From: Erysipelotrichaceae bacterium
GTDB lineage: Bacteria; Bacillota_I; Bacilli_A; Erysipelotrichales; Erysipelotrichaceae
Reading direction: 5' to 3'
DNA length: 58,966 nucleotides
NCBI GenBank assembly: GCA_015058875.1
Contig: SVBN01000007.1
Location: forward strand, 1 to 58,966
The first letter of the stretch is position 1. Every line of letters starts with the position of its first letter. The position numbers were made by a program, and so were the translations under genes. Positions 1-58,966 of the stretch are shown one piece after another. The notes beneath the pieces were generated by a model, which saw only the letters and a list, made by a program, of their open reading frames with translations, was not told the origin of the DNA and did not search any database.

Positions 1-35
1 AGGATTGCAAGGCAGAGTGTCATCTGAGTTGTCAT
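1..35 (-). CDS. 5' end of a gene leaving the window (possible DASS/SLC13-type permease)
   Basis: Reading leftward, an ATG at 35-33 follows a good ribosome binding site (AAGGGAG about 10 bases upstream) and opens a frame of eleven full codons reading MTTQMTLCLAI before the window ends. The hydrophobic start after a short polar N-terminus would suit a membrane protein. DASS-family anion permeases sometimes begin this way and often sit beside LysR regulators, but eleven residues cannot prove it. The presence of a gene start is reasonably supported; its identity is a guess. Confidence 0.4.
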   Translation of the reverse strand, partial: MTTQMTLCLAI

Positions 36-74
36 CTTATCTATTCTCCCTTCCCTGTATACGGGTTTCCGGAG

Positions 75-102
75 GTTCCATTTCCGCGGATTTTCATGGA
101 AC
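75..102. promoter_or_regulatory. Inverted repeat upstream of the left-edge gene
   Basis: GTTCCAT at 75-81 is matched by ATGGAAC at 96-102 with a 14-base spacer. It lies 40-70 bases upstream of the start codon at 35, where an operator or leader hairpin would be expected. No -35/-10 pair is clear here. Confidence 0.3.
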
Positions 103-201
103 TTTCCGGATATTTCCTGCAGATTCATATTAAAAAAAGAACGGAAGACCGTCCAATATCCCTTTCCGCCAAACTCATAACCAAATGGCATGACTTCCTG
201 T

Positions 202-229
202 AAAAAAACCGGAGCATTTTCAGCTCCGG
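202..229 (-). terminator. Rho-independent terminator of the LysR gene
   Basis: On the minus strand a 7-bp stem (CCGGAGC/GCTCCGG, 209-215 and 223-229) with a 7-base loop is followed by a run of seven T residues. It begins 12 bases after the stop codon of the LysR gene, separating it from the gene that starts at 35. Confidence 0.85.
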
Positions 230-240
230 CAGATGCACTT

Positions 241-1152
241 TTACAGCAGTTCCTTGAGGACTTTCAGCAGTTCCACGAACACCTTGCTATTCTGGTTTCC
301 TTCCAGACATATCAGGCAAATATCGTATCTGATGTTCTGATCAGGATGGATCATGTAGGCTTTGCGTCCGCTTTTCCCTTTGGCAAATTTACCTTCAAAG
401 ATAGGTATAAATGAACTGGCGATCCCGGTCGAAACCATGGCCTTCCTGCTCTGGTTGTTGGAGGCATCTATGATATCCAGGGAAACATTGTTTTTACTCT
501 GCAGTTGTTCAAGAGCTGCTCTGCTTGCGCTCCCCTTGATATTTGAGGTAAACCGCTCTGAGGTCAGGTCTTCGATCCTCAGCACCGGATACTCTATTCC
601 TTCCATATACACTGCCTTGTCTGCCAATGGAGAGCCTTCACGCAGATAAACACCGAACTGCGCGCCGATGATCGGGGCATAGTAAAATTCCCTGTGTTTT
701 TTCAGGACCGACAGGACGGCAAAGTCCAGTGACTTGTCACGGACGCCTTCCATCAGACCTTTGGAATTCCTTGTCTGGATCTGGAGGATCTGACCGGGAT
801 TTCCCCGGTAGAACCGCTCAAGGATGGAATCAGCCAGATCGATCGTACGCTGGTTTGTCATTCCGAGGATCAGGGAGCTCTTCTCCAGTTCATGATACCG
901 GCGGAGCTGTTCCTGGAAGCGTGAATGCGACAAAAGCACTTCCTTTGCCATTTCCAGAAAATACCCGCCTTCCGGTGTCAGCTTTGCGGAAACACCTTTT
1001 ACTCTTGTAAACAGCGTAATACCGTATTCCTTCTCAATTTTCCGAATGCATTTGCTGAGAGCGGGCTGTGATACATGCAGTTTTTCGGCAGCTTTGCCGA
1101 TACTGCCCGATTCAGCGATCTCAGCAATATACTCAATATCCTGTATATTCAT
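241..1152 (-). CDS. LysR-family transcriptional regulator
   Basis: A 303-residue protein of normal length for LysR regulators. Residues 1-60 form the winged helix-turn-helix, including AAEKLHVSQPALSKCIRKIE, and the remainder is the periplasmic-binding-like effector domain (from about residue 90). The start is supported by GGGAG 8-9 bases upstream. A TATAAT box lies at 1192-1187 on the same strand. LysR proteins usually control a neighbouring catabolic or transport gene; here the nearest candidate is the gene leaving the window at the left edge. The effector is not predictable from sequence. Confidence 0.93.
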   Translation of the reverse strand: MNIQDIEYIAEIAESGSIGKAAEKLHVSQPALSKCIRKIEKEYGITLFTRVKGVSAKLTPEGGYFLEMAKEVLLSHSRFQEQLRRYHELEKSSLILGMTNQRTIDLADSILERFYRGNPGQILQIQTRNSKGLMEGVRDKSLDFAVLSVLKKHREFYYAPIIGAQFGVYLREGSPLADKAVYMEGIEYPVLRIEDLTSERFTSNIKGSASRAALEQLQSKNNVSLDIIDASNNQSRKAMVSTGIASSFIPIFEGKFAKGKSGRKAYMIHPDQNIRYDICLICLEGNQNSKVFVELLKVLKELL

Positions 1153-1186
1153 TGTGACACTCCCTGCAATCCGCTTTCCTGCTCAT

Positions 1187-1192
1187 ATTATA
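1187..1192 (-). promoter_or_regulatory. -10 element of the LysR gene
   Basis: A perfect TATAAT on the minus strand, 35 bases upstream of the LysR start codon. No convincing -35 hexamer accompanies it, so this could be a weak or activator-dependent promoter. Confidence 0.4.
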
Positions 1193-1357
1193 ACCCAGCA
1201 TGACATTATATATGTCCTGAGGAACAGGGAGCGATCACGTTTTATGTATCGTTGAAAATCGGCATCATTCAGACCATAACTGAAGATGCTGGTCAAACAA
1301 TTCCGGATTAATTAATTTGCGATTCTCTCCCTTTTAATGGGACATTTTCATTTGATC

Positions 1358-1385
1358 ATGACACGGCAGCCCATAATGATATGAT
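1358..1385 (+). promoter_or_regulatory. Promoter of the unknown gene at 1434
   Basis: ATGACA (1358-1363), a 16-base spacer and TATGAT (1380-1385), each one mismatch from the vegetative consensus. Transcription from here would start near 1392, just before an ATG without an RBS at 1395, which favours the well-formed start at 1434. Confidence 0.45.
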
Positions 1386-1433
1386 AATAACAGGATGAAC
1401 GCGCTGCAGAATCCGGAACAGGAAAGGAAAAAG

Positions 1434-2072
1434 ATGGGAGAATTATTCGAATACCATGAAGAAATGCCTGCTTCATGGCTGAAAAAATACAAAAGCAGGC
1501 AGATGAAGAGTAAGATTTCCGATTCAATGATGTGGTTTCTGCGTCCCTCTCCCAACAGCAGGGAAGGAAAGAGGATTCTGAAAGCAAATTCCCGTCTATT
1601 TGAATTTCTGGAACGGCTGGATGATTTTGAATATGCAATCGAGCCGGTTGAAAATACTCTGTTTGAAGCGGTTCCGGGCGATGTAAACAGACAGGGAATC
1701 GGCTTCAGTGCCAATCCTGCAGCGGATATGCTGGAAATGGATCTGTACTTCTTCCCATGTGACTATTCCGAGGATGAAACAAAATCATTTCCGCCAAACT
1801 ATATCAGGGTTCCGGTAGCTCTTTTCGGATCAGAACACCTGGATTTCGCCGAGAAACTCCTCAGGAAGCATTTCGCACAGAAGAAGCGAGGGAGAAAAAC
1901 TGTCCTGATTCCGTTTTCTCCGGAATGTACCGTTGAACTGACCGGTTATTTTATGGATCACTATGCGGAAACAGAGAAAAAATGTCTGAAAGCAGTGCAA
2001 AACCAGGCTGAAGAAGTTCAGCTCAACTGTGACAGATTTCTTGATTTTGTCCGTACTGCAGGCAAAGCATAA
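1434..2072 (+). CDS. Unknown soluble protein, 212 residues
   Basis: I do not recognise this family. The frame opens at 1395, but that ATG has no ribosome binding site. The ATG at 1434 is preceded by GGAAAGGAAAAAG, so a 212-residue product beginning MGELFEYHEEMP is preferred. The protein is charged, with no signal peptide or membrane segment, a basic stretch near the middle (KKRGRKT) and a C-terminal helical region rich in Glu, Lys and Cys. It runs convergently with the patatin gene, whose stop is only 11 bases away. It could be a strain-specific gene; no function is proposed. Confidence 0.7.
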   Translation: MGELFEYHEEMPASWLKKYKSRQMKSKISDSMMWFLRPSPNSREGKRILKANSRLFEFLERLDDFEYAIEPVENTLFEAVPGDVNRQGIGFSANPAADMLEMDLYFFPCDYSEDETKSFPPNYIRVPVALFGSEHLDFAEKLLRKHFAQKKRGRKTVLIPFSPECTVELTGYFMDHYAETEKKCLKAVQNQAEEVQLNCDRFLDFVRTAGKA

Positions 2073-2082
2073 TAAATAAAAT

Positions 2083-2931
2083 TTACTCCGGGTTTGAAAG
2101 AAATTGCGGAATCGCTTCGGCATCTTTCAGACCTTTTTTATACAGATGGTCCAGAATCTGATGATTCAGCGTCAGTGTTTTCAGACCGGAGATATCGTCC
2201 GGCGCAATGATTTTCACCTTTCCCGTTTTCTCCAGAGCAATCGCCTGTTCCAGCTGCCGGTTGTACAATGACGCGCGGTTGATCAGCGCGGTCCTCGCAC
2301 CTTTGTATTTTCTCAGAATCAGGCGTGCCATCCGTTTATCCTTATCGGGAATTCTCCGATAGTCCTTCGGTCTGGTCAGGATGATGACGACTTTGTCGCA
2401 GCCATGGTCAAACGCTCTCTGAAACGGAATCGGATCGCTCATTCCCCCGTCATAATATTTACTGCCGTTAAACGGATAAGGCCGGTCAATGACAGGCACA
2501 CAGCATGACATCTTCAGAAAAACATAATTGTTGCGCTCGATATTTTCTTTCTGCAGATATACAGGTTTGCCGGTATAGGCATCCGTCGCGACGATTTCCA
2601 TATGCGCCGGATTCTCCATCAGGGCATCATAGTCAAGCGGATATTCCCCGTCCTCATTCGTCAGGGTCCCGTAAATATAATCAAAATCCAGGTAGGATCC
2701 TTTTCTCAGAAGATTTTCCGCACTCATGTATTCTTTGCGGAATGAATAGTTGTTGTAAAATTCATAGTTTCTGTTTTTCTGACCGGCGAGATACGCTATG
2801 CCGTTCGCGCTTCCTGCGGAGACTCCTTCCACCACATCAAAATGAATGTCATTTGCCATGCAGTAATCAAATACGCCGGCGCCGTAAATTCCCCGCATGC
2901 CGCCGCCGACATCTATAATTCCGATTTTCAT
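2083..2931 (-). CDS. Patatin-like phospholipase
   Basis: Probable acyl hydrolase releasing fatty acids from membrane lipids. The catalytic dyad is visible: the oxyanion loop GGGMRG at residues 9-14, the nucleophile Ser38 in GVSAG, and Asp161 in YYDGGMSDP. At 282 residues it matches bacterial single-domain patatins. The frame is open 16 codons further upstream, overlapping the preceding stop, but AAAGGA before the ATG at 2931 supports the shorter start. It is the last gene of the leftward operon after the ligase, ACP and thioesterase genes, 44 bases behind the thioesterase. That placement suggests it feeds or disposes of acyl chains for this system. Confidence 0.88.
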   Translation of the reverse strand: MKIGIIDVGGGMRGIYGAGVFDYCMANDIHFDVVEGVSAGSANGIAYLAGQKNRNYEFYNNYSFRKEYMSAENLLRKGSYLDFDYIYGTLTNEDGEYPLDYDALMENPAHMEIVATDAYTGKPVYLQKENIERNNYVFLKMSCCVPVIDRPYPFNGSKYYDGGMSDPIPFQRAFDHGCDKVVIILTRPKDYRRIPDKDKRMARLILRKYKGARTALINRASLYNRQLEQAIALEKTGKVKIIAPDDISGLKTLTLNHQILDHLYKKGLKDAEAIPQFLSNPE

Positions 2932-2975
2932 ACTATTATTCCTTTCACCTTTTCCGTCCGTTTTCAATGCCCGGA

Positions 2976-3698
2976 TCATCGGATCTGTCCAAATTCCGCA
3001 TATATCCGGAAGGCCGCTTTTTCACCGGTGATTCCTTTCATAAAGAATGTCCTGTCCGTCTTTTTCCAGAGCACAGTCAGTTCTTCTCCATACCGTACTT
3101 CCCTGTGGTATTCCGTCCGGATCAGTTCCGGCGCAGAAAAAACACTGCTGTTCTGCAGCAGATCATCCATCAGATCAAAATACCGGGTGTTGTTCATATG
3201 CCCGTTCAGATCGCACCAGCTGAACGGCACACGCAGCCGCATCTGCCTGTCCGTATTCTCTTCCGCAATCCGTGAAGGCAGCGGATATTCTTCCGACGTT
3301 ACAATCCCCGGTACGGAAACTCCGTTCGCTTCCGGAAAAACGAACCGTCTTGTTTTCCCGTCCATCAGTGCCCAGAGTGCGCTCCCCTCCGCGAGAAGAC
3401 TGCCTTCTGCGTCCAGCAGCCGGTAAAATCTCGGGAACAGAACATGCATGGTATTTCCCGGCCAGGAGACGATCCGGACCGTTTCGTCATACTCCGGAAA
3501 GCGTATGATTTTCACCTCCTGCTGCACGACCACCCACAGCAGTCCTCTGTCCAGTGTTTTTTCTCTGCCCGCGCCCAGTTCCTCCGTATGCGCAATGGAG
3601 GCTTCCTGAAGAAATTCAAACAGTCTGGATGTCTTCAGTTTTTTAAACAGATTCACATCCCTGTTTTTCAGCGTGCAGGATGTTTCGTATATGTTCAT
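2976..3698 (-). CDS. Acyl-ACP thioesterase (FatA/FatB-like double hotdog)
   Basis: Hydrolyses acyl-ACP to a free fatty acid and ACP. The 240-residue protein has the two-hotdog layout of the plant/bacterial acyl-ACP thioesterase family. The second hotdog carries the signature DLNGHMNN at 163-170, with Asp163, Asn165 and His167 in the catalytic positions known for the family. Its ATG overlaps the ACP stop codon (ATGA), so the two are translationally coupled. Pairing with a dedicated ACP and an acyl-activating enzyme, away from the usual fab cluster, implies a specialised acyl-chain role rather than general fatty acid synthesis. Confidence 0.9.
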   Translation of the reverse strand: MNIYETSCTLKNRDVNLFKKLKTSRLFEFLQEASIAHTEELGAGREKTLDRGLLWVVVQQEVKIIRFPEYDETVRIVSWPGNTMHVLFPRFYRLLDAEGSLLAEGSALWALMDGKTRRFVFPEANGVSVPGIVTSEEYPLPSRIAEENTDRQMRLRVPFSWCDLNGHMNNTRYFDLMDDLLQNSSVFSAPELIRTEYHREVRYGEELTVLWKKTDRTFFMKGITGEKAAFRIYAEFGQIR

Positions 3699-3955
3699 GC
3701 ATTGTCCTTCGGAAGATGCTTCATCACCGTATTTACCAGATCACGGACAGTCTGCATTTTCCCCCATTCTTCATCGGGAATATGGACATTGAACTTTCCT
3801 TCCAGTTTGGTCACAACCAGTATGAATCCCATGGAATCGATTGCTGTTTCGTTATTCAGCACAGTATCTTCCGTCAGTTCTCCCTGTACCATTTCCGGGA
3901 CATTATCCATAATGATCTTCTTTGTGCCCGCCAGGACTTCTTCACGTGTAAGCAT
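3695..3955 (-). CDS. Dedicated acyl carrier protein
   Basis: Small acidic carrier of 86 residues. The phosphopantetheine attachment serine is Ser41 in AIDSMGF, a recognisable variant of the usual DSL motif. The frame extends nine codons upstream, but the ATG at 3955 has an AAAGGAG ribosome binding site and overlaps the ligase stop (TAATG), so it is the likely start. It lies between an AMP-forming ligase and a thioesterase with overlaps on both sides. That strongly suggests acyl chains are loaded by the ligase, carried here and released by the thioesterase. Confidence 0.92.
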   Translation of the reverse strand: MLTREEVLAGTKKIIMDNVPEMVQGELTEDTVLNNETAIDSMGFILVVTKLEGKFNVHIPDEEWGKMQTVRDLVNTVMKHLPKDNA

Positions 3956-5283
3956 TATCCCATCTCCTTTTCCAGTTTCCATCTCTGTATCTTTCCCGAT
4001 GCCGAACGCGGCAGTGGATGATTCACGGCCGCCGCACCGGACAGTTTTCTGCCGAACGGCTGATCCCGGTTGAACTCATCAATGGATTTGCGCAGGGCAT
4101 CCATATCACTGCACGTTTCCAGAATCAGGAACGGTTTCCCGTTTTTCAGAATTACCGCCAGCTGATCCGTTCCTGCGATTCTGCTGAGTGCTCCCTCGTA
4201 TTCCGGCAGAAAAATCTTCGTGCCGTCAGACATCACGAGAATGTCCTTTTTCCTTCCGGCAAGATGCAGCTTTCCGTTCTCGTCCAGATAACCGAGATCT
4301 CCCGTGGAAAGCACGCCGTTTTTCAATACCGCAGCGGTATCCTCCGGATATCTGTAGTATCCCTGCATCATGCACGTCTCAGAGGCAGCCAGTATTTCTC
4401 CGTCTTCCGCAATGGTAACAGTATCATCCGGGCAGATGCTCATGGAACGCGGGTCTGCCCCGGTACTGATGGCGACGCCGGAGCTGGTTTCAGTCAGTCC
4501 GTAGCCGAATGACAGCTGTATGCCTCTTTTCTTCACTTCTTCCATCAATTCATCCGGGCAGTCTCCCGCTCCGACAAGAATCAGCCGCATTTCCTCATTC
4601 AGACAGTCATGCCTGATCAGAAACTGCAGCAGCGACGGTACCGCGCAGATCACAGTCGGTCTGTACCATGCACAGTCATCGCCATAATGACGCATCCCTC
4701 TTCCGAGACACACCGGAACGCCGAACGTCATCGGCCAAAGCAGCGAACATACAAATCCGAACACATGAGACAGCGGCAGCACCGACAGCATCCTGTCTTC
4801 CTTTTCCAGCCCGAGCATCTGCCCGCCGTTATAAGCACTCTGCATCAGACTGTGATCCGTGAGTACAACAGCCTTGTTTTTTCCGGTCGTACCGCTCGTA
4901 AAAAACAGAATGTTTCCCGGACGCGCATGACTGTTTTTTATCTCCGGCAGAGGTATTTCCGGTTTCCCGTACAGCAGATCCATTTCCGTATATTCCGAAG
5001 CCTCTGCCAGTTCCTCTTTTTTCAGCAGCGGATCCAGCATGACAACCTGAAGACCCGAAAGATTGGCCGCAAAGATTTCCGCAATGCATTCCGGCGTACT
5101 GACTGCCGGGATGCCGATACAGGTTCCTGTATTCTTCAGCTCTTCACTCCGCACAAGTACCTGCCGGTAAAAATCCCGGTAACTGACCGGGACCGTTTCT
5201 TTTTCACCATAGAAAAAAGCCGTCTGATCCGGGAAGGTTCCGGCAAGATATTCCAGCAGATGTTTAAAACCCTGATAACGCAT
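3955..5283 (-). CDS. AMP-forming acyl-activating enzyme (acyl-ACP ligase candidate)
   Basis: ANL-superfamily adenylating enzyme that would activate a carboxylic acid with ATP and transfer it to a thiol. Visible motifs are the P-loop FFTSGTTGKNK at 127-137, YGLTETSS (A5), GRKKDI (A8) and the catalytic Lys431 in PRSASGKIQR. At 442 residues it is shorter than typical acyl-CoA synthetases. Because its stop overlaps the start of an ACP gene, ACP rather than CoA is the likely acceptor; this is inference. First gene of a four-gene leftward operon, with a promoter at 5329-5300. Confidence 0.9.
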   Translation of the reverse strand: MRYQGFKHLLEYLAGTFPDQTAFFYGEKETVPVSYRDFYRQVLVRSEELKNTGTCIGIPAVSTPECIAEIFAANLSGLQVVMLDPLLKKEELAEASEYTEMDLLYGKPEIPLPEIKNSHARPGNILFFTSGTTGKNKAVVLTDHSLMQSAYNGGQMLGLEKEDRMLSVLPLSHVFGFVCSLLWPMTFGVPVCLGRGMRHYGDDCAWYRPTVICAVPSLLQFLIRHDCLNEEMRLILVGAGDCPDELMEEVKKRGIQLSFGYGLTETSSGVAISTGADPRSMSICPDDTVTIAEDGEILAASETCMMQGYYRYPEDTAAVLKNGVLSTGDLGYLDENGKLHLAGRKKDILVMSDGTKIFLPEYEGALSRIAGTDQLAVILKNGKPFLILETCSDMDALRKSIDEFNRDQPFGRKLSGAAAVNHPLPRSASGKIQRWKLEKEMG

Positions 5284-5299
5284 AGTCTCTTCTGAAAGA

Positions 5300-5329
5300 A
5301 GTATAGCACATTTGTAAAAAAATTCACAA
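5300..5329 (-). promoter_or_regulatory. Promoter of the ligase-ACP-thioesterase-patatin operon
   Basis: On the minus strand TTGTGA (5329-5324), an 18-base spacer and TATACT (5305-5300), 17 bases before the ligase start codon. It sits back to back with the promoter of the rightward isomerase-like operon. Confidence 0.5.
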
Positions 5330-5357
5330 AAATGTTATTGTACCCTGCTTTCCGTTG

Positions 5358-5363
5358 TATAAT
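5358..5363 (+). promoter_or_regulatory. -10 element of the isomerase-like operon
   Basis: Perfect TATAAT 26 bases before the start codon at 5389. A -35 match 17 bases upstream is poor (TTATTG), so an activator may be needed. The transcript leader would be only about 20 bases and includes AAGGAG at 5373-5378. Confidence 0.45.
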
Positions 5364-5388
5364 GAACTCAATAAGGAGTCTGCAAGAC

Positions 5389-6744
5389 ATGGATAAAAAC
5401 ATAAAGATCTGCATTATCGGAGGCGGTCCCGCGGGCCTTTCTGCGGGAATGTATCTGGAAAAGAAAGGATACGAAAACTACACGATTCTCGAGAAAAATG
5501 ATCATGTAGGCGGAAAATGCCACAGCCCGCACTATAACGGAAGACGTTATGAAATGGGTGCCATCATGGGCGTGCCGTCCTATTACGCCGTTCATGACGT
5601 GGAAGAATTCTGCGGCATTACACATGACGGGCCGAAGCTGAACCGTAATTATAAGAATAAAGAAGGAAAAGTCATCGAACCGTTCGAACCGAAAAAGAAC
5701 ATCACCAAAATCCCTCAGCTGATGGCGATGAAAAAGCAGGTCAAGAAGCTCGGTGAAATTCTGGAAACAAAGTATAAAGGGTATGACGTCAACGGACACA
5801 GAGGCGTTGCGCAGGGAAGATATGAAGGCTTCGCCGTCACACCGGAAAGAGAACCGGTCAGCGGCGTCAATCCGAATCTGAAGGATCTTGCCCTTCCGTT
5901 CAAAGAATTCTGCCGGCTGAACGGCGTCGAACTGACACAGGATATCTGGATCGGACCGTTCACCTCATTCGGCTATGGATATTTTGATGAGATTCCGGCA
6001 GCCTATGTTCTGAAATACCTCGATTTCCAGACATGCATGAACTTCGTCAAGATCAATCTCTGGACATGGAAGGAAGGCACTCAGTTTATCTGGGAAAGCC
6101 TCAACAGCAAGCTGAAGCACGGGGCCAGACTGAACAGCAATATCACGAAGATCGAGCGCAGAGACGGAAAAGTATATGTCACAGTCAACGGCGAAATTGA
6201 AGAATATGACAAGCTGATCGTTACCGCGCCGCTGCAGTACTTCCCGGACTATGCGGATGCCCGTGAAGATGAAAAGCATTATTTCAGCAGGATCGAGTAT
6301 GAACGCTATGATGTTCTGGCAGTTGAGACAAAGCCGGAAGATCATCCGGAAATCTCCTACTATGTATTCGACAACATGACGCCGGAGCGTCTCGGCCACC
6401 TGATGGTTTATTACAGAAGATGGAGAGATACAAAGGATCAGGTTATCACAACATATGCACTCCGCAAGCATAAGAATACGGATGAAATCCCGTATGACGA
6501 ATGCAGAAGAACAGTGCTGGAAGACCTGAAGACAATGCATAACCCGGCCAGCGCAGTCGTCAATGAACAGTCCTGGTATTACTTCCCGCATGTATTTACA
6601 GAAGATTATGCGGCAGGATGGTATGATGATGTCGAAGCAATGCAGGGCAAATACGATACCTATTATGCAGGTGAGGTAATGAGCTTCGGTGATATGGACG
6701 AAACAGCCGAGTACTCCCGTGAGCTCGTTGAGCGTTTCTTCTGA
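5389..6744 (+). CDS. FAD-dependent polyunsaturated fatty acid isomerase-like protein
   Basis: Flavoprotein of 451 residues with an N-terminal Rossmann motif GGGPAG at residues 11-16 and an acidic residue ending the second strand. From memory, its sequence closely follows the Cutibacterium acnes polyunsaturated fatty acid isomerase, which converts linoleate to trans-10,cis-12 conjugated linoleate. Shared stretches include GGKCHSP, GRRYEMGAIMGVPSY, PAAYVLKYLDF, MTPERLGHLMVYY and SWYYFPHV. No alignment was run. ATG at 5389 is chosen for its AAGGAG site; the frame is open 19 codons further upstream. It is about 25 residues longer than the known isomerase, with extra residues near 145-170. Role inferred: isomerisation or related chemistry on an acyl chain, free or ACP-bound. 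Confidence 0.8.
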   Translation: MDKNIKICIIGGGPAGLSAGMYLEKKGYENYTILEKNDHVGGKCHSPHYNGRRYEMGAIMGVPSYYAVHDVEEFCGITHDGPKLNRNYKNKEGKVIEPFEPKKNITKIPQLMAMKKQVKKLGEILETKYKGYDVNGHRGVAQGRYEGFAVTPEREPVSGVNPNLKDLALPFKEFCRLNGVELTQDIWIGPFTSFGYGYFDEIPAAYVLKYLDFQTCMNFVKINLWTWKEGTQFIWESLNSKLKHGARLNSNITKIERRDGKVYVTVNGEIEEYDKLIVTAPLQYFPDYADAREDEKHYFSRIEYERYDVLAVETKPEDHPEISYYVFDNMTPERLGHLMVYYRRWRDTKDQVITTYALRKHKNTDEIPYDECRRTVLEDLKTMHNPASAVVNEQSWYYFPHVFTEDYAAGWYDDVEAMQGKYDTYYAGEVMSFGDMDETAEYSRELVERFF

Positions 6745-6752
6745 TGAAACTG

Positions 6753-6785
6753 AAAGTTCCCTGTTTCCGTGACAGGGAACTTTTT
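6753..6785 (+). terminator. Hairpin with short T-run between the first two oxidoreductase genes
   Basis: AAAGTTCCCTG (6753-6763) pairs with CAGGGAACTTT (from 6773) and runs into a five-T tract. Because the next gene has its own RBS and no obvious promoter, this is more likely a partial terminator or mRNA-stability hairpin than an operon end. Confidence 0.55.
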
Positions 6786-6803
6786 CAGGAAAGGAAATAA
6801 CTG

Positions 6804-8357
6804 ATGAAATTTTACAAAGACCATTACGACGTGATTGTCATCGGCGGCGCACTTGCCGGCATGAGCTGCGCGATGTCGCTCGCCAGAGAAGGAAAAGATG
6901 TGCTGATTCTGGAACGGCACAATCTCCCCGGAGGCATGGCCACCAGCTTTGTCAGAAACGGGGTTGAAATTGAGGCCACGCTCCATGAAATGATGTCCCT
7001 CGGCAAGGCGGAAGATCCGCTCTATATCCGGAAGTATCTGGATGAAATGAACGTGGCGATTGACTGGCTCAGAGTACCTGAGGCATATGAACTGCTTTCA
7101 AAACCGGACGGAATCGATATTACTCTTCATGCCGGGAGAAGAAGCGACGGCACCTGGGTATGCGCGGATGAGATTGATGCGGTTTATCCCGGCACAAAAG
7201 ATGAAATCAACCGCCTGCTCGAACTGTGCAGAAGCGTATATGAATCCGTGCTGTTCCTGAATGAGCATACAATGTCCAAGGCAATGATGCTTCTGAAGCA
7301 TGAACCGCTGGTCAAGACAGCCGGTTATTCCGCAAAGGAAGTGCTCGATACATCCTTTGACCTCCCGCTGAATGTCAAAAAGATTCTGAGCGCCTACTGG
7401 ATCTATGTCGGACAGCCGATGAGCACTCTTCCGTTTACCATCTACGCCTTCCTGATGGCGGACTATATGATGGGCGGTTCCTTCGTCGCAAGAGGCTTCT
7501 CGCATGAGATGTCCGTGGCAATGGCGGAGAAATGCGAAGAGCTCGGCGTGCAGTTTGAATACGGACAGAATGTCGAAAAGATTCTGGTCAGGGACAATCA
7601 TGTCTACGGCGTCCGCACATCCCGGGGAGATGAGATTCACTGCGACTATGTTGCCAGCGCCCCCTATCCGAATACCGTATACGGAAAGATGATTGAACCG
7701 CAGTCGGAAGTGCCCGAGGCTGCCAGAAAATATGCCAATGCGATGCCGATGAGCGTCACCTGCTTCAGCGTCATCCTCCTGCTTGATCAGAAGCCGGAAG
7801 ATCTGAATATCAGAACCTATTCCGTCTTCTCTTCCGATGTCCCGTTTGATACGGACCGCTTCTGGAAGGAAGGCAGGCAGATCGGCGGCTGGAATTATCT
7901 GACCACCATCTGTCTGAACTACGCCAACCCGGAAGGGGTTCCGGAAGGAATGACTTCCCTGTCGATCACCTATCTGCCGCTTCCGGATGCATTCCTGGAG
8001 CTGGATGCGGATTCCTACTTTGAATTCAAGCGGACAGTCGCAAAGGAAATGATCGACCGTGTATCCGGTCATCTCGGCGTGGATCTGATTCCGCATATTG
8101 CCGAGATCGAGATCGTCTCACCGGTCACCATGTCGCACTATACCAGCGACTACCGCGGAGGCATCTACGGCTACCAGCATTCCATGGACAACTCGGTTGT
8201 CGCCCGTCTGGAGGATCTGGAAAAGGAATTCTACATCAAGGGTCTCGTCGGATGCGCCAGCCACCAGCTGGTCGGCGACGGCATGGCCTGCAATATCAAC
8301 AACGGACGCATTGCCGCCAAGGCAATTCTTGAATGGATGAAGGAGGCCGGAAAATGA
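6804..8357 (+). CDS. CrtI/retinol-saturase-like FAD oxidoreductase
   Basis: FAD-dependent oxidoreductase of 517 residues in the phytoene desaturase / retinol saturase superfamily. The dinucleotide-binding fold is at the N-terminus (VIGGALAG around 12-19, then ILERHNLPGG), and the C-terminal FAD-contact segment includes GDGMACNINNG. Family members desaturate, saturate or isomerise polyenes. Its gene follows the isomerase-like gene by 59 bases and overlaps the downstream reductase gene by four bases (ATGA), so the reductase is its likely electron partner. No carotenoid genes are nearby, so a fatty-acyl substrate (for example double-bond reduction) is more plausible than a carotenoid. Substrate and direction are unknown. 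Confidence 0.82.
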   Translation: MKFYKDHYDVIVIGGALAGMSCAMSLAREGKDVLILERHNLPGGMATSFVRNGVEIEATLHEMMSLGKAEDPLYIRKYLDEMNVAIDWLRVPEAYELLSKPDGIDITLHAGRRSDGTWVCADEIDAVYPGTKDEINRLLELCRSVYESVLFLNEHTMSKAMMLLKHEPLVKTAGYSAKEVLDTSFDLPLNVKKILSAYWIYVGQPMSTLPFTIYAFLMADYMMGGSFVARGFSHEMSVAMAEKCEELGVQFEYGQNVEKILVRDNHVYGVRTSRGDEIHCDYVASAPYPNTVYGKMIEPQSEVPEAARKYANAMPMSVTCFSVILLLDQKPEDLNIRTYSVFSSDVPFDTDRFWKEGRQIGGWNYLTTICLNYANPEGVPEGMTSLSITYLPLPDAFLELDADSYFEFKRTVAKEMIDRVSGHLGVDLIPHIAEIEIVSPVTMSHYTSDYRGGIYGYQHSMDNSVVARLEDLEKEFYIKGLVGCASHQLVGDGMACNINNGRIAAKAILEWMKEAGK

Positions 8358-9538
8358 AAGTCAATGGATTTCTGAAGGACGTTACCGGCGCTTCCCGTGT
8401 AACCAAAGCAAGAAGAACCCTGATTCAGAACGGCAATCCTGCCAATATTTACCGCGATCCGATCCGGGAAGTTGCGCTTGAAGTACATCCCGAACCGATG
8501 CAGGTACGCTGCACGCAGGTAAAGGACGCCAGCACAACCGCAAAAACATTCCGCTTTGAAGCAGCCGGCGGCAAACTGCCGCCGTTCCAGGCAGGACAGT
8601 ATGTCTCGTTTGAGCTGAAGATCGGCAATACCGTTACAACAAGACCGTTCTCTATTTCCAGCGCCCCGTTTGAAGCGCGGCAGAAAGATCATCCGTTCTT
8701 TGAAGTCACCGTACGCAGAGGCAGAGAAGACGGTTTTGTCAGCAACTATTTCTATGACTCCGTTCACGAAGGCGATGCATTCACCGTATCCCTTCCCTTC
8801 GGGCAGTTCTTCTATGAGCCGCTCAGAGACGGCAGACACATCCTGGCACTGGCCGGGGGATCCGGCATCACGCCGTTTGTGTCCATGGCAAAGGAAATCC
8901 GCCACGGGACACTGGATGCGGATCTGACGATCCTTGCCGGAAATGTCTCCTCTTCCGATATCATCCTGAAGGATGAACTCGATCAGCTTGCCGGCGGCAG
9001 AGTAAAAGTTGTTCATGTCATCTCCGGTGAAGAAGACTGGCAGGGTGAAAAAGGCTTCCTGACTTCCGATCTTATCCGGAAGTATATGCGGGAAGACAGC
9101 TCCTTCTTTGTCTGCGGTCCGCAGGTGATGTATCAGTTCGTCCGCGGTGAGCTGGAAAAGCTGAATATCGCCCCGAAACGGATCCGGATGGAAGTGTTCG
9201 GTGCACCGCGCGACATTACAAAGGCAGACGGATATCCGCTGAAGGAAGCACAGACATTCCGGCTTCACGTCATGCGCGGCATCCATGAAGATGTCATCGA
9301 GGCATCCTCCGCAGAATCACTGGCAGTCGCCATGGAGCGCGCCGGAATCAAAAACAAGACACGCTGCCGTTCCGGTGCCTGCGGATACTGCCGCTGCAAG
9401 CTGGTCAGCGGCGAGGTCTTTGTCCCTTCCGACGGAGACGGAAGACGCTGGGCGGATAAAAAGTTCGGATATGTTCATGCATGTTCCGCATATCCGCTGT
9501 CTGACTGCACCATAAAAATCATCATTGAAGCAGACTGA
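8354..9538 (+). CDS. Ferredoxin-NAD(P)H reductase fused to a C-terminal [2Fe-2S] ferredoxin domain
   Basis: Electron-transfer protein of 394 residues. A lead segment (1-50) of unclear role precedes an FNR-type FAD domain (RPFSISSAP from residue 97) and an NAD(P) domain (GGSGITP at 168-174; CGPQ near 254). A plant-type [2Fe-2S] domain follows with Cys338, Cys343, Cys346 and Cys377 in C-x4-C-x2-C...C spacing. It should pass electrons from NAD(P)H through FAD to the iron-sulfur centre and on to a partner, most likely the CrtI-like protein encoded just upstream. ATG at 8354 overlaps the upstream stop and has AAGGAGG; an in-frame start seven codons earlier is less likely. Confidence 0.9.
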   Translation: MKVNGFLKDVTGASRVTKARRTLIQNGNPANIYRDPIREVALEVHPEPMQVRCTQVKDASTTAKTFRFEAAGGKLPPFQAGQYVSFELKIGNTVTTRPFSISSAPFEARQKDHPFFEVTVRRGREDGFVSNYFYDSVHEGDAFTVSLPFGQFFYEPLRDGRHILALAGGSGITPFVSMAKEIRHGTLDADLTILAGNVSSSDIILKDELDQLAGGRVKVVHVISGEEDWQGEKGFLTSDLIRKYMREDSSFFVCGPQVMYQFVRGELEKLNIAPKRIRMEVFGAPRDITKADGYPLKEAQTFRLHVMRGIHEDVIEASSAESLAVAMERAGIKNKTRCRSGACGYCRCKLVSGEVFVPSDGDGRRWADKKFGYVHACSAYPLSDCTIKIIIEAD

Positions 9539-9553
9539 AGATAACCTTCTTTT

Positions 9554-9585
9554 GCAGGACAGGGCAAATCCCTGCCCTGCTTTTT
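9554..9585 (+). terminator. Terminator of the isomerase-reductase operon
   Basis: An 11-bp stem with one mismatch (9554-9564 with 9570-9580), a 5-base loop and five T residues. It begins 16 bases after the reductase stop codon. Confidence 0.9.
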
Positions 9586-9688
9586 CTTCAGGAAACAATC
9601 CGGATCATTTCACACGGGATTCACCTCCCGCGCAGACAATCTTAAGACAGGCTGTTTATTTTATACCTGTGCAGCGGAGGTGAACGAT

Positions 9689-10732
9689 ATGTGTATGATA
9701 ACTGCATTAATTCCTGCGTACTGTCCGGATAATAAACTGATCGGTCTGGTCAGGGAACTGGAAGAGCGCAATGTCCGCTGCGTCATTGTGAACGACGGTT
9801 CTCCCGCAGAATACGACAGGATATTTGAAGGACTGCCCGCAGAGACGGAAGTCATCCGGCTAGAGCGGAATTCCGGCAAGGGCACTGCCCTGAAAACCGG
9901 CATGAAGTATATCGATGAAAATATCAGAAGCTGTATTGCCGTAACTGCGGATGCGGACGGACAGCATCTGCCTGAAGATATCATGCGTACTGCCCATGAA
10001 GCAGAAAAAGAAGAAAGAGCGCTGGTGCTGGGCGTACGCAGTTTTTCTGAAGATGATGTTCCGTTCAGGTCCTATTACGGCAATAAGATAACGGAAACCG
10101 TATTCCGGTTCCTGACAGGCGTGCATGTCAGCGATACCCAGACCGGCCTCAGAGCATTCCGGAGTGAATTGATTCCGGAGCTGCTGGAAGCGGGAGGCAG
10201 CCGCTATGAATATGAAATGAATCAGCTGCTGTACTGCATACAGAAAAAGATTCCCATCCGGGAAGTCGGAATACATACCGTATATGAAGGAAACAATGAA
10301 GGCTCGCACTTTCATCCGTTCCGTGATTCCTGGAAGATTTATTCCGGCATACTGAAATTCTCGCTGGCTTCGCTTTCTTCCTTCCTGGTGGATTTCCTGC
10401 TGTTTGCGCTGTTCAGCCGCATGTTCAAAGGTACATACAGTCTGGCGCTGGCCAATGTCCTTGCCCGGTTCCTGTCGGCTTCCTTCAATTACGAAGTCAA
10501 CAGAACAGCTGTATTCCATGATACCGGCAGCCGGAAGCGCAGTCTGATCCGGTATATCCTGCTGGCTTTGGGCATCCTTGCATGCAATACCGCAATGCTT
10601 TATGTACTGGCTTCCGCGGGCATCCCTGCGACTGCGGCCAAAATCATGACGGAACTGATCCTGTTTGCGGCGTCATGGACAATTCAGAACCGGTTTGTAT
10701 TCTCTCAGGAAAGGAGGAGCCTGAATCAATGA
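9689..10732 (+). CDS. GT2 glycosyltransferase fused to a GtrA-like membrane domain
   Basis: Bifunctional membrane protein of 347 residues. Residues 1 to about 215 form a GT2 domain like polyprenyl-phosphate sugar transferases (VNDGS, TADADGQHLPED, DTQTGLRAF). The C-terminal 120 residues hold four hydrophobic segments and the SFNYEVNR/NRFVF pattern of GtrA flippase-like domains. It probably makes a lipid-linked sugar and helps translocate it for cell-surface glycosylation. The frame opens with GTG at 9680, but GCGGAGG lies over that codon, so the ATG at 9689 fits. It overlaps the next gene by four bases. Confidence 0.88.
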   Translation: MCMITALIPAYCPDNKLIGLVRELEERNVRCVIVNDGSPAEYDRIFEGLPAETEVIRLERNSGKGTALKTGMKYIDENIRSCIAVTADADGQHLPEDIMRTAHEAEKEERALVLGVRSFSEDDVPFRSYYGNKITETVFRFLTGVHVSDTQTGLRAFRSELIPELLEAGGSRYEYEMNQLLYCIQKKIPIREVGIHTVYEGNNEGSHFHPFRDSWKIYSGILKFSLASLSSFLVDFLLFALFSRMFKGTYSLALANVLARFLSASFNYEVNRTAVFHDTGSRKRSLIRYILLALGILACNTAMLYVLASAGIPATAAKIMTELILFAASWTIQNRFVFSQERRSLNQ

Positions 10733-11616
10733 AAAAGAAAATGTTTTATATCAGAGACTGTCTGATCATCCTGATCATGACTGCGGCTGTTCTGCTGGAT
10801 ACCTTTGTCGTATCACAGAAATATACCGTTGCGGCAGAGCGCGATAGTTCTCATGAAACTGCCGCACCTGTTTCGGCCCCGGTCATCACCGGCACATCTT
10901 ATCAGGATGAAAATATCTCAGTCTCCATCAGTACATACCGGTATAACGATACCGATATCTACGTTGCGGATGTACAGATCAGTGATCTTTCCTGTCTGTA
11001 CAGTGTTCTGGCGGACAATACCTACGGTAAAAACGTGACGGAAAAGACCAGTGAAATGGCTCTGGAAAACAGTGCGGTTCTGGCAGTCAACGGTGATTAT
11101 TACGGGGCCAGAAACAGCGGTTATGTGATCCGTGACGGCGTGCTGTATCGGGACAAGGCATCCGGAGATGATCAGGAAGACCTGGTCATATGGCCGGACG
11201 GATCTTTTGAGATCATCACGGAAGGCACAGTCAGTGCGCAGTCACTGGCTGATGCCGGCGCACTGCAGGTTTATTCCTTCGGACCGGCACTGATTGAAAA
11301 CGGAGAGATTTCCGTCGGGCTGAATGATGAAGTCGGCAGGGCAAAAGCATCCAATCCGCGTACAGCGGTCTGTGAAATCGAGCCGCTCCATTATCTGTTT
11401 GTTGTCAGCGACGGCAGAACCGATGAAAGCGAAGGGCTTTCACTGTATGAACTGGCGGAATTCCTGGAGACATTTAATGTAAAAACCGCCTATAACCTGG
11501 ACGGCGGCGGTTCTTCGACAATGGTATTTATGGGTGAGCTGGTCAACAACCCGACGACCGGTGGAAACAGAGTTTCGGAAAGGAGTGTCAGTGATGCGCT
11601 TTGTATCGGATATTAA
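10729..11616 (+). CDS. Membrane-anchored phosphodiester glycosidase (NAGPA domain)
   Basis: A 295-residue extracellular protein with a single N-terminal transmembrane segment (about 10-30). The NAGPA/DUF2233 domain contains the conserved NGDYYG near the middle and AYNLDGGGSSTMV near the C-terminus. The family uncovers or hydrolyses GlcNAc-phosphodiester-type linkages. ATG at 10729 overlaps the glycosyltransferase stop (ATGA) and has AAAGGAGG, so the two are co-translated; this suggests trimming or remodelling of the phosphosugar polymer built by the upstream enzyme. A frame extending 49 codons upstream is only read-through over the previous gene. Confidence 0.88.
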   Translation: MKKKMFYIRDCLIILIMTAAVLLDTFVVSQKYTVAAERDSSHETAAPVSAPVITGTSYQDENISVSISTYRYNDTDIYVADVQISDLSCLYSVLADNTYGKNVTEKTSEMALENSAVLAVNGDYYGARNSGYVIRDGVLYRDKASGDDQEDLVIWPDGSFEIITEGTVSAQSLADAGALQVYSFGPALIENGEISVGLNDEVGRAKASNPRTAVCEIEPLHYLFVVSDGRTDESEGLSLYELAEFLETFNVKTAYNLDGGGSSTMVFMGELVNNPTTGGNRVSERSVSDALCIGY

Positions 11617-11944
11617 CCGGAAGTCCGTCATTGCATGGACAATGATCACCATCTTCAGCATGGTCTTCTCATTTATCTACGAAGCATTCAGCTTCGGCGT
11701 CTATTCCGCCTCCATGATCTGCCTGTTTGTCTGGCCGTTTGTGCTCGGCGTGATCCCCTGTCTGTTCCTGAGGCGGGATATGGGCAGATTCTGGAATGAC
11801 GGCGTGCTGATCCTGATGGTTGCGGGCATGCTGAAAGGGATATTTGATATCTACGGTACCGCCAGCATGTGGCCGTCCGTCATGTTCGTCCTCGGATGGA
11901 TCTGCATCCTGTACGGTTTTGTTCAGTTCAGATCGGAAATATGA
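11594..11944 (+). CDS. Small integral membrane protein, 116 residues
   Basis: Unrecognised hydrophobic protein with about four predicted membrane segments and short charged loops (RRDMGRFW in the middle). AGGAG at 11581-11585 precedes the ATG at 11594, which lies inside the end of the glycosidase gene, overlapping it by 23 bases. It is therefore the third gene of the glycosyltransferase operon and may assist the membrane glycosylation machinery. No catalytic motif is visible. An earlier in-frame start within the glycosidase gene is unlikely. Confidence 0.72.
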   Translation: MRFVSDINRKSVIAWTMITIFSMVFSFIYEAFSFGVYSASMICLFVWPFVLGVIPCLFLRRDMGRFWNDGVLILMVAGMLKGIFDIYGTASMWPSVMFVLGWICILYGFVQFRSEI

Positions 11945-11976
11945 CTATCTGCGGGGTATGCATTGCATATCCTGCT

Positions 11977-13659
11977 TTATTTCTTTTCCAGAACCAGTGC
12001 CTGATACGGCTTCAGCCTGACGGAATGACCTTTCATGATAAAATTCTCATAATTGTTCAGCAGAACCTTCGCACCGTTTACCCAATCCGGAAGTGCATAT
12101 TCCGTTTCATGCGGACTGAAGTTCCCAACGATAAACATCCTGCTTTCATTCAGTGTTCTGCTGTAGGCAATAATCCGTCTGTTTTCATGATCATATTCTT
12201 CAACGGTGCCTTTCAGAACTGTTTCATTGTTTTTCCGGATCCGCAGGAGTTTCTGATAAAAGCGGTATACGGACTTTTCGCTTTCCATATCTTTCCGGAT
12301 ATTGACATCCTTATATGCCGGATTGACGCACTGCCATGGCTCGCAGCCCCGGTTAAACCCGCCGTTGACGCTGTCATCCCACTGCATCGGTACCCGGGCA
12401 TGGTCTCTGGCACCGTATCTGACAAGTCTGAATGCAAGCAGGTACGGCATGCCGTAACCGACCATCAGCTCATAGACAAAATGGCTGACCGGGTCCCGCA
12501 TATCATTTATATTTCTGAAATTGCAGTTCCCCAGACCTGCCTCCTGTCCCATATAGATGAACGGAGTTCCCCAGCCCATATAAGTGACAGCAGCCAGCAT
12601 GGTCGCTGCTTCATACCGGTATTTCTCCGTGTCGATCGAGAAACGGCTGACACTTCTGGGATTGTCATGATTCTCCAGAACAAGCGTATTCCATCCGACC
12701 CCGTAATTTTCCGTCTGGGGCTGAAGCAGTCCCTTCTTGAACTGAAGGAGATCGAACGGTTTCGGGAAGAATTTCTTTGCGGCAATATTATCGGAATCAA
12801 GGTGTGCGAAGTTAAAGATGGAATCCAGTTCATGGTTTTCTTCTTTCACATATTCCAGGGCGGCTTCTTCGGAAGGATGGAAGGATTCCCCGACTGTGAA
12901 TGTGTCATACAGGGACAGTGCATTCTCATTCAGTTCCTTCAGGAACTCATGCATGCGCGGCCCGTCCACATAAAACGGCGCACCTTTCTGAAAGGAATCC
13001 TTATTGAAGTCATCCTGTATCGGATAAACCTTGGAGAACATATTGAATACGTCAAAGCGGAAGCCATCCACCCCTTTCTCCAGCCAGAATCTGAGAATCC
13101 CGATGATCTCTTTTCTCACTGCCGGATTCTCCCAGTTCAGATCCGCCTGTTCCCTGCAGAACAGATGCAGATAGAACTCATCGGTATCTCCGATTCTTTC
13201 CCAGGCAGAACCGGTGAATGTAGACTCCCAGTTGCTGGGAGGCATGAGTTTTCCTTTGTTCATTCTTCCTTTGCGGATGATGTAATAATCCCGGTAAGGC
13301 GAATCAGGACTGCTCAGAGCTTCTTTGAACCAGCGGTGTTCCGTTGAAGTATGGTTGATCACCATATCCATGATCACTTTCAGGCCCCTGCTGTGGCATT
13401 CCTCCATCAGCCTGTCAAAGTCTTCCATTGTACCGAATTTCGGATCAATGGCCTGATAATCGCTGACATCATAGCCGTAGTCATAATCCGGCGAAAGATA
13501 CAGCGGCGAGAACCAGATAGCTGTGGCACCGAGATCTCTGATGTAGTCCAGTTTCGAAATAATGCCGGCAATATCTCCCCAGCCGTCATTGTCCGAATCC
13601 ATAAAGCTGAACGGATATACCTGATATACCACCGCATTCTTATACCATTGTGTTTTCAT
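11977..13659 (-). CDS. GH13 alpha-glucosidase (oligo-1,6-glucosidase type)
   Basis: Cytoplasmic exo-acting glucosidase of 560 residues cleaving short alpha-glucosides such as isomaltose-type oligosaccharides. Catalytic residues of GH13 are visible: nucleophile Asp203 in GFRFDVFN, acid/base Glu258 in TVGES, and the transition-state Asp332 in ENHDN. VINHTS at 100-105 is the first conserved region. ATG at 13659 sits 8 bases after GGAG; earlier in-frame starts lack an RBS. Trehalose-6-phosphate hydrolase is an alternative within the same subfamily. It follows an esterase-like gene on the same strand, separated by a hairpin. Confidence 0.92.
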   Translation of the reverse strand: MKTQWYKNAVVYQVYPFSFMDSDNDGWGDIAGIISKLDYIRDLGATAIWFSPLYLSPDYDYGYDVSDYQAIDPKFGTMEDFDRLMEECHSRGLKVIMDMVINHTSTEHRWFKEALSSPDSPYRDYYIIRKGRMNKGKLMPPSNWESTFTGSAWERIGDTDEFYLHLFCREQADLNWENPAVRKEIIGILRFWLEKGVDGFRFDVFNMFSKVYPIQDDFNKDSFQKGAPFYVDGPRMHEFLKELNENALSLYDTFTVGESFHPSEEAALEYVKEENHELDSIFNFAHLDSDNIAAKKFFPKPFDLLQFKKGLLQPQTENYGVGWNTLVLENHDNPRSVSRFSIDTEKYRYEAATMLAAVTYMGWGTPFIYMGQEAGLGNCNFRNINDMRDPVSHFVYELMVGYGMPYLLAFRLVRYGARDHARVPMQWDDSVNGGFNRGCEPWQCVNPAYKDVNIRKDMESEKSVYRFYQKLLRIRKNNETVLKGTVEEYDHENRRIIAYSRTLNESRMFIVGNFSPHETEYALPDWVNGAKVLLNNYENFIMKGHSVRLKPYQALVLEKK

Positions 13660-13693
13660 GTTCATCTCTCCGACTCTTTTCATATACAGTTTA

Positions 13694-13719
13694 CCGCAGA
13701 ACGAAAGACAATTCTGCGG
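13694..13719. promoter_or_regulatory. Inverted repeat between esterase and glucosidase genes
   Basis: CCGCAGAA (13694-13701) and TTCTGCGG (13712-13719) with a 10-base spacer. There is no T-run on the minus strand, so it is not a standard terminator. Its place 35 bases upstream of the glucosidase start fits an operator or leader hairpin. Confidence 0.4.
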
Positions 13720-13734
13720 CATGCATCATATTTA

Positions 13735-14484
13735 TTATCCGTTCTGTTCCAGAAGAAAACGCCTGATTTCTTCCGTCACCATTTCAAGACGGAAATGATA
13801 ATCATGATCATCTCCCGGAATCACTGCCAGACGGCAGTTCTGATAGCGGGCTGCCGCATCAACGGAGTATTGCAGCGGAACCGCTTCATCCTGATCCCCA
13901 TGCACAATCAATACCGGTTTCTGATATTTATCTATGAAATCCTCCGCATGGATCAGCTGCGCCGTACGGAAATAGTTCCCCTTCAGCCGCAATCCTCCGG
14001 CTTCAAACAGTTCGGGAATATGATCCGGATCAAACCGGAACATGCCGAGCAGATCTCCCTTTCTTGCACATTCGGGAATCAGAATTGCCGGAGACAGCGG
14101 AATCAGCGCTTTGAAATCATCCGGTCTGGCTCCGGCTGCCATCATGGCCAGCAGGCCGCCCTGGGAATGTCCGGAAATATAAAGATCCGAAACAAAGTCC
14201 AGGGATTGTGCATATTCAATCACTGTCATGGCATTGCCGAACCATTTGAAGATCGTATGGTCTTCGAATTTTCCTTCACTCATCCCATGCCCGTACAGAT
14301 CGACTCTCAGCACCGCAAAACCGATATCGCATGCTGTCTTTGAAACGGCACGGATATGCGCTTCCTCCATGTGTCCTGTCAGGCCATGAAATAAAATCAG
14401 CAGCGGACATTTCCCGGATTGAACCGGCTGTTCAAGCTTTGCATGAAGACGGATATGATCATCCTCAATAAAGAACTCTTTCAT
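13735..14484 (-). CDS. Alpha/beta hydrolase, cinnamoyl-esterase-like
   Basis: A 249-residue serine hydrolase. The nucleophile elbow is GHSQGG with Ser107, the oxyanion region is HGLTGH (33-38), and His227 in PGDDHDY is the likely catalytic histidine with Asp197 or Asp199. The lid segment FDPDHIPELF and overall layout resemble Lactobacillus cinnamoyl/feruloyl esterases, which release hydroxycinnamates from plant esters; that similarity is from memory. The ATG at 14484 has AAGGAG 10 bases upstream. Adjacent to a GH13 glucosidase on the same strand, it may take part in dietary plant-glycan use. Confidence 0.85.
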   Translation of the reverse strand: MKEFFIEDDHIRLHAKLEQPVQSGKCPLLILFHGLTGHMEEAHIRAVSKTACDIGFAVLRVDLYGHGMSEGKFEDHTIFKWFGNAMTVIEYAQSLDFVSDLYISGHSQGGLLAMMAAGARPDDFKALIPLSPAILIPECARKGDLLGMFRFDPDHIPELFEAGGLRLKGNYFRTAQLIHAEDFIDKYQKPVLIVHGDQDEAVPLQYSVDAAARYQNCRLAVIPGDDHDYHFRLEMVTEEIRRFLLEQNG

Positions 14485-14536
14485 CAGATACTGTCTCCTT
14501 ATCATGACCATTATATCAATATGCCCATTTTCACAA

Positions 14537-14566
14537 TAAAAACCTGTCCCATTGCAGGAAACAGGT
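14537..14566 (-). terminator. Terminator of the aminotransferase-Lrp operon
   Basis: ACCTGT/ACAGGT stem (14566-14561 with 14547-14542) followed by five T residues on the minus strand, 17 bases after the Lrp-family stop codon. Confidence 0.8.
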
Positions 14567-14582
14567 CAGTCAGATTATTGAT

Positions 14583-15074
14583 TTATGCGCTGATGGGCAG
14601 ACGGTCATCATCGACATCCGTTTTGATTTCCATCGTGACGCCGTTGACCTTGTATTTCTTCAGGACAAACATTGTCACGGTGCTGGCCACGCCTTCCAGC
14701 GGCGCAAGCTTTCCGCCGACAAAATCAGCCACTTCGCGCATCGTTCTGGCGTTGATGCTGAGAAGGAATTCACTGGAGCCGCTGGTGAGATACAGGGAGG
14801 AGACTTCCGGGAACCGGGCAATGCGCTCGGCGATTTTGTCATATCCCCTGTCTCTTTCCGGCTTTGCAGAAACGCCGATAAAGGCATCCACATGATCGAT
14901 ATTTGTCTTGTCCCAGTTGATCACCGTGTGATAGCCGCAGATGATTTTCCTTTTTTCCAGGCTGTCCTTGGCATTTTCCACATCTTCCTCTTTCTCGCCG
15001 AGAATGTCGGCAAGATCCGCGACACTTGCACGGGGATAGAGAGAAAGCAGATCGAGCAGTTTCATTTCATCCAT
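14583..15074 (-). CDS. Lrp/AsnC-family regulator
   Basis: A 163-residue protein with an N-terminal winged helix-turn-helix (LLDLLSLYPRASVADLADIL) and a C-terminal RAM/ACT-like effector domain (about 60-145). It starts 5 bases after the aminotransferase stop with AAAGGAG, so both genes are co-transcribed. Such pairs usually mean the regulator senses an amino acid handled by the enzyme and controls its own operon. The effector amino acid cannot be read from sequence. The C-terminal tail is slightly longer than in minimal Lrp proteins. Confidence 0.9.
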   Translation of the reverse strand: MDEMKLLDLLSLYPRASVADLADILGEKEEDVENAKDSLEKRKIICGYHTVINWDKTNIDHVDAFIGVSAKPERDRGYDKIAERIARFPEVSSLYLTSGSSEFLLSINARTMREVADFVGGKLAPLEGVASTVTMFVLKKYKVNGVTMEIKTDVDDDRLPISA

Positions 15075-15079
15075 AATGT

Positions 15080-16252
15080 TTATTCTCCTTTGATCTCATC
15101 CAGGAATTCCTGAATGCGCTTCATCGCTTCACGCAGATGTTCAAGGCTGTAGGCGTAGCTGATTCTGGCAAACCCTTCCCCGCAGGCACCGAAGGCGCTG
15201 CCCGGAATAATTGCCACATGTTTCTTCTGCAGCAGCTGTTCGCAGAATTCATCCGAAGTCATGCCGCTGCTGGAAATATTCGGGAACAGATAGAAGGCGC
15301 CTTTGGGCTCAAACGTATGCAGTCCCATCTCATTCAGCTTCCTGACGCAATACTGTCTTCTTGTATCATACTGCCGGCGCATATAATCCACATCATCATC
15401 GCAGTCCCGCAGTGCGGTAATCGCCGCATACTGGCTGGTGGTCGGTGCCGACATGATGCAGCTCTGGTGGATCTTCGTCATTGCGGCAATGATGGGTCTC
15501 GGTCCGGCCGCATAACCGAGTCTCCAGCCGGTCATGGAATAGGTCTTGGAGAATCCGTTGACAACAATGGTACGTTCCTTCATTCCTTCGATCATAGCAA
15601 TTGACTCATGAGCACCGGTGTAATTGAGCTCGGAATAGATTTCATCGGAAAGAACGATGATATCCGTTCCTCTCAGCACATCCGCGATTGCGGTGAGATC
15701 CTCATGCCGCAGTACCGCTCCGGTCGGATTATTCGGGTAGCTGAGCACCAGCATCTTGGTGCGCGGCGTAATCGCAGCCCGGATCTGTTCCGCCGTTACG
15801 CGGAATTCATTTTCCTCCGTGGTCGCAACCGGCACCGGCTTTCCGCCGATCAGTGTCGTGATCGGATCATAGCAGACAAAGCACGGTTCGGGAATGATTA
15901 CTTCATCCCCCTCTTCAATCAATGCCCGCAGCGCAAGATCGATCGCTTCACTGCCGCCGACAGTAACCAGTATCTCTTCCGGCTGATAAGCCATTTCATA
16001 CCGCCGCTTCAGCCAGCCGCATATTTCCATTCTCAGCTCTTTCAGTCCGGCGTTGGCAGTATATTTTGTCCTGCCGATTTCCAGGGAATGAATGGCCGCG
16101 TCGCGGATATCCCACGGCGTCTGAAAATCCGGTTCTCCTACGCCGAGGGAAATGCATTCCGGCATATCCGCAACCAGGTCAAAGAACCTGCGGATTCCGG
16201 AAGGTCTCATCTTTTCTGCTTTTTCTGAAATCAGTTTGTCGTAATCAAGCAT
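15080..16252 (-). CDS. PLP-dependent class I/II aminotransferase
   Basis: A 390-residue fold-type I aminotransferase. The Schiff-base lysine is in NGFSKTYSMTGWRLGY; SYPNNPTGA and the C-terminal ARISYA carry the usual cofactor- and carboxylate-binding residues. Closest general type is the aspartate/aromatic/alanine aminotransferase subgroup Ib. The start has GAGGAAAAGCT before ATG and a strong promoter 24-51 bases upstream. Its operon partner is an Lrp-type regulator. Substrate is not assignable from sequence. Confidence 0.92.
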   Translation of the reverse strand: MLDYDKLISEKAEKMRPSGIRRFFDLVADMPECISLGVGEPDFQTPWDIRDAAIHSLEIGRTKYTANAGLKELRMEICGWLKRRYEMAYQPEEILVTVGGSEAIDLALRALIEEGDEVIIPEPCFVCYDPITTLIGGKPVPVATTEENEFRVTAEQIRAAITPRTKMLVLSYPNNPTGAVLRHEDLTAIADVLRGTDIIVLSDEIYSELNYTGAHESIAMIEGMKERTIVVNGFSKTYSMTGWRLGYAAGPRPIIAAMTKIHQSCIMSAPTTSQYAAITALRDCDDDVDYMRRQYDTRRQYCVRKLNEMGLHTFEPKGAFYLFPNISSSGMTSDEFCEQLLQKKHVAIIPGSAFGACGEGFARISYAYSLEHLREAMKRIQEFLDEIKGE

Positions 16253-16275
16253 AGCTTTTCCTCATATTTGTAACC

Positions 16276-16303
16276 ATTATACCCATCCGTCTGATCATCT
16301 CAA
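16276..16303 (-). promoter_or_regulatory. Promoter of the aminotransferase-Lrp operon
   Basis: On the minus strand TTGAGA (16303-16298), 16-base spacer, perfect TATAAT (16281-16276), 23 bases before the aminotransferase start codon. Confidence 0.7.
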
Positions 16304-16413
16304 GCATCCTGCGGGGATCTTTTTTGCTGTTCCTGTGCGCAGAATGCCTTCTTCTGAAAATATCCTCAAAGACCGCGGTGTCTTTCAGGTAAGAGACAGG
16401 ATACCCGGTGTGT

Positions 16414-17562
16414 TTACTCTGTTTTCCCTTTCCGGTTCATCACCAGTCTGATAATCATCGGATACAGTGCCGTGTAGAAAAGAATGGTGATCATTCTTCT
16501 CATAAAGTGTCCCCAGTGACTGCCCAGCAGATTGTCCAGGGGTTTGCCGATATTGTTGTTCAGAAGCACAAAGATCACCATTCCCACCGCACACAGAATC
16601 ATTCCGGCCGGATTGATTCCGGTGGGCTCAAAGCGGATCCATCTGCGTTCAATGAGGCGTCCGAGACAGAATGCAATCAGAAAGGCGATGTCTCCGTATC
16701 CGTCATTCATCATTTTCTGCGGATCAACCAGCAGCTTGCCCTCGACATAGGTCATCGGATACGGCTTGAAGGTAACATAGGCAATGGACGCAAAGCCGAA
16801 TAGAATACCGCCGATCAGAAACAGATCTTCTTTTTCCGGATGCATTTCCAGATAACGGAAGATCCTGTCCATGACAATCAGACATAATACCGATTCGCAG
16901 ATTGCCACGAATACATCCTGCGGCGTATGCACGCCCAGATAGTTTCTTGAAAATGCCACCAGCATCGTTCCCAGAATGCAGAGAATCTGAGACCATCTGT
17001 GCTTTCTCTCTGAAGTGGCTGCCATTCCTAAAAACTGCGGTGCGGCGGTTGCGGTATGTCCGCTCGGAAATGAATATCCGGTCGCGGAAGTAATGGCGTT
17101 TCCTGCCGGAACAATGCGCGGATCACGGATCCACGGACGATAGACGCATGCCGTCAGCTTTACCAGCTGGTTGACGGCAAGGGTCAGACACATGGCGGAA
17201 ATCGCATACAGACCTCTTTTTTTATCCAGTGCCCAATAGATAAACAGAACCCCCAGAATCAGATATCTTGTCGCAAAAGTTGACACCGATTCCATAAACG
17301 GTGTCCAGGCATCATCGATGCTGTTCCGGAATTCCTGCAGAAACAGCAGATACTGAATATCCGGACCGGCTGTATCTTCTGTTTCCGTACCGGCATCAAT
17401 AACAGCTTCGTCTTCATGTACCGGCATGTCCCAATGATTCCCTGCCGATATGACGGTTTCTCCGGCAGTTTCCATCATCAAAGCTTCTTCCGCAGACTTC
17501 TGATACGGCGCGCACGGCGTCAGCAGCATCAGTGAAAGAACTGCAATTCCAAATAGATTCAT
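16414..17562 (-). CDS. PAP2-family membrane phosphatase
   Basis: A 382-residue integral membrane protein. The three PAP2 signature blocks are present: KLTACVYRPWIRD, SFPSGHTATA and SRNYLGVHTPQDV, giving the catalytic histidines. After an N-terminal signal-like hydrophobic segment there is an acidic linker of roughly 80 residues, then several membrane segments; additional C-terminal membrane helices extend beyond the minimal PAP2 core. Substrates may be lipid phosphates such as undecaprenyl pyrophosphate or phosphatidylglycerol phosphate. ATG at 17562 is favoured; the frame extends 25 codons upstream without an RBS. Confidence 0.87.
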   Translation of the reverse strand: MNLFGIAVLSLMLLTPCAPYQKSAEEALMMETAGETVISAGNHWDMPVHEDEAVIDAGTETEDTAGPDIQYLLFLQEFRNSIDDAWTPFMESVSTFATRYLILGVLFIYWALDKKRGLYAISAMCLTLAVNQLVKLTACVYRPWIRDPRIVPAGNAITSATGYSFPSGHTATAAPQFLGMAATSERKHRWSQILCILGTMLVAFSRNYLGVHTPQDVFVAICESVLCLIVMDRIFRYLEMHPEKEDLFLIGGILFGFASIAYVTFKPYPMTYVEGKLLVDPQKMMNDGYGDIAFLIAFCLGRLIERRWIRFEPTGINPAGMILCAVGMVIFVLLNNNIGKPLDNLLGSHWGHFMRRMITILFYTALYPMIIRLVMNRKGKTE

Positions 17563-17657
17563 ACAGTTAATAACCCCCTGAAAGATCAGAAATAAATTAT
17601 AGCCATTATCCGGCATATATGGCAGTTCCGATTTCACGGAATACGGTTATTTCCATG

Positions 17658-17687
17658 AAAAAATCCCGTCCAGAGCATCAAACGGGA
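17658..17687 (-). terminator. Terminator of the flavodoxin gene
   Basis: TCCCGT/ACGGGA stem (17687-17682 with 17669-17664) and a six-T run on the minus strand, about 45 bases after the flavodoxin stop. Confidence 0.75.
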
Positions 17688-17732
17688 AACTTATCATCTG
17701 AGCCTTTCCGGCAATACCGGCTTCTGTTTTAA

Positions 17733-18143
17733 TCAGCCGACGATCATCTTTGCAAATTCAGCTGCCGCCCTGCAGTCTTCGGCATCCGGCTTTCCCTTAT
17801 GAATGCCTTTGAATTCCCCGCGGCAATGGAATTCCCTCTCATCCATCGGGATACCCGCTTTATCCGCTTCCGCTTTGACTTTCTTATATGTCGAGTTCAG
17901 CATGGCTGCCGAGCCGAAGTTGACGATCTTTCCGACTTTGCTTTTGTCCAGGCTTCTGATAAACGCACGTACTTCAGGATCAATGCTGAAGGCATAGTAA
18001 GAGTTGCCGAGGAAAAGAATATCCGCATATTCTTCAACCGGTGTGCTGATAGGAAGTGCTTCGATGCCAACTGCTTCAGCTACCGCTTCCGCCAGTCTTC
18101 TGGTGTTTCCGCCTTTTGTGTAATATCTGACTGCAACTTTCAT
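17733..18143 (-). CDS. Flavodoxin-family protein
   Basis: A 136-residue flavodoxin-like protein. The FMN phosphate loop reads YYTKGGNTRRLAEA near the N-terminus and the flavin-flanking loop LGNSYYAFSID lies near residue 60. It probably shuttles electrons or acts as a small FMN oxidoreductase in the cytoplasm. The ATG at 18143 follows AAAGGATCAGAAAA; the frame is open a further 13 codons without a matching RBS. It appears to be a single-gene unit with its own terminator. Confidence 0.85.
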   Translation of the reverse strand: MKVAVRYYTKGGNTRRLAEAVAEAVGIEALPISTPVEEYADILFLGNSYYAFSIDPEVRAFIRSLDKSKVGKIVNFGSAAMLNSTYKKVKAEADKAGIPMDEREFHCRGEFKGIHKGKPDAEDCRAAAEFAKMIVG

Positions 18144-18275
18144 TTTTCTGATCCTTTCTGCCGTTTCATCGAAACGGCACATTTCATATGGTTCACTTTA
18201 CCATAAGGCACAAAAGAGTACATTGAACATGCATATGAAGACCCCGCTGCGCAGCAGGTCCGGATACTGACCGGC

Positions 18276-18896
18276 TTATTTCTTCGGCAGTATCACTGTG
18301 AAACAGCTGCCGTTTCCGACAGAGGAATCAACCAGTATATCTCCGCCGTGAAGCTTTGCAATCTTGTATGCCATTGCCAGACCGAGACCGTTGCCCTGGG
18401 TTTTATGACTGGTATCCCCCTGGTAAAACTGCTCAAAGATATGCACTTTTGTAATCTCATCCATACCTTCTCCCTGATCGGTCACCGAAACTGCCAGATG
18501 ATCTTCCTCATCAGTCAGTCTGACCTGTATGGCCTTGCCCTGCGGTGAAAATTTTGCGGCATTGTCCAGAATATTCATCCATACTTCTTTCAGCAGAGAT
18601 GCATTGCCGTAATACTCTGCTTCACAGAGGTCAATCCGGAAATCAGGATCTTTCTCTTTCCATTTCTGCCGGGTCACGAGAACACTCTGACGGATCTGCT
18701 CATCGATTCTCACGATAATTTCTGACTGATTAATAATTCTGCCGGAAGATCCGAAAAAATCAATCCGCAGTTCCTGAAGATAAAAATGATACCCCTGAAG
18801 AGGACCTGAGTGTGACAGCTGCTCGAAGATACTCTTCGCGGGTATCATTTTATATATTTCCGAAAAGCAGGAATCTCCATAAAGAATTACCCGCAA
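18276..18896 (-). pseudogene. Truncated sensor histidine kinase (catalytic ATPase part)
   Basis: The frame of 206 codons encodes a complete GHKL ATPase domain: N box NILDNAAKFSP, G1 DQGEGMD, F box FEQFYQGD and G2 GNGLGLAMAYKIAKLHGG. The dimerisation/phospho-acceptor region is missing or collapsed: where SHELRTPLxxIxGY would be expected it reads SHSGPLQGY. There are no membrane or sensor domains and no response regulator nearby. The only frame start is a TTG without an RBS, directly behind the tRNA terminator. It is best read as a remnant of a two-component kinase, although an expressed stand-alone ATPase cannot be excluded. Confidence 0.7.
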
Positions 18897-18902
18897 TATA
18901 AC

Positions 18903-18936
18903 AAAAAAGGACCGGCATTGTTATATGCTGATCCTC
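18903..18936 (-). terminator. Terminator of tRNA-Asn
   Basis: On the minus strand AGGATCAGCAT pairs with ATGCCGGTCCT (two mismatches in the middle) around a six-base loop, followed by a run of T residues, immediately after the tRNA 3' end. Confidence 0.75.
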
Positions 18937-18943
18937 TTTTATA

Positions 18944-19019
18944 TGGCGCCTCAAACAGGACTCGAACCTGTGACACCCTGGTTAACAGCCAAGTGCTCTA
19001 CCGACTGAGCTATTGAGGC
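18944..19019 (-). tRNA. tRNA-Asn (GTT)
   Basis: A 76-base cloverleaf: acceptor stem GCCTCAA/TTGAGGC, D arm GCTCAGTCGGTAGAGC, anticodon stem-loop CTTGG-CTGTTAA-CCAGG with anticodon GTT, and T arm ACAGGTTCGAGTCCTGT. Discriminator G and an encoded CCA end follow. It has its own promoter and terminator. Confidence 0.97.
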
Positions 19020-19029
19020 GTGCCTCTAT

Positions 19030-19058
19030 AATATACTCTTCTGCGACTTTTAATGCAA
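19030..19058 (-). promoter_or_regulatory. Promoter of tRNA-Asn
   Basis: On the minus strand TTGCAT (19058-19053), 17-base spacer, TATATT (19035-19030), placing the transcription start a few bases before the mature tRNA 5' end. Confidence 0.7.
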
Positions 19059-19138
19059 GAACTTTATGAAAAAAATTTTTTGTTCTGAAAAACACAGAAT
19101 ACGGAAGTTTAATTTCGTTCCGGACAAGTCTGATTGCT

Positions 19139-19167
19139 TTGTTGCGGGGATAAAACTCTGCTAATAT
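19139..19167 (+). promoter_or_regulatory. Promoter of the SPFH-zinc ribbon-TPM operon
   Basis: TTGTTG (19139-19144), 17-base spacer and TAATAT (19162-19167), followed by AAAGGAG and the start codon at 19203. This is a vegetative-type promoter; I looked for a sigma-W type TGAAAC/CGTA pair, as used for the related Bacillus genes, and did not find one. Confidence 0.55.
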
Positions 19168-19202
19168 AAATGTATCGAAAGAAATAAAAAGGAGAAACAA
19201 TT

Positions 19203-20408
19203 ATGGGCTTAATACAGGCAGCTTTAAGTGCAGCAGGAAGCACATTCCGCGACCAGTGGAAAGAATATTTCTACTGTGAGTCAATTCCCAGCAACGTGAT
19301 TGCTGTCAAGGGCAGAAAGAAGACCTCCGGCTTCTCCAGCAACTACGGCAATGACAACATCATTACAGACGGTTCTGTCATCGCTGTTGCGGACGGACAG
19401 TGCATGCTGATTGTCGAACAGGGCAAAGTCGTCGACTTCTGCGCCGAACCCGGTGAATACAAGTATGATTCCGCTACTGAGCCTTCTCTGTTCAGCGGTT
19501 CCCTTTCCGAAGGCATCAAGAATACATTTGCCCAGATCGGCAAGAGATTCATGTACGGCGGACAGCCTGCAGAAGATCAGAGAATCTATTATTTCAACAC
19601 CAAGGAACTGGTAGGACAGAAATACGGAACAGCATCCCCTGTACCGTTCAGAGTCGTTGATGAAAGAGCCGGCATCGATATCGATGTCAGCGTCAAGTGC
19701 TTCGGTGAATACAGCCTGAAGCTGGTTGACCCGGTACTGTTCTATACGAATGTATGCGGAAACTTCTCCGATACATATCCGGTAAGCATGATCGAAGGCC
19801 AGCTGAAGAGCGAACTGCTCTCAGCACTGCAGCCGGCATTCTCCAGATTCGGCGATGAAAAGATCCGTTACTCTTCCGTACCGGCTCATACAACCGAACT
19901 CTGCAATATCCTGAATGATGTGCTCAGTGCATCCTGGAGAGAAACCAGAGGCCTTGAAATCGGCAGTATCGCTGTTTCCAGCATCAAGGCTACAGAAGAA
20001 GATGAGGCCATGCTGAAGAAGATGCAGCAGAATGCCGCATATGCAAATCCTGCACTTGCAGGAGCCACTTTGGTCGGAGCACAGGCTCAGGCAATGGTGG
20101 ATGCCGCAAACAACGCCAACGGTGCAGCGATGGGCTTTGTCGGAATGAATGCCGCTCAGGCAGCCGGCGGAGTCAATGCCAATGCACTGTTCCAGCAGGC
20201 AGGACAGCCTCAGCAGGTACCGGCAGCCGGTGCGATGAACACTGCCGCAGGCAGCTGGACATGCCCGAAGTGCGGCACAGTCGGCACAGGCAACTTCTGC
20301 ACCAACTGCGGCACACAGAGACCTGCTCTTCAGTGGACATGTCCGAAGTGCGGTACCGTCGGTACGGGCAACTTCTGCACCAACTGCGGTACACAGAGAC
20401 CCCAGTAA
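19203..20408 (+). CDS. SPFH-domain (virion-core-like, YdjI-type) protein with tandem zinc ribbons
   Basis: A 401-residue protein. Residues about 25-280 form an SPFH/band-7-like core similar to the family named from Bacillus subtilis YdjI. An Ala/Asn/Gln-rich low-complexity linker (about 285-350) follows, then two near-identical C-terminal zinc ribbons, each CPKCG...CTNCG. In Bacillus, YdjI is encoded with YdjG, YdjH and PspA in an envelope-stress operon, where the neighbours help tether PspA. Here it is first in a three-gene operon with a YdjG-like and a YdjH-like gene, but no PspA gene is present. ATG has AAAGGAG upstream. Confidence 0.87.
   Translation: MGLIQAALSAAGSTFRDQWKEYFYCESIPSNVIAVKGRKKTSGFSSNYGNDNIITDGSVIAVADGQCMLIVEQGKVVDFCAEPGEYKYDSATEPSLFSGSLSEGIKNTFAQIGKRFMYGGQPAEDQRIYYFNTKELVGQKYGTASPVPFRVVDERAGIDIDVSVKCFGEYSLKLVDPVLFYTNVCGNFSDTYPVSMIEGQLKSELLSALQPAFSRFGDEKIRYSSVPAHTTELCNILNDVLSASWRETRGLEIGSIAVSSIKATEEDEAMLKKMQQNAAYANPALAGATLVGAQAQAMVDAANNANGAAMGFVGMNAAQAAGGVNANALFQQAGQPQQVPAAGAMNTAAGSWTCPKCGTVGTGNFCTNCGTQRPALQWTCPKCGTVGTGNFCTNCGTQRPQ
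20256..20402 (+). repeat. Tandem duplication of a 23-codon zinc-ribbon module
   Basis: Two 69-base units (20256-20324 and 20334-20402) at a 78-base period encode identical 23-residue peptides starting WTCPKCG. The copies differ at several synonymous positions, so the duplication is not an assembly artefact and its protein sequence has been kept under selection. Confidence 0.9.
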
Positions 20409-20424
20409 CAGACTTGCATGCAGT

Positions 20425-20459
20425 GACGCCGTCTCTTAACGGGCACGGCGTCATTTTTT
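20425..20459 (+). terminator. Hairpin with T-run after the SPFH gene
   Basis: GACGCCGT/ACGGCGTC (20425-20432 with 20445-20452) and six T residues. As the two following genes have no evident promoter, it may only partly stop transcription, giving more of the first product. Confidence 0.8.
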
Positions 20460-20480
20460 ACCAGGGAGGTGAGGATATTT

Positions 20481-21566
20481 ATGGCTGATCAGGTCACAAA
20501 CTATCAATGCCCAAATTGCGGGGGCCCTCTTCATTTTGATTCTGAAACACAGAAACTGAAATGTGACTACTGCGACTCTCTGTTTACGCCGCAGGAAGTT
20601 GAAACATTTTATGCGTCAGCCAATGAACAGGCTCTGAATGCGGAGTCAGATCAGTGGGAGATTGAATCCGGGCAGTGGACAGCGGAAGAAGCAGCGCATC
20701 TGAAGGCTTACAACTGTCCTTCCTGCGGTGCCAGAATCATCACTGATGATCATACCGGCGCCACCAGCTGTCCTTATTGCGGAAACAACCAGATTGATCC
20801 CGCACAGTTTGACGGATCATACCGGCCGGATTATGTGCTTCCGTTCCAGCTGGATAAAGATTCGGCTGTCAGCCGTCTGAAGAAGTTCTATCAGGGAAAG
20901 CCGCTTCTGCCCAGGGCATTTACGGAAAACAATCATATCGAAGAAATCAAAGGTGTTTATGTACCGTTCTGGCTGTACAATGCAAAGCTGGATGCGGACA
21001 TGACATATCACGCCACCAGAACCATGTCACATCGGGAAGGTGATTACCAGGTGTCCACTACATCGCATTATCAGGTGGCCCGGCGCGGACTTGTCAGCTT
21101 CACGAGAGTCCCTGCGGATGCCAGTTCCAAGATGCCGGATGAGTTTATGGATGCGGTAGAGCCGTTCGATTACAGCAAGATGGTACCATTCCAGATGTCC
21201 TACCTTGCCGGCTACCTGGCAGACAGATACGACGTCGATGTGAAGGAAGATCAGGAACGTGCAAATGAGAGAATGCGCCATACTGTTATATCCGCGATGA
21301 GCAGTACAGTCACGGGATACTCTTCGGTTGTCCCCGAGCGCCAGCACATCCGCATCGTTTCCGGCTATGCCGATTATGCATTCCTGCCGGTATGGGTACT
21401 TTCAACCAGATGGAACGGGAAGCCGTATCTCTTCGTCATGAACGGACAGAGCGGAAAAATGATCGGAGATCTTCCGGTAGACAACGGCAAGTTCTTTCTT
21501 TACCTGATTCTGATCGCACTGGTGATTTTTGCAGTATTATTCCTGCTGTTCGGCGGGCTGTTCTGA
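20481..21566 (+). CDS. Zinc-ribbon membrane-anchored protein (YdjG-like)
   Basis: A 361-residue protein with a TFIIB-type zinc ribbon (Cys10, Cys13, Cys28, Cys31), a second ribbon near 80-105 (CPSCG...CPYCG), a central soluble domain, and one C-terminal transmembrane helix ending at the last residues. This is the layout of Bacillus subtilis YdjG. ATG at 20481 follows GGGAGGTGAGG; a GTG four codons earlier lies within that site. It is followed after 12 bases by the TPM-domain gene. Role inferred from the Bacillus counterpart: membrane anchor in an envelope-stress assembly. Confidence 0.85.
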   Translation: MADQVTNYQCPNCGGPLHFDSETQKLKCDYCDSLFTPQEVETFYASANEQALNAESDQWEIESGQWTAEEAAHLKAYNCPSCGARIITDDHTGATSCPYCGNNQIDPAQFDGSYRPDYVLPFQLDKDSAVSRLKKFYQGKPLLPRAFTENNHIEEIKGVYVPFWLYNAKLDADMTYHATRTMSHREGDYQVSTTSHYQVARRGLVSFTRVPADASSKMPDEFMDAVEPFDYSKMVPFQMSYLAGYLADRYDVDVKEDQERANERMRHTVISAMSSTVTGYSSVVPERQHIRIVSGYADYAFLPVWVLSTRWNGKPYLFVMNGQSGKMIGDLPVDNGKFFLYLILIALVIFAVLFLLFGGLF

Positions 21567-21578
21567 GGAGGCAATCAT

Positions 21579-22406
21579 ATGGAATTGAAGAAACTGATCC
21601 CCGGAACAATGGCTGCCGCAGCATTATGTTTCTCACTGGCCGTTCCGGTGTCGGCAGATAATACGGAATTTGTCAGAGATGAATACGGGCTCCTGTCAAA
21701 CCAGGAAGTCCAGGAGCTGGAAAACTATGGACAGCAGCTGTTTGATGAGAAACAGTGCGGTGTATACCTGCGTGTCACAAAAGATATCGGAGGTTATTCC
21801 GACGCTTCGGATTTTGCAGAATACCTGTACGTGGTCGAGGAACTCGGGTACGGGGATGATCATGCCGGAATTCTGTTCGTTGTCTCAATGGGAGAACGCG
21901 ACTATGCCGTTACCGTATACGGTTCTGCCTATGATGTATTTACTGACCGGGCAGTCTCCGGAATGATTGACGATATACTCGATGATCTGTCCCGCGGCAA
22001 TTGGTATGATGCATTTGAAACATATTATGGAGATTCCGAACGTCTTCTGAGAAATTACACATATCATGAAACGGAATATGACAACAATGATGATCTGATT
22101 ATCATTGATCCGCCCGCACCGGAAAAAAGAGGTGCCAATCCGATCATTCTTGCAATCGGTTCTCTGATGTCTTCCCTGATGGTATGTCTCGGACTTCGCT
22201 TCAGAAATAAAACAACCGGGGAACGTTATTCGGCACACGAATATATGAGTCAGATCACGATGACAAACCGTCTGGATCTGTTTACCCATCATACTGTTTC
22301 CAGAGTCCGTGTATCCAGCCCGCCGAGTTCCCACTCCGGCGGCGGAGGCGGTATTACAACCTCCTATCACAGCAGCGGATTCCACAGCACAAGCGGAAAA
22401 TTCTGA
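21579..22406 (+). CDS. TPM-domain membrane protein (YdjH-like)
   Basis: A 275-residue protein with a signal peptide (about 1-26, ending VSA), a TPM domain (about 28-160, including FVRDEYGLLSNQEV), one transmembrane helix near 185-205, and a cytoplasmic Gly/Ser-rich tail ending SSGFHSTSGKF, a common feature of this family. It corresponds to Bacillus YdjH by domain order and neighbour. GAGGAGG-like RBS precedes the ATG. Third gene of the operon. Confidence 0.87.
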   Translation: MELKKLIPGTMAAAALCFSLAVPVSADNTEFVRDEYGLLSNQEVQELENYGQQLFDEKQCGVYLRVTKDIGGYSDASDFAEYLYVVEELGYGDDHAGILFVVSMGERDYAVTVYGSAYDVFTDRAVSGMIDDILDDLSRGNWYDAFETYYGDSERLLRNYTYHETEYDNNDDLIIIDPPAPEKRGANPIILAIGSLMSSLMVCLGLRFRNKTTGERYSAHEYMSQITMTNRLDLFTHHTVSRVRVSSPPSSHSGGGGGITTSYHSSGFHSTSGKF

Positions 22407-22411
22407 CATGA

Positions 22412-22438
22412 ACCTGCAGGTCACCTGCGGGTTTTCAT
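22412..22438 (+). terminator. Terminator of the SPFH operon
   Basis: AACCTGCAGG pairs with CCTGCGGGTT (one G-T pair) around a TCA loop, then a short T-rich run. It lies 5 bases after the TPM gene stop. Confidence 0.65.
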
Positions 22439-22444
22439 TTGAAA

Positions 22445-22471
22445 AGGAGCACTCCCGCATGGAATGCTCCT
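22445..22471 (-). terminator. Terminator of the lipoprotein-ACT-PFL-methyltransferase operon
   Basis: On the minus strand AGGAGCA (22471-22465) pairs with TGCTCCT (22451-22445), followed by TTTTC, directly after the methyltransferase stop. It abuts the terminator of the convergent SPFH operon. Confidence 0.7.
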
Positions 22472-22474
22472 CAG

Positions 22475-23062
22475 TTATTTACGTATTGCGACGGCGATGC
22501 CGTCCCCGGTATCCGCATAGTACACCGCATCAAATCTGGAATCTTTCAGCAGGTTCTCCCGGAATTTCATAATCTTATGTGCCATCTGTACCGTGCTGCG
22601 GTTATGGGACAGTGAATTATCATCCACGATTCCGTGGAATGCCAGATTGTCAAACACAAATACGGTTCCCTGGTGGGAGTTGTCATAATAGTGTTCCAGA
22701 TATCTTCCGTACTGTGACTTTGCGGCATCGATAAAAATCAGATCATATGCACTCATCGTCACATAATCCGCCCCGTCCATGCAGTGCACATAGATGCGGT
22801 CAGCCAAACCGCATGCACGGATATTCTCTTCCGCTTTTTCTGCGGAAACCGGATCGATTTCCACTGTGTCTATTACAATATCTTCCCTGACGGAAGCCAT
22901 CATAATGGATGAATAGCCGACTGCAGTACCGATCTCCAGGATTCTCTGGATCAGAGGATGCTCTGCAAGATATGTGCAGAGAAAACGGATTCCGTCATCC
23001 TTCATGACAGGAACACCGTTTTCCAATGCCTCCTCATGTATTTTATCAATCAGTAAATTCAT
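22475..23062 (-). CDS. Class I SAM O-methyltransferase (TrmR/YrrM or catechol-OMT type)
   Basis: A 195-residue Rossmann methyltransferase: SAM motif ILEIGTAVGYSS, acidic post-motif VEIDP, and the metal-binding/catalytic DLIFIDAAKSQY. Size and motifs match the family containing tRNA hydroxyuridine methyltransferase TrmR (Bacillus YrrM) and bacterial catechol O-methyltransferases. The ATG at 23062 overlaps the preceding stop (TGATG), indicating translational coupling; a longer frame reaching 23224 lies over the upstream gene and is not needed. TrmR is the more likely role in a Bacillota genome but is not proven. Confidence 0.85.
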   Translation of the reverse strand: MNLLIDKIHEEALENGVPVMKDDGIRFLCTYLAEHPLIQRILEIGTAVGYSSIMMASVREDIVIDTVEIDPVSAEKAEENIRACGLADRIYVHCMDGADYVTMSAYDLIFIDAAKSQYGRYLEHYYDNSHQGTVFVFDNLAFHGIVDDNSLSHNRSTVQMAHKIMKFRENLLKDSRFDAVYYADTGDGIAVAIRK

Positions 23063-24426
23063 CAGTTCTTCAGACTGTTCATCGGTGCGGGAATTCTTCC
23101 GCCGCGGTGAATCATCACATCCGGCTTCACGGTTCTTACCGGCATCACCGGACCGTATCCCAGCAGTCCGCCGAATTCCAGTGTATCTCCTGCTTTCCTG
23201 CCGATGGCGGGAATCAGGCGACATGCGGTGGTCTTGCTGTTGATCATGCCGATTGCGGCTTCATCCGCAATAATTGCGGAAAGTGTTTCCGCTGTGGTCT
23301 CACCCGGAACAACGATCATATCGAGGCCTACAGAGCATACTGCAGTCATCGCTTCCAGTTTTTCAATCGAAAGCGTACCTGCGGATGCGGCGTCGATCAT
23401 TCCGGCGTCTTCCGAGACCGGAATAAACGCACCGGACAGTCCGCCGACACTGGAACTTGCCATGACTCCGCCCTTCTTCACGGCGTCATTCAGCATGGCA
23501 AGACATGCTGTTGTGCCGGGACCGCCGACCTGTTCCAGACCGATCTCTTCCAGAATCTGAGCAACCGAGTCGCCGACAGCCGGCGTCGGTGCAAGCGACA
23601 AATCCAGAATACCAAACGGTACACCGAGTCTTCTGCTGGCTTCCGTTCCGACCAGCTGCCCCATTCTTGTCACCTTAAATGCAGTCTTTTTGATGATTTC
23701 GGCAATCTGATCCATCGAGGCATCTTTGCCTGCCTGCCGTACCGCCTCGCGGACTACACCGGGACCGGATACGCCGACATTGATGACACAGTCCGGTTCG
23801 GAAATACCATGGAACGCCCCTGCCATAAACGGATTATCTTCAACGGCATTGCAGAAAACCACCAGTTTGGCTGCACCGAAGCAGTTTCTGTCCTTTGTCA
23901 GTTCCGCTGCCTCACGGACGATCTGCCCCATTCTGCGTACCGCATCCATATTGATGCCGGCTTTGGTGCTTCCGATATTGACGCTGGAACACACCAGATC
24001 CGTGCAGGCCAGTGCTTCCGGAATCGAATTGATCAGCAGTTCATCTCCGGGCGTCATGCCCTTCTGCACCAATGCGGAATAGCCGCCGATGAAATTAACG
24101 CCGACTTCTTTCGCTGCCTCATCCAGAGCAATCGCATATTTTTTGCAGTCGCCGCCGGAAACCGATGCCAGCAATGCAATCGGTGTGACGGAAATACGCG
24201 AGTTAACAATCGGAATGCCGTACTCTCTGGAGATATCATGTGTGACTTTCACAAGATCCCGGGCTTTATTCAGGATCTTTTTCTTTATTTTTGCACAGGA
24301 AACATCAATATCCGGATCCGCACAGTCCAGCAGGGAAATCCCCATTGTAACTGTTCTGACATCGAGGTTCTCTTCATCGATCATCCGGATTGTTTCCAGA
24401 ATGTTGTCTTCTCTGATAACTGCCAT
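23062..24426 (-). CDS. PFL-family protein (UPF0210/DUF711)
   Basis: A 454-residue protein matching the conserved UPF0210 family, whose crystal fold resembles pyruvate formate-lyase although no radical glycine chemistry has been shown. Recognisable features are the glycine-rich segments [15 protein letters not shown] and [12 protein letters not shown] and the C-terminal GGRIPAP. It nearly always follows a small ACT-domain gene, as here with a 3-base gap, implying amino-acid or ligand regulation of an unknown enzymatic step. Well conserved in Bacillota; biochemical function unknown. Confidence 0.92.
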
Positions 24427-24429
24427 AGG

Positions 24430-24699
24430 TCACACCGTGTGCATCGCATTGAAGATGTCTTCATGCATTACATGTATTTTCAGATTTTCCTTTTCTCCGG
24501 CTTCTTCGATCTCACTCATAATTCTGTCGAGATCTCCGTTTTCTTCCGGAATTTCAACGATCATAATCATCGTAAACAGATCTCTCAGACTCTTCTGGGT
24601 CACATCAATAATATTGATGTCACGCTTTGCACATTCTGTCGCCACGAATGCAAGAATCCCAGGTCTGTCTTTCCCGATGGTAGAAATAACTGCCCGCAT
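24430..24699 (-). CDS. ACT-domain protein (UPF0237)
   Basis: An 89-residue single ACT-domain protein starting MRAVISTIGKDRPGILA, the ligand-binding loop typical of this family. GAGAGGAGAAAC precedes the start. It is the partner of the UPF0210 protein encoded immediately downstream and probably senses a small molecule that controls it. It follows the lipoprotein gene by 15 bases. Confidence 0.92.
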   Translation of the reverse strand: MRAVISTIGKDRPGILAFVATECAKRDINIIDVTQKSLRDLFTMIMIVEIPEENGDLDRIMSEIEEAGEKENLKIHVMHEDIFNAMHTV

Positions 24700-24714
24700 A
24701 CCGTTTCTCCTCTC

Positions 24715-25875
24715 TTACTTTTCAATCAGATCGTCCAGTGACAGACCGCAGTAATACAGTTCCATCTCCAGAAACAATCTGACGTTTCTGATCATATCCA
24801 ATGTTTCTTCCGTACATGTGCTTGATGAGATCCCTGTTTCAAAATCATAGCTGCATACGGATCCGAAGCCGCCGGTATCACCCTTCCAGCTGTAAGCATA
24901 CTGGCTGGTTCTGTTTTTATAGGAAAACAGACTGTTGTCAAAATCAAAGATATAGCTTTCTCCGTCATTGTATTCCGTCAGATATGTTCCGTCATCCTGC
25001 ACAACATATCCAAGACGTCCGACCAGACGTTTTTTCAGTGTATCCGTCACTGATCCTTCCGCAGCATCTGCTTCCAGATCAGCATCTGAGATCTGTGAGG
25101 TATCGATAGCGGAATAATGAGGATAGAAAGCCGTCATATCCTTTACCGCCTGTGTCAGGCCTGTTTCAGCTGTTCCGTAATCACTGTAATACAGCTCGCT
25201 GTCATAAGTCACTTCGGAATCCATCCCCTGGATTTCAACATCGGAAACAAATTCGGCATGTTCACTGACGACATAGTTTTCCGGACTGTATGTTCTTACT
25301 ATCTTTCCGCTGTTCACATGATACCGGTCTGCACTGCTGATTCCGTAGAAATCATATTGATTCACAAACAGCTTTTCAGCACCTTCTTCAGTGAGATCCA
25401 GGGTATATACCTCTCCTGCATCAGTGCTTTCTTTCGTAACATCCCTGATATAGGAAGCCGGGATTTCTCCGCAGTCCAGTGGCACCAGCATCAGACTCTT
25501 CACATCGGTGAATGACATTTCGTCATAGTAATTCACCCCGTTGTATACGGCGTACAGTTTCTTATCATAATACCAGCCGGTCAGTGTTGAGTTCAGTCCG
25601 TCCGCACTGAAATTCTGCATCAGGTGCGCCTGCGGAGAACTGTCCTCGTCCTGAACAGTCAGTATCCCGTCCATACTGTATTCGGCGGAAGATTCATTCG
25701 GAAACAGCATGCTGTATGTGCATCTCACATCCGCTGTCCAGGAATCTGCTTTCTCAGCCGCCGGAAGCATTGTTTCCTGCCCTGAGGTTTCAGCTGACGG
25801 CTCTGTTTTTTCGTCCGGTGCTGCAGAGCATCCGGCCAGAAGCAGTACAAGCACCAATAATCTTTTCATTGTCAT
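24715..25875 (-). CDS. Lipoprotein of unknown function
   Basis: A 386-residue secreted protein with a short signal peptide and lipobox LLLAGC (Cys16), then a Ser/Glu/Thr-rich linker and a mostly beta-type, Tyr/Asp-rich body. No recognisable domain; the body resembles LolA/LppX-like or DUF-type lipoproteins only in composition. There is no Shine-Dalgarno before either possible start (residues 1 or 3); instead a promoter places the transcription start on the ATG (see findings). First gene before ACT and UPF0210 genes, though functional connection is unclear. Confidence 0.82.
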   Translation of the reverse strand: MTMKRLLVLVLLLAGCSAAPDEKTEPSAETSGQETMLPAAEKADSWTADVRCTYSMLFPNESSAEYSMDGILTVQDEDSSPQAHLMQNFSADGLNSTLTGWYYDKKLYAVYNGVNYYDEMSFTDVKSLMLVPLDCGEIPASYIRDVTKESTDAGEVYTLDLTEEGAEKLFVNQYDFYGISSADRYHVNSGKIVRTYSPENYVVSEHAEFVSDVEIQGMDSEVTYDSELYYSDYGTAETGLTQAVKDMTAFYPHYSAIDTSQISDADLEADAAEGSVTDTLKKRLVGRLGYVVQDDGTYLTEYNDGESYIFDFDNSLFSYKNRTSQYAYSWKGDTGGFGSVCSYDFETGISSSTCTEETLDMIRNVRLFLEMELYYCGLSLDDLIEK

Positions 25876-25881
25876 AGGCGT

Positions 25882-25910
25882 ATTGTATTACAAACATCGG
25901 ACGAATACAA
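25882..25910 (-). promoter_or_regulatory. Promoter of the lipoprotein gene, apparently leaderless
   Basis: On the minus strand TTGTAT (25910-25905), 17-base spacer, TACAAT (25887-25882). Only six bases separate the -10 box from the ATG at 25875, so the mRNA should begin at or next to the start codon. Confidence 0.55.
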
Positions 25911-25917
25911 AGCACGA

Positions 25918-27051
25918 TCAGTCGCTGATATCATCGTCCAGTACAATTGCGGCTTCCCAGTCGGGATATCTGTCCGCGATTTCCGCCTGGATATCATGGT
26001 AAATTGCTTTTCTGTCAGCCGCATAATCAATGATGATATCAAACGTCATGAATTTCTTTTCCGCATTTGCACGGAAGCCATGGATCTGCATTACTTCATC
26101 ATGCGATGTGACAAGTCTTGTTACGTTTGTTCTGAGTTCTGCGATTTCATCATCTCTTGTATTGACGGAATAGATGCCGATGCCGGTCAGGGCTACGCCG
26201 TGCTTTTTGAATACCGCATATTCAATCCTGCGTGCCATTGCGTCGATCTCATCCGCTGTAACATAGTCGTTTACTTCCACATGGACGGATCCCTGAAGCT
26301 TATCCGGACCGTAGCTGTTCAGAATCAGATCGTATGCACCGAGTGCCAGAGGATCCTCGCAGATCGTCTGCTTTATTTCCCGGGAAAGATCTCCGCTGAT
26401 TCTCACGCCGAGAATATCATCGATTGTCCCCGTCAGCATCTCCAGACCCGACTTGATGATCATCACAGCGATCACAACGCCGATATATGCTTCAACAGAG
26501 ATATGTGCAAACAGGAACAAAAGTGCTGAAGCAAGCACGGACAGTGACAGAACAGCATCGTTTCTGGCGTCTTCTCCCGAAGCCACCAGAGAGCCGCTGT
26601 TGACTTTTTCACCAACCGATTTGACATAGTTCCCCAGCAGCAGTTTCACCGCCACGGAAGCCGCAAGGATCACCAATGTGAGCGCCGAATAATCCGCCGT
26701 TTCCGGATGAATGATCTTTTTGACGGATTCGACCAGTGAGGTAATACCGGCATACAGAACGATTGCCGATATAATCGCTGCACTGAGATATTCGATTCTG
26801 CCGTATCCATACGGATGCTTTTTATCCGGTTCCTTTGAAGCCAGTTTTGTGCCGACAATTGTAATAATCGATGACATCGCATCGCTCAGATTATTGACCG
26901 CATCAAGAACGACTGCTATCGACCCTGCCAGCAGTCCGGCAATTGCCTTCAGGGCTGCAAGCACAACGTTTGCCCCGATTCCGATCAGGCTTGTACGGAC
27001 AATCACCCTGTCTCTGCTCAGCATCATTTCTTTTCCGCTCTGTTCACTCAT
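25918..27051 (-). CDS. Cation diffusion facilitator (CDF) metal exporter
   Basis: A 377-residue CDF transporter with six membrane helices in the N-terminal 210 residues and a cytoplasmic C-terminal domain. The metal-site helix 2 reads DAVNNLSDAMSS; HPYGYGRIEYLSA follows helix 2, and helix 5 carries SGEDARNDA. An Asp-rich site pattern is more typical of Mn/Fe-type members than of zinc exporters, but selectivity is not firm. The C-terminal domain is longer than the minimal one. It lies between the ribosomal operon terminator and the lipoprotein gene. Confidence 0.9.
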   Translation of the reverse strand: MSEQSGKEMMLSRDRVIVRTSLIGIGANVVLAALKAIAGLLAGSIAVVLDAVNNLSDAMSSIITIVGTKLASKEPDKKHPYGYGRIEYLSAAIISAIVLYAGITSLVESVKKIIHPETADYSALTLVILAASVAVKLLLGNYVKSVGEKVNSGSLVASGEDARNDAVLSLSVLASALLFLFAHISVEAYIGVVIAVMIIKSGLEMLTGTIDDILGVRISGDLSREIKQTICEDPLALGAYDLILNSYGPDKLQGSVHVEVNDYVTADEIDAMARRIEYAVFKKHGVALTGIGIYSVNTRDDEIAELRTNVTRLVTSHDEVMQIHGFRANAEKKFMTFDIIIDYAADRKAIYHDIQAEIADRYPDWEAAIVLDDDISD

Positions 27052-27128
27052 TTGACTGCCTCCTGCATATGTACCATTTTAAGCAAAAAACCACCAGGAA
27101 TAAATGATTTTTATCTTCCCGGCATAAT

Positions 27129-27157
27129 GAAAACCGGCCGGCTGTCAGCCGACCGGT
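27129..27157 (-). terminator. Terminator of the S10-spc-alpha operon
   Basis: A 10-bp GC-rich stem (27157-27148 with 27142-27133, one G-T pair), five-base loop and a four-T run on the minus strand, 11 bases after the rplQ stop. Confidence 0.88.
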
Positions 27158-27167
27158 AAACATCATA

Positions 27168-27530
27168 TTAAACCAGCTCGATGAATGCCATCGGAGCAGA
27201 GTCACCATGACGGAAACCTGTCTTGACGACACGTGTATATCCGCCGTTGCGATCCTGATACTTCGGAGCTACTTCATCAAACAGCTTCTGCAGAACAGTC
27301 TGCTGTGTTTTTTCATCCGCTACAACATTGCGGATATAAGCTGCTGCCTGACGGCGTGCAGCAAGATCACCCTTTTTGCCGAGTGTGATCAGTTCATCAA
27401 CAACCGCGCGCATATCCTTGGCTTTTGCTTCTGTTGTCTCTACACGGCCGTAGAGAATAACGGATGTAGCCAGATTACGCAGCATCGCTTTACGATGATC
27501 TGCAGTTCTTCCGAATTTACGGTTCCACAT
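27168..27530 (-). CDS. rplQ: 50S ribosomal protein L17
   Basis: A 120-residue L17 starting [17 protein letters not shown], full length. It is the last gene of the ribosomal operon, 15 bases after rpoA, as in most Bacillota. L17 sits near the polypeptide exit tunnel of the large subunit. Confidence 0.98.
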
Positions 27531-27545
27531 AGTTCATTCCTCCTG

Positions 27546-28505
27546 TTAGTCGAAGGACTTGAAGCCCATACCGAGTTCGGAGAGCTTGTCCTTAACCTCT
27601 TTCAAAGATTTCTTTCCGAGGTTGCGAACTCTCATCATCTCATCCTCGGTCTTCTGTGTCAGTTCATCAACAGTCTGAATGCCTGCACGTTTCAGACAGT
27701 TATAAGAACGGACAGACAGATCCAGATCTTCAATCATCATCTGACGTCCCTTGTTCGGAGTTTCGATGCCGCCTTCTTTAATGACATCTTCCATTCCGAG
27801 GACTTCATCACTGATGCCCGCAACAATATCCAGATGATCAATCAGGATTTTTGCGGCCATTGCAAGTGCCTTCTGAGGATTCATGGAACCATCGGTCCAG
27901 ATCTCCATCGTCAGAGCATCATATTTAGCGTCCTGACCGACACGTGTCGGTTCGGACTGATAAGCAACCTTCTGGATCGGAGTGTAAATTGAATCTGTAA
28001 ATACTGTTCCGATGCCCTGAGAATTCCCCTGGTTGGCCTGTTTATTCAGATCACTTCCAACATAACCACGGCCGTTCTTGGCCTTGAGTTCCATTTCAAG
28101 AGTTGCATCTTTTTCAAGGTGTGCAATTTCAAGATCCTTGTTCAGAATCTCTACCTGAGCAGGACAGATGATATCACCGGCAGTAACTGTGCACGGACCC
28201 TTTGCAGAGATCTGCAGAGTATAGATTTCATCATCTTCAATCTTCATAATCAGCTGCTTGAGCTGAAGAATGATCATGGAAACATCTTCCCGTACACCCG
28301 GGATTGTTGTGAATTCGTGATAAACACCGTCAACTTTGATGGAGAATACAGCAGCTCCCGGCAGGGAGGACAGCAGGACTCTGCGCAGCGCATTACCGAT
28401 TGTTGTACCGAATCCTCTCTCAAGCGGGGAGAGTTCGAATTTTCCGTAGTTTTCAGATTCCACGTACTCTTTGACTTCAAAATCTGCGCGTTCAAATTTC
28501 TGCAT
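27546..28505 (-). CDS. rpoA: RNA polymerase alpha subunit
   Basis: A 319-residue alpha subunit: the N-terminal assembly domain (to about 230, with LSPLERGFGTTIGNALRRVLLSS) and the C-terminal domain binding UP elements and regulators (about 250-315, LDLSVRSYNCLKRAGI). Complete, in the conserved place between rpsK and rplQ. Confidence 0.98.
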   Translation of the reverse strand: MQKFERADFEVKEYVESENYGKFELSPLERGFGTTIGNALRRVLLSSLPGAAVFSIKVDGVYHEFTTIPGVREDVSMIILQLKQLIMKIEDDEIYTLQISAKGPCTVTAGDIICPAQVEILNKDLEIAHLEKDATLEMELKAKNGRGYVGSDLNKQANQGNSQGIGTVFTDSIYTPIQKVAYQSEPTRVGQDAKYDALTMEIWTDGSMNPQKALAMAAKILIDHLDIVAGISDEVLGMEDVIKEGGIETPNKGRQMMIEDLDLSVRSYNCLKRAGIQTVDELTQKTEDEMMRVRNLGKKSLKEVKDKLSELGMGFKSFD

Positions 28506-28529
28506 GCAACAATCCTCCTCTTTCTCTGA

Positions 28530-28928
28530 TTAACCGCGCGGTCTCTTCGGCGGACGGCATCCGTTATGAGGGATAGGTGTCACATCATTGATCGCTGTGA
28601 TCTCCAGTCCGGCTGTCTGCAGAGAACGGACTGCAGCTTCACGACCCGGACCGGGTCCCTTAACATTTACTTCTACCGTCTTCATGCCCTGCATGACTGC
28701 GGCTTTAGCTGCTGCTTCAGCACAGAGCTGAGCAACATACGGTGTTGACTTACGGGAACCCTTATATCCCAGTGCTCCTGCGGAGCTCCAGGAAATAACG
28801 TTTCCTGCTTCATCTGCGATTGTAACAATCGTATTGTTGAATGTTGAATGGATGTGAGCGACACCCTTCGCCACATTGCGCTTGATCTTCTTCTTGCGCA
28901 CAACAGTTCTCTTTGTGTTCTTAGGCAT
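28530..28928 (-). CDS. rpsK: 30S ribosomal protein S11
   Basis: A 132-residue S11 with the family hallmarks [24 protein letters not shown] and the C-terminal [13 protein letters not shown] end ([15 protein letters not shown]). Basic N-terminal tail. It lies between rpsM and rpoA and is part of the platform of the small subunit. Confidence 0.98.
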
Positions 28929-28946
28929 TTCTGTGTCCTCCTCCCA

Positions 28947-29312
28947 TTACTTCTTCTTGTTCGCAACTGTACGGCGCGGTCCTTTACGTGTACGCGCATT
29001 CGTACGTGTACGCTGTCCGCGCACAGGAAGACCTCTTCTGTGACGGAGTCCGCGGTAGCATCCGATTTCCATCAGACGCTTGACGTTCAGTGCTCTCTCA
29101 CGGCGGAGATCACCTTCTGTCTTGATTGCATCAACCTGCTGACGGATTGCAGTTTCCTGCGCATCTGTCAGATCCTTTGTTCTGATGTCTTCACTGATTC
29201 CGCATTCAGCAAGGATCTTTTTAGCGGTTGTAAGTCCGATTCCATAGATATAGGTTAAGGATATTACGATACGCTTATTGTTCGGAATATCCACACCAGC
29301 GATACGTGCCAT
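28947..29312 (-). CDS. rpsM: 30S ribosomal protein S13
   Basis: A 121-residue S13: [15 protein letters not shown] at the N-terminus, the helix-hairpin-helix [14 protein letters not shown], and the basic tail [17 protein letters not shown] reaching the decoding region. It follows rpmJ by 19 bases. Confidence 0.98.
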
Positions 29313-29331
29313 AGTTTAATCTTCCTCCTGA

Positions 29332-29445
29332 TTAACCCTGTCTCTGCTTATGCTTGGGGTTTTCGCAGATAATCATAACAACGCCTCTGCGCTTAATGAC
29401 TCTGCATTTGTCGCAAATAGGTTTTACTGACGGTCTTACCTTCAT
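29332..29445 (-). CDS. rpmJ: 50S ribosomal protein L36 (zinc-binding type)
   Basis: A 37-residue protein starting [14 protein letters not shown] with C-x2-C...C...H zinc ligands (Cys11, Cys14, Cys27, His32), the C+ form of L36. GGGAGG lies before the ATG at 29445. It lies at the standard position before rpsM, directly downstream of the degraded infA. Confidence 0.96.
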
Positions 29446-29489
29446 TTTGTCTGCCTCCCGGACGTACTCGTCCTCAGGTACTTTCTGTA

Positions 29490-29640
29490 AAATTGTCTGT
29501 AGGTACAGCCCACGTGTAATTCAGGTCAGATTCCACAGCTTCCTTATCGCCTGGTAAAATGCGGATGATATGCATCCGGATTTTACCAGCAACGTGAGCA
29601 TGGTTACTGCGTCCGTTCCGAATCTGTACCGGAAACCCTA
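29490..29640 (-). pseudogene. infA: Degraded infA (translation initiation factor IF-1)
   Basis: In the 272-base gap between adk and rpmJ, where infA normally lies, one frame reads [20 protein letters not shown] (29602-29543), which matches the core of IF-1. Fragments of the flanking parts are visible in shifted frames: FRV-like TTTCCGGTA near 29635-29627, and TRG...TYRQ-like sequence at about 29515-29493. Several small insertions/deletions, a TAG just upstream of the readable frame and no start codon or RBS make it non-functional. IF-1 is generally essential, so an intact copy should exist elsewhere in the genome. Confidence 0.75.
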
Positions 29641-29679
29641 TAAAGCCGGTTTTCTATTGCAATATGCGCGCAATTCAGA

Positions 29680-29709
29680 GGTGCGAGCACCCAATATTGT
29701 ACTCGCACC
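29680..29709 (-). other. Hairpin directly after adk
   Basis: GGTGCGAG/CTCGCACC (29709-29702 with 29687-29680), 14-base loop, 9 bases after the adk stop. No T-run follows, so it is more likely an mRNA-stabilising or processing hairpin than a terminator. It lies where the 5' part of infA would be expected. Confidence 0.6.
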
Positions 29710-29717
29710 ACCATGAA

Positions 29718-30368
29718 TTATGCAACCTTTTTTAACGCTTTTTTAACGTCTTCGAAGACTTCTGCGGCAGGTTTGCCTGCATCGATCTTCTCAACAACAC
29801 CCAGCTTGTCGAAATAATCAATGACAGGCTTTGTGCTGTTTTCATATTCGTCCATGCGCTGACGAAGTTTTTCGACTGTGTCATCCTTGCGCTGCTGCAG
29901 CTCGCCGCCGCATTCATCGCAGATTCCTTCAACTTTCGGGCGATGAGTCGTCATATGGAAGATCGCACCGCACTTCGGGCAGATTCTTCTTCCTGTGATA
30001 CGATCAGCCAGAACATCGAAGCCGACTTCCAGTGCCACTACTACTTCAACAGGCTTTCCGATCTTATTGGCAATCTCACCGAATGCTTCCGCCTGCACCA
30101 GAGTGCGGGGGAAGCCATCCAGAAGATAGCCTTTCTGACAATCAGGCTCGAGCAGCCTCTGTTCTACCATCGCGTTGATTACGTCATCCGGTACAAGCTT
30201 GCCGGCATCCATGTAGGATTTGGCTTCTTTACCGAGTTCAGTGCCGTTACGTACATTCTCTCTCAGCATATCGCCTGTAGAGATGTGGGGGATGTCATAC
30301 TCCTTGATGATGAGGTCTGACATTGTTCCTTTGCCCGCTCCAGCGGGTCCCATGATCAGAATGTTCAT
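29718..30368 (-). CDS. adk: Adenylate kinase
   Basis: A 216-residue long-form adenylate kinase catalysing ATP + AMP = 2 ADP. The P-loop GPAGAGKGT is at 7-15, DGFPRT near 84-89, and the LID carries four zinc-binding cysteines (CPKC...CDEC), typical of Gram-positive enzymes. In the operon after secY. The methionine aminopeptidase gene often found next to it is absent. Confidence 0.98.
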   Translation of the reverse strand: MNILIMGPAGAGKGTMSDLIIKEYDIPHISTGDMLRENVRNGTELGKEAKSYMDAGKLVPDDVINAMVEQRLLEPDCQKGYLLDGFPRTLVQAEAFGEIANKIGKPVEVVVALEVGFDVLADRITGRRICPKCGAIFHMTTHRPKVEGICDECGGELQQRKDDTVEKLRQRMDEYENSTKPVIDYFDKLGVVEKIDAGKPAAEVFEDVKKALKKVA

Positions 30369-30398
30369 GCTTGCTCCTCCTAATTATCATTTTAATTT

Positions 30399-31679
30399 TT
30401 ACTTCAGGAATCCGTGATACTGTTTCTGTGTTAACTGGCCTTTCAGAGCTGCCACAGTTTCCATGGCAACACCGACGACAATGATAATGCCGGTTCCACC
30501 GACCGAAACGGATGTCGGGAGGGAAGTTACCATCGGCAGTAAATGGGGAATTACTGCGATGACTGTCAGGGCAGTAGCACCGAGAACAGTGATTCGGTTG
30601 ATGACTTTATGCAGGTATGTCTTCGTCTCATTTCCCGGACGGATACCCGGAATATATGCTCCGGATTTACCCAGATTCTCCGCGACCTTTTCCGGATCAA
30701 CCTGCAGATCAGTGTAGAAGAATGTAAACAGGAATGTCAGCACAGCGTAGATAATCAGTCCGACTGGCTTCTGAAGACTGAGGAAATCACTCAGCTTTCT
30801 GTATGCCCCCTGGTTTACGAAACTCAGAATGATCTGAGGCGCGGTTATGATTGACGATGCAAAGATAACCGGGATAACGGAAGCGGAATTGATCTTGAAC
30901 GGGAGATAAGTGATATCACTCGCACCGCGGCTGGAACTTCCGGTATACTGAATCGGAATTTTTCTGACCGCCAGCTGCATGATAACAACTCCGACAATCA
31001 CTGCAAGATAGAGCAGTATGTAAAGCAGATACATCAGAACGCCGTTGAATACAGCACCCTGAGACTGCCCTGCTACCATAATATTATACACCTGTGCAAA
31101 TGTCGCAGGCATATTTGAAACGATACCGGCAAAGATAATGACCGAAATACCGTTTCCGATTCCCTTCATGCTGATACGGTCGCCGATCCAGAGCAGGAAC
31201 ATTGTTCCGGCTGTCAGAATGGTGGCTGTATACAGATATGTGGAGAATCTCGAACTCTCAAGGATTCCGTACTGTTTGTCGAAACCGTACACCATGGAGA
31301 ACGACTGTACAAGTGCCAGCACTAAACCGAGATATCTTGTAACTTTATCCAGCTGCTGTCTGCCCTGCTGTCCTGACTTTGTCATTTCAGTCAGAGCTGG
31401 AATGACATCCATGCTCAGCAGCTGAATAATAATGCTGGCGGTAATATACGGTGAAACACCGAGTGCAAATACCGACATTCTTTCAAACGCTCCGCCTCCG
31501 AGCATGTTCATCATGCTCAGAAGAGAATTGTCGGAAATCTGTGCCGCAAGTTTCGCGGAATCAACACCCGGAACGGGTATTGCCGCACCTATGCGATAGA
31601 TCAGCAGCATGCACAGAGTGAAGAGGATCTTGTTGCGGATCTCCTTGTTTCTGAACAGGCTGGCGAACGTGCGCATCAT
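30399..31679 (-). CDS. secY: Protein translocase subunit SecY
   Basis: A 426-residue channel subunit of the Sec translocon with ten membrane segments; GNGISVIIFAGI and PGIRPGNETKTYL are recognisable SecY stretches. Starts one base after the rplO stop, using GAGGTG as RBS within rplO. Part of the spc section of the ribosomal operon. Confidence 0.98.
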   Translation of the reverse strand: MMRTFASLFRNKEIRNKILFTLCMLLIYRIGAAIPVPGVDSAKLAAQISDNSLLSMMNMLGGGAFERMSVFALGVSPYITASIIIQLLSMDVIPALTEMTKSGQQGRQQLDKVTRYLGLVLALVQSFSMVYGFDKQYGILESSRFSTYLYTATILTAGTMFLLWIGDRISMKGIGNGISVIIFAGIVSNMPATFAQVYNIMVAGQSQGAVFNGVLMYLLYILLYLAVIVGVVIMQLAVRKIPIQYTGSSSRGASDITYLPFKINSASVIPVIFASSIITAPQIILSFVNQGAYRKLSDFLSLQKPVGLIIYAVLTFLFTFFYTDLQVDPEKVAENLGKSGAYIPGIRPGNETKTYLHKVINRITVLGATALTVIAVIPHLLPMVTSLPTSVSVGGTGIIIVVGVAMETVAALKGQLTQKQYHGFLK

Positions 31680-31680
31680 A

Positions 31681-32121
31681 TTACAGCACCTCGGCTGTTC
31701 CGCCTGCTTCTTCGATTGCTTTCAGTGCAGATTTGGAGAACTTGGCAGCCTTAACTGTCAGTTTCTTCTCAAGAGCACCTTCGCCGAGAATTTTAACACC
31801 GTCAAGTTCTTTCTTGACAAGGCCTGCAGCCTTCAGCGCCTCTGTGTCAACAGTAACGCCTTCTTCGAATCTGTTCAGATCCTTAACATTGACAACTGCA
31901 TATTCCTTGCGTGTGAAGTTTGTGAATCCACGCTTCGGGAATCTCTTATATGCAGGTGTCTGGCCGCCTTCGAATCCGATTGCAACACCGCCGCCGCTGC
32001 GTGCATTCTGACCCTTGTGACCCTTTCCGGCTGTTTTGCCTGTGCCGGATCCCTGGCCTCTGCCGATACGCTTCGATACGAAACGGGCACCTTCATTGGC
32101 CTTCAGTTCATTCAGCTTCAT
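31681..32121 (-). CDS. rplO: 50S ribosomal protein L15
   Basis: A 146-residue L15 with the N-terminal Gly/Arg-rich extension ([21 protein letters not shown]) that penetrates 23S rRNA. It follows rpsE by only 12 bases; the rpmD (L30) gene that usually separates them is missing. Confidence 0.98.
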
Positions 32122-32133
32122 CTGATACCCTCC

Positions 32134-32655
32134 TTATCGAACCTCAGCGACTTTGATATCGCGGAGTTTAGCAACATCGTTGACTGTACGCATGCTCTTC
32201 AGAGCATCCAGTGTAGCGTAAACTACATTGACCGGAGTACGGCTTCCGATGACCTTGGACAGAACATCGTTGATGCCTGCCAGTTCAAGAATGGAACGTA
32301 CTGCGCCGCCGGCGATAACTCCGGTACCGGGAGCAGCGGGCCTCAGCATAACAGAGCTTGCGCCGTGCTTTCCGAGTGCTGTATGCGGTACTGTACGGTT
32401 GTTGTCAACGAGCTGTACACGGAATACATTCTTGTTTGCAGCATCTGTAGCTTTTCTGATTGCATCAGGTACTTCAGCTGCCTTGCCCATACCGAATCCG
32501 ACTCTGCCCTTATGATCGCCGATAACGACCAGTGCAGCGAAACGCATTCTGCGTCCGCCCTTGACAGTTTTGCTGACACGGTTGATGGAAACTACCACAT
32601 CGTCGAACTCTTTGGGTTCGCGAGGTCTCCTGAAAGGTTTACGTTCGTTTGCCAT
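32134..32655 (-). CDS. rpsE: 30S ribosomal protein S5
   Basis: A 173-residue S5: double-stranded RNA-binding N-domain ([16 protein letters not shown]) and C-terminal domain with [11 protein letters not shown]. Residues around VSKTVKGG are those associated with spectinomycin sensitivity in the family and look normal. Confidence 0.98.
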
Positions 32656-32671
32656 TTTGATCTCCTCCCCC

Positions 32672-33028
32672 TTAGAACTTCAGACCGGCTTCTCTGGCTG
32701 CATCAGCCAGCGCCTGTACTCTTCCGTGATAGACATATCCGCCGCGGTCGAAACGCACTGCTTCAATGCCTGCTTCGAGGCACTTCTTGGCGACATCTTC
32801 GCCAACTTTCTTTGCGGCTTCAATGTTTCCGCCGTTTTCCAGCTTCAGAATAAGGCTGCTGGAAGAAAGAAGTGTTTTTCCTGTTGTATCATCGATAATC
32901 TGAGCATAAATCTGCTTGTTGGAACGGAACACGTTCAGCCTCGGGCAGTCGGGAGTTCCGCTGACAACTCTGCGGACACGTGCATGTCTGCGGAGACGTT
33001 CTTCGTTTTTCTTAGTCTTTTTCAGCAT
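32672..33028 (-). CDS. rplR: 50S ribosomal protein L18
   Basis: A 118-residue L18 that binds 5S r[20 protein letters not shown] and the C-terminal [23 protein letters not shown] are typical. Located between rplF and rpsE. Confidence 0.98.
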
Positions 33029-33046
33029 CTGTCTCTCTCCTTCCCA

Positions 33047-33592
33047 TTACTTCTTGGCAGCTGTCTTACCTTCCTTACGGCGGACATGTTCATCCTTATA
33101 ACGGACACCCTTTCCTCCATAAGGTTCAGGCTTCTTGGCTGCTCTGACAACTGCGGCAAACTGACCGACGCGCTGCTTGTCAATACCTGTAACATTGATT
33201 GTATTGGCATCCGGTACGGTGACAGTCAGATCATCCGGTACATCAAACTCAACAGGGTGGGAGAAACCGAGGTTCATTGTCAGTTTTTTTCCTGCGAGAG
33301 CTGCACGGTAACCGATACCGACAATCTGCAGTGTCTTTGTGTATTCCTTGTCACAGCCCTCGATCATGGTAGCCAGCAGAGCGCGGGTTGTACCATGGAG
33401 CTGTTTTGTCGTTTTCTCTTCATTCGGACGGGTTACTGTAATAGTATTGTCTTCAATAGAGATGCCGATCAGCGGTGAGAATTTTCTGGTCAGTGTTCCC
33501 TTCGGGCCCTTAACCGTCACCTCATTGCCTTCAGCGACAGTCACTTCGACGCCGGAAGGAATGGTAATCGCTTTATTTCCGATACGTGACAT
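33047..33592 (-). CDS. rplF: 50S ribosomal protein L6
   Basis: A 181-residue L6 with two repeated domains; starts MSRIGNKAITIP and carries the signature PEPYGGKGVRY near the C-terminus. Adjacent to rpsH and rplR. Confidence 0.98.
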   Translation of the reverse strand: MSRIGNKAITIPSGVEVTVAEGNEVTVKGPKGTLTRKFSPLIGISIEDNTITVTRPNEEKTTKQLHGTTRALLATMIEGCDKEYTKTLQIVGIGYRAALAGKKLTMNLGFSHPVEFDVPDDLTVTVPDANTINVTGIDKQRVGQFAAVVRAAKKPEPYGGKGVRYKDEHVRRKEGKTAAKK

Positions 33593-33611
33593 TTTCTTTT
33601 CCTTTCTCTAA

Positions 33612-34013
33612 TTACCACACGTAAGCGATAACTTCGCCGCCCGTGTGCTTCTTGCGTGCATCTCTGTCAGTCATCATTCCTTCGCTTGTGGAGATGATGG
33701 CAATACCCAGGCCGTTCAGAACAGAAGGAATTTCATTCTGCTTTGCATATACGCGCAGTCCGGGTTTGGAAATGCGTTTGATTCCTGAAATAACACCGCG
33801 CTTGTCAGCAGCGTATTTCAGAGTTACTGTCATTTTTCTTTCAATGCCTTCGCCTGTAACAGCATAGTTCTCAATGTAACCCTCTGCTTTCAGGATTCTG
33901 GCGATTTCAACCTTAACCTTGGAAACGGGAGTAACTTCAACTGTATCCAGGTGTGCCTGTACGCCGTTGCGGATTCTTGTGAGCATATCGGCGATAGGAT
34001 CTGTCATATTCAT
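33612..34013 (-). CDS. rpsH: 30S ribosomal protein S8
   Basis: A 133-residue S8 with [13 protein letters not shown] at the N-terminus and the C-terminal [19 protein letters not shown]. The ATG at 34013 lies 10 bases from AGGAGG and is preferred over one two codons later. S8 of E. coli autoregulates the spc operon; nothing here tests that. Confidence 0.97.
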
Positions 34014-34034
34014 ATTGTCTGTTCCTCCTTTTCC

Positions 34035-34220
34035 TTACCAGCTTGCCTTCTTGACACCGGGAATCTGACCTTTGTAAGCCAGTTCACGGAAACAGATACG
34101 GCAGACCTTGTACTTTCTCAATACAGAATGCGGGCGTCCGCAGCGTTCGCAGCGTGTGTATTCTCTCGTGGAGAATTTTGCAGGACGGCTCTGCTTAACT
34201 TTCAGTGATGTTTTTGCCAT
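34035..34220 (-). CDS. rpsN: 30S ribosomal protein S14, zinc-binding type
   Basis: A 61-residue short S14 with the zinc ligands CERCGRPH and CRICFREL, the C+ form used under zinc-replete conditions. Located between rplE and rpsH in the spc section. Confidence 0.98.
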
Positions 34221-34234
34221 TTTCTCAGCCCTCC

Positions 34235-34774
34235 TTATTTAGCGAACGGCATGCCCAGCTGTTCGAGCAGCGCATAGGCTTCCTGATTTGTCTTGGCGGT
34301 TGTGACGATAACAATATCCATACCGCGGACTTTGTTGACCTTATCGAAATTGATTTCCGGGAAGATCAGCTGTTCCTTGATGCCGAGTGTGTAGTTGCCG
34401 CGGCCGTCGAATGCGGTCTGGCTTACACCACGGAAGTCACGGACACGGGGCAGGGAAACGTTGAACAGCTTGTCAAGGAATTCATACATACGCTGTCCGC
34501 GCAGTGTAACCTTGCAGCCGATGGACATGCCTTCACGGAGCTTGAAGTTTGCGATGGACTTCTTAGCCTTTGTGATAACCGGCTTCTGTCCGGAGATCTG
34601 TGTCATTTCTGCAACAGCATCTTCGAGCAGTTTCGGATTGGCAATCGCGTCGCCGACACCCATGTTGATGACAACCTTCTCAAGCTTCGGAACCTGCATC
34701 GGGGTTGTGTAGTTGAACTGCTTGATCAGGGACGGCTTAACTGTCTCTCTGTATTTTTCTTCAAGACGATTCAT
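34235..34774 (-). CDS. rplE: 50S ribosomal protein L5
   Basis: A 179-residue L5 that binds 5S rRNA and contacts the P-site t[14 protein letters not shown] and [15 protein letters not shown] are typical. Its ATG overlaps the rplX stop by one base (TAATG). Confidence 0.98.
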
Positions 34775-35094
34775 TACTTCTTAGCCTCCTTGATCTCATT
34801 TCCGGTCTTCTTATTGATACGGACCTTATCTTTGCCTGTGCCCTTGTATCCGACACGGCCGGCTTTCTTTGCCTTCTGATCATAGATCATGACGTTGCTG
34901 ACATGGATCGGAGCTTCTGTCTCTACGAATCCGCCATCCGGGTTGTCCTGAGTCGGCTTCAGAGCTTTCTTAACCATGTTGACGCCTTCAACGATGACAC
35001 GGCTGGTTCTCGGGGAAACAGCGATGACTTCGCCGATCGTTCCTTTGTAATGGCCGCTGATGACCATTACGGTATCACCTGTCTTGATTTTCAT
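34774..35094 (-). CDS. rplX: 50S ribosomal protein L24
   Basis: A 106-residue L24 with an N-terminal KOW motif ([18 protein letters not shown]). It stops within the start codon of rplE. Confidence 0.98.
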
Positions 35095-35109
35095 TGTCCG
35101 GCTCCTTTC

Positions 35110-35478
35110 TTACAGAACTTCCGGTGCGAGAGATACGATCTTCATGTATCCCTTGTCACGGAGTTCTCTGGCCACCGGGCCGAAAATACGTGTTCCGACC
35201 GGTGTCAAATCTTCTTTAATGATAACTGCAGCGTTTTCATCGAACTTGATGTAGCTGCCGTTCTCACGGCGCAGGCCGTAAGCTGTACGTACGATAACGC
35301 ACTTAACAACCTGACCCTGCTTGACGCTTCCGTTCGGAAGAGCCTTTTTTACGGCACAGACAACAATATCACCGATATTGGCTGTCTTTCTCTTACTGCC
35401 GCCCAGGCAGCGGATAACAAGGAGCTCTTTCGCACCAGTGTTGTCAGCGACCTTCAATCTTGTCTCATTCTGAATCAT
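35110..35478 (-). CDS. rplN: 50S ribosomal protein L14
   Basis: A 122-residue L14, full length: [17 protein letters not shown] at the N-terminus and the family signature [16 protein letters not shown]. It lies between rpsQ and rplX. Confidence 0.98.
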
Positions 35479-35498
35479 TGCTTTCTCCTCCCGGTGTA

Positions 35499-35762
35499 TT
35501 AAAGAGCAACTGCCTTTTCAACGACGCGGACCAGACGGAAATGCTTGTCCTTGCTGAGAGGTCTTGTTTCCATGATCTCTACAACATCGCCTGTGTGTGC
35601 TTCGTTGTTCTCGTCATGTGCCTTGAACTTGTTGGAATATTTAACCTGTCTGCCATATAAAGGATGGCTCTTTGTGGTCTCGATTTTAACGACAATTGTC
35701 TTATCCATCTTGTCGGATACGACAGTGCCGCGCAGTACCTTACGGCTGTTTCTCTCTTCCAT
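35499..35762 (-). CDS. rpsQ: 30S ribosomal protein S17
   Basis: An 87-residue S17 (OB fold; [17 protein letters not shown]). Two in-frame ATGs exist. The one at 35762 is 8 bases from AGGAGG, while the one at 35768 is too close to it, so the shorter form is chosen. Confidence 0.97.
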
Positions 35763-35776
35763 CTTCATGCCCTCCT

Positions 35777-35980
35777 TTATTTCGCTTCCTTAGCCATCTC
35801 ACGTTCTGTGAGAACTGTCTTGATGCGTGCAATTGTCTTGCGGACATCCTTCATGTGAGCCGGGTTCTCGAGGGAACCTGTAGCCTGAGCGAAGCGAAGG
35901 TTATAAAGCTCTTCAGTCAGACTTGCGATCTGCTTGCTGAGCTCTTCATTGCTCATGTCTCTGATTTCTTTCACATTCAT
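35777..35980 (-). CDS. rpmC: 50S ribosomal protein L29
   Basis: A 67-residue helical L29 with [14 protein letters not shown] and the [14 protein letters not shown] ending typical of the family. It starts 3 bases after the rplP stop. Confidence 0.98.
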
Positions 35981-35983
35981 GAC

Positions 35984-36400
35984 TTACTTTACCTCGCTTC
36001 TTTTCACAAAGCGTGTCTTAACGCAGAGTTTGTTTGCTCCGAGTCTCAGAGCTTCACGTGCAACCTCTTCACTGACACCGGCGATCTCAAACATGACACG
36101 GCCGGCCTGAACAACTGCTACCCAGTGATCAGGAGCACCTTTACCGGAACCCATACGGACTTCCAGAGGCTTCTTGGTTTTTGCCAGATGCGGGAAGATT
36201 TTAATCCAGACCTTGCCGCCGCGGTCCATGTAACGTGTCATGGCAACACGGGCTGCTTCGATCTGAGCGCTGCTTACATATCCGCCCTCATCAGCTACGA
36301 TACCGTAATCGCCGAACGCCAGTTCGCGTCCTGCCTTGGAACGGCCTTCATAGCTCAGACGATGAGGTCTTCTGTATTTTGTTCTGTTAGGCATCAACAT
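35984..36400 (-). CDS. rplP: 50S ribosomal protein L16
   Basis: A 138-residue L16 starting [15 protein letters not shown], with [15 protein letters not shown] near the centre. It begins 2 bases after the rpsC stop; the RBS lies within the end of rpsC (GGAGGT). Confidence 0.98.
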
Positions 36401-36402
36401 AA

Positions 36403-37230
36403 TTACTCGTTACCTCCTTCAGCGGCAGGTGCAGCTGCCTGTGCTGCCGGAGCAGACTGCTGAGCATTTCCTGCATTGCGGCGGTCACCGCGTGCATTTC
36501 TTCTGTTGTCGCGGTTGCCGCGTCCGCTGTTTCTGCGGTCGCCTCTTGCCGGACGTGCAGGAGCCTCAGGTTCCTTCACCATCTGTCCCGGAAGAACTTC
36601 ACCGCGGCAGATCCAGACTTTCACGCCGATCTTGCCATATGTTGTATGTGCTTCATCCTGCGCATAGTCGATATCGCTGCGCAGTGTGTGCAGAGGAACG
36701 ACACCCTGGGAATATCCCTCATCACGAGCGATTTCAGCTCCGCCCAGACGGCCTGAAGCCAGAGTCTTGATTCCCTTTGCACCGGAACGCATTGTCTGCT
36801 GGATTGCCTTTTTCTGAGCAATACGGAAGGACTGACGTGCTTCCAGCTGTTCGCAGATCTTGCGTGCAACCAGAGTTGCATCGAGATCCGGATTGGCAAC
36901 AGGAAGAACTTCAATCTTAACTGCCTTGCCGTTTGTCAGCTTTGTCAGTTCAGCTTTCAGTGTTTCCATTCTGTCTTTTCCTGCAGCATCCTTGCCGACC
37001 ATTGCTCCCGGACGTGCGCAGCGGACCAGAATCTTGGCATTCTGCTTGCCTGTACGTTCGATTTCAATGCGGGAAACATAAGCATCCTTCAGCTTTGTTT
37101 CAAGGAATTTGCGGATCTTAACATCTTCGTTCAGAAGATCTCCGAAATCAGCTTTTTCTGCGTACCATCTGGACTCCCAGTCACGGATGACACCAACTCG
37201 CAGACCAATCGGGCTTACTTTCTGTCCCAT
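36403..37230 (-). CDS. rpsC: 30S ribosomal protein S3 with a long basic/Ala-rich tail
   Basis: A 275-residue S3; the KH domain and the C-terminal domain ([30 protein letters not shown]) end near residue 220. The last 50 or so residues form a low-complexity extension: repeated RGDRRN-like blocks, then an Ala/Pro/Gln run ending GGNE. The extension is probably disordered. S3 lines the mRNA entry tunnel. Confidence 0.97.
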
Positions 37231-37248
37231 ACTCTTGATCTTCCTCCC

Positions 37249-37584
37249 TTATCTCTCATCAGAAACCACTACAGTGATGTGGCTTGTTCTCTTCAGAATC
37301 TGTGAAGCACTGCCCTTTGCACGGGGCATGAAGCGCTTCAGTGTAATGCCTTCGTCCGCATAGCATGTCTTGACATAGAGGCTCGCCTCATCAAGACCGT
37401 TGTTATGTGTAGCGTTGGCAGCGGCAGACTTGACTACCTTATATACTGCTCTTGCAGCGTGGTTCGGTGTAAACTGCAGAATCGCCAGAGCTTCGCTTAC
37501 GCTCTTGCCGCGGATTGTATCCAGAACAAGGCGTACCTTGCGGGGAGTGTAACGAACTGTCTTTGCTGTAGCCTTAACGTCCAT
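37249..37584 (-). CDS. rplV: 50S ribosomal protein L22
   Basis: A 111-residue L22 beginning [16 protein letters not shown]; the loop reaching into the exit tunnel ([17 protein letters not shown]) is present. AAGGAGGAGAG precedes the ATG at 37584. The frame stays open into rpsS, but that extension is not used. Confidence 0.97.
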
Positions 37585-37597
37585 TTTTCTCTCCTCC

Positions 37598-37876
37598 TTA
37601 TCCCTTGCGATCGGTCTTGTTATCACCGTGACCGCCGTATCTGCGTGTCGGAACAAACTCACCGAGCTTGTGGCCGACCATATCTTCTGTTACATAGACC
37701 GGAACGTGTTCCTTACCGTTATAAACAGCGAATGTATGTTCTACAAAGCTGGGGTAAATCACTGAACGGCGTGACCATGTCTTGATGACTTCTTTCTTAT
37801 TTACCGCATTCAGCGCTTCAACCTTTTTCATCAGGTGTTCGTCACAGAACGGGCCTTTTTTAACGCTTCTTGACAT
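37598..37876 (-). CDS. rpsS: 30S ribosomal protein S19
   Basis: A 92-residue S19: [15 protein letters not shown] at the N-terminus and [16 protein letters not shown] near the C-terminus. Located between rplB and rplV. Confidence 0.98.
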
Positions 37877-37895
37877 TATTCATCTCTCCTTTCAG

Positions 37896-38729
37896 TTACT
37901 TACTCTTTCTTCTTGTCATGATCATGGAGTCGGAAGCCTTCTTATGCTTGCGTGTCTTCACGCCCATAGCTTTCTTTCCCCAAGGTGTCATAGGAGACTT
38001 GCGTCCGATCGGGGTGCGGCCTTCACCACCGCCGTGCGGATGGTCAACAGGGTTCATAGCGGAACCGCGTACTGTCGGACGGATGCCCATCCATCTTGTA
38101 CGGCCTGCTTTACCGATGCTGATCAGGTTGTAATCTTCGTTGCCGACGATACCGACTGTAGCGCGGCAGTTGTTGCGGACCTTGCGTACTTCACCGGAGC
38201 TCAGTCTCAGTGTTGCATACGGACCGTCGAAACCGAGGATCTGTGCGGAGCAGCCGGCAGCTCTTGCCATCTGTCCGCCCTTGCCGGGTACCAGCTCAAC
38301 ATTGTGAACGAATGTACCTTCAGGGATGTTCTTCAGTTCCATTGCATTTCCGACTTTGATATCGACTGCTTCGCCGGAAACGATCTTCTGTCCTACATTC
38401 AGCTGCTGAGGGCAGATGATGTAGCGCTTTTCACCGTCCTGATAGTTAATCAGAGCGATGTTGGCATTACGGTTCGGATCGTATTCGATTGCCGCAACTG
38501 TTCCGATAACGCCGTCCTTATTTCTCTTGAAGTCAATAATTCTGTACTTCTGCTTGGCACCGCCACCCTGGTGTCTTGTTGTGATGCGGCCAGTGTTGCC
38601 GCGTCCGCCATGGCTCTTTTTCGGAGCAAGCAGGCTCTTTTCAGGAGTGGTCTTTGTGATCCGATCGTTGGCCAGCGTGCTCATGTTGCGGCGTCCGTTG
38701 GTCGTCGGCTTATACTTTTTAATTGCCAT
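37896..38729 (-). CDS. rplB: 50S ribosomal protein L2
   Basis: A 277-residue L2; [13 protein letters not shown], the segment near the peptidyl transferase centre containing the conserved histidine, is intact. Located between rplW and rpsS. Confidence 0.98.
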
Positions 38730-38790
38730 TTTCCTTTACTTTCCTTTCGCATTTATCCGGAGATAGCGATTTCCTCCGATAGTTAATTCC

Positions 38791-39078
38791 TTATTCTTCA
38801 CCGAACAGGCTGATTTCCTGTCCTTCAGGAAGCTTGACAACAGCCTTGCGGACTGCATTAGTCTTGCCGACGTAGCGTCCCATTCTCTTTGTCTTCGGAT
38901 GAACGTTGACGATGTTCACCTTTTCAGGAGTGATGTTATAGATTTCCTTCACTGCCTGAGCAACCAGAGTCTTGTTGGCGCCTTTTGCAACTTCGAATGT
39001 GATCTTGTTTTCTTCGCTGCCCTGAGCCATTGTCTTTTCAGTAATGATCGGGCGGATAATAACTTCACGAGCGTTCAT
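38791..39078 (-). CDS. rplW: 50S ribosomal protein L23
   Basis: A 95-residue L23 (IIRPIITEKTM at the N-terminus; VNIVNVHPKTKRMGRYVGK), the docking site at the exit tunnel for trigger factor and SRP. Its ATG overlaps the rplD stop (TGATG). Confidence 0.98.
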   Translation of the reverse strand: MNAREVIIRPIITEKTMAQGSEENKITFEVAKGANKTLVAQAVKEIYNITPEKVNIVNVHPKTKRMGRYVGKTNAVRKAVVKLPEGQEISLFGEE

Positions 39079-39707
39079 CAGGCAAATACCTCCCCTGCTT
39101 TCGCAGCTGCAGCTTCTGTCATAACCAGTCTGTCTGCATTGACAATGTCATATACATTCAGTTCGTTTACGCAGACCAGCAGTGCGTTCGGAATGTTGCG
39201 CATGGAGATGAATGCGTTGTCATAGTCTTCGGAAGCGTCCGCAACGAACAGTGTCTTGCGTTCGAAACCGAATGCATTCAGAAGCGCAACAGCCTTCTTT
39301 GTCTTCATTGCATCGAAGTCCAGGTTGTCAATGACTGTCAGTTCATTGCCCTGAAGCTTCTCGCTGAGTGCGGAACGCAGAGCCAGACGTCTGACCTTGC
39401 GGTTCAGCTTGTAGCTGTAACTGCGGGGATGCGGACCGAATGCGATCGCGCCGCCTCTCCACTGTGTGGCCCTTGTGGAACCCTGACGGGCACGGCCTGT
39501 TCCCTTCTGGCGGAACGGCTTTTTGCCTGTACCGGAGACAAATGCTCTTGTCTTGGTGGAATGTGTTCCCTGTCTGAGGCCTGCCTGGTAAACCAGGACT
39601 GCATCATAGATTGCCTGCTGGTTCGGAGTGATTCCGAATACAGCGTCATTCAGCTCAGCTGTTTTTACAACTTTGGCTTCCTGATTGTAAACATCAACTG
39701 TGGACAT
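39078..39707 (-). CDS. rplD: 50S ribosomal protein L4
   Basis: A 209-residue L4; the tunnel-lining loop KKPFRQKGTGRARQGSTR is present. Overlaps rplC at the start (TAATG) and rplW at the end, so rplC-rplD-rplW are translationally coupled. Confidence 0.98.
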   Translation of the reverse strand: MSTVDVYNQEAKVVKTAELNDAVFGITPNQQAIYDAVLVYQAGLRQGTHSTKTRAFVSGTGKKPFRQKGTGRARQGSTRATQWRGGAIAFGPHPRSYSYKLNRKVRRLALRSALSEKLQGNELTVIDNLDFDAMKTKKAVALLNAFGFERKTLFVADASEDYDNAFISMRNIPNALLVCVNELNVYDIVNADRLVMTEAAAAKAGEVFA

Positions 39708-40399
39708 TATTCACCCTCCTCTGCTGAAGACTGATAGGAGATCAGCTCAGCTGCCTTGACGGACTTGACCGGCTTGACAGTTGTCTTGATTTCAACCAGT
39801 CCCTTACGCGGACCCGGTACGTTTCCTTTAACAAGGATGTAGCCTTCTTCAGCATCAACTTTGATTACTGTCAGATTCTGATTTGTTGTTCTGTATCCGC
39901 CATACTGACCCGGCATCGGTGTATTCTTTTCAATACGTCCGTTGTTACGGCCGGTTGTAGCCAGAGAACCGATGTGTCTGACGTTCTTGGAACCACCGTG
40001 TGTTTCCGGTCCGCGGTGAGCGTTGTAACGCTTGATTGTTCCGGAATAACCGTGTCCCTTGCTTGTGCCTGTTACATCAACGATGTCGCCGGCGCTGAAG
40101 ATATCAGCTTTTACTTCTGCACCGACTTCCAGTCCGAGCAGCTCGTCCGCTTTGAATTCGCGGATGTAGTGCTTCGGAGCGGATCCGGCAGCCTTTGCAT
40201 GTCCGATGGCAGCCTTGTTGCTGCGGGATTCCTTGACATCCTCGTAGCCGAGCTGGACAGCATCATAGCCGTCCTTTTCTTTTGTCTTCTTCTGCAGCAC
40301 GACGTTCGGTTCAACTTCGATAACTGTAACCGGAATCAGGTCGCCTTCAACTGTGAAGACCTGTGTCATGCCGAGTTTACGTCCTAAGATACCTTTCAT
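39707..40399 (-). CDS. rplC: 50S ribosomal protein L3
   Basis: A 230-residue L3 starting MKGILGRKLGMTQVF, with GHGYSGTIKRYNAHRGPETHGG. It is about 20 residues longer than the usual length because of a C-terminal acidic tail (SYQSSAEEGE). Confidence 0.97.
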   Translation of the reverse strand: MKGILGRKLGMTQVFTVEGDLIPVTVIEVEPNVVLQKKTKEKDGYDAVQLGYEDVKESRSNKAAIGHAKAAGSAPKHYIREFKADELLGLEVGAEVKADIFSAGDIVDVTGTSKGHGYSGTIKRYNAHRGPETHGGSKNVRHIGSLATTGRNNGRIEKNTPMPGQYGGYRTTNQNLTVIKVDAEEGYILVKGNVPGPRKGLVEIKTTVKPVKSVKAAELISYQSSAEEGE

Positions 40400-40422
40400 C
40401 TTTTTTCACCCGGTTCCTTTCC

Positions 40423-40734
40423 TTAAAGCTTGATCTCGATGTCAACACCGCTGGGCAGATCCAGTCTGCTCAGTGCATCGATCGTTTCGGCGCTGGGACC
40501 GATGATCTCGATCAGTCTCTTGTGCGTACGGATCTCGAACTGCTCGCGGGAATCCTTGTACTTGTGGACAGCACGCAGGACTGTAACGACCTCTCTCTCG
40601 GTCGGCAGCGGAACAGGTCCGGTGATCTTCTTTGCACCGTGGCTGGCTGCTGTTTCAACGATCTTCTTGCTTGCAGCATCCAGACTTCTGTTCTCGTAAG
40701 CTTTCAGACGAATTCTTACTGAGTTCTTTGCCAT
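40423..40734 (-). CDS. rpsJ: 30S ribosomal protein S10
   Basis: A 103-residue S10 beginning [18 protein letters not shown], with AAGGAGG before the ATG at 40734. First gene of the operon. The frame stays open for another 106 codons upstream, across the promoter and leader; this extension has no RBS and is not part of the protein. S10 also acts as NusE in antitermination. Confidence 0.98.
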
Positions 40735-40740
40735 GAATTT

Positions 40741-40865
40741 TTCCTCCTTATATTCACTCCGCCTTTCCGGCGGATCGCTCCGCGGAAATTCCCCGGTTAT
40801 CACGCTTTCGTAGCAACGGCTTCCAGCGTGCCGGCAACCTCCCGCCTCTACGCGAGTGCCCCAAT
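40741..40865 (-). promoter_or_regulatory. Structured 5' leader of the S10 operon
   Basis: About 125 bases of untranslated leader before rpsJ contain two hairpins: CACGCT/AGCGTG (40830-40825 with 40806-40801) and a short stable CCGCC/GGCGG hairpin (40773-40759) just upstream of the RBS. In E. coli the S10 leader binds L4 for feedback control; whether this unrelated-looking leader is regulatory is unknown. Confidence 0.45.
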
Positions 40866-40894
40866 ATACTAACACCACAAAAAAGGCTTTGCAA
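40866..40894 (-). promoter_or_regulatory. Promoter of the S10-spc-alpha operon
   Basis: On the minus strand TTGCAA (40894-40889), 17-base spacer and TAGTAT (40871-40866); an overlapping TATATT three bases downstream could also serve as -10. An A/T-rich stretch upstream may act as an UP element. Confidence 0.6.
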
Positions 40895-41103
40895 CCTTTT
40901 TTTATCGTATTTTCCGTAATTTTGAGAAGTTTTTTCAAAAAGAATAAAACTGACACTTTTCGTTCAGAATTGCATAATAAAAACTCCTGCAGACCCGAAA
41001 TTTTCGCTTCCACAGGAACTATGGTGTCATTGAATAGTACTGTTGTATACATCTTCCCTCTTACTTTTTCAGACAGATCCGAGGCGTGTATTTACGGCGT
41101 TCA

Positions 41104-41138
41104 GGAAATCCGGAGAAGAAGAGACACTCCGGATTTCC
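41104..41138. terminator. Long inverted repeat after the radical SAM gene
   Basis: Perfect 12-bp arms (41104-41115 and 41127-41138) with an 11-base loop, 33 bases beyond the radical SAM stop. T-runs are weak on both sides, so termination efficiency is uncertain. The rest of the stretch 40895-41103 shows only A/T-rich DNA upstream of the S10 promoter, with no gene I can support. Confidence 0.6.
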
Positions 41139-41170
41139 CGATATATGCCTCAGCCCAAGGTCGGGGGAAG

Positions 41171-42526
41171 TCAGGCTGCAGGCCTCGTCTTCTTTGCCCC
41201 GGCATCCCAGAGCCGGTCAGCTGCGGGTGCCCAGTTTTCGGCATATTCCTTCGTCTTCGCACAGAGATGTTCCGCGCTTTCCGGTGACTGAAGATCTGTT
41301 GAATGCGCACCGGCTTCCGCAACCATCTGCGTCAGTCTGCCGGAATTTTCCATCATCGGACACGGTTTGAGCATGTTTTCATTGAAAGGAATATTGTCAT
41401 GATACTGCATCATCATCGGCCGTCTGAGCGCATCCAGCAGACTCATTTCCCGGATATTGGAATCAGAGTAGTGTATAAACACACACGGATCCACATCACC
41501 GTTCGCATTGATGTGCAGGTATCTCCTTCCGCCGGCAATGCAGCCGCCGACATATTCCGCATCGTTCTGGAAGTCCATTGCAAACAGCGGTTTTTCCGCA
41601 CGGTACTTCCGGATCTTCCGGATCATTCCTTCTCTTTGCTGCGGCGTCGGCATCAGATCCACTGCCGCGTCATTTCCTACCGGCATATAGTGGAAGAACC
41701 ATACGAAATATGCGCCGTCCGCAATCAGAGAATCATAGAATTCCTCCGAAGAGATGGATTCATAATTGGCACTTGTATAGCAGGCCGAGATTCCGAACGG
41801 CAGTTTCTTCTCCCGCAGTATTTTCATCGCCCGCTGTACATGATCATAAACCCCTTCTCCCCTTCTGCCGTCGGTCGCCTCTTCAAAACCTTCCAGTGAT
41901 ATTGCCGGAACAAAATTGCCGACTCTCAGCATCTCATCCGCAAACGCCTCATCGATCAGCATTCCGTTTGTAAAGCAGAGGAAAATGCAGTCGTCATGTT
42001 TCTCACACAGCCTGATCACATCATTCTTGCGCACAAGCGGTTCACCGCCGGTATAAATATACATATATACGCCGAGTTCCTTTCCCTGCGTAATGATGCT
42101 GTCAATTTCATCAAACGTAAGATTCAGACGGTTTCCGTATTCTGCCGCCCAGCATCCGGTGCAGTGCAGGTTGCATGCACTGGTCGGATCCAGCAGGATT
42201 GCCCACGGAATATTGCAGTTATACTTTTTTCTGTTTTCGTCCTGCACCTTCCAGCCGGCAAGATTTGCATGCACAAAGAAGTTGATCAGCAGTTTTTTCA
42301 CCGTACTGCGGTCAAGATCGGTAAACACCTTGCGGATCATTCCATAATACGGATCCTGTGGGTCGTTAATAATGCTGCGGAATTTCTTTCTGTGCGGTTC
42401 ATACAGTCCTCCGGAGAAACGGTCAGCCCAGTCCATAACCTTCGACAGTGCTGTCTGAGGATCTTTATAGATCTGGTCAACCATCCGTTCCAGTCCGAAT
42501 GACACAAGTGATTCTTTGATGTTCAT
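41171..42526 (-). CDS. Radical SAM enzyme with SPASM-like C-terminus
   Basis: A 451-residue radical SAM protein. The [4Fe-4S] cluster motif is CNLHCTGC with Cys118, Cys122 and Cys125; YTGGEPL follows as the SAM-binding GGE motif. A shortened SPASM-type auxiliary region (GGCIAGGRRYLHINANGDVDPC and a later CPMMENSG) suggests a second cluster. Residues 1-105 are an additional helical N-domain. The ATG at 42526 has GGGAGG seven bases upstream. The TetR gene behind it and the palindrome at 42609 suggest regulated expression. Substrate unknown; peptide or cofactor maturation is possible, but no precursor peptide was recognised nearby. Confidence 0.9.
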   Translation of the reverse strand: MNIKESLVSFGLERMVDQIYKDPQTALSKVMDWADRFSGGLYEPHRKKFRSIINDPQDPYYGMIRKVFTDLDRSTVKKLLINFFVHANLAGWKVQDENRKKYNCNIPWAILLDPTSACNLHCTGCWAAEYGNRLNLTFDEIDSIITQGKELGVYMYIYTGGEPLVRKNDVIRLCEKHDDCIFLCFTNGMLIDEAFADEMLRVGNFVPAISLEGFEEATDGRRGEGVYDHVQRAMKILREKKLPFGISACYTSANYESISSEEFYDSLIADGAYFVWFFHYMPVGNDAAVDLMPTPQQREGMIRKIRKYRAEKPLFAMDFQNDAEYVGGCIAGGRRYLHINANGDVDPCVFIHYSDSNIREMSLLDALRRPMMMQYHDNIPFNENMLKPCPMMENSGRLTQMVAEAGAHSTDLQSPESAEHLCAKTKEYAENWAPAADRLWDAGAKKTRPAA

Positions 42527-42608
42527 AAAAAAGCCTCCCCGATACATGCTTCATGCTAAACCGGGAAAGCCGATGATTCATTGGACACTTTTTTTCTGCT
42601 GTCCCAAC

Positions 42609-42627
42609 ATTTGACACCTGGTCAAAT
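42609..42627. promoter_or_regulatory. 19-bp palindrome, candidate TetR operator
   Basis: ATTTGAC (42609-42615), 5-base spacer, GTCAAAT (42621-42627), perfect arms. It lies between the TetR gene and the radical SAM gene, a natural place for the regulator to act. A TTGACC within it could be a -35 element, although no good -10 follows. Confidence 0.5.
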
Positions 42628-42647
42628 CTGTCGGGCACCTGACGAAA

Positions 42648-43262
42648 TTATTTTTCAATGCTGTCCGGCATGGGGTTTTTCTCCTTTAGAATCAGAGCTG
42701 CATCCATGCTGCTAATATCTTTGCTTAACGCTTCAATCCCGTGAACAATCATTGGAAACAGTTTGCTGATAAACTGATCGGGAGGCATGCAGTCCGTATC
42801 TTCCAGCCAGTCTGTAATTCCGATGATGCAGGCATCCGCAAAGAAGCGGACTGCAAATTCATCTGGATGATCGCTTCCCGTCAGATACCTGATTCTTCCT
42901 TCGAACAGCGGCTGAAGATATTCCCTGGCATGATCCGCAAGTGAATTCTGTCCGCTGATTCTGACTGCTTTTCTGTAAAACTCACGGTTTTCATAAAAAT
43001 AAGTACAGAAGTTCAGAATAATGTCCATCCGGTTATCGAAATTCTGATCATCAAAATTTTCGTGGACAAACACTTTCATATCAGAGTCAAAGATCCAGTC
43101 CAGCAGATCATATTTATCTTTGAAATGATAATAAAAACTCTTGCGCTTCATTCCGCACCCGTCACAGATATCGCTGATGCTGATCTTTTCAAACGGTTTC
43201 TCAATCATCAGTTTTTTCAGTGATGCCGCCAATGCCTTTTTTGTAATTTCTGCTCCTGCCAT
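42648..43262 (-). CDS. TetR-family regulator
   Basis: A 204-residue regulator with an N-terminal helix-turn-helix (ISISDICDGCGMKRKSFYYHFKDKYDLLDWIF) and a C-terminal domain of the TetR_C-type found in DhaS-like regulators. It probably controls the radical SAM gene downstream on the same strand, and itself. No RBS is obvious immediately before the ATG at 43262. Confidence 0.88.
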   Translation of the reverse strand: MAGAEITKKALAASLKKLMIEKPFEKISISDICDGCGMKRKSFYYHFKDKYDLLDWIFDSDMKVFVHENFDDQNFDNRMDIILNFCTYFYENREFYRKAVRISGQNSLADHAREYLQPLFEGRIRYLTGSDHPDEFAVRFFADACIIGITDWLEDTDCMPPDQFISKLFPMIVHGIEALSKDISSMDAALILKEKNPMPDSIEK

Positions 43263-43387
43263 GGCAACAGAATAACATTTACCGATCGTTTTATATTGCC
43301 GTTTTACAGCAAATTATACAGATATCCCGATCTGCATAACGAAAAGTTTCGCTGAAACGCGATCGGTGATCGTGCTTTATATTAATA

Positions 43388-43434
43388 AGAAAAGAAAATG
43401 AGCAGGTATTCCGCTTCAGTCTCAATACCCGCTC
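43388..43434 (-). terminator. Terminator of the MBL-DmlA operon
   Basis: GAGCGGGTATT (43434-43424) pairs with AATACCTGCTC (43410-43400, one mismatch) and is followed by ATTTTCTTTTCTT on the minus strand. Confidence 0.75.
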
Positions 43435-43502
43435 ACTTCTCATTTCTTCGAATTGTCAGAATCCGGTTTCCGGATCAGAAATCGGTTTACCGGAAAATTC
43501 AT

Positions 43503-44564
43503 TTATCCAAGCAGTTCGCAGACTCTTGTGCCGCACTCTTCGCAGCTTGCCGTTCCGCCCTGATCAGGCGTCAGTGTATCCTTATTCACCAGCATTGTCT
43601 CGATCGTATCGATGATCTTCTTTCCCCAGTTTTCATAACCGAAGAAATCGAGAAGCTGGGAAGCAGCCCATACAGAAGCCAGCGGATTGGCAATGCCTTT
43701 TCCGGCAATATCCGGCGCGGATCCGTGAATCGGTTCAAACATGGACGGGAACGTACGTTCGGGATTCAGGTTGGCGCCTGCCGCAAGACCCATGCCGCCT
43801 GCGATTGCGGCACCCAGATCCGTCAGAATATCTCCGAACAGGTTGGATGTTACGATCACTCCGAAGCGGGAAGGATTCTTTACCATGAACATGCTGGCCG
43901 CATCCACCAGAAGCTTATCTGTCTGCACATCCGGATAATCTCTTCCGACTTCCTCAAAAATCTGATCCCAGAATACCATGGAATAATTCAGGGCATTTCC
44001 CTTGGATACGCTTGTCAGTTTTCTTCCTTCTTTTCTCGCCAGTTCATATGCATAGCGGATGACACGTTCGCATCCTTTACGGGAGAAAACGCCGTTCTGA
44101 ATGACAACTTCCTGCGGGGAGTTCGGATACAGCCAGGCACCGCTGCCGGCATATTCACCTTCGCTGTTTTCCCGGACAAAGATCATATCGACGTCTTCCG
44201 GCTTTACGCCTTCCAGCGGACACTGTGCTCCTTTCAGAAGCTTTACAGGTCTTAGATTGACATACTCATCAAAGTCATGCCGGATTCTCAGAAGCAGATC
44301 TCTCAGGGAAATATGATCGGGAACGCCCGGATATCCGACCGCGCCGAGCAGAATCGCATCATACTGCTTCAGCGTTTCGATGCCGTCCTCCGGCATCATC
44401 TCTCCGTGTTCCAGATAATACTCACATCCCCACGGATAGGTTGTGAATTCAAATGAAAATGATCCGTCCAGTTCCGAGACTCTGTTCAGAACACGAACTG
44501 CTTCATTCATTACTTCCGGACCGATACCGTCGCCCGGTACTACCGCTACCTTATATACTGTCAT
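43503..44564 (-). CDS. D-malate / tartrate dehydrogenase-type decarboxylating enzyme
   Basis: A 353-residue member of the isocitrate/isopropylmalate dehydrogenase superfamily. GDGIGPEVM at the N-terminus, the substrate-binding stretch WGCEYYLEHGEMMP, VPDHISLRDLLL...NLRP, and the Mg2+/NAD segments (TSNLFGDILTDLGAA, EPIHGSAPDIAGKG) match the D-malate/tartrate dehydrogenase branch (DmlA/TtuC) better than LeuB or Icd. It should oxidise and decarboxylate D-malate or tartrate to pyruvate or related acids using NAD+. It overlaps the upstream MBL gene (ATGA) and is probably controlled by the divergent LysR. Confidence 0.88.
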   Translation of the reverse strand: MTVYKVAVVPGDGIGPEVMNEAVRVLNRVSELDGSFSFEFTTYPWGCEYYLEHGEMMPEDGIETLKQYDAILLGAVGYPGVPDHISLRDLLLRIRHDFDEYVNLRPVKLLKGAQCPLEGVKPEDVDMIFVRENSEGEYAGSGAWLYPNSPQEVVIQNGVFSRKGCERVIRYAYELARKEGRKLTSVSKGNALNYSMVFWDQIFEEVGRDYPDVQTDKLLVDAASMFMVKNPSRFGVIVTSNLFGDILTDLGAAIAGGMGLAAGANLNPERTFPSMFEPIHGSAPDIAGKGIANPLASVWAASQLLDFFGYENWGKKIIDTIETMLVNKDTLTPDQGGTASCEECGTRVCELLG

Positions 44565-45409
44565 GCTTCCTCCTCACTGATGACATCACTGCCTATACTG
44601 TACCACCTGCATGCCACAGGATTTACAAACTGTGCACCTGCATCGATTCTTTCCACCTCTGCCGCAACCTGATCCATATAATGATTTACCCAGTCCAATC
44701 CCTGCCTCTTGATAAGAACATCATGATGGAACGGGAAGATTGTCTGGGCGCCGTATCTGACCATCAGCTGCGCCAGTTCTTCCGGTGAAACCTGCTGTCC
44801 TGTTTTCATATCGCCGGTCCCTTTTCTGACACCAGCCTGTCTCAGCAGCATATCCGGAGCCTTTTCTCTGCAGATGTCGAACAGATCATTCCAGACAACT
44901 CTGCCGGAAGCGCACAGAATCCGGAAATTATTCTTTGTTGTCAGCAGGAAATCCAGGGATTCCATGGATCCCCATGTATCGCATGCCTCATGGCCTTCCA
45001 CCGGCGCAATTCCTTCCGGATTCCATGTTCTTCCGCCGCTGGGATTATGTTTTGCCTGATAGAAATCGATCGTAAATTCATCCAGCGTGAACTTCGAATT
45101 CGGAAATACCGGGAATATGTTGTCATACGGAATCCTGTGGAACTTCAGAATATCCAGTGCCGACAGAGCTCCGACGAACACTTTGGAGTTGAATTTCCGT
45201 ACGAAGTATCCCACATCCAGATCATGGTCGAAATGCGCATGTGTCAGGATAATATAATCTGCCGCAGTGATATCCTCTCTTGTAAAACCGCCGGGAAATT
45301 CGTTTCCTGTGAACCAGGGGTCAATCAGGATAGTCGTGCCGTTGGGAAGCACCAGCTGGAAATTACAGCCGACATTGAAGGGACGGATACTGACGTTTGT
45401 TCTTCTCAT
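44561..45409 (-). CDS. MBL-fold hydrolase (UlaG-like)
   Basis: A 282-residue metallo-beta-lactamase-fold hydrolase with the metal motif THAHFDHD (HxHxDH) near residues 55-62 and later His residues in PFHHD. The layout resembles UlaG-type lactonases/phosphodiesterases. It is the first gene of an operon with the D-malate/tartrate dehydrogenase gene and divergent from a LysR gene, so a lactone or ester hydrolysis preceding hydroxy-acid oxidation is plausible. Confidence 0.85.
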   Translation of the reverse strand: MRRTNVSIRPFNVGCNFQLVLPNGTTILIDPWFTGNEFPGGFTREDITAADYIILTHAHFDHDLDVGYFVRKFNSKVFVGALSALDILKFHRIPYDNIFPVFPNSKFTLDEFTIDFYQAKHNPSGGRTWNPEGIAPVEGHEACDTWGSMESLDFLLTTKNNFRILCASGRVVWNDLFDICREKAPDMLLRQAGVRKGTGDMKTGQQVSPEELAQLMVRYGAQTIFPFHHDVLIKRQGLDWVNHYMDQVAAEVERIDAGAQFVNPVACRWYSIGSDVISEEEA

Positions 45410-45470
45410 ATTCTCCTCCTGCGCCTGTAAGCGCTTTCTCTTGCACTTGCATCATAGCATCCGGCAATTC

Positions 45471-45488
45471 ATAATAAAAATATATTAT
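45471..45488. promoter_or_regulatory. LysR-type operator in the divergent region
   Basis: ATAATA (45471-45476) and TATTAT (45483-45488) with a six-base spacer, containing the T-N11-A pattern bound by LysR regulators. It lies between the divergent MBL-DmlA operon and the LysR gene. Confidence 0.5.
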
Positions 45489-45529
45489 TTCTATTAATTG
45501 ATAGGATCTGCCTATCTGCGGAGGCAATC

Positions 45530-46411
45530 ATGAAACTGAACCAGCTCAGATATTTCCAGGCGGTCTGCCGGACAGGCAGTATCCGCAAGGCAACAGAGAT
45601 TTTGCATATATCCCAGCCGTCTGTTTCTGCCGCCATTATGGAACTGGAAAAAGAATTTCAGGTACAGCTGTTCCAAAGACAATCCAGATCTCTGATCCTG
45701 ACGGAAGAAGGCAGGACTCTGCTCGGGTATGCGGATGAAATACTGGGCAAAGCAGATGAAGCGGAACGCATCATGCACATGCTCGGATCACAGAAGAAAA
45801 CGCTCCGGATCGGCATCCCTCCGATGATCGGTTCTCTGATTCTGCCAGAGCTGTATAAAAGCATTCCCGATGATATGATGCTGGCAATCTCTGAAAACGG
45901 CCGGAAGGAACTGCTGGAACAGCTGCGCGCCCATCAGATTGATGCGGCTTTTCTTCCCCATAACACCGCCGTTTCGGATATGATAATAGGCACACCGGTG
46001 TTTCGCATGGAAACGGTATTCTGCGTATCGGAAAATCATCCTTTTGCAGGACGTGCATCCGTCCGCTTTGAAGAAATGGCAGATGAGCAGCTGGTACTCT
46101 TCCGCAGAGACTTCTTTCATGCCGAAATTATCAGGGATCATCTGAGCCTTGCGGGGATTGAACCGAAAATACTGGCCGAAACATCTCAGCTGTCCACAAT
46201 TCATACTATGATCCGTTCGGGAATGGCCTCCGGATTTCTGTTCCGGGATCTTGCCGAGTCCTACAGCGGTATTGTTCCGATCAGCCTGAATCCGCCGCTA
46301 GAAATACAGATCAGTCTTGTGCACAGCCCCGATACCGTTCCTTTCAGAGAATTCGCCAAATTCCTGCGGATTGCGAAAAATCTTCATGTTTCCGGAAAAA
46401 ACAGAGACTGA
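45530..46411 (+). CDS. LysR-family regulator of the MBL-DmlA operon
   Basis: A 293-residue LysR protein: N-terminal helix-turn-helix (ATEILHISQPSVSAAIMELE) and effector-binding domain from about residue 88. The ATG follows GGAGG. Divergent orientation to the MBL-DmlA operon across a 120-base region with a LysR-type box suggests it controls that operon, perhaps in response to a hydroxy-dicarboxylate. Confidence 0.92.
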   Translation: MKLNQLRYFQAVCRTGSIRKATEILHISQPSVSAAIMELEKEFQVQLFQRQSRSLILTEEGRTLLGYADEILGKADEAERIMHMLGSQKKTLRIGIPPMIGSLILPELYKSIPDDMMLAISENGRKELLEQLRAHQIDAAFLPHNTAVSDMIIGTPVFRMETVFCVSENHPFAGRASVRFEEMADEQLVLFRRDFFHAEIIRDHLSLAGIEPKILAETSQLSTIHTMIRSGMASGFLFRDLAESYSGIVPISLNPPLEIQISLVHSPDTVPFREFAKFLRIAKNLHVSGKNRD

Positions 46412-46425
46412 GCAGTCTCTGCGGA

Positions 46426-47166
46426 TTATTTCTGTGTATGCATGTGCATGGACAGCATATTAATAAAGAACAGATTTGTGATGGCAGGATCCAGTGCATA
46501 GGATGACTGTACTGCCTTTCTGTCCGGCAGTACGATCACATGATCAAAGTATTTTGCCATTTCATTTTTCTTTGCGCACGTCACCAGCATCATCTCCGGT
46601 TTCTGATCCGATTCATACAATGTTTTCGCCAGCGTGGCATAAATGGAGGAACTGACCGAGAATACGATCAGAAGATCCCCCGGCCGGCAGAATGCATCCA
46701 GTTTGAACACTTCATCATATGGAATCGCCTGGGAAGGATAGCGGTAGTTGATCAGCGCGGAATTCATCAGTTCCGCACATGCACGCGAACGGTGATAACC
46801 TGTCACAAAGATACGCCGCGCACGATCCAATACCGTAACGATTTCTTCCAGTTTTTCGGAAGGAAACATGGATTCTGTTTTTATCAAAAGCTGTGCGGTT
46901 TCCCCTGCATACGTTGTAACGCTTTCACTCCCGGACAGTGCATTTTTATTGCGGGCAATATCATACTTGAACTCCGCATATCCGGAATATCCAAGTTTCT
47001 TGGCAAAACGCGTCAATGCAGGCTGGGAAAACCCAAACTCCGAAGAAATGCCGGCCGTATCCAGACGGGCAAAATCATCCGGATTCGCAATCACAGCGTC
47101 TGCTATTTTTTTATCGGTCGGCGTCAATTCTTCCGATATCTGACGGATCTGATTCAGCAGATTCAT
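46426..47166 (-). CDS. RpiR-family regulator
   Basis: A 246-residue RpiR regulator: N-terminal HTH_6 (GISSEFGFSQPALTRFAKKLGY) and C-terminal SIS sugar-isomerase-like domain (about 105-225) that binds phosphosugars. Divergent from the PTS EIIC gene; three palindromic boxes in the space between them are likely binding sites. AAAGGTGA lies before the ATG. Confidence 0.92.
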   Translation of the reverse strand: MNLLNQIRQISEELTPTDKKIADAVIANPDDFARLDTAGISSEFGFSQPALTRFAKKLGYSGYAEFKYDIARNKNALSGSESVTTYAGETAQLLIKTESMFPSEKLEEIVTVLDRARRIFVTGYHRSRACAELMNSALINYRYPSQAIPYDEVFKLDAFCRPGDLLIVFSVSSSIYATLAKTLYESDQKPEMMLVTCAKKNEMAKYFDHVIVLPDRKAVQSSYALDPAITNLFFINMLSMHMHTQK

Positions 47167-47190
47167 ACATTACTCACCTTTCTATCTCTT

Positions 47191-47196
47191 ATTATA
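47191..47196 (-). promoter_or_regulatory. -10 element of the RpiR gene
   Basis: Perfect TATAAT on the minus strand, 24 bases upstream of the RpiR start; the -35 match is weak. A CATTC-T-GAATG element (47197-47207) directly abuts it and could allow autoregulation. Confidence 0.5.
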
Positions 47197-47233
47197 CATT
47201 CTGAATGATCGTGCAGAAAAACCATTTTGCTTG

Positions 47234-47253
47234 TTGAATGAATTTTCATTCAA
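47234..47253. promoter_or_regulatory. RpiR operator 1
   Basis: Palindrome TTGAATGAA-TT-TTCATTCAA with perfect 9-bp arms, upstream of the PTS promoter and between the two divergent transcription units. Confidence 0.65.
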
Positions 47254-47270
47254 TTTATTTAAATTTCTAC

Positions 47271-47299
47271 TTGAATATTCATTCATCCGATGCTATATT
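47271..47299 (+). promoter_or_regulatory. Promoter of the PTS EIIC gene overlapped by RpiR operator 2
   Basis: TTGAAT (47271-47276), 17-base spacer, extended -10 TGCTATATT (TATATT at 47294-47299). The -35 hexamer overlaps the 10-bp palindrome TGAATATTCA (47272-47281), so a repressor bound there would block the polymerase. Confidence 0.7.
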
Positions 47300-47311
47300 C
47301 TGTTTGCAAGA

Positions 47312-47329
47312 GCTGAATGAACATTCAGC
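47312..47329. promoter_or_regulatory. RpiR operator 3
   Basis: Palindrome GCTGAATG-AA-CATTCAGC, perfect 8-bp arms, located just downstream of the expected transcription start and ending before the RBS. It shares GAATG/CATTC half-sites with operator 1. Confidence 0.65.
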
Positions 47330-47344
47330 CAGGAGGATAGATAC

Positions 47345-48661
47345 ATGTCAGAAACCAAAACTTCATTCATGGACCGCATGTCTTCATGGATGGAACAGCA
47401 CATCGTCCCGATCGGAATGAAGATCGGAAACCAGCGTCATCTGGCCGCGATCAGAGACGGCCTTGCAATTCTTATCTCAGTTACAATCGTCGGAGGCTTT
47501 GCAATCCTGATCGCCCAGCCGCCGATTCCGGCAAGCATTACCGAGCCGTCCAATCCGCTGTTTGCCTTCCTTCTGGCATGGAAGTCATTCGCCGGCGCAC
47601 ATATCGGAACACTTCTGATTCCTTATTATCTGACAATCGGCATTATCAGCCTGTATGTCGTCTGCGGCGTATCCTATACGCTTGCCACAAGATACGGTCT
47701 GAACGGCATCAACAACATGCTGGCTGCACTGCTTGTATATCTCTGTGTTTCCGGTGCAGTAAATCTTGAAACAGCATCCATTACAATCGGTGCACTCGGT
47801 GCGGGATATATGTTTGCCGCAATGATCACAGGTATTCTTGTTGTTGAGATCGCAAAATTCTTCCGCGACAGAAACATCACAATCAAGATGCCGGATTCCG
47901 TTCCGCCTAATGTTGCCGCAACATTCTCCGCACTGCTGCCGCTCTGCTTCAGCGTCGTATTCTTCATGGCGTTAGATGCAGTTATCAAGGCCGTTACCGG
48001 TGCCGGATATGCCAGCCTGATCTATACCATCTTCCAGCCGCTGATGAGAGCGACCGGCTCTCTGCCTTCCGTTCTGCTGATCAACATACTGATGACAACA
48101 TTCTGGTTCTTCGGAATTCACGGCGGAAACATGCTTTCTGTAGTCACAAGCCCGATTACTACCGCCGCACTTGCCGCAAACGCCGAAGCAATGACATCCG
48201 GACAGCCTCTGCCTTATATCTTTGCAGGTTCCATGAATACGGTGTTCGGCAACTGGATGACATATAATGCGCTCGTACTTGTACTCTTTATCTTCGCAAA
48301 GTCAAAGCAGAACTCCAGCATTGCAAAGGTCGGTGTTGTGCCTTCCCTGTTCAATATCAATGAACCGCTGATCTTCGGTATTCCGACCGTTCTGAACGTT
48401 TATACCTATATTCCGATGCTGATCTGCGGCTGCTTCAACTGCGCGGTATACTATCTGCTCGCTGCAGCAAATATGGTCGGCAGGTTCTACATCACACTGC
48501 CTTTCACGATCCCCGGTCCGCTGCAGGCATTCCTGGCAACAGGTGATATCAAAACAACGCTGCTGTGGATTGTACTGTTTGCAATTGATATGGTAATCAT
48601 GCTGCCGTTCATCAAAGCATATGACAAGCAGCTTTATACAGCCGAACAGGAAGAAGCCTGA
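47345..48661 (+). CDS. PTS EIIC permease, lactose/cellobiose family, without EIIA/EIIB
   Basis: A 438-residue membrane permease of the Lac-family phosphotransferase system, with about ten membrane segments and the conserved NINEPLIFGIP region that contacts substrate. The ATG follows AGGAGG. No EIIA or EIIB domain is fused or encoded next to it, so it must borrow them from another locus. It is probably repressed by the divergent RpiR protein. The likely substrate is a beta-glucoside or similar diglycoside; this is not certain. Confidence 0.92.
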   Translation: MSETKTSFMDRMSSWMEQHIVPIGMKIGNQRHLAAIRDGLAILISVTIVGGFAILIAQPPIPASITEPSNPLFAFLLAWKSFAGAHIGTLLIPYYLTIGIISLYVVCGVSYTLATRYGLNGINNMLAALLVYLCVSGAVNLETASITIGALGAGYMFAAMITGILVVEIAKFFRDRNITIKMPDSVPPNVAATFSALLPLCFSVVFFMALDAVIKAVTGAGYASLIYTIFQPLMRATGSLPSVLLINILMTTFWFFGIHGGNMLSVVTSPITTAALAANAEAMTSGQPLPYIFAGSMNTVFGNWMTYNALVLVLFIFAKSKQNSSIAKVGVVPSLFNINEPLIFGIPTVLNVYTYIPMLICGCFNCAVYYLLAAANMVGRFYITLPFTIPGPLQAFLATGDIKTTLLWIVLFAIDMVIMLPFIKAYDKQLYTAEQEEA

Positions 48662-48683
48662 TCAATCAGCAGAAATCTAATGG

Positions 48684-48712
48684 AAAAGGCATTCCAGGCA
48701 ATGCCTTTTCTT
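48684..48712 (+). terminator. Hairpin after the PTS EIIC gene
   Basis: AAAAGGCATT (48684-48693) and AATGCCTTTT (48700-48709), six-base loop, then CTTTC. The next gene starts 25 bases later with its own RBS and no clear promoter, so partial read-through is likely. Confidence 0.7.
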
Positions 48713-48734
48713 TCATGAACGGGAGGAACATTCA

Positions 48735-49556
48735 ATGACAGTATTCAGAAGAGAACAGATCACGGAACACATCCGGAGGGTCTTCGGCGCAGGTGACGCA
48801 TGTATGTATTTTATTCAGGGAAGAGACAAAGCCCTGCTGATCGATACGGCATACGGGCTCGGCGACCTGAAAGCATATATTGATTCGATTGCCTTAACTC
48901 CGTATGAGGTTGTTGTCACACACGGTCATGCAGATCACGCGAACGGCATCGGGCAGTTTGATCAGGTATACATGAACCGGAAGGATATTGACCTGTATTA
49001 TTCCAGATCCTCTATCAGCATCCGCAGAAAGCTGCTGCGCAGGACCATACCCGATATCGATACTGTTCCGGAAAAAGAATTCATACCTGTATTCAGCGGT
49101 ACATTTCTCGATCTGGAAGAAGGCATGCGGTTTGAACTGGGCGGATGCACAGCTGAGGTATACTCCGCCCCCGGACATACAGAGGGCATGATGGTTCTTC
49201 TTGTCCCGGAGGACAGAGCTTGTCTTTTCGGCGATGCATGCGGAGAGAATACATTCCTGTTCCGTCCCGAAGCTTCAACTGTTGCACAGTACCGAAATAC
49301 GCTTCATAAACTTTTGGGAATGCAGGACAGATATGACCGCATTCTCCGCCAGCACGGGACATGTGAATCACCGCTGAGTCTGGTCGAGGAAAATCTCCGG
49401 ACTGCTGATCTGATTCTGGAAGGCAGAGATGATCATATCCCGTTTGAATATGATGGATTTCATGCGTTCTTCGCTCATAAAACAGATCCGTCCACCGGAA
49501 AAAGATCTGACGGAGTGTCCGGAAACATCATATATTCGGAAGATAAAATCCATTGA
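48735..49556 (+). CDS. MBL-fold metallohydrolase
   Basis: A 273-residue metallo-beta-lactamase-fold protein with THGHADHANG (HxHxDH) near 63-72, APGHTEG and GDACGEN supplying further metal ligands. GGGAGGA precedes the ATG. Same strand and 73 bases behind the PTS EIIC gene. Substrate unknown; glyoxalase-like, lactonase or phosphoesterase activities all occur in this fold. Confidence 0.87.
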   Translation: MTVFRREQITEHIRRVFGAGDACMYFIQGRDKALLIDTAYGLGDLKAYIDSIALTPYEVVVTHGHADHANGIGQFDQVYMNRKDIDLYYSRSSISIRRKLLRRTIPDIDTVPEKEFIPVFSGTFLDLEEGMRFELGGCTAEVYSAPGHTEGMMVLLVPEDRACLFGDACGENTFLFRPEASTVAQYRNTLHKLLGMQDRYDRILRQHGTCESPLSLVEENLRTADLILEGRDDHIPFEYDGFHAFFAHKTDPSTGKRSDGVSGNIIYSEDKIH

Positions 49557-49568
49557 GCATTCCTGCTT

Positions 49569-49596
49569 TTGAATTCTTCTGCTTTTCGGTTACAAT
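49569..49596 (+). promoter_or_regulatory. Promoter of the TetR gene
   Basis: TTGAAT (49569-49574), 16-base spacer and TACAAT (49591-49596), 24 bases before the start codon at 49621. Confidence 0.55.
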
Positions 49597-49620
49597 TACC
49601 GTACAGCGGGAGGATAATCT

Positions 49621-50208
49621 ATGACAAGATGGACGAGAGAAAGAATCATTCATGCTTTTTCGGAACTGGTTGCTGAGAGAAGCTATGACGAAGTCAGCGT
49701 GGAAATGATTCTCCGGAGGGCAGAAGTTTCCAAGACGACATTCTACCGTTATTTCTGCGATAAAGCTGCGGTCATGGATGCCAGATTCCAGATGCTGTAT
49801 GATGAAGCGGTCATTTCGAATGACTGCAGAAGTCTCCAGGATCTGTTTGCCACGCTGCTGAAACAGGCCCGCATGCATCCGGACCAGTATGCGATGTTCA
49901 GCACGAGCGGCTATAATTCCTACCGTGAATTCATTTACCGCTATACGTATTCCATCGGCAAGGAAATCATGGAAAGCGCATGGCACCGTCAGGTAACTGA
50001 TATCGAAGACTTCCATATTGCCTATTTCTGTGCCGGCGGCAGCAAGATCCTGCAGGAATGGTGCGAAGGCAAACGGTTCACGCACATGACGGAAGAAGAA
50101 GCCGCAAGAGAAATCTGCACAATGATTCATCAGCCGTATCTCGTCGGGCTGGACAAAACTGTGATCGAACACCTGAAAGCACGCGCCAGAGAAAACGGAA
50201 CGAAATAG
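49621..50208 (+). CDS. TetR-family regulator
   Basis: A 195-residue regulator with an N-terminal helix-turn-helix (VSVEMILRRAEVSKTTFYRYFCDKAAVMD) and a helical ligand-binding domain. GGGAGG precedes the ATG. It lies directly upstream of a DapB-fold dehydrogenase gene on the same strand, separated by a terminator; a regulatory link is possible. Confidence 0.9.
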   Translation: MTRWTRERIIHAFSELVAERSYDEVSVEMILRRAEVSKTTFYRYFCDKAAVMDARFQMLYDEAVISNDCRSLQDLFATLLKQARMHPDQYAMFSTSGYNSYREFIYRYTYSIGKEIMESAWHRQVTDIEDFHIAYFCAGGSKILQEWCEGKRFTHMTEEEAAREICTMIHQPYLVGLDKTVIEHLKARARENGTK

Positions 50209-50227
50209 CAGAATCGCAACAAAGTGT

Positions 50228-50260
50228 AACGGAATGCCGCAAACGTTCCGTTCTTTTTTT
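50228..50260 (+). terminator. Terminator of the TetR gene
   Basis: AACGGAA (50228-50234) and TTCCGTT (50246-50252), an 11-base loop, followed by CTTTTTTT. Confidence 0.85.
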
Positions 50261-50298
50261 CATCCTCATGATAATTTATGGCATGGAGGTATTCTGTC

Positions 50299-51354
50299 GT
50301 GAAAGATACATACAGAGTTATCATCTGGGGCCTTGGCAGTGTCGGAAAATCCGCACTGGAAATTATCAATACCCGCAAATCACTTCAGCTGGCCGGCGCA
50401 TATGACGTCAATCCGGAAAAAGTCGGAAAAGACGCAGGGGAACTGTTCGGTCTTCCTTCCGCAGGTGTCATTGTTTCAGACAATGAAGAAGAAGTCCTGA
50501 ACATTGATGCAGATATGGTTCTTTATTACCCGCCTACAAAATGGGATGCCGGAAAGCTCCCAAGCCCGACATCCGTCGGTGGAAATGTGGATGACATTGT
50601 CCGTTTCCTCGAGCATGGCAAGAACTGCAGTTCCACACTTCCCGTATATTTCTCCGAAAAGAATGCGCCGGAATATTTCAGACGGATCGATGAAGCCGGA
50701 AAAGCACACGGTACAACCTATGTCCAGCAGGGAATCTTTCCGGGACTGTTCACTCCTTATTTCTCGAGCATTTCCTGCATGTTCTCAAGAACAATCGATA
50801 CCGCAATTGTATACGGCGGCGAGGATGACTCCGTCAACAGTGCGCCATGGATCGCTGTATTCGGATACGGTAAAAAGCCGGAGGAAATATCCCCGGAACG
50901 TCTTGCAGTCGTCAAAAACATTATGTTCACCTATTACGGTCCGACCGTAATTGAAATGGCAGAGCGGGCAGGTCTTGACTGGGATGAATACAGCTGTGAA
51001 GAGGAGACCATTCTCTCTGAGGAAGAAGTCACCACACCGTATGCCCATGTTACTCCCGGTACTGTCGGAGCTCATAAATTCATCATGTGCACAAAGAAAA
51101 ACGGCAGAGAAGTCACAGGATTCCACTTTATCCACAAGGCTTCCGCCGAAATCCTGAAAGATCTGCCGCTGAACAAATATATTGAAATCAAAGGACAGCC
51201 GGACATCACAATCCGTCTGGAAAATATCATCCCGGATGAAGATCCGTTCCTGACCAGTGCAGCACCGTCCGTGAACCTGATACCGTCCATCGTAGATGCG
51301 GAACCCGGTTTCAAAAATGCACTGGATATCCCGATGGGCTATATGCCCCGTTAA
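50299..51354 (+). CDS. DapB-fold NAD(P)-dependent dehydrogenase (diaminopentanoate-dehydrogenase-like)
   Basis: A 351-residue oxidoreductase with an N-terminal Rossmann motif IIWGLGSVGKSALEI and a long C-terminal domain, ending with a NLIPSIVDAEPGFKNALDIPMG segment typical of proteins annotated as dihydrodipicolinate reductase-like or 2,4-diaminopentanoate dehydrogenase. A true DapB is shorter, so an amine/amino-acid or similar substrate is more likely. GTG at 50299 is preferred as the start, 9 bases after GGAGG; an in-frame ATG at 50278 lacks an RBS. Confidence 0.8.
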   Translation: MKDTYRVIIWGLGSVGKSALEIINTRKSLQLAGAYDVNPEKVGKDAGELFGLPSAGVIVSDNEEEVLNIDADMVLYYPPTKWDAGKLPSPTSVGGNVDDIVRFLEHGKNCSSTLPVYFSEKNAPEYFRRIDEAGKAHGTTYVQQGIFPGLFTPYFSSISCMFSRTIDTAIVYGGEDDSVNSAPWIAVFGYGKKPEEISPERLAVVKNIMFTYYGPTVIEMAERAGLDWDEYSCEEETILSEEEVTTPYAHVTPGTVGAHKFIMCTKKNGREVTGFHFIHKASAEILKDLPLNKYIEIKGQPDITIRLENIIPDEDPFLTSAAPSVNLIPSIVDAEPGFKNALDIPMGYMPR

Positions 51355-51390
51355 CAGAGCCAATCCCCCATTCATATTTCCCTATTTGAA

Positions 51391-51424
51391 AGAGCCATGC
51401 TGTTCAGTCACACAGCATGGCTCT
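51391..51424. terminator. Bidirectional terminator
   Basis: A perfect 13-bp stem (51391-51403 with 51412-51424) and 8-base loop between two convergent genes; both flanks have short T-rich runs (CTTCATT on plus, TTTC on minus). Confidence 0.8.
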
Positions 51425-51448
51425 CTTCATTGCGGATCGGTTTCCAGT

Positions 51449-51805
51449 TTACTCCGGATCTCCCCAGTTCCAGTCTACTGCTTCGGCAATGCCGTAGCAG
51501 AGATGTTCTTTCGGTGCCATGACGGCAATAAAGCACGCGTTAAAATCGACAAGGATAACAACAGGCTCACCCTGATAGGTTCCGTCAAAACGGCATGTAA
51601 CAGGTGCGGCATGCTGTTTGACTTCTTCGATCGTTCTTACCGGATACATTACCTGAAGATCATTTTCTTCAGCCGCAAGTTCGCACTTGTCGGTTTTCAG
51701 GCCTTCCAGCAGGAATATCTTTTTGCAGACTTTATCCGGCCATCTTGTTTCAAATTCACAGACGACTTCGCCTTCATTCATTTTCTTATATCTTACGAGT
51801 TCCAT
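51449..51805 (-). CDS. Unknown small protein, 118 residues
   Basis: Not recognised. A soluble, acidic protein with six cysteines spread over its length and no signal peptide. AGAGGT lies 5 bases before the ATG at 51805, so expression is likely. It follows the barstar gene on the same strand but is separated by a terminator. It could be another immunity-like or accessory protein; nothing in the sequence shows that. Confidence 0.65.
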   Translation of the reverse strand: MELVRYKKMNEGEVVCEFETRWPDKVCKKIFLLEGLKTDKCELAAEENDLQVMYPVRTIEEVKQHAAPVTCRFDGTYQGEPVVILVDFNACFIAVMAPKEHLCYGIAEAVDWNWGDPE

Positions 51806-51854
51806 AAAACACCTCTTTTTTTATCTGCTTAATATGATACACCAATATGCTGAA

Positions 51855-51881
51855 AGAAAAAACCGGTTCGCACACCGGTTT
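51855..51881 (-). terminator. Terminator of the barnase-barstar operon
   Basis: AAACCGGT (51881-51874) pairs with ACCGGTTT (51867-51860), followed by TTTC on the minus strand, directly at the barstar stop codon. Confidence 0.75.
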
Positions 51882-52159
51882 CAACGTTTCAGCCGAATTG
51901 TAAGGTACGGGTTTTCTGTCGCTGTATCAAACAATACTGTCAGAATCCTGTAGGAATAGCTGCCTTCCGCCATTTCTTTCAACGTATTCTGATCCAGCCA
52001 CACTTCCATATCTGTATGAACTTCGCTCAGACAGTCGTGCAGCGCATCCAGATTTCTGCCGTAATAATCAGCGAATGAGAATATATCCTGCAGATATTCA
52101 TGCGCAGCGGTTTTATCGCCCGTCAGCTTCTGTCCGTCCAGTTCTATTTTCCACTTCAT
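51881..52159 (-). CDS. Barstar-family RNase inhibitor
   Basis: A 92-residue barstar: the ribonuclease-binding segment reads DYYGRNLDALHDCL (31-44), with Asp38 and Asp42 corresponding to the key barstar aspartates. The tryptophan usually in this helix is His41. Its ATG overlaps the RNase stop (ATGA), guaranteeing inhibitor synthesis with the toxin. It should protect the cytoplasm from the cognate RNase before secretion. Confidence 0.93.
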   Translation of the reverse strand: MKWKIELDGQKLTGDKTAAHEYLQDIFSFADYYGRNLDALHDCLSEVHTDMEVWLDQNTLKEMAEGSYSYRILTVLFDTATENPYLTIRLKR

Positions 52160-52737
52160 TGAAGCATCTCCTCTCCGTACAGCAGTTCAAATGATTCGTA
52201 ATGGTCCGGGGTATAGTATATCAGCCCGTCATTGGAATATACAATTCTTTCCGGGCCCCTGCTTTTGCTGTGCAATGTATTGATATCACACTCATAATAG
52301 ACTCTCCCGTCTTTTTCAGGAAGCAGGCCTTCAAAATTGCTGTACTTATCTCCGCCGATGCACTTTCCCTTTACTTTCAGATGAAGCGGTCCGGATGACC
52401 ATCCTTTTTTTCTCGCCTGATTTTTCGTCATGAAATTTGACGGCAGCTTTCCATACTGGTACAGATACAGCGCCACTTCTTCTTTTGTATCATATGTGCC
52501 GTCCTCATCCAGCATCTCCGCTGTCTGCGGTTCAGGCGAAGGATCCTCCGTCACTGCAATGACAGGCATTTCCGTTGTTTCGGGAGACGGTTCTGATCCC
52601 GGCTTCCCAATTGCCGATGAAGCGGTCGGAACAGCTGCCGGCTGCACAGGTTCGGGAGACGGTGACGCCATAAATGATCTGACGCCGATGAACAATACGA
52701 TCAGAAGTGCTGCCGCCAATCCAAGTATTCGTTTCAT
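52156..52737 (-). CDS. Secreted/anchored barnase-family ribonuclease
   Basis: A 193-residue protein: signal peptide or anchor (1-25), a Pro/Ser/Glu/Thr-rich linker (about 26-78), and a barnase domain (about 79-190). Barnase catalytic residues are conserved: Lys105, Glu149 (YECDIN), Arg160, Arg164 (PERIVYSN) and His179 (TPDHYESF). It should hydrolyse RNA outside the cell, either for nucleotide scavenging or competition. ATG at 52737 lies 9 bases after GAGAGG; a TTG three codons earlier is too close. Co-expressed with its inhibitor. Confidence 0.92.
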   Translation of the reverse strand: MKRILGLAAALLIVLFIGVRSFMASPSPEPVQPAAVPTASSAIGKPGSEPSPETTEMPVIAVTEDPSPEPQTAEMLDEDGTYDTKEEVALYLYQYGKLPSNFMTKNQARKKGWSSGPLHLKVKGKCIGGDKYSNFEGLLPEKDGRVYYECDINTLHSKSRGPERIVYSNDGLIYYTPDHYESFELLYGEEMLQ

Positions 52738-52757
52738 TTTTAGCAACCTCTCAGTCG

Positions 52758-52766
52758 ATTATAGCA
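52758..52766 (-). promoter_or_regulatory. Extended -10 promoter of the barnase-barstar operon
   Basis: On the minus strand TGCTATAAT, i.e. a perfect TATAAT (52763-52758) with the TGn extension, 21 bases upstream of the RNase start. A -35 match is poor, as common for extended -10 promoters. Confidence 0.6.
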
Positions 52767-52784
52767 TTACGGATGCCCGCAGAC

Positions 52785-52817
52785 ACACAAAAAGGGATAC
52801 TCCGAAGAATATCCCTT
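52785..52817 (-). terminator. Terminator of the str operon
   Basis: AAGGGATA (52817-52810) and TATCCCTT (52799-52792) with a ten-base loop and TTT tract on the minus strand, 20 bases after the tuf stop. Confidence 0.85.
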
Positions 52818-52836
52818 CAATGCCTTCAATCGGTAA

Positions 52837-54030
52837 TTACTTAACGATTTCAGTGATGGAACCGGAACCAACAGTACGTCCGCCTTCACGGATGGAGAAC
52901 TTTGTTCCCTGTTCAACAGCGATCGGAGCCAGAAGTTCAACTTCCATGACAACGTTGTCGCCAGGCATGCACATTTCTGTGCCTTCAGGAAGTCTGATAA
53001 CGCCTGTAACGTCAGTTGTACGGAAATAGAACTGAGGACGATAGTTGGAAACGAACGGTGTATGACGTCCGCCTTCTTCCTTTGTCAGTACATAGACCTG
53101 AGCCTTGAACTGTGTATGAGGAGTAACAGAACCCGGCTTAGCAAGAACCTGTCCACGTTCAACTTCATCACGGTTGACGCCACGGAGCAGAGCACCGATG
53201 TTGTCACCAGCCTGAGCGAAGTCCAGAGTCTTACGGAACATTTCGATACCTGTAACGACTGTTGTTCTTGTATCTTTGATACCAACGATTTCAACCTGGT
53301 CGTTGAGGTTCAGCTTACCACGTTCTACACGGCCTGTAGCAACAGTACCACGGCCTGTGATTGTGAATACGTCTTCAACTGCCATCAGGAACGGCTTGTC
53401 GAATTCGTGTTCAGGTGTAGGTATCCACTCGTCAACAGCGTCGAGGAGTTCCTTGATCGGAGCGAGCCATTCAGGATCGCCTTCCAGAGCCTTCAGAGCG
53501 GAACCGCGGATGATCGGTGTTTCCTCGCCTTCGAATCCGTATTCGGACAGCAGGTCACGAACTTCCATTTCGACGAGGTCGATCAGTTCAGGATCGTCAA
53601 CCATGTCGCACTTGTTCAGGAATACGACCATCTTAGGTACGCCTACCTGACGGGACAGCAGGATGTGCTCACGTGTCTGAGGCATCGGTCCGTCTGTAGC
53701 AGCAACTACGAGGATCGCACCGTCCATCTGAGCAGCACCTGTGATCATGTTCTTGACATAGTCAGCATGACCTGGGCAGTCAACGTGTGCATAGTGACGT
53801 GTCTTTGTGGAATACTCTACGTGAGCTGTATTGATCGTGATACCACGTGCCTTTTCTTCAGGCGCGCCGTCGATCTGATCGTAAGCTTCGAACTTAGCGG
53901 AGCCATCTTCCGGATGTTCGGAAAGATACTTGGTGATTGCGGCCGTCAGCGTTGTCTTGCCATGGTCGACGTGGCCGATCGTACCGATATTTACATGCTC
54001 GAGCGACCGGTCAAAATGTTCCTTTGCCAT
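52837..54030 (-). CDS. tuf: Elongation factor Tu
   Basis: A 397-residue EF-Tu: G1 GHVDHGKT (18-25), G3 DCPGHADY, G4 NKCDMVDD, and the three-domain layout. It delivers aminoacyl-tRNA to the ribosome. ATG at 54030 follows CAGGAGG; the frame is open nine codons further upstream but without cause. Last gene of the str operon. Confidence 0.99.
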
Positions 54031-54104
54031 AATGCTTTTTCCTCCTGGTTTAATCAATTTATGTGCGCTATCATTTTATGATATTCACATTCTATTTGCA
54101 ATAA

Positions 54105-56177
54105 TTACTTGGAACTGTTCTTAGAGATGATTTCTTTTGCGATGTTCTTCGGAACCTCTTCATAGTGATCTGTCTGCATAATGTATGTTCCGCGTCCCTG
54201 TGTGATGGAACGGAGGTCCGTAACATATCCAAACATTTCACTCAGCGGTACGAAGCTGGAGATCTTGATTGCGTTGCCGGTTTCTTCCTGCATGCGGATC
54301 TGGCCTCTTCTCTTGACAATGTCACCCATGACAGAGCCGAGATATTCAGCCGGTGCTGTAACGTCAACACGCATGATCGGTTCGAGGATAACCGGATTGC
54401 ACTTCTTCGCTGCTTCTTTCAGCGCAAGGGATGCCGCAATCTTATAAGCCTGTTCGGAAGAGTCGACATCATGGTAGGAACCGTCGAACAGTACCGCCTT
54501 GATATCAACGATCGGATAGCCTGCAATCAGACCGTTTCCGAGTGCGTCTTCCAGACCCTGCTGGGTCGGCTTGATGAATTCCTTCGGAATGCTTCCGCCG
54601 ACTGTTTCGTCAACGAATTCAAATCCCTTGCCTTCATTCGGTGAGAAGCGGATCCAGACATGACCGTACTGACCGTGACCGCCGGTCTGACGTACGAATT
54701 TGCCTTCGCACTCAGCTTCGCTGCGGATTGTCTCACGGTAAGCAACCTGAGGAGCACCGGCTGTAGCTTCAACCTTAAACTCTCTCTTCATACGGTCCAT
54801 GATGATGTCGAGCTGCAGTTCGCCGACACCGGCAATAATTGTCTGACCTGTTTCTTCATCGGTATAGGTACGGAATGTCGGATCTTCTTCAGCCAGTTTT
54901 GCCAGAGCTTCATCCATCTTCTGGGAGTCAGCCTTTGTTCTCGGCTCAACGGACATCTGAATAACCGGTTCCGGGAATACCATGGATTCGAGGATGATCG
55001 GGCTGTCTTCAGCACACAGTGTGTCGCCTGTTGTTGTATTCTTCAGGCCGACTGCACCGGCGATGTCACCTGCATATACTTCAGTGATATCTGTACGGTG
55101 GTTTGCATGCATGCGGACGATACGTCCGAGACGTTCTCTCTTGTTCTTGGAAGCATTCAGCACGTAGCTTCCTGCTGTCGCTGTTCCGGAATAGACACGG
55201 AAATATGTCAGTCTTCCTACGAACGGGTCTGTCGCAACCTTGAATGCAAGTGCGCTGAACGGCTGCTTGTCATCAGGGACACGCTCAGATTCTGTACCGT
55301 CTTCCAGATGTCCCTTGATTGCGGGGATATCTGTCGGAGCGGGCAGATAGTCAACAACAGCATCCAGCAGCAGCTGAACACCCTTGTTCTTATATGCGGA
55401 ACCGCACATAACAGGGAAGAATTCGGAAGTCAGAACGCCCTTGCGGATTGCATTCTTGATTTCCTCAACAGTCGGTTCTTCACCTTCCAGGACCTTCATC
55501 ATCAGATCATCATCATAATCTGCCAATGCTTCCAGCATGTCCATACGCATGGACTGTGCCTGATCCTGATACTGTTCTTCGATTTCTGTAATCTGAATGT
55601 CTGTTCCCAGATCATTCATATACATTTCCTGTTTCATGGTGACCAGGTCGATGATTCCGCGGAAGCTGCTTTCAGCACCGATCGGCATCTGAATAGCTGC
55701 AGCCTTGGCACCGAGACGGTCGCCGATGGACTTCACGCTCATGAAGAAGTCCGCTCCGGTCGCATCCATCTTGTTGGAGAATACGATACGGGGAACTCTG
55801 TATTCTGTAGCCTGTCTCCATACTGTTTCTGTCTGAGGTTCTACGCCTGCCTTGGAGTCCAGAACTGTAACAGCTCCGTCAAGGACACGCAGGGAACGTT
55901 CAACTTCTGCAGTAAAGTCAACGTGGCCTGGGGTATCAATAATGTTGATCTGGCAGTCTTTCCACTGGCAGGTTGTGGCAGCCGATGTAATCGTAATACC
56001 GCGCTCCTGCTCCTGTGCCATCCAGTCCATCTGGGAAGCACCGTCATGAGTCTCGCCGATCTTGTAGATTTTTCCGGTGTAGTACAGGATTCGTTCTGTT
56101 GTTGTCGTCTTGCCGGCGTCAATGTGCGCCATGATTCCAATATTACGAATCTTGTTCAAGGGGAATTCTCTGGGCAT
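54105..56177 (-). CDS. fusA: Elongation factor G
   Basis: A 690-residue EF-G, the translocation GTPase: G1 [13 protein letters not shown]3 DTPGHVDF, G4 NKMDATGAD, then domains II-V. The sequence is complete and colinear with known EF-G. Located between rpsG and tuf. Confidence 0.99.
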
Positions 56178-56214
56178 AAATCGCTCCTTTCAATGTAAAA
56201 GTGTAAGTTCTTTA

Positions 56215-56691
<477 letters not shown>

Positions 56692-56701
56692 TCACCTCTC
56701 C

Positions 56702-57118
56702 TTACTTCTTCTTCGGCTTCTTCGCACCGTAACGGGAGCGAGCCTGATTACGATCGTTTACGCCTGCGCAGTCCAGTGTACCGCGGATGATGTGGTAACG
56801 GACACCAGGGAGGTCCTTGACACGGCCGCCGCGGATCATAACGACGCTGTGTTCCTGCAGGTTGTGTCCTACACCCGGGATGTAAGCTGTAACTTCCATA
56901 CCATTGGACAGACGTACACGGGCATACTTACGGAGAGCAGAGTTCGGCTTCTTAGGTGTCATTGTACCGACACGGGTGCAGACGCCGCGCTTCTGAGGGC
57001 TGCTGATTCTGGTCGGCTTCTTCTGAAGGCTGTTATAGCCTCTGTTCAGTGCCGGGGACTTTGACTTGTAGACTTTATCGGTACGTCCCTTACGTACCAG
57101 CTGATTTATTGTAGGCAT
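56702..57118 (-). CDS. rpsL: 30S ribosomal protein S12
   Basis: A 138-residue S12 starting [12 protein letters not shown]. The decoding-site stretches [11 protein letters not shown] and VRYHIIRG are intact, with lysines at the positions associated with streptomycin response. The ATG at 57118 has AAGGAG. First gene of the str operon. Confidence 0.99.
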
Positions 57119-57178
57119 TGATTTCTCCTTCCTTTTATGCACACATTTCCAAGCGTGCCATTTCTCAGCCTAATTTTT

Positions 57179-57199
57179 GGCTTTGCCCGCAGCAAAGCC
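57179..57199. other. Hairpin in the str operon leader
   Basis: GGCTTTGC (57179-57186) and GCAAAGCC (57192-57199), five-base loop. On the minus strand, where the str operon is transcribed, no T-run follows, so it is an untranslated-leader structure; the plus-strand T-run has no upstream plus-strand gene to serve. Confidence 0.5.
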
Positions 57200-57219
57200 T
57201 TTTTTCGCCAAGCAGATAA

Positions 57220-57248
57220 ATATTACACGCGGAAAATACGGAAGTCAA
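57220..57248 (-). promoter_or_regulatory. Promoter of the str operon
   Basis: On the minus strand TTGACT (57248-57243), 17-base spacer and TAATAT (57225-57220), giving a leader of roughly 95 bases before rpsL. Confidence 0.8.
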
Positions 57249-57356
57249 CGCTTTTTTTCATTTTTTCAGCGATCGATGATAGAATGGTATCAGAACAAGC
57301 TGCCGGATTCATTTTTTGTGATGTTTTCGGCAGACGATAAAGGAAAGAAGGTTCCT

Positions 57357-58247
57357 ATGCCCGCTAACAAACTCTGTGATTTCTGCCTGTCCGAATCAAA
57401 AGGACTGTTCAATCGTCCGGAAGAATTATCCGACGGCCACTTCGTATGCAGGGACTGCAAACAGAAAATCAAAAAATACAATCTTCCCGTAAAATATGAT
57501 CTTTTCCAGCTGCTCGTTGTGGCAGACCCCTATATGCGCGAAATGATCATGGGCAATTATCTCGAACAGCACAATGCCGACGATACAATCGCCAAATTCT
57601 TCCCGATTCCGGAAATGAAACTGCACCGCGGCGAACACTGCATCAATGTCTGCGACGCTTCGATTACCGTAGCTGCCGCAGCCATTCCTTCTGAACCTGC
57701 GGAGGCTGTGATCGGAAATATCATCGGTTCCATGATCAACGATATTCCCGATGCACCGGAAGGTGTCGAATCCGTTAAAGTTCAGGGAAAACTGTACGAA
57801 ACGGATGTTGCATTATATTTCATGTCGGATCATTTCCTGAACTGTCACAGAATCAGCGACATGGTCAGAAGCGGTGATGACAAGGAAAATGTGCATGTAA
57901 TTGAGAAGAAGCTTACCTTTACATATGCAGTGGAAAATGCAGATCTCTTCTTTATGAGAGATACGCTTTACAACAAGATCGTTGCAGCTCAGGCAAATAA
58001 AAAACAGAATCTGATTTATATCAATTCCGAGAATACGATGACACTGACCCCCGGTATTTATTCCATTCCGAGAAATATCCGTGCAGGAACTTATTATGTA
58101 TCAGCTCTGAATGATCTCGGTCTGAACCTGAGAGATGTCAACGGACATCTTCACGACATCAGTTCCTATGATCGTGTAAAACTTGATGAAGGCACACTGC
58201 TTGAATGCACCGGTGAATACCAGCTCAGAATCAAGCCGAGAGACTGA
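57357..58247 (+). CDS. Unknown protein with N-terminal zinc finger
   Basis: A 296-residue cytoplasmic protein starting MPANKLCDFC; Cys7, Cys10, Cys31 and Cys34 form a short zinc finger reminiscent of DUF4428-type N-termini. The remainder is a mixed alpha/beta body without recognisable motif, ending in a domain (about 210-296, SENTMTLTPGIYSIPRNIRAGTYYV) that looks beta-rich. ATG at 57357 has AGAAGG upstream; the frame is open 60 codons further over the divergent promoter region. Divergent from the str operon. Function unknown. Confidence 0.75.
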   Translation: MPANKLCDFCLSESKGLFNRPEELSDGHFVCRDCKQKIKKYNLPVKYDLFQLLVVADPYMREMIMGNYLEQHNADDTIAKFFPIPEMKLHRGEHCINVCDASITVAAAAIPSEPAEAVIGNIIGSMINDIPDAPEGVESVKVQGKLYETDVALYFMSDHFLNCHRISDMVRSGDDKENVHVIEKKLTFTYAVENADLFFMRDTLYNKIVAAQANKKQNLIYINSENTMTLTPGIYSIPRNIRAGTYYVSALNDLGLNLRDVNGHLHDISSYDRVKLDEGTLLECTGEYQLRIKPRD

Positions 58248-58278
58248 AATACAAACAATCAATACTTATCACGCATAA

Positions 58279-58306
58279 GAGAGGACCACTCGGGTCCTCT
58301 CATTTT
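58279..58306 (+). terminator. Terminator of the zinc-finger gene
   Basis: GAGAGGACC (58279-58287) and GGTCCTCTC (58293-58301) with a five-base loop, followed by ATTTT. Confidence 0.8.
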
Positions 58307-58362
58307 CATATTGTTTGTTTCAGATTAGATGAAGCCGGTATTATCACTGAGCCGGAATCAAT

Positions 58363-58572
58363 TCAGGAAATGATTTTCCCAATCTCTTCCGGAGTGAATT
58401 CGGGATACTCATCACAGACAGCCTGAATCGCCTGTTCAGATGATCCGGTCAGTTCAAACAGTGCTTCGTACATTTTTGCCGCATTCTCTCTTTTCACTTC
58501 CATGAGACCTTCGGCATAACCTTCAGCTCTTCCAATCTCTTTCCACTCAAGCTCATGCTGTTTCATTTCCAT
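58363..58572 (-). pseudogene. Duplicated tail of the Rpn-like protein
   Basis: A 69-residue frame repeating the C-terminal part of the neighbouring Rpn-like protein, from MEMKQHELEWKE through AVCDEYPEFTPEEI. GAGAGAAGG lies a little upstream, so a small protein could be made, but it lacks the nuclease domain. It most likely arose by tandem duplication of the gene end. Confidence 0.7.
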
Positions 58573-58831
58573 ACAGCGTACCTTCTCTCAGCTTATGAAA
58601 TCTTCATTGCTCTGCAATACTCTCGTTCATCTCTGATGACAGGATACTTCTGATCTCTTCAGCGGTAAATTCGGGATACTTATCGCAGACAGCACGGAAA
58701 GCATTTTCTGCAGATCCTGTCATTTCAATCCCTGCCGCATACAGGTTCATCATTCCGCGTCTGCGTTCTTCTGCTTTTCCCATCTCTTTCCACTCAAGTT
58801 CATGCTGTTTCATTTCCATATAGCGTACCTT
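58535..58831 (-). repeat. Direct repeat spanning the Rpn-like C-terminus
   Basis: 58535-58584 and 58782-58831 match at 48 of 50 bases (247-base period); homology continues more weakly leftward through both tails. This delimits the upstream end of the tandem duplication. Confidence 0.8.
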
Positions 58832-58966
58832 CCATTCCGGATTTCTGCTGTAGTACTGTACGCTTTTATCAATTGCTTCAACGAATTCGTCAGTACCGTC
58901 ATTATCCCCTGTCAGAACATAATCACAGAACGGCACAAGCTCCGGATACTGCTCCCTGTTTTTTCC
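58604..58966 (-). CDS. C-terminal part of an Rpn/PD-(D/E)XK transposase-like protein (cut by window)
   Basis: The frame enters from the right window edge and ends at 58604 (120 residues visible). The charged helical C-terminus (YMEMKQHELEWKEMGKAEERRRG) and the final helix-turn PEFTAEEIRSIL resemble the tails of Rpn-family recombination-promoting nucleases / PD-(D/E)XK transposases, whose nuclease domain would lie outside the window. Assignment rests on this tail only. Confidence 0.6.
   Translation of the reverse strand, partial: GKNREQYPELVPFCDYVLTGDNDGTDEFVEAIDKSVQYYSRNPEWKVRYMEMKQHELEWKEMGKAEERRRGMMNLYAAGIEMTGSAENAFRAVCDKYPEFTAEEIRSILSSEMNESIAEQ

Follow-up and report, generated by a model that had tools for sequence, protein, structure and literature searches.

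Ruminal biohydrogenation has been described by its intermediates and its genes are largely unknown; according to an excerpt of PMC7339423, the bacteria forming trans-10 intermediates were not unambiguously identified (28 tested), and Cutibacterium acnes stops at trans-10,cis-12 CLA. PAI-type isomerase genes are already published from seven rumen MAGs (Lachnospiraceae, Oscillospiraceae and unclassified), for which the excerpted part of the paper names the isomerase alone, with no reductase, ACP set or operon (PMC10019597). The CLA system of Lactobacillus plantarum, which the excerpt of PMC13365329 gives as CLA-HY, CLA-DH and CLA-DC, resembles the locus described below in being a multi-enzyme conversion of polyunsaturated fatty acids (PUFA) encoded partly in an operon. 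It uses hydratase (MCRA) chemistry, unlike our locus, where a profile search found no match to the MCRA family in any cluster gene. The L. plantarum system also has an enone reductase. The CLA reductase of Butyrivibrio fibrisolvens (Hughes 1982; Fukuda 2007, the title of which reports gene sequencing; both as cited in an excerpt of PMC4478896) reduces a conjugated diene, and is a possible functional counterpart of the redox proteins CRTI and FNR below. For the six-gene module reported here, we found no published description among the papers listed by searches of open-licence PMC.

A divergent locus encoding a PAI-type isomerase, two redox proteins and an acyl carrier set

The locus of interest lies at 2083..9538 of the window, a 58,966-nucleotide stretch of Erysipelotrichaceae DNA:

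2083..2979, minus strand: patatin-like lipase with DUF6363 (PF01734), directly downstream of TE; not a module member
2976..3698, minus strand: TE, acyl-ACP thioesterase, 240 aa (PF01643 and PF20791)
3695..3955, minus strand: ACP, dedicated carrier protein whose phosphopantetheine serine lies in a DSM motif (PF00550)
3955..5283, minus strand: LIG, 442 aa, a short ligase of the AMP-forming type, put forward as an acyl-ACP (or acyl-CoA) ligase (PF00501)
5284..5388, no strand: shared divergent promoter region of LIG and ISO
5389..6744, plus strand: ISO, 451 aa, PAI-type isomerase of polyunsaturated fatty acids (FAD; flavin amine-oxidase-type)
6804..8357, plus strand: CRTI, 517 aa, flavoprotein with the carotenoid-desaturase/saturase fold and candidate reductase of conjugated dienes (flavin amine-oxidase-type)
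8333..9538, plus strand: FNR, 401 aa, resembling NAD(P)H ferredoxin reductases and carrying a 2Fe-2S domain at its C terminus; candidate electron donor of CRTI (FAD_binding_6, NAD_binding_1 and Fer2)

A sequence-only reading of this DNA had proposed seven genes here, and profile matches agreed: all seven frames are open and belong to the expected families, including the ligase-ACP-thioesterase set on the minus strand (LIG carries the AMP-binding domain PF00501) and the two redox proteins in the isomerase operon. The overlaps of 1-4 bases which that reading described through the thioesterase hold for LIG/ACP (1 base, TAATG) and ACP/TE (4 bases, ATGA; the ACP frame is listed to 3982, and its likely start is 3955); the patatin frame as listed also overlaps by 4 bases, but near 2931 there is another start codon, preceded by a better ribosome site. 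An AAGGAG ribosome site is found just 5' of ISO. A [CA]GTGCA element before a -10-like box occurs in 28/78 upstream regions and is absent in the window, and a shared palindromic operator 5' of ISO was discarded, as none was consistent among the 13 regions examined.

The suggested likeness of ISO to the Cutibacterium linoleate isomerase was borne out by its best PDB match (2b9w, the C. acnes PAI; E 1e-150), with an equivalent FAD site and 232/416 aligned residues identical (56%). R86 and F219 of ISO align with R88 and F193 of PAI, which, by their numbering, we take to be the substrate-gate residues reportedly described by Liavonchanka in 2006; both are kept in 81/81 aligned cluster ISOs. A PAI-type isomerase role for ISO is thus well supported by sequence comparison, and the kept carboxylate-binding arginine points to a free acid as the substrate at that step. 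PAI, of 424-425 aa, acts as a single enzyme, whereas ISO has five partner genes and a conserved insert of 26 residues (138-163; 4 residues in PAI). ISO is nearly fixed, and TE and LIG vary. Recent horizontal transfer was rejected as the source of the very high ISO identity, since synonymous sites are near saturation in 12/13 pairs (pN 0.02-0.13, pS 0.58-0.81; pS 0.25 in the closest pair). Comparison of the ISO and CRTI trees revealed a conflict: the grouping seen with ISO is rejected by the CRTI data (p 0.0003), and the one seen with CRTI is not rejected by the ISO data (p 0.117), the groups having been named after the trees were inspected. A predicted ISO structure was of low confidence (pLDDT 66) and was left out of the analysis.

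CRTI showed a whole-chain fold match to the CrtI/CrtD structural superfamily, at 18% identity to the carotenoid desaturase/saturase family (CrtI; CrtD, 4rep) and below the TIGR02734 cut-off (96.1 vs 238.1 bits); it differs from this family, which includes RetSat, in being coupled to a ferredoxin-reductase-like partner. The best matches of FNR were GbcB and BenC, both under cut-off. Assignment of CRTI/FNR as a conjugated-diene reductase is moderately supported. Plasmid records with CRTI relatives (34) were dropped as a lead to Butyrivibrio, the identity being 21-26% among the 15 listed. In the minus-strand operon, ACP is the only PF00550 match of the genome at E ≤ 0.001, and TE contains both hotdog domains with D163, N165, H167 and E200 invariant in 26/26 aligned sequences, a D-x-N-x-H plus E set that we take to be that of plant FatB.

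Carriage of ISO on mobile elements was also rejected: PLSDB gave three distant matches (25-27%), none of 7 pattern matches in IMG/VR was confirmed, and an 8.5 kb record named 'Bacteriophage sp.' with a 53% ISO relative looks bacterial.

Conservation of the module and fatty acid synthesis in its carriers

Next, we examined homologous loci, of which 169 were found, 80 were read and 61 were testable for the six-gene set, a gene being testable where it was present or the flank was long enough. All six genes occurred in the divergent layout of the window, with LIG, ACP and TE facing ISO, CRTI and FNR, in 54/61 testable loci, indicating that the neighbourhood is more than chance and that the two operons are conserved together. 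Low identity to PAI, lost substrate-site residues and a lack of co-conservation, which the sequence-only reading had named as findings that would tell against it, were each looked for and not observed. Beside ISO, we observed CRTI in 74/75, FNR in 72/73, LIG in 64/74, ACP in 62/71 and TE in 60/68 testable loci (LIG absent in 10, ACP in 9 and TE in 8). Records carrying both halves are named Erysipelotrichaceae, clostridial groups and Sphaerochaetaceae, and the hosts are numerous, uncultured and in many cases derived from the guts of ruminants. A genus-mate (G021) has the six genes and a GltD-like protein in one same-strand run, with the FNR and LIG matches ~10 bases apart. A large GltD-like Fe-S oxidoreductase directly follows FNR in 29/56 loci, and a GntR/FCD regulator adjoins CRTI in six mapped loci. 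The seventh gene did not travel with the others: a relative of the window's patatin lay within 6 kb of ISO in 0/58 testable loci, in a survey limited to relatives of this patatin, and it was removed from the module.

Within the genus, CRTI at ≥50% identity was present in 11/12 ISO-bearing relatives (the twelfth has ISO at a contig edge) and in 0/11 relatives lacking ISO. Six genus genomes have ISO without LIG beside it despite sufficient flank; four of these have TE and ACP elsewhere, with LIG seen in three (G007, G022 and G023) and the fourth cut by a contig end, and the other two (G010 and G014) gave no TE match. At one locus (L022) CRTI and FNR are absent within 10 kb. In other loci (L117 and L130-L133) CRTI and FNR are paired with no ISO in the vicinity, and their range of substrates may therefore be wider.

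We then searched the carriers for fatty acid synthesis. The window's own genome gave no ketoacyl synthase match. A full-length condensing enzyme of fatty acid synthase was found in 4/57 carriers outside Erysipelotrichaceae vs 189/246 genomes of one carrier's order, a contrast that is uncorrected for kinship and in which some background matches are not FabF but frames of great length that resemble PKS. Two divergent carriers, G287 and G361, possess a full-length enzyme. Partial ketoacyl-synthase matches (ORFs of ~400 aa) were dismissed as a hidden synthase, as both of the two checked were thiolases. Judging from these searches, fatty acid synthesis seems to be missing in most of the carriers tested, which suggests that the fatty acids on which the module acts are scavenged, perhaps to serve in membranes. 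In the window's genus the enzyme is found in 0/23 genomes, 13 with ISO and 10 without; within the genus its lack does not follow the module, which, like its presence in G287 and G361, weighs against the reading given below.

A proposed pathway weighed against other readings

We consider it probable that the six genes together carry out biohydrogenation of exogenous 18-carbon PUFA to trans-monoenes, and we infer the reactions, their order and their products as follows. Acting on acids of the linoleic type, ISO would shift one double bond into conjugation with another, and the diene formed is most likely the trans-10,cis-12 isomer known from Cutibacterium. LIG would spend ATP to attach the chain to the dedicated ACP. 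This could precede or follow the ISO step, and the kept R86/F219 pair favours ISO acting first, on the free acid. CRTI would then reduce this diene, yielding a trans-monoene; its electrons would come from NAD(P)H via FNR and perhaps also from the GltD-like oxidoreductase, and TE would release the product, or the acyl-ACP would enter lipid synthesis. Acyl-ACP is the likely handle of the pathway, and we infer tethering to ACP. With most tested carriers seemingly lacking fatty acid synthesis, the module probably turns plant PUFA that the cell scavenges into usable, less toxic trans-monoenes and doubles as an electron sink. Detoxification, as the sequence-only reading had it, is one option for its purpose.

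The same kept gate residues favour a reading to which we give a lesser but appreciable chance, namely that ISO, CRTI and FNR act on free fatty acids for detoxification and as an electron sink, and that LIG, ACP and TE form a separate scavenging set sharing a regulator and the locus. An isomerase with R86 kept may need no ACP, and PAI acts unaided, both of which count against the proposed pathway; cells with PAI alone convert added linoleic acid (excerpt of PMC2885616), and the ligase set is located elsewhere or absent beside ISO in the loci noted above. However, both halves stand together in most testable loci, in records from the groups named above, and in the genus-mate FNR and LIG are almost contiguous on one strand. 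Release of the chain from lipids by the patatin, which had been put forward as the entry step, would fit its place in the window, where it immediately follows TE on the minus strand, but we regard it as very improbable given the lack of its relatives within 6 kb of ISO; one match, 50% identical, lies ~7.4 kb downstream of ISO (L030).

What CRTI and the carrier set do could also be read differently. CrtISO requires reduced flavin, and CRTI might likewise be a redox-neutral cis-trans isomerase, with FNR only keeping its flavin reduced and the product being an isomerised, unhydrogenated PUFA; TIGR02730, a carotenoid isomerase model, is among its matches (E 4.7e-19, far under cut-off). We hold this to be unlikely, as the near-constant presence of FNR and the frequent second large oxidoreductase suggest stoichiometric electron flow. 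Dedicated ACP, ligase and thioesterase genes are typical of biosynthetic clusters, and together with the variation of TE and LIG beside a nearly fixed ISO they would suit a module that builds a special endogenous lipid (e.g., a signal or an unusual membrane chain) instead of converting dietary PUFA. This seems more doubtful still, since ISO keeps the PAI gate and most tested carriers apparently lack acyl-chain synthesis, so that the chain would come from outside.

On the biohydrogenation reading, the module offers candidates, both genes and uncultured hosts, for a combined isomerisation and reduction. The apparent link to lost fatty acid synthesis suggests another motive for hydrogenation, the making of usable membrane chains from toxic food. 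More tentatively, the module may represent an ACP-tethered biohydrogenation, widespread in gut bacteria that have lost fatty acid synthesis, that converts scavenged plant PUFA to trans-10 monoenes for their own membranes. If true, this would fill in genes and organisms still lacking from the trans-10 pathway of the rumen that underlies milk fat depression.

Gene content and conservation of the module

The source draft genome (3.03 Mb, 93% complete) holds the window as one entire contig of 58,966 bases, and in a one-genome-per-species scan its nearest named relatives were uncultured Solobacterium and Erysipelotrichaceae genomes, many of them ruminant-gut by record title. The seven ORFs placed here by the sequence-only reading are all open at their positions, and the protein families that it had assigned were upheld by Pfam and NCBIfam profile matches. 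In order on each strand these are:

3955-5283, minus strand: AMP-forming ligase (LIG)
3695-3955, minus strand: carrier protein (ACP)
2976-3698, minus strand: acyl-ACP thioesterase (TE)
2083-2979, minus strand: patatin
5389-6744, plus strand: PAI-type linoleate isomerase (ISO)
6804-8357, plus strand: carotenoid-desaturase-fold flavoprotein (CRTI)
8333-9538, plus strand: 2Fe-2S NAD(P)H reductase (FNR)

Within the minus-strand operon, LIG and ACP overlap by 1 base and ACP and TE by 4 bases. An adjoining ORF of 225 aa (1395-2072) gave no Pfam or NCBIfam match at 0.001 and no match in 80 homologous loci at 1e-4.

We surveyed one genome per species (84,980 species) for ISO and obtained 169 ISO-encoding stretches, the best 80 of which (80-91% identity) were read; by record title these belong to Erysipelotrichaceae/Solobacterium, Lachnospiraceae, Ruminococcaceae/Oscillospiraceae, unclassified Clostridia, others and two Sphaerochaetaceae, all draft genomes in which binning errors are possible. 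A gene was scored as testable at a locus when it was present or when the flank was long enough. Among these best 80 of 169, the genes found near ISO were CRTI (74/75 testable loci), FNR (72/73), LIG (64/74), ACP (62/71) and TE (60/68), with patatin near ISO in 0/58; the complete six-gene divergent layout was seen in 54 of 61 testable loci, and one locus (L022) had neither CRTI nor FNR within 10 kb of ISO.

Within the genus, ISO is present in 12 of 23 relatives; none was found among 16 genomes from a different family belonging to the same order. CRTI (at least 50% identity) accompanies it in 11 of the 12 ISO-bearing relatives, the exception being G004, whose contig ends beside ISO, and occurs in 0 of the 11 relatives without ISO. 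Six genus genomes have a flanked ISO with no adjoining LIG. LIG-ACP-TE lies elsewhere in the genome, away from ISO, in G007, G022 and G023; ACP-TE stands at a contig end, apart from ISO, in G001; and no TE match was found in the genomes of G010 (69% complete) and G014. G021 carries ISO-CRTI-FNR-LIG-ACP-TE and a large Fe-S oxidoreductase in a single same-strand run (L112, 1310-10820). We also observed a thioesterase with one in-frame TGA adjoining ISO (G004:C93:3336-4025) and, in three Solobacterium loci (L016, 1582-2925; L019; L026), a protein between ISO and CRTI that by eye looks like a citrate synthase.

In 29 of 56 loci (L044, 14171-16990; L112, 8052-10820; others), the gene immediately after FNR encodes a GltD-like flavoprotein of ~937 aa that has several 4Fe-4S sites; in L114 and L148 this gene comes immediately after ISO. 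The window's own genome encodes such proteins on contigs C41, C91 and C23. Among the 78 regions of 200 bases upstream of ISO, 28 have [CA]GTGCA at a fixed 17-base spacing ahead of a -10-like box, against a mean of 0.9 and a maximum of 5 in 200 Markov controls, kinship being uncorrected; the window's own region is without this element.

Constraint on the isomerase and gene histories

Among solved structures, the Cutibacterium linoleate isomerase PAI (2b9w), itself an already known enzyme, was by far the best match to ISO (E 1e-150), with 232 of 416 aligned residues identical. The counterparts of PAI R88 and F193, which we take to be its carboxylate gate, are R86 and F219 of ISO, and both are invariant in all 81 cluster ISOs (the window and the 80 loci). 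Relative to PAI, which has only four residues at this place, all 81 carry an insert that spans residues 138-163 of the window's ISO, and R138, G139, V140, G143, Y145, G147, R154, G159 and N161 are invariant in 36 aligned sequences; in the module form, the insert may serve for docking or as a lid.

High ISO identity across families could reflect recent transfer or constraint. In 13 locus pairs compared over five genes, synonymous sites are near saturation in all five (pS 0.58-0.86) except in the close pair L037/L039 (0.25-0.51), which rules out recent transfer as the cause, and non-synonymous change is low in ISO (0.02-0.13) when compared to LIG and TE (0.08-0.46). The identity is thus due to purifying selection. 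The ISO and CRTI trees disagree: L061, L068 and L087 group with the Erysipelotrichaceae and the divergent L112, L128 and L129 for ISO (support 98/98) and with L037/L039 for CRTI (100/99). Tested on CRTI, the ISO grouping is rejected (p 0.0003); tested on ISO, the CRTI grouping is not (p 0.117). The groups had been picked after the trees were seen. Clostridial loci combine 80-84% ISO with ~54% CRTI, and the divergent L129 (G361) combines 71% with 74%. Such reassortment within a stable layout is consistent with selection for the combination.

Proposed pathway and related gene sets

The reactions proposed for the module derive from protein families and gene context. Free PUFA would enter the cell and be converted by ISO to a conjugated diene; LIG would charge ACP with the acyl chain; CRTI and FNR, drawing electrons from NAD(P)H, would reduce the diene; and the trans-monoene would be freed by TE or taken by lipid synthesis. 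The kept carboxylate gate argues for a free acid in ISO, so charging of ACP is more likely to come after isomerisation.

Our searches of open-licence papers turned up no description of this gene set. Excerpts of three papers state that PAI-type genes are already known from rumen MAGs (PMC10019597), that the reducing enzyme of Butyrivibrio is absent from KEGG, COG and Pfam (PMC4478896), and that trans-10 producers have no unambiguous identification (PMC7339423).

Related sets were also observed. L134 (G246; 8103-12357) has a parallel row of an ISO-like protein (25%), CRTI (26%) and FNR (34%), and a patatin-like ORF, identified by eye, lies on the opposite strand ~1.8 kb upstream. CRTI-FNR pairs occur without ISO in other settings (L131-L133, L117): the L133 pair has two DUF5692 proteins as well as a GntR/FCD regulator on its flanks, and the L117 pair lies next to genes that by eye are AAA/VWA-like. 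A 53% ISO stands on a human faecal scaffold recorded as 'unverified Bacteriophage sp.' (L148, MT836859.1), which is probably bacterial DNA; after this ISO come the GltD-like protein and a gene resembling HypA (by eye).

Condensing enzyme and carrier protein in the hosts

The window's genome gave no match to PF00109 (FabF/FabB), for which 14/14 control genomes were positive. Full-length matches (E <= 1e-30) were found in 0 of the 23 genus genomes tested (13 with ISO, 10 without; G009 left out) and in 3/3 genomes of the other family of the order. Seven of the 23 have short partial matches above Pfam's cut-off; two partial matches, checked as candidate condensing enzymes, were thiolases. By PF00109, the genus seemingly lacks a fatty-acid-synthase condensing enzyme whether or not the module is present. 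Carriers outside Erysipelotrichaceae had full-length matches in 4/57 (1/10 and 3/47 in two sets; one match in two pieces), compared to 189 of 246 genomes in the order of one carrier (202 with any match, 13 of these weak only; some within very long PKS-like frames); Fisher p is 2e-23, with kinship uncorrected and carriers not all known members of that order. The divergent carriers G287 and G361 have a full-length match.

In the window's genome, the cluster ACP is the sole PF00550 match at E <= 0.001, in a search that is not exhaustive, since in G011 and G017 it failed to recover the ACP of the cluster. An excerpt of PMC9853040 describes Syntrophococcus sucromutans, a rumen bacterium said to have no part in biohydrogenation, as requiring C18:1 acids for growth, which provides a precedent for fatty acid auxotrophy in the rumen.
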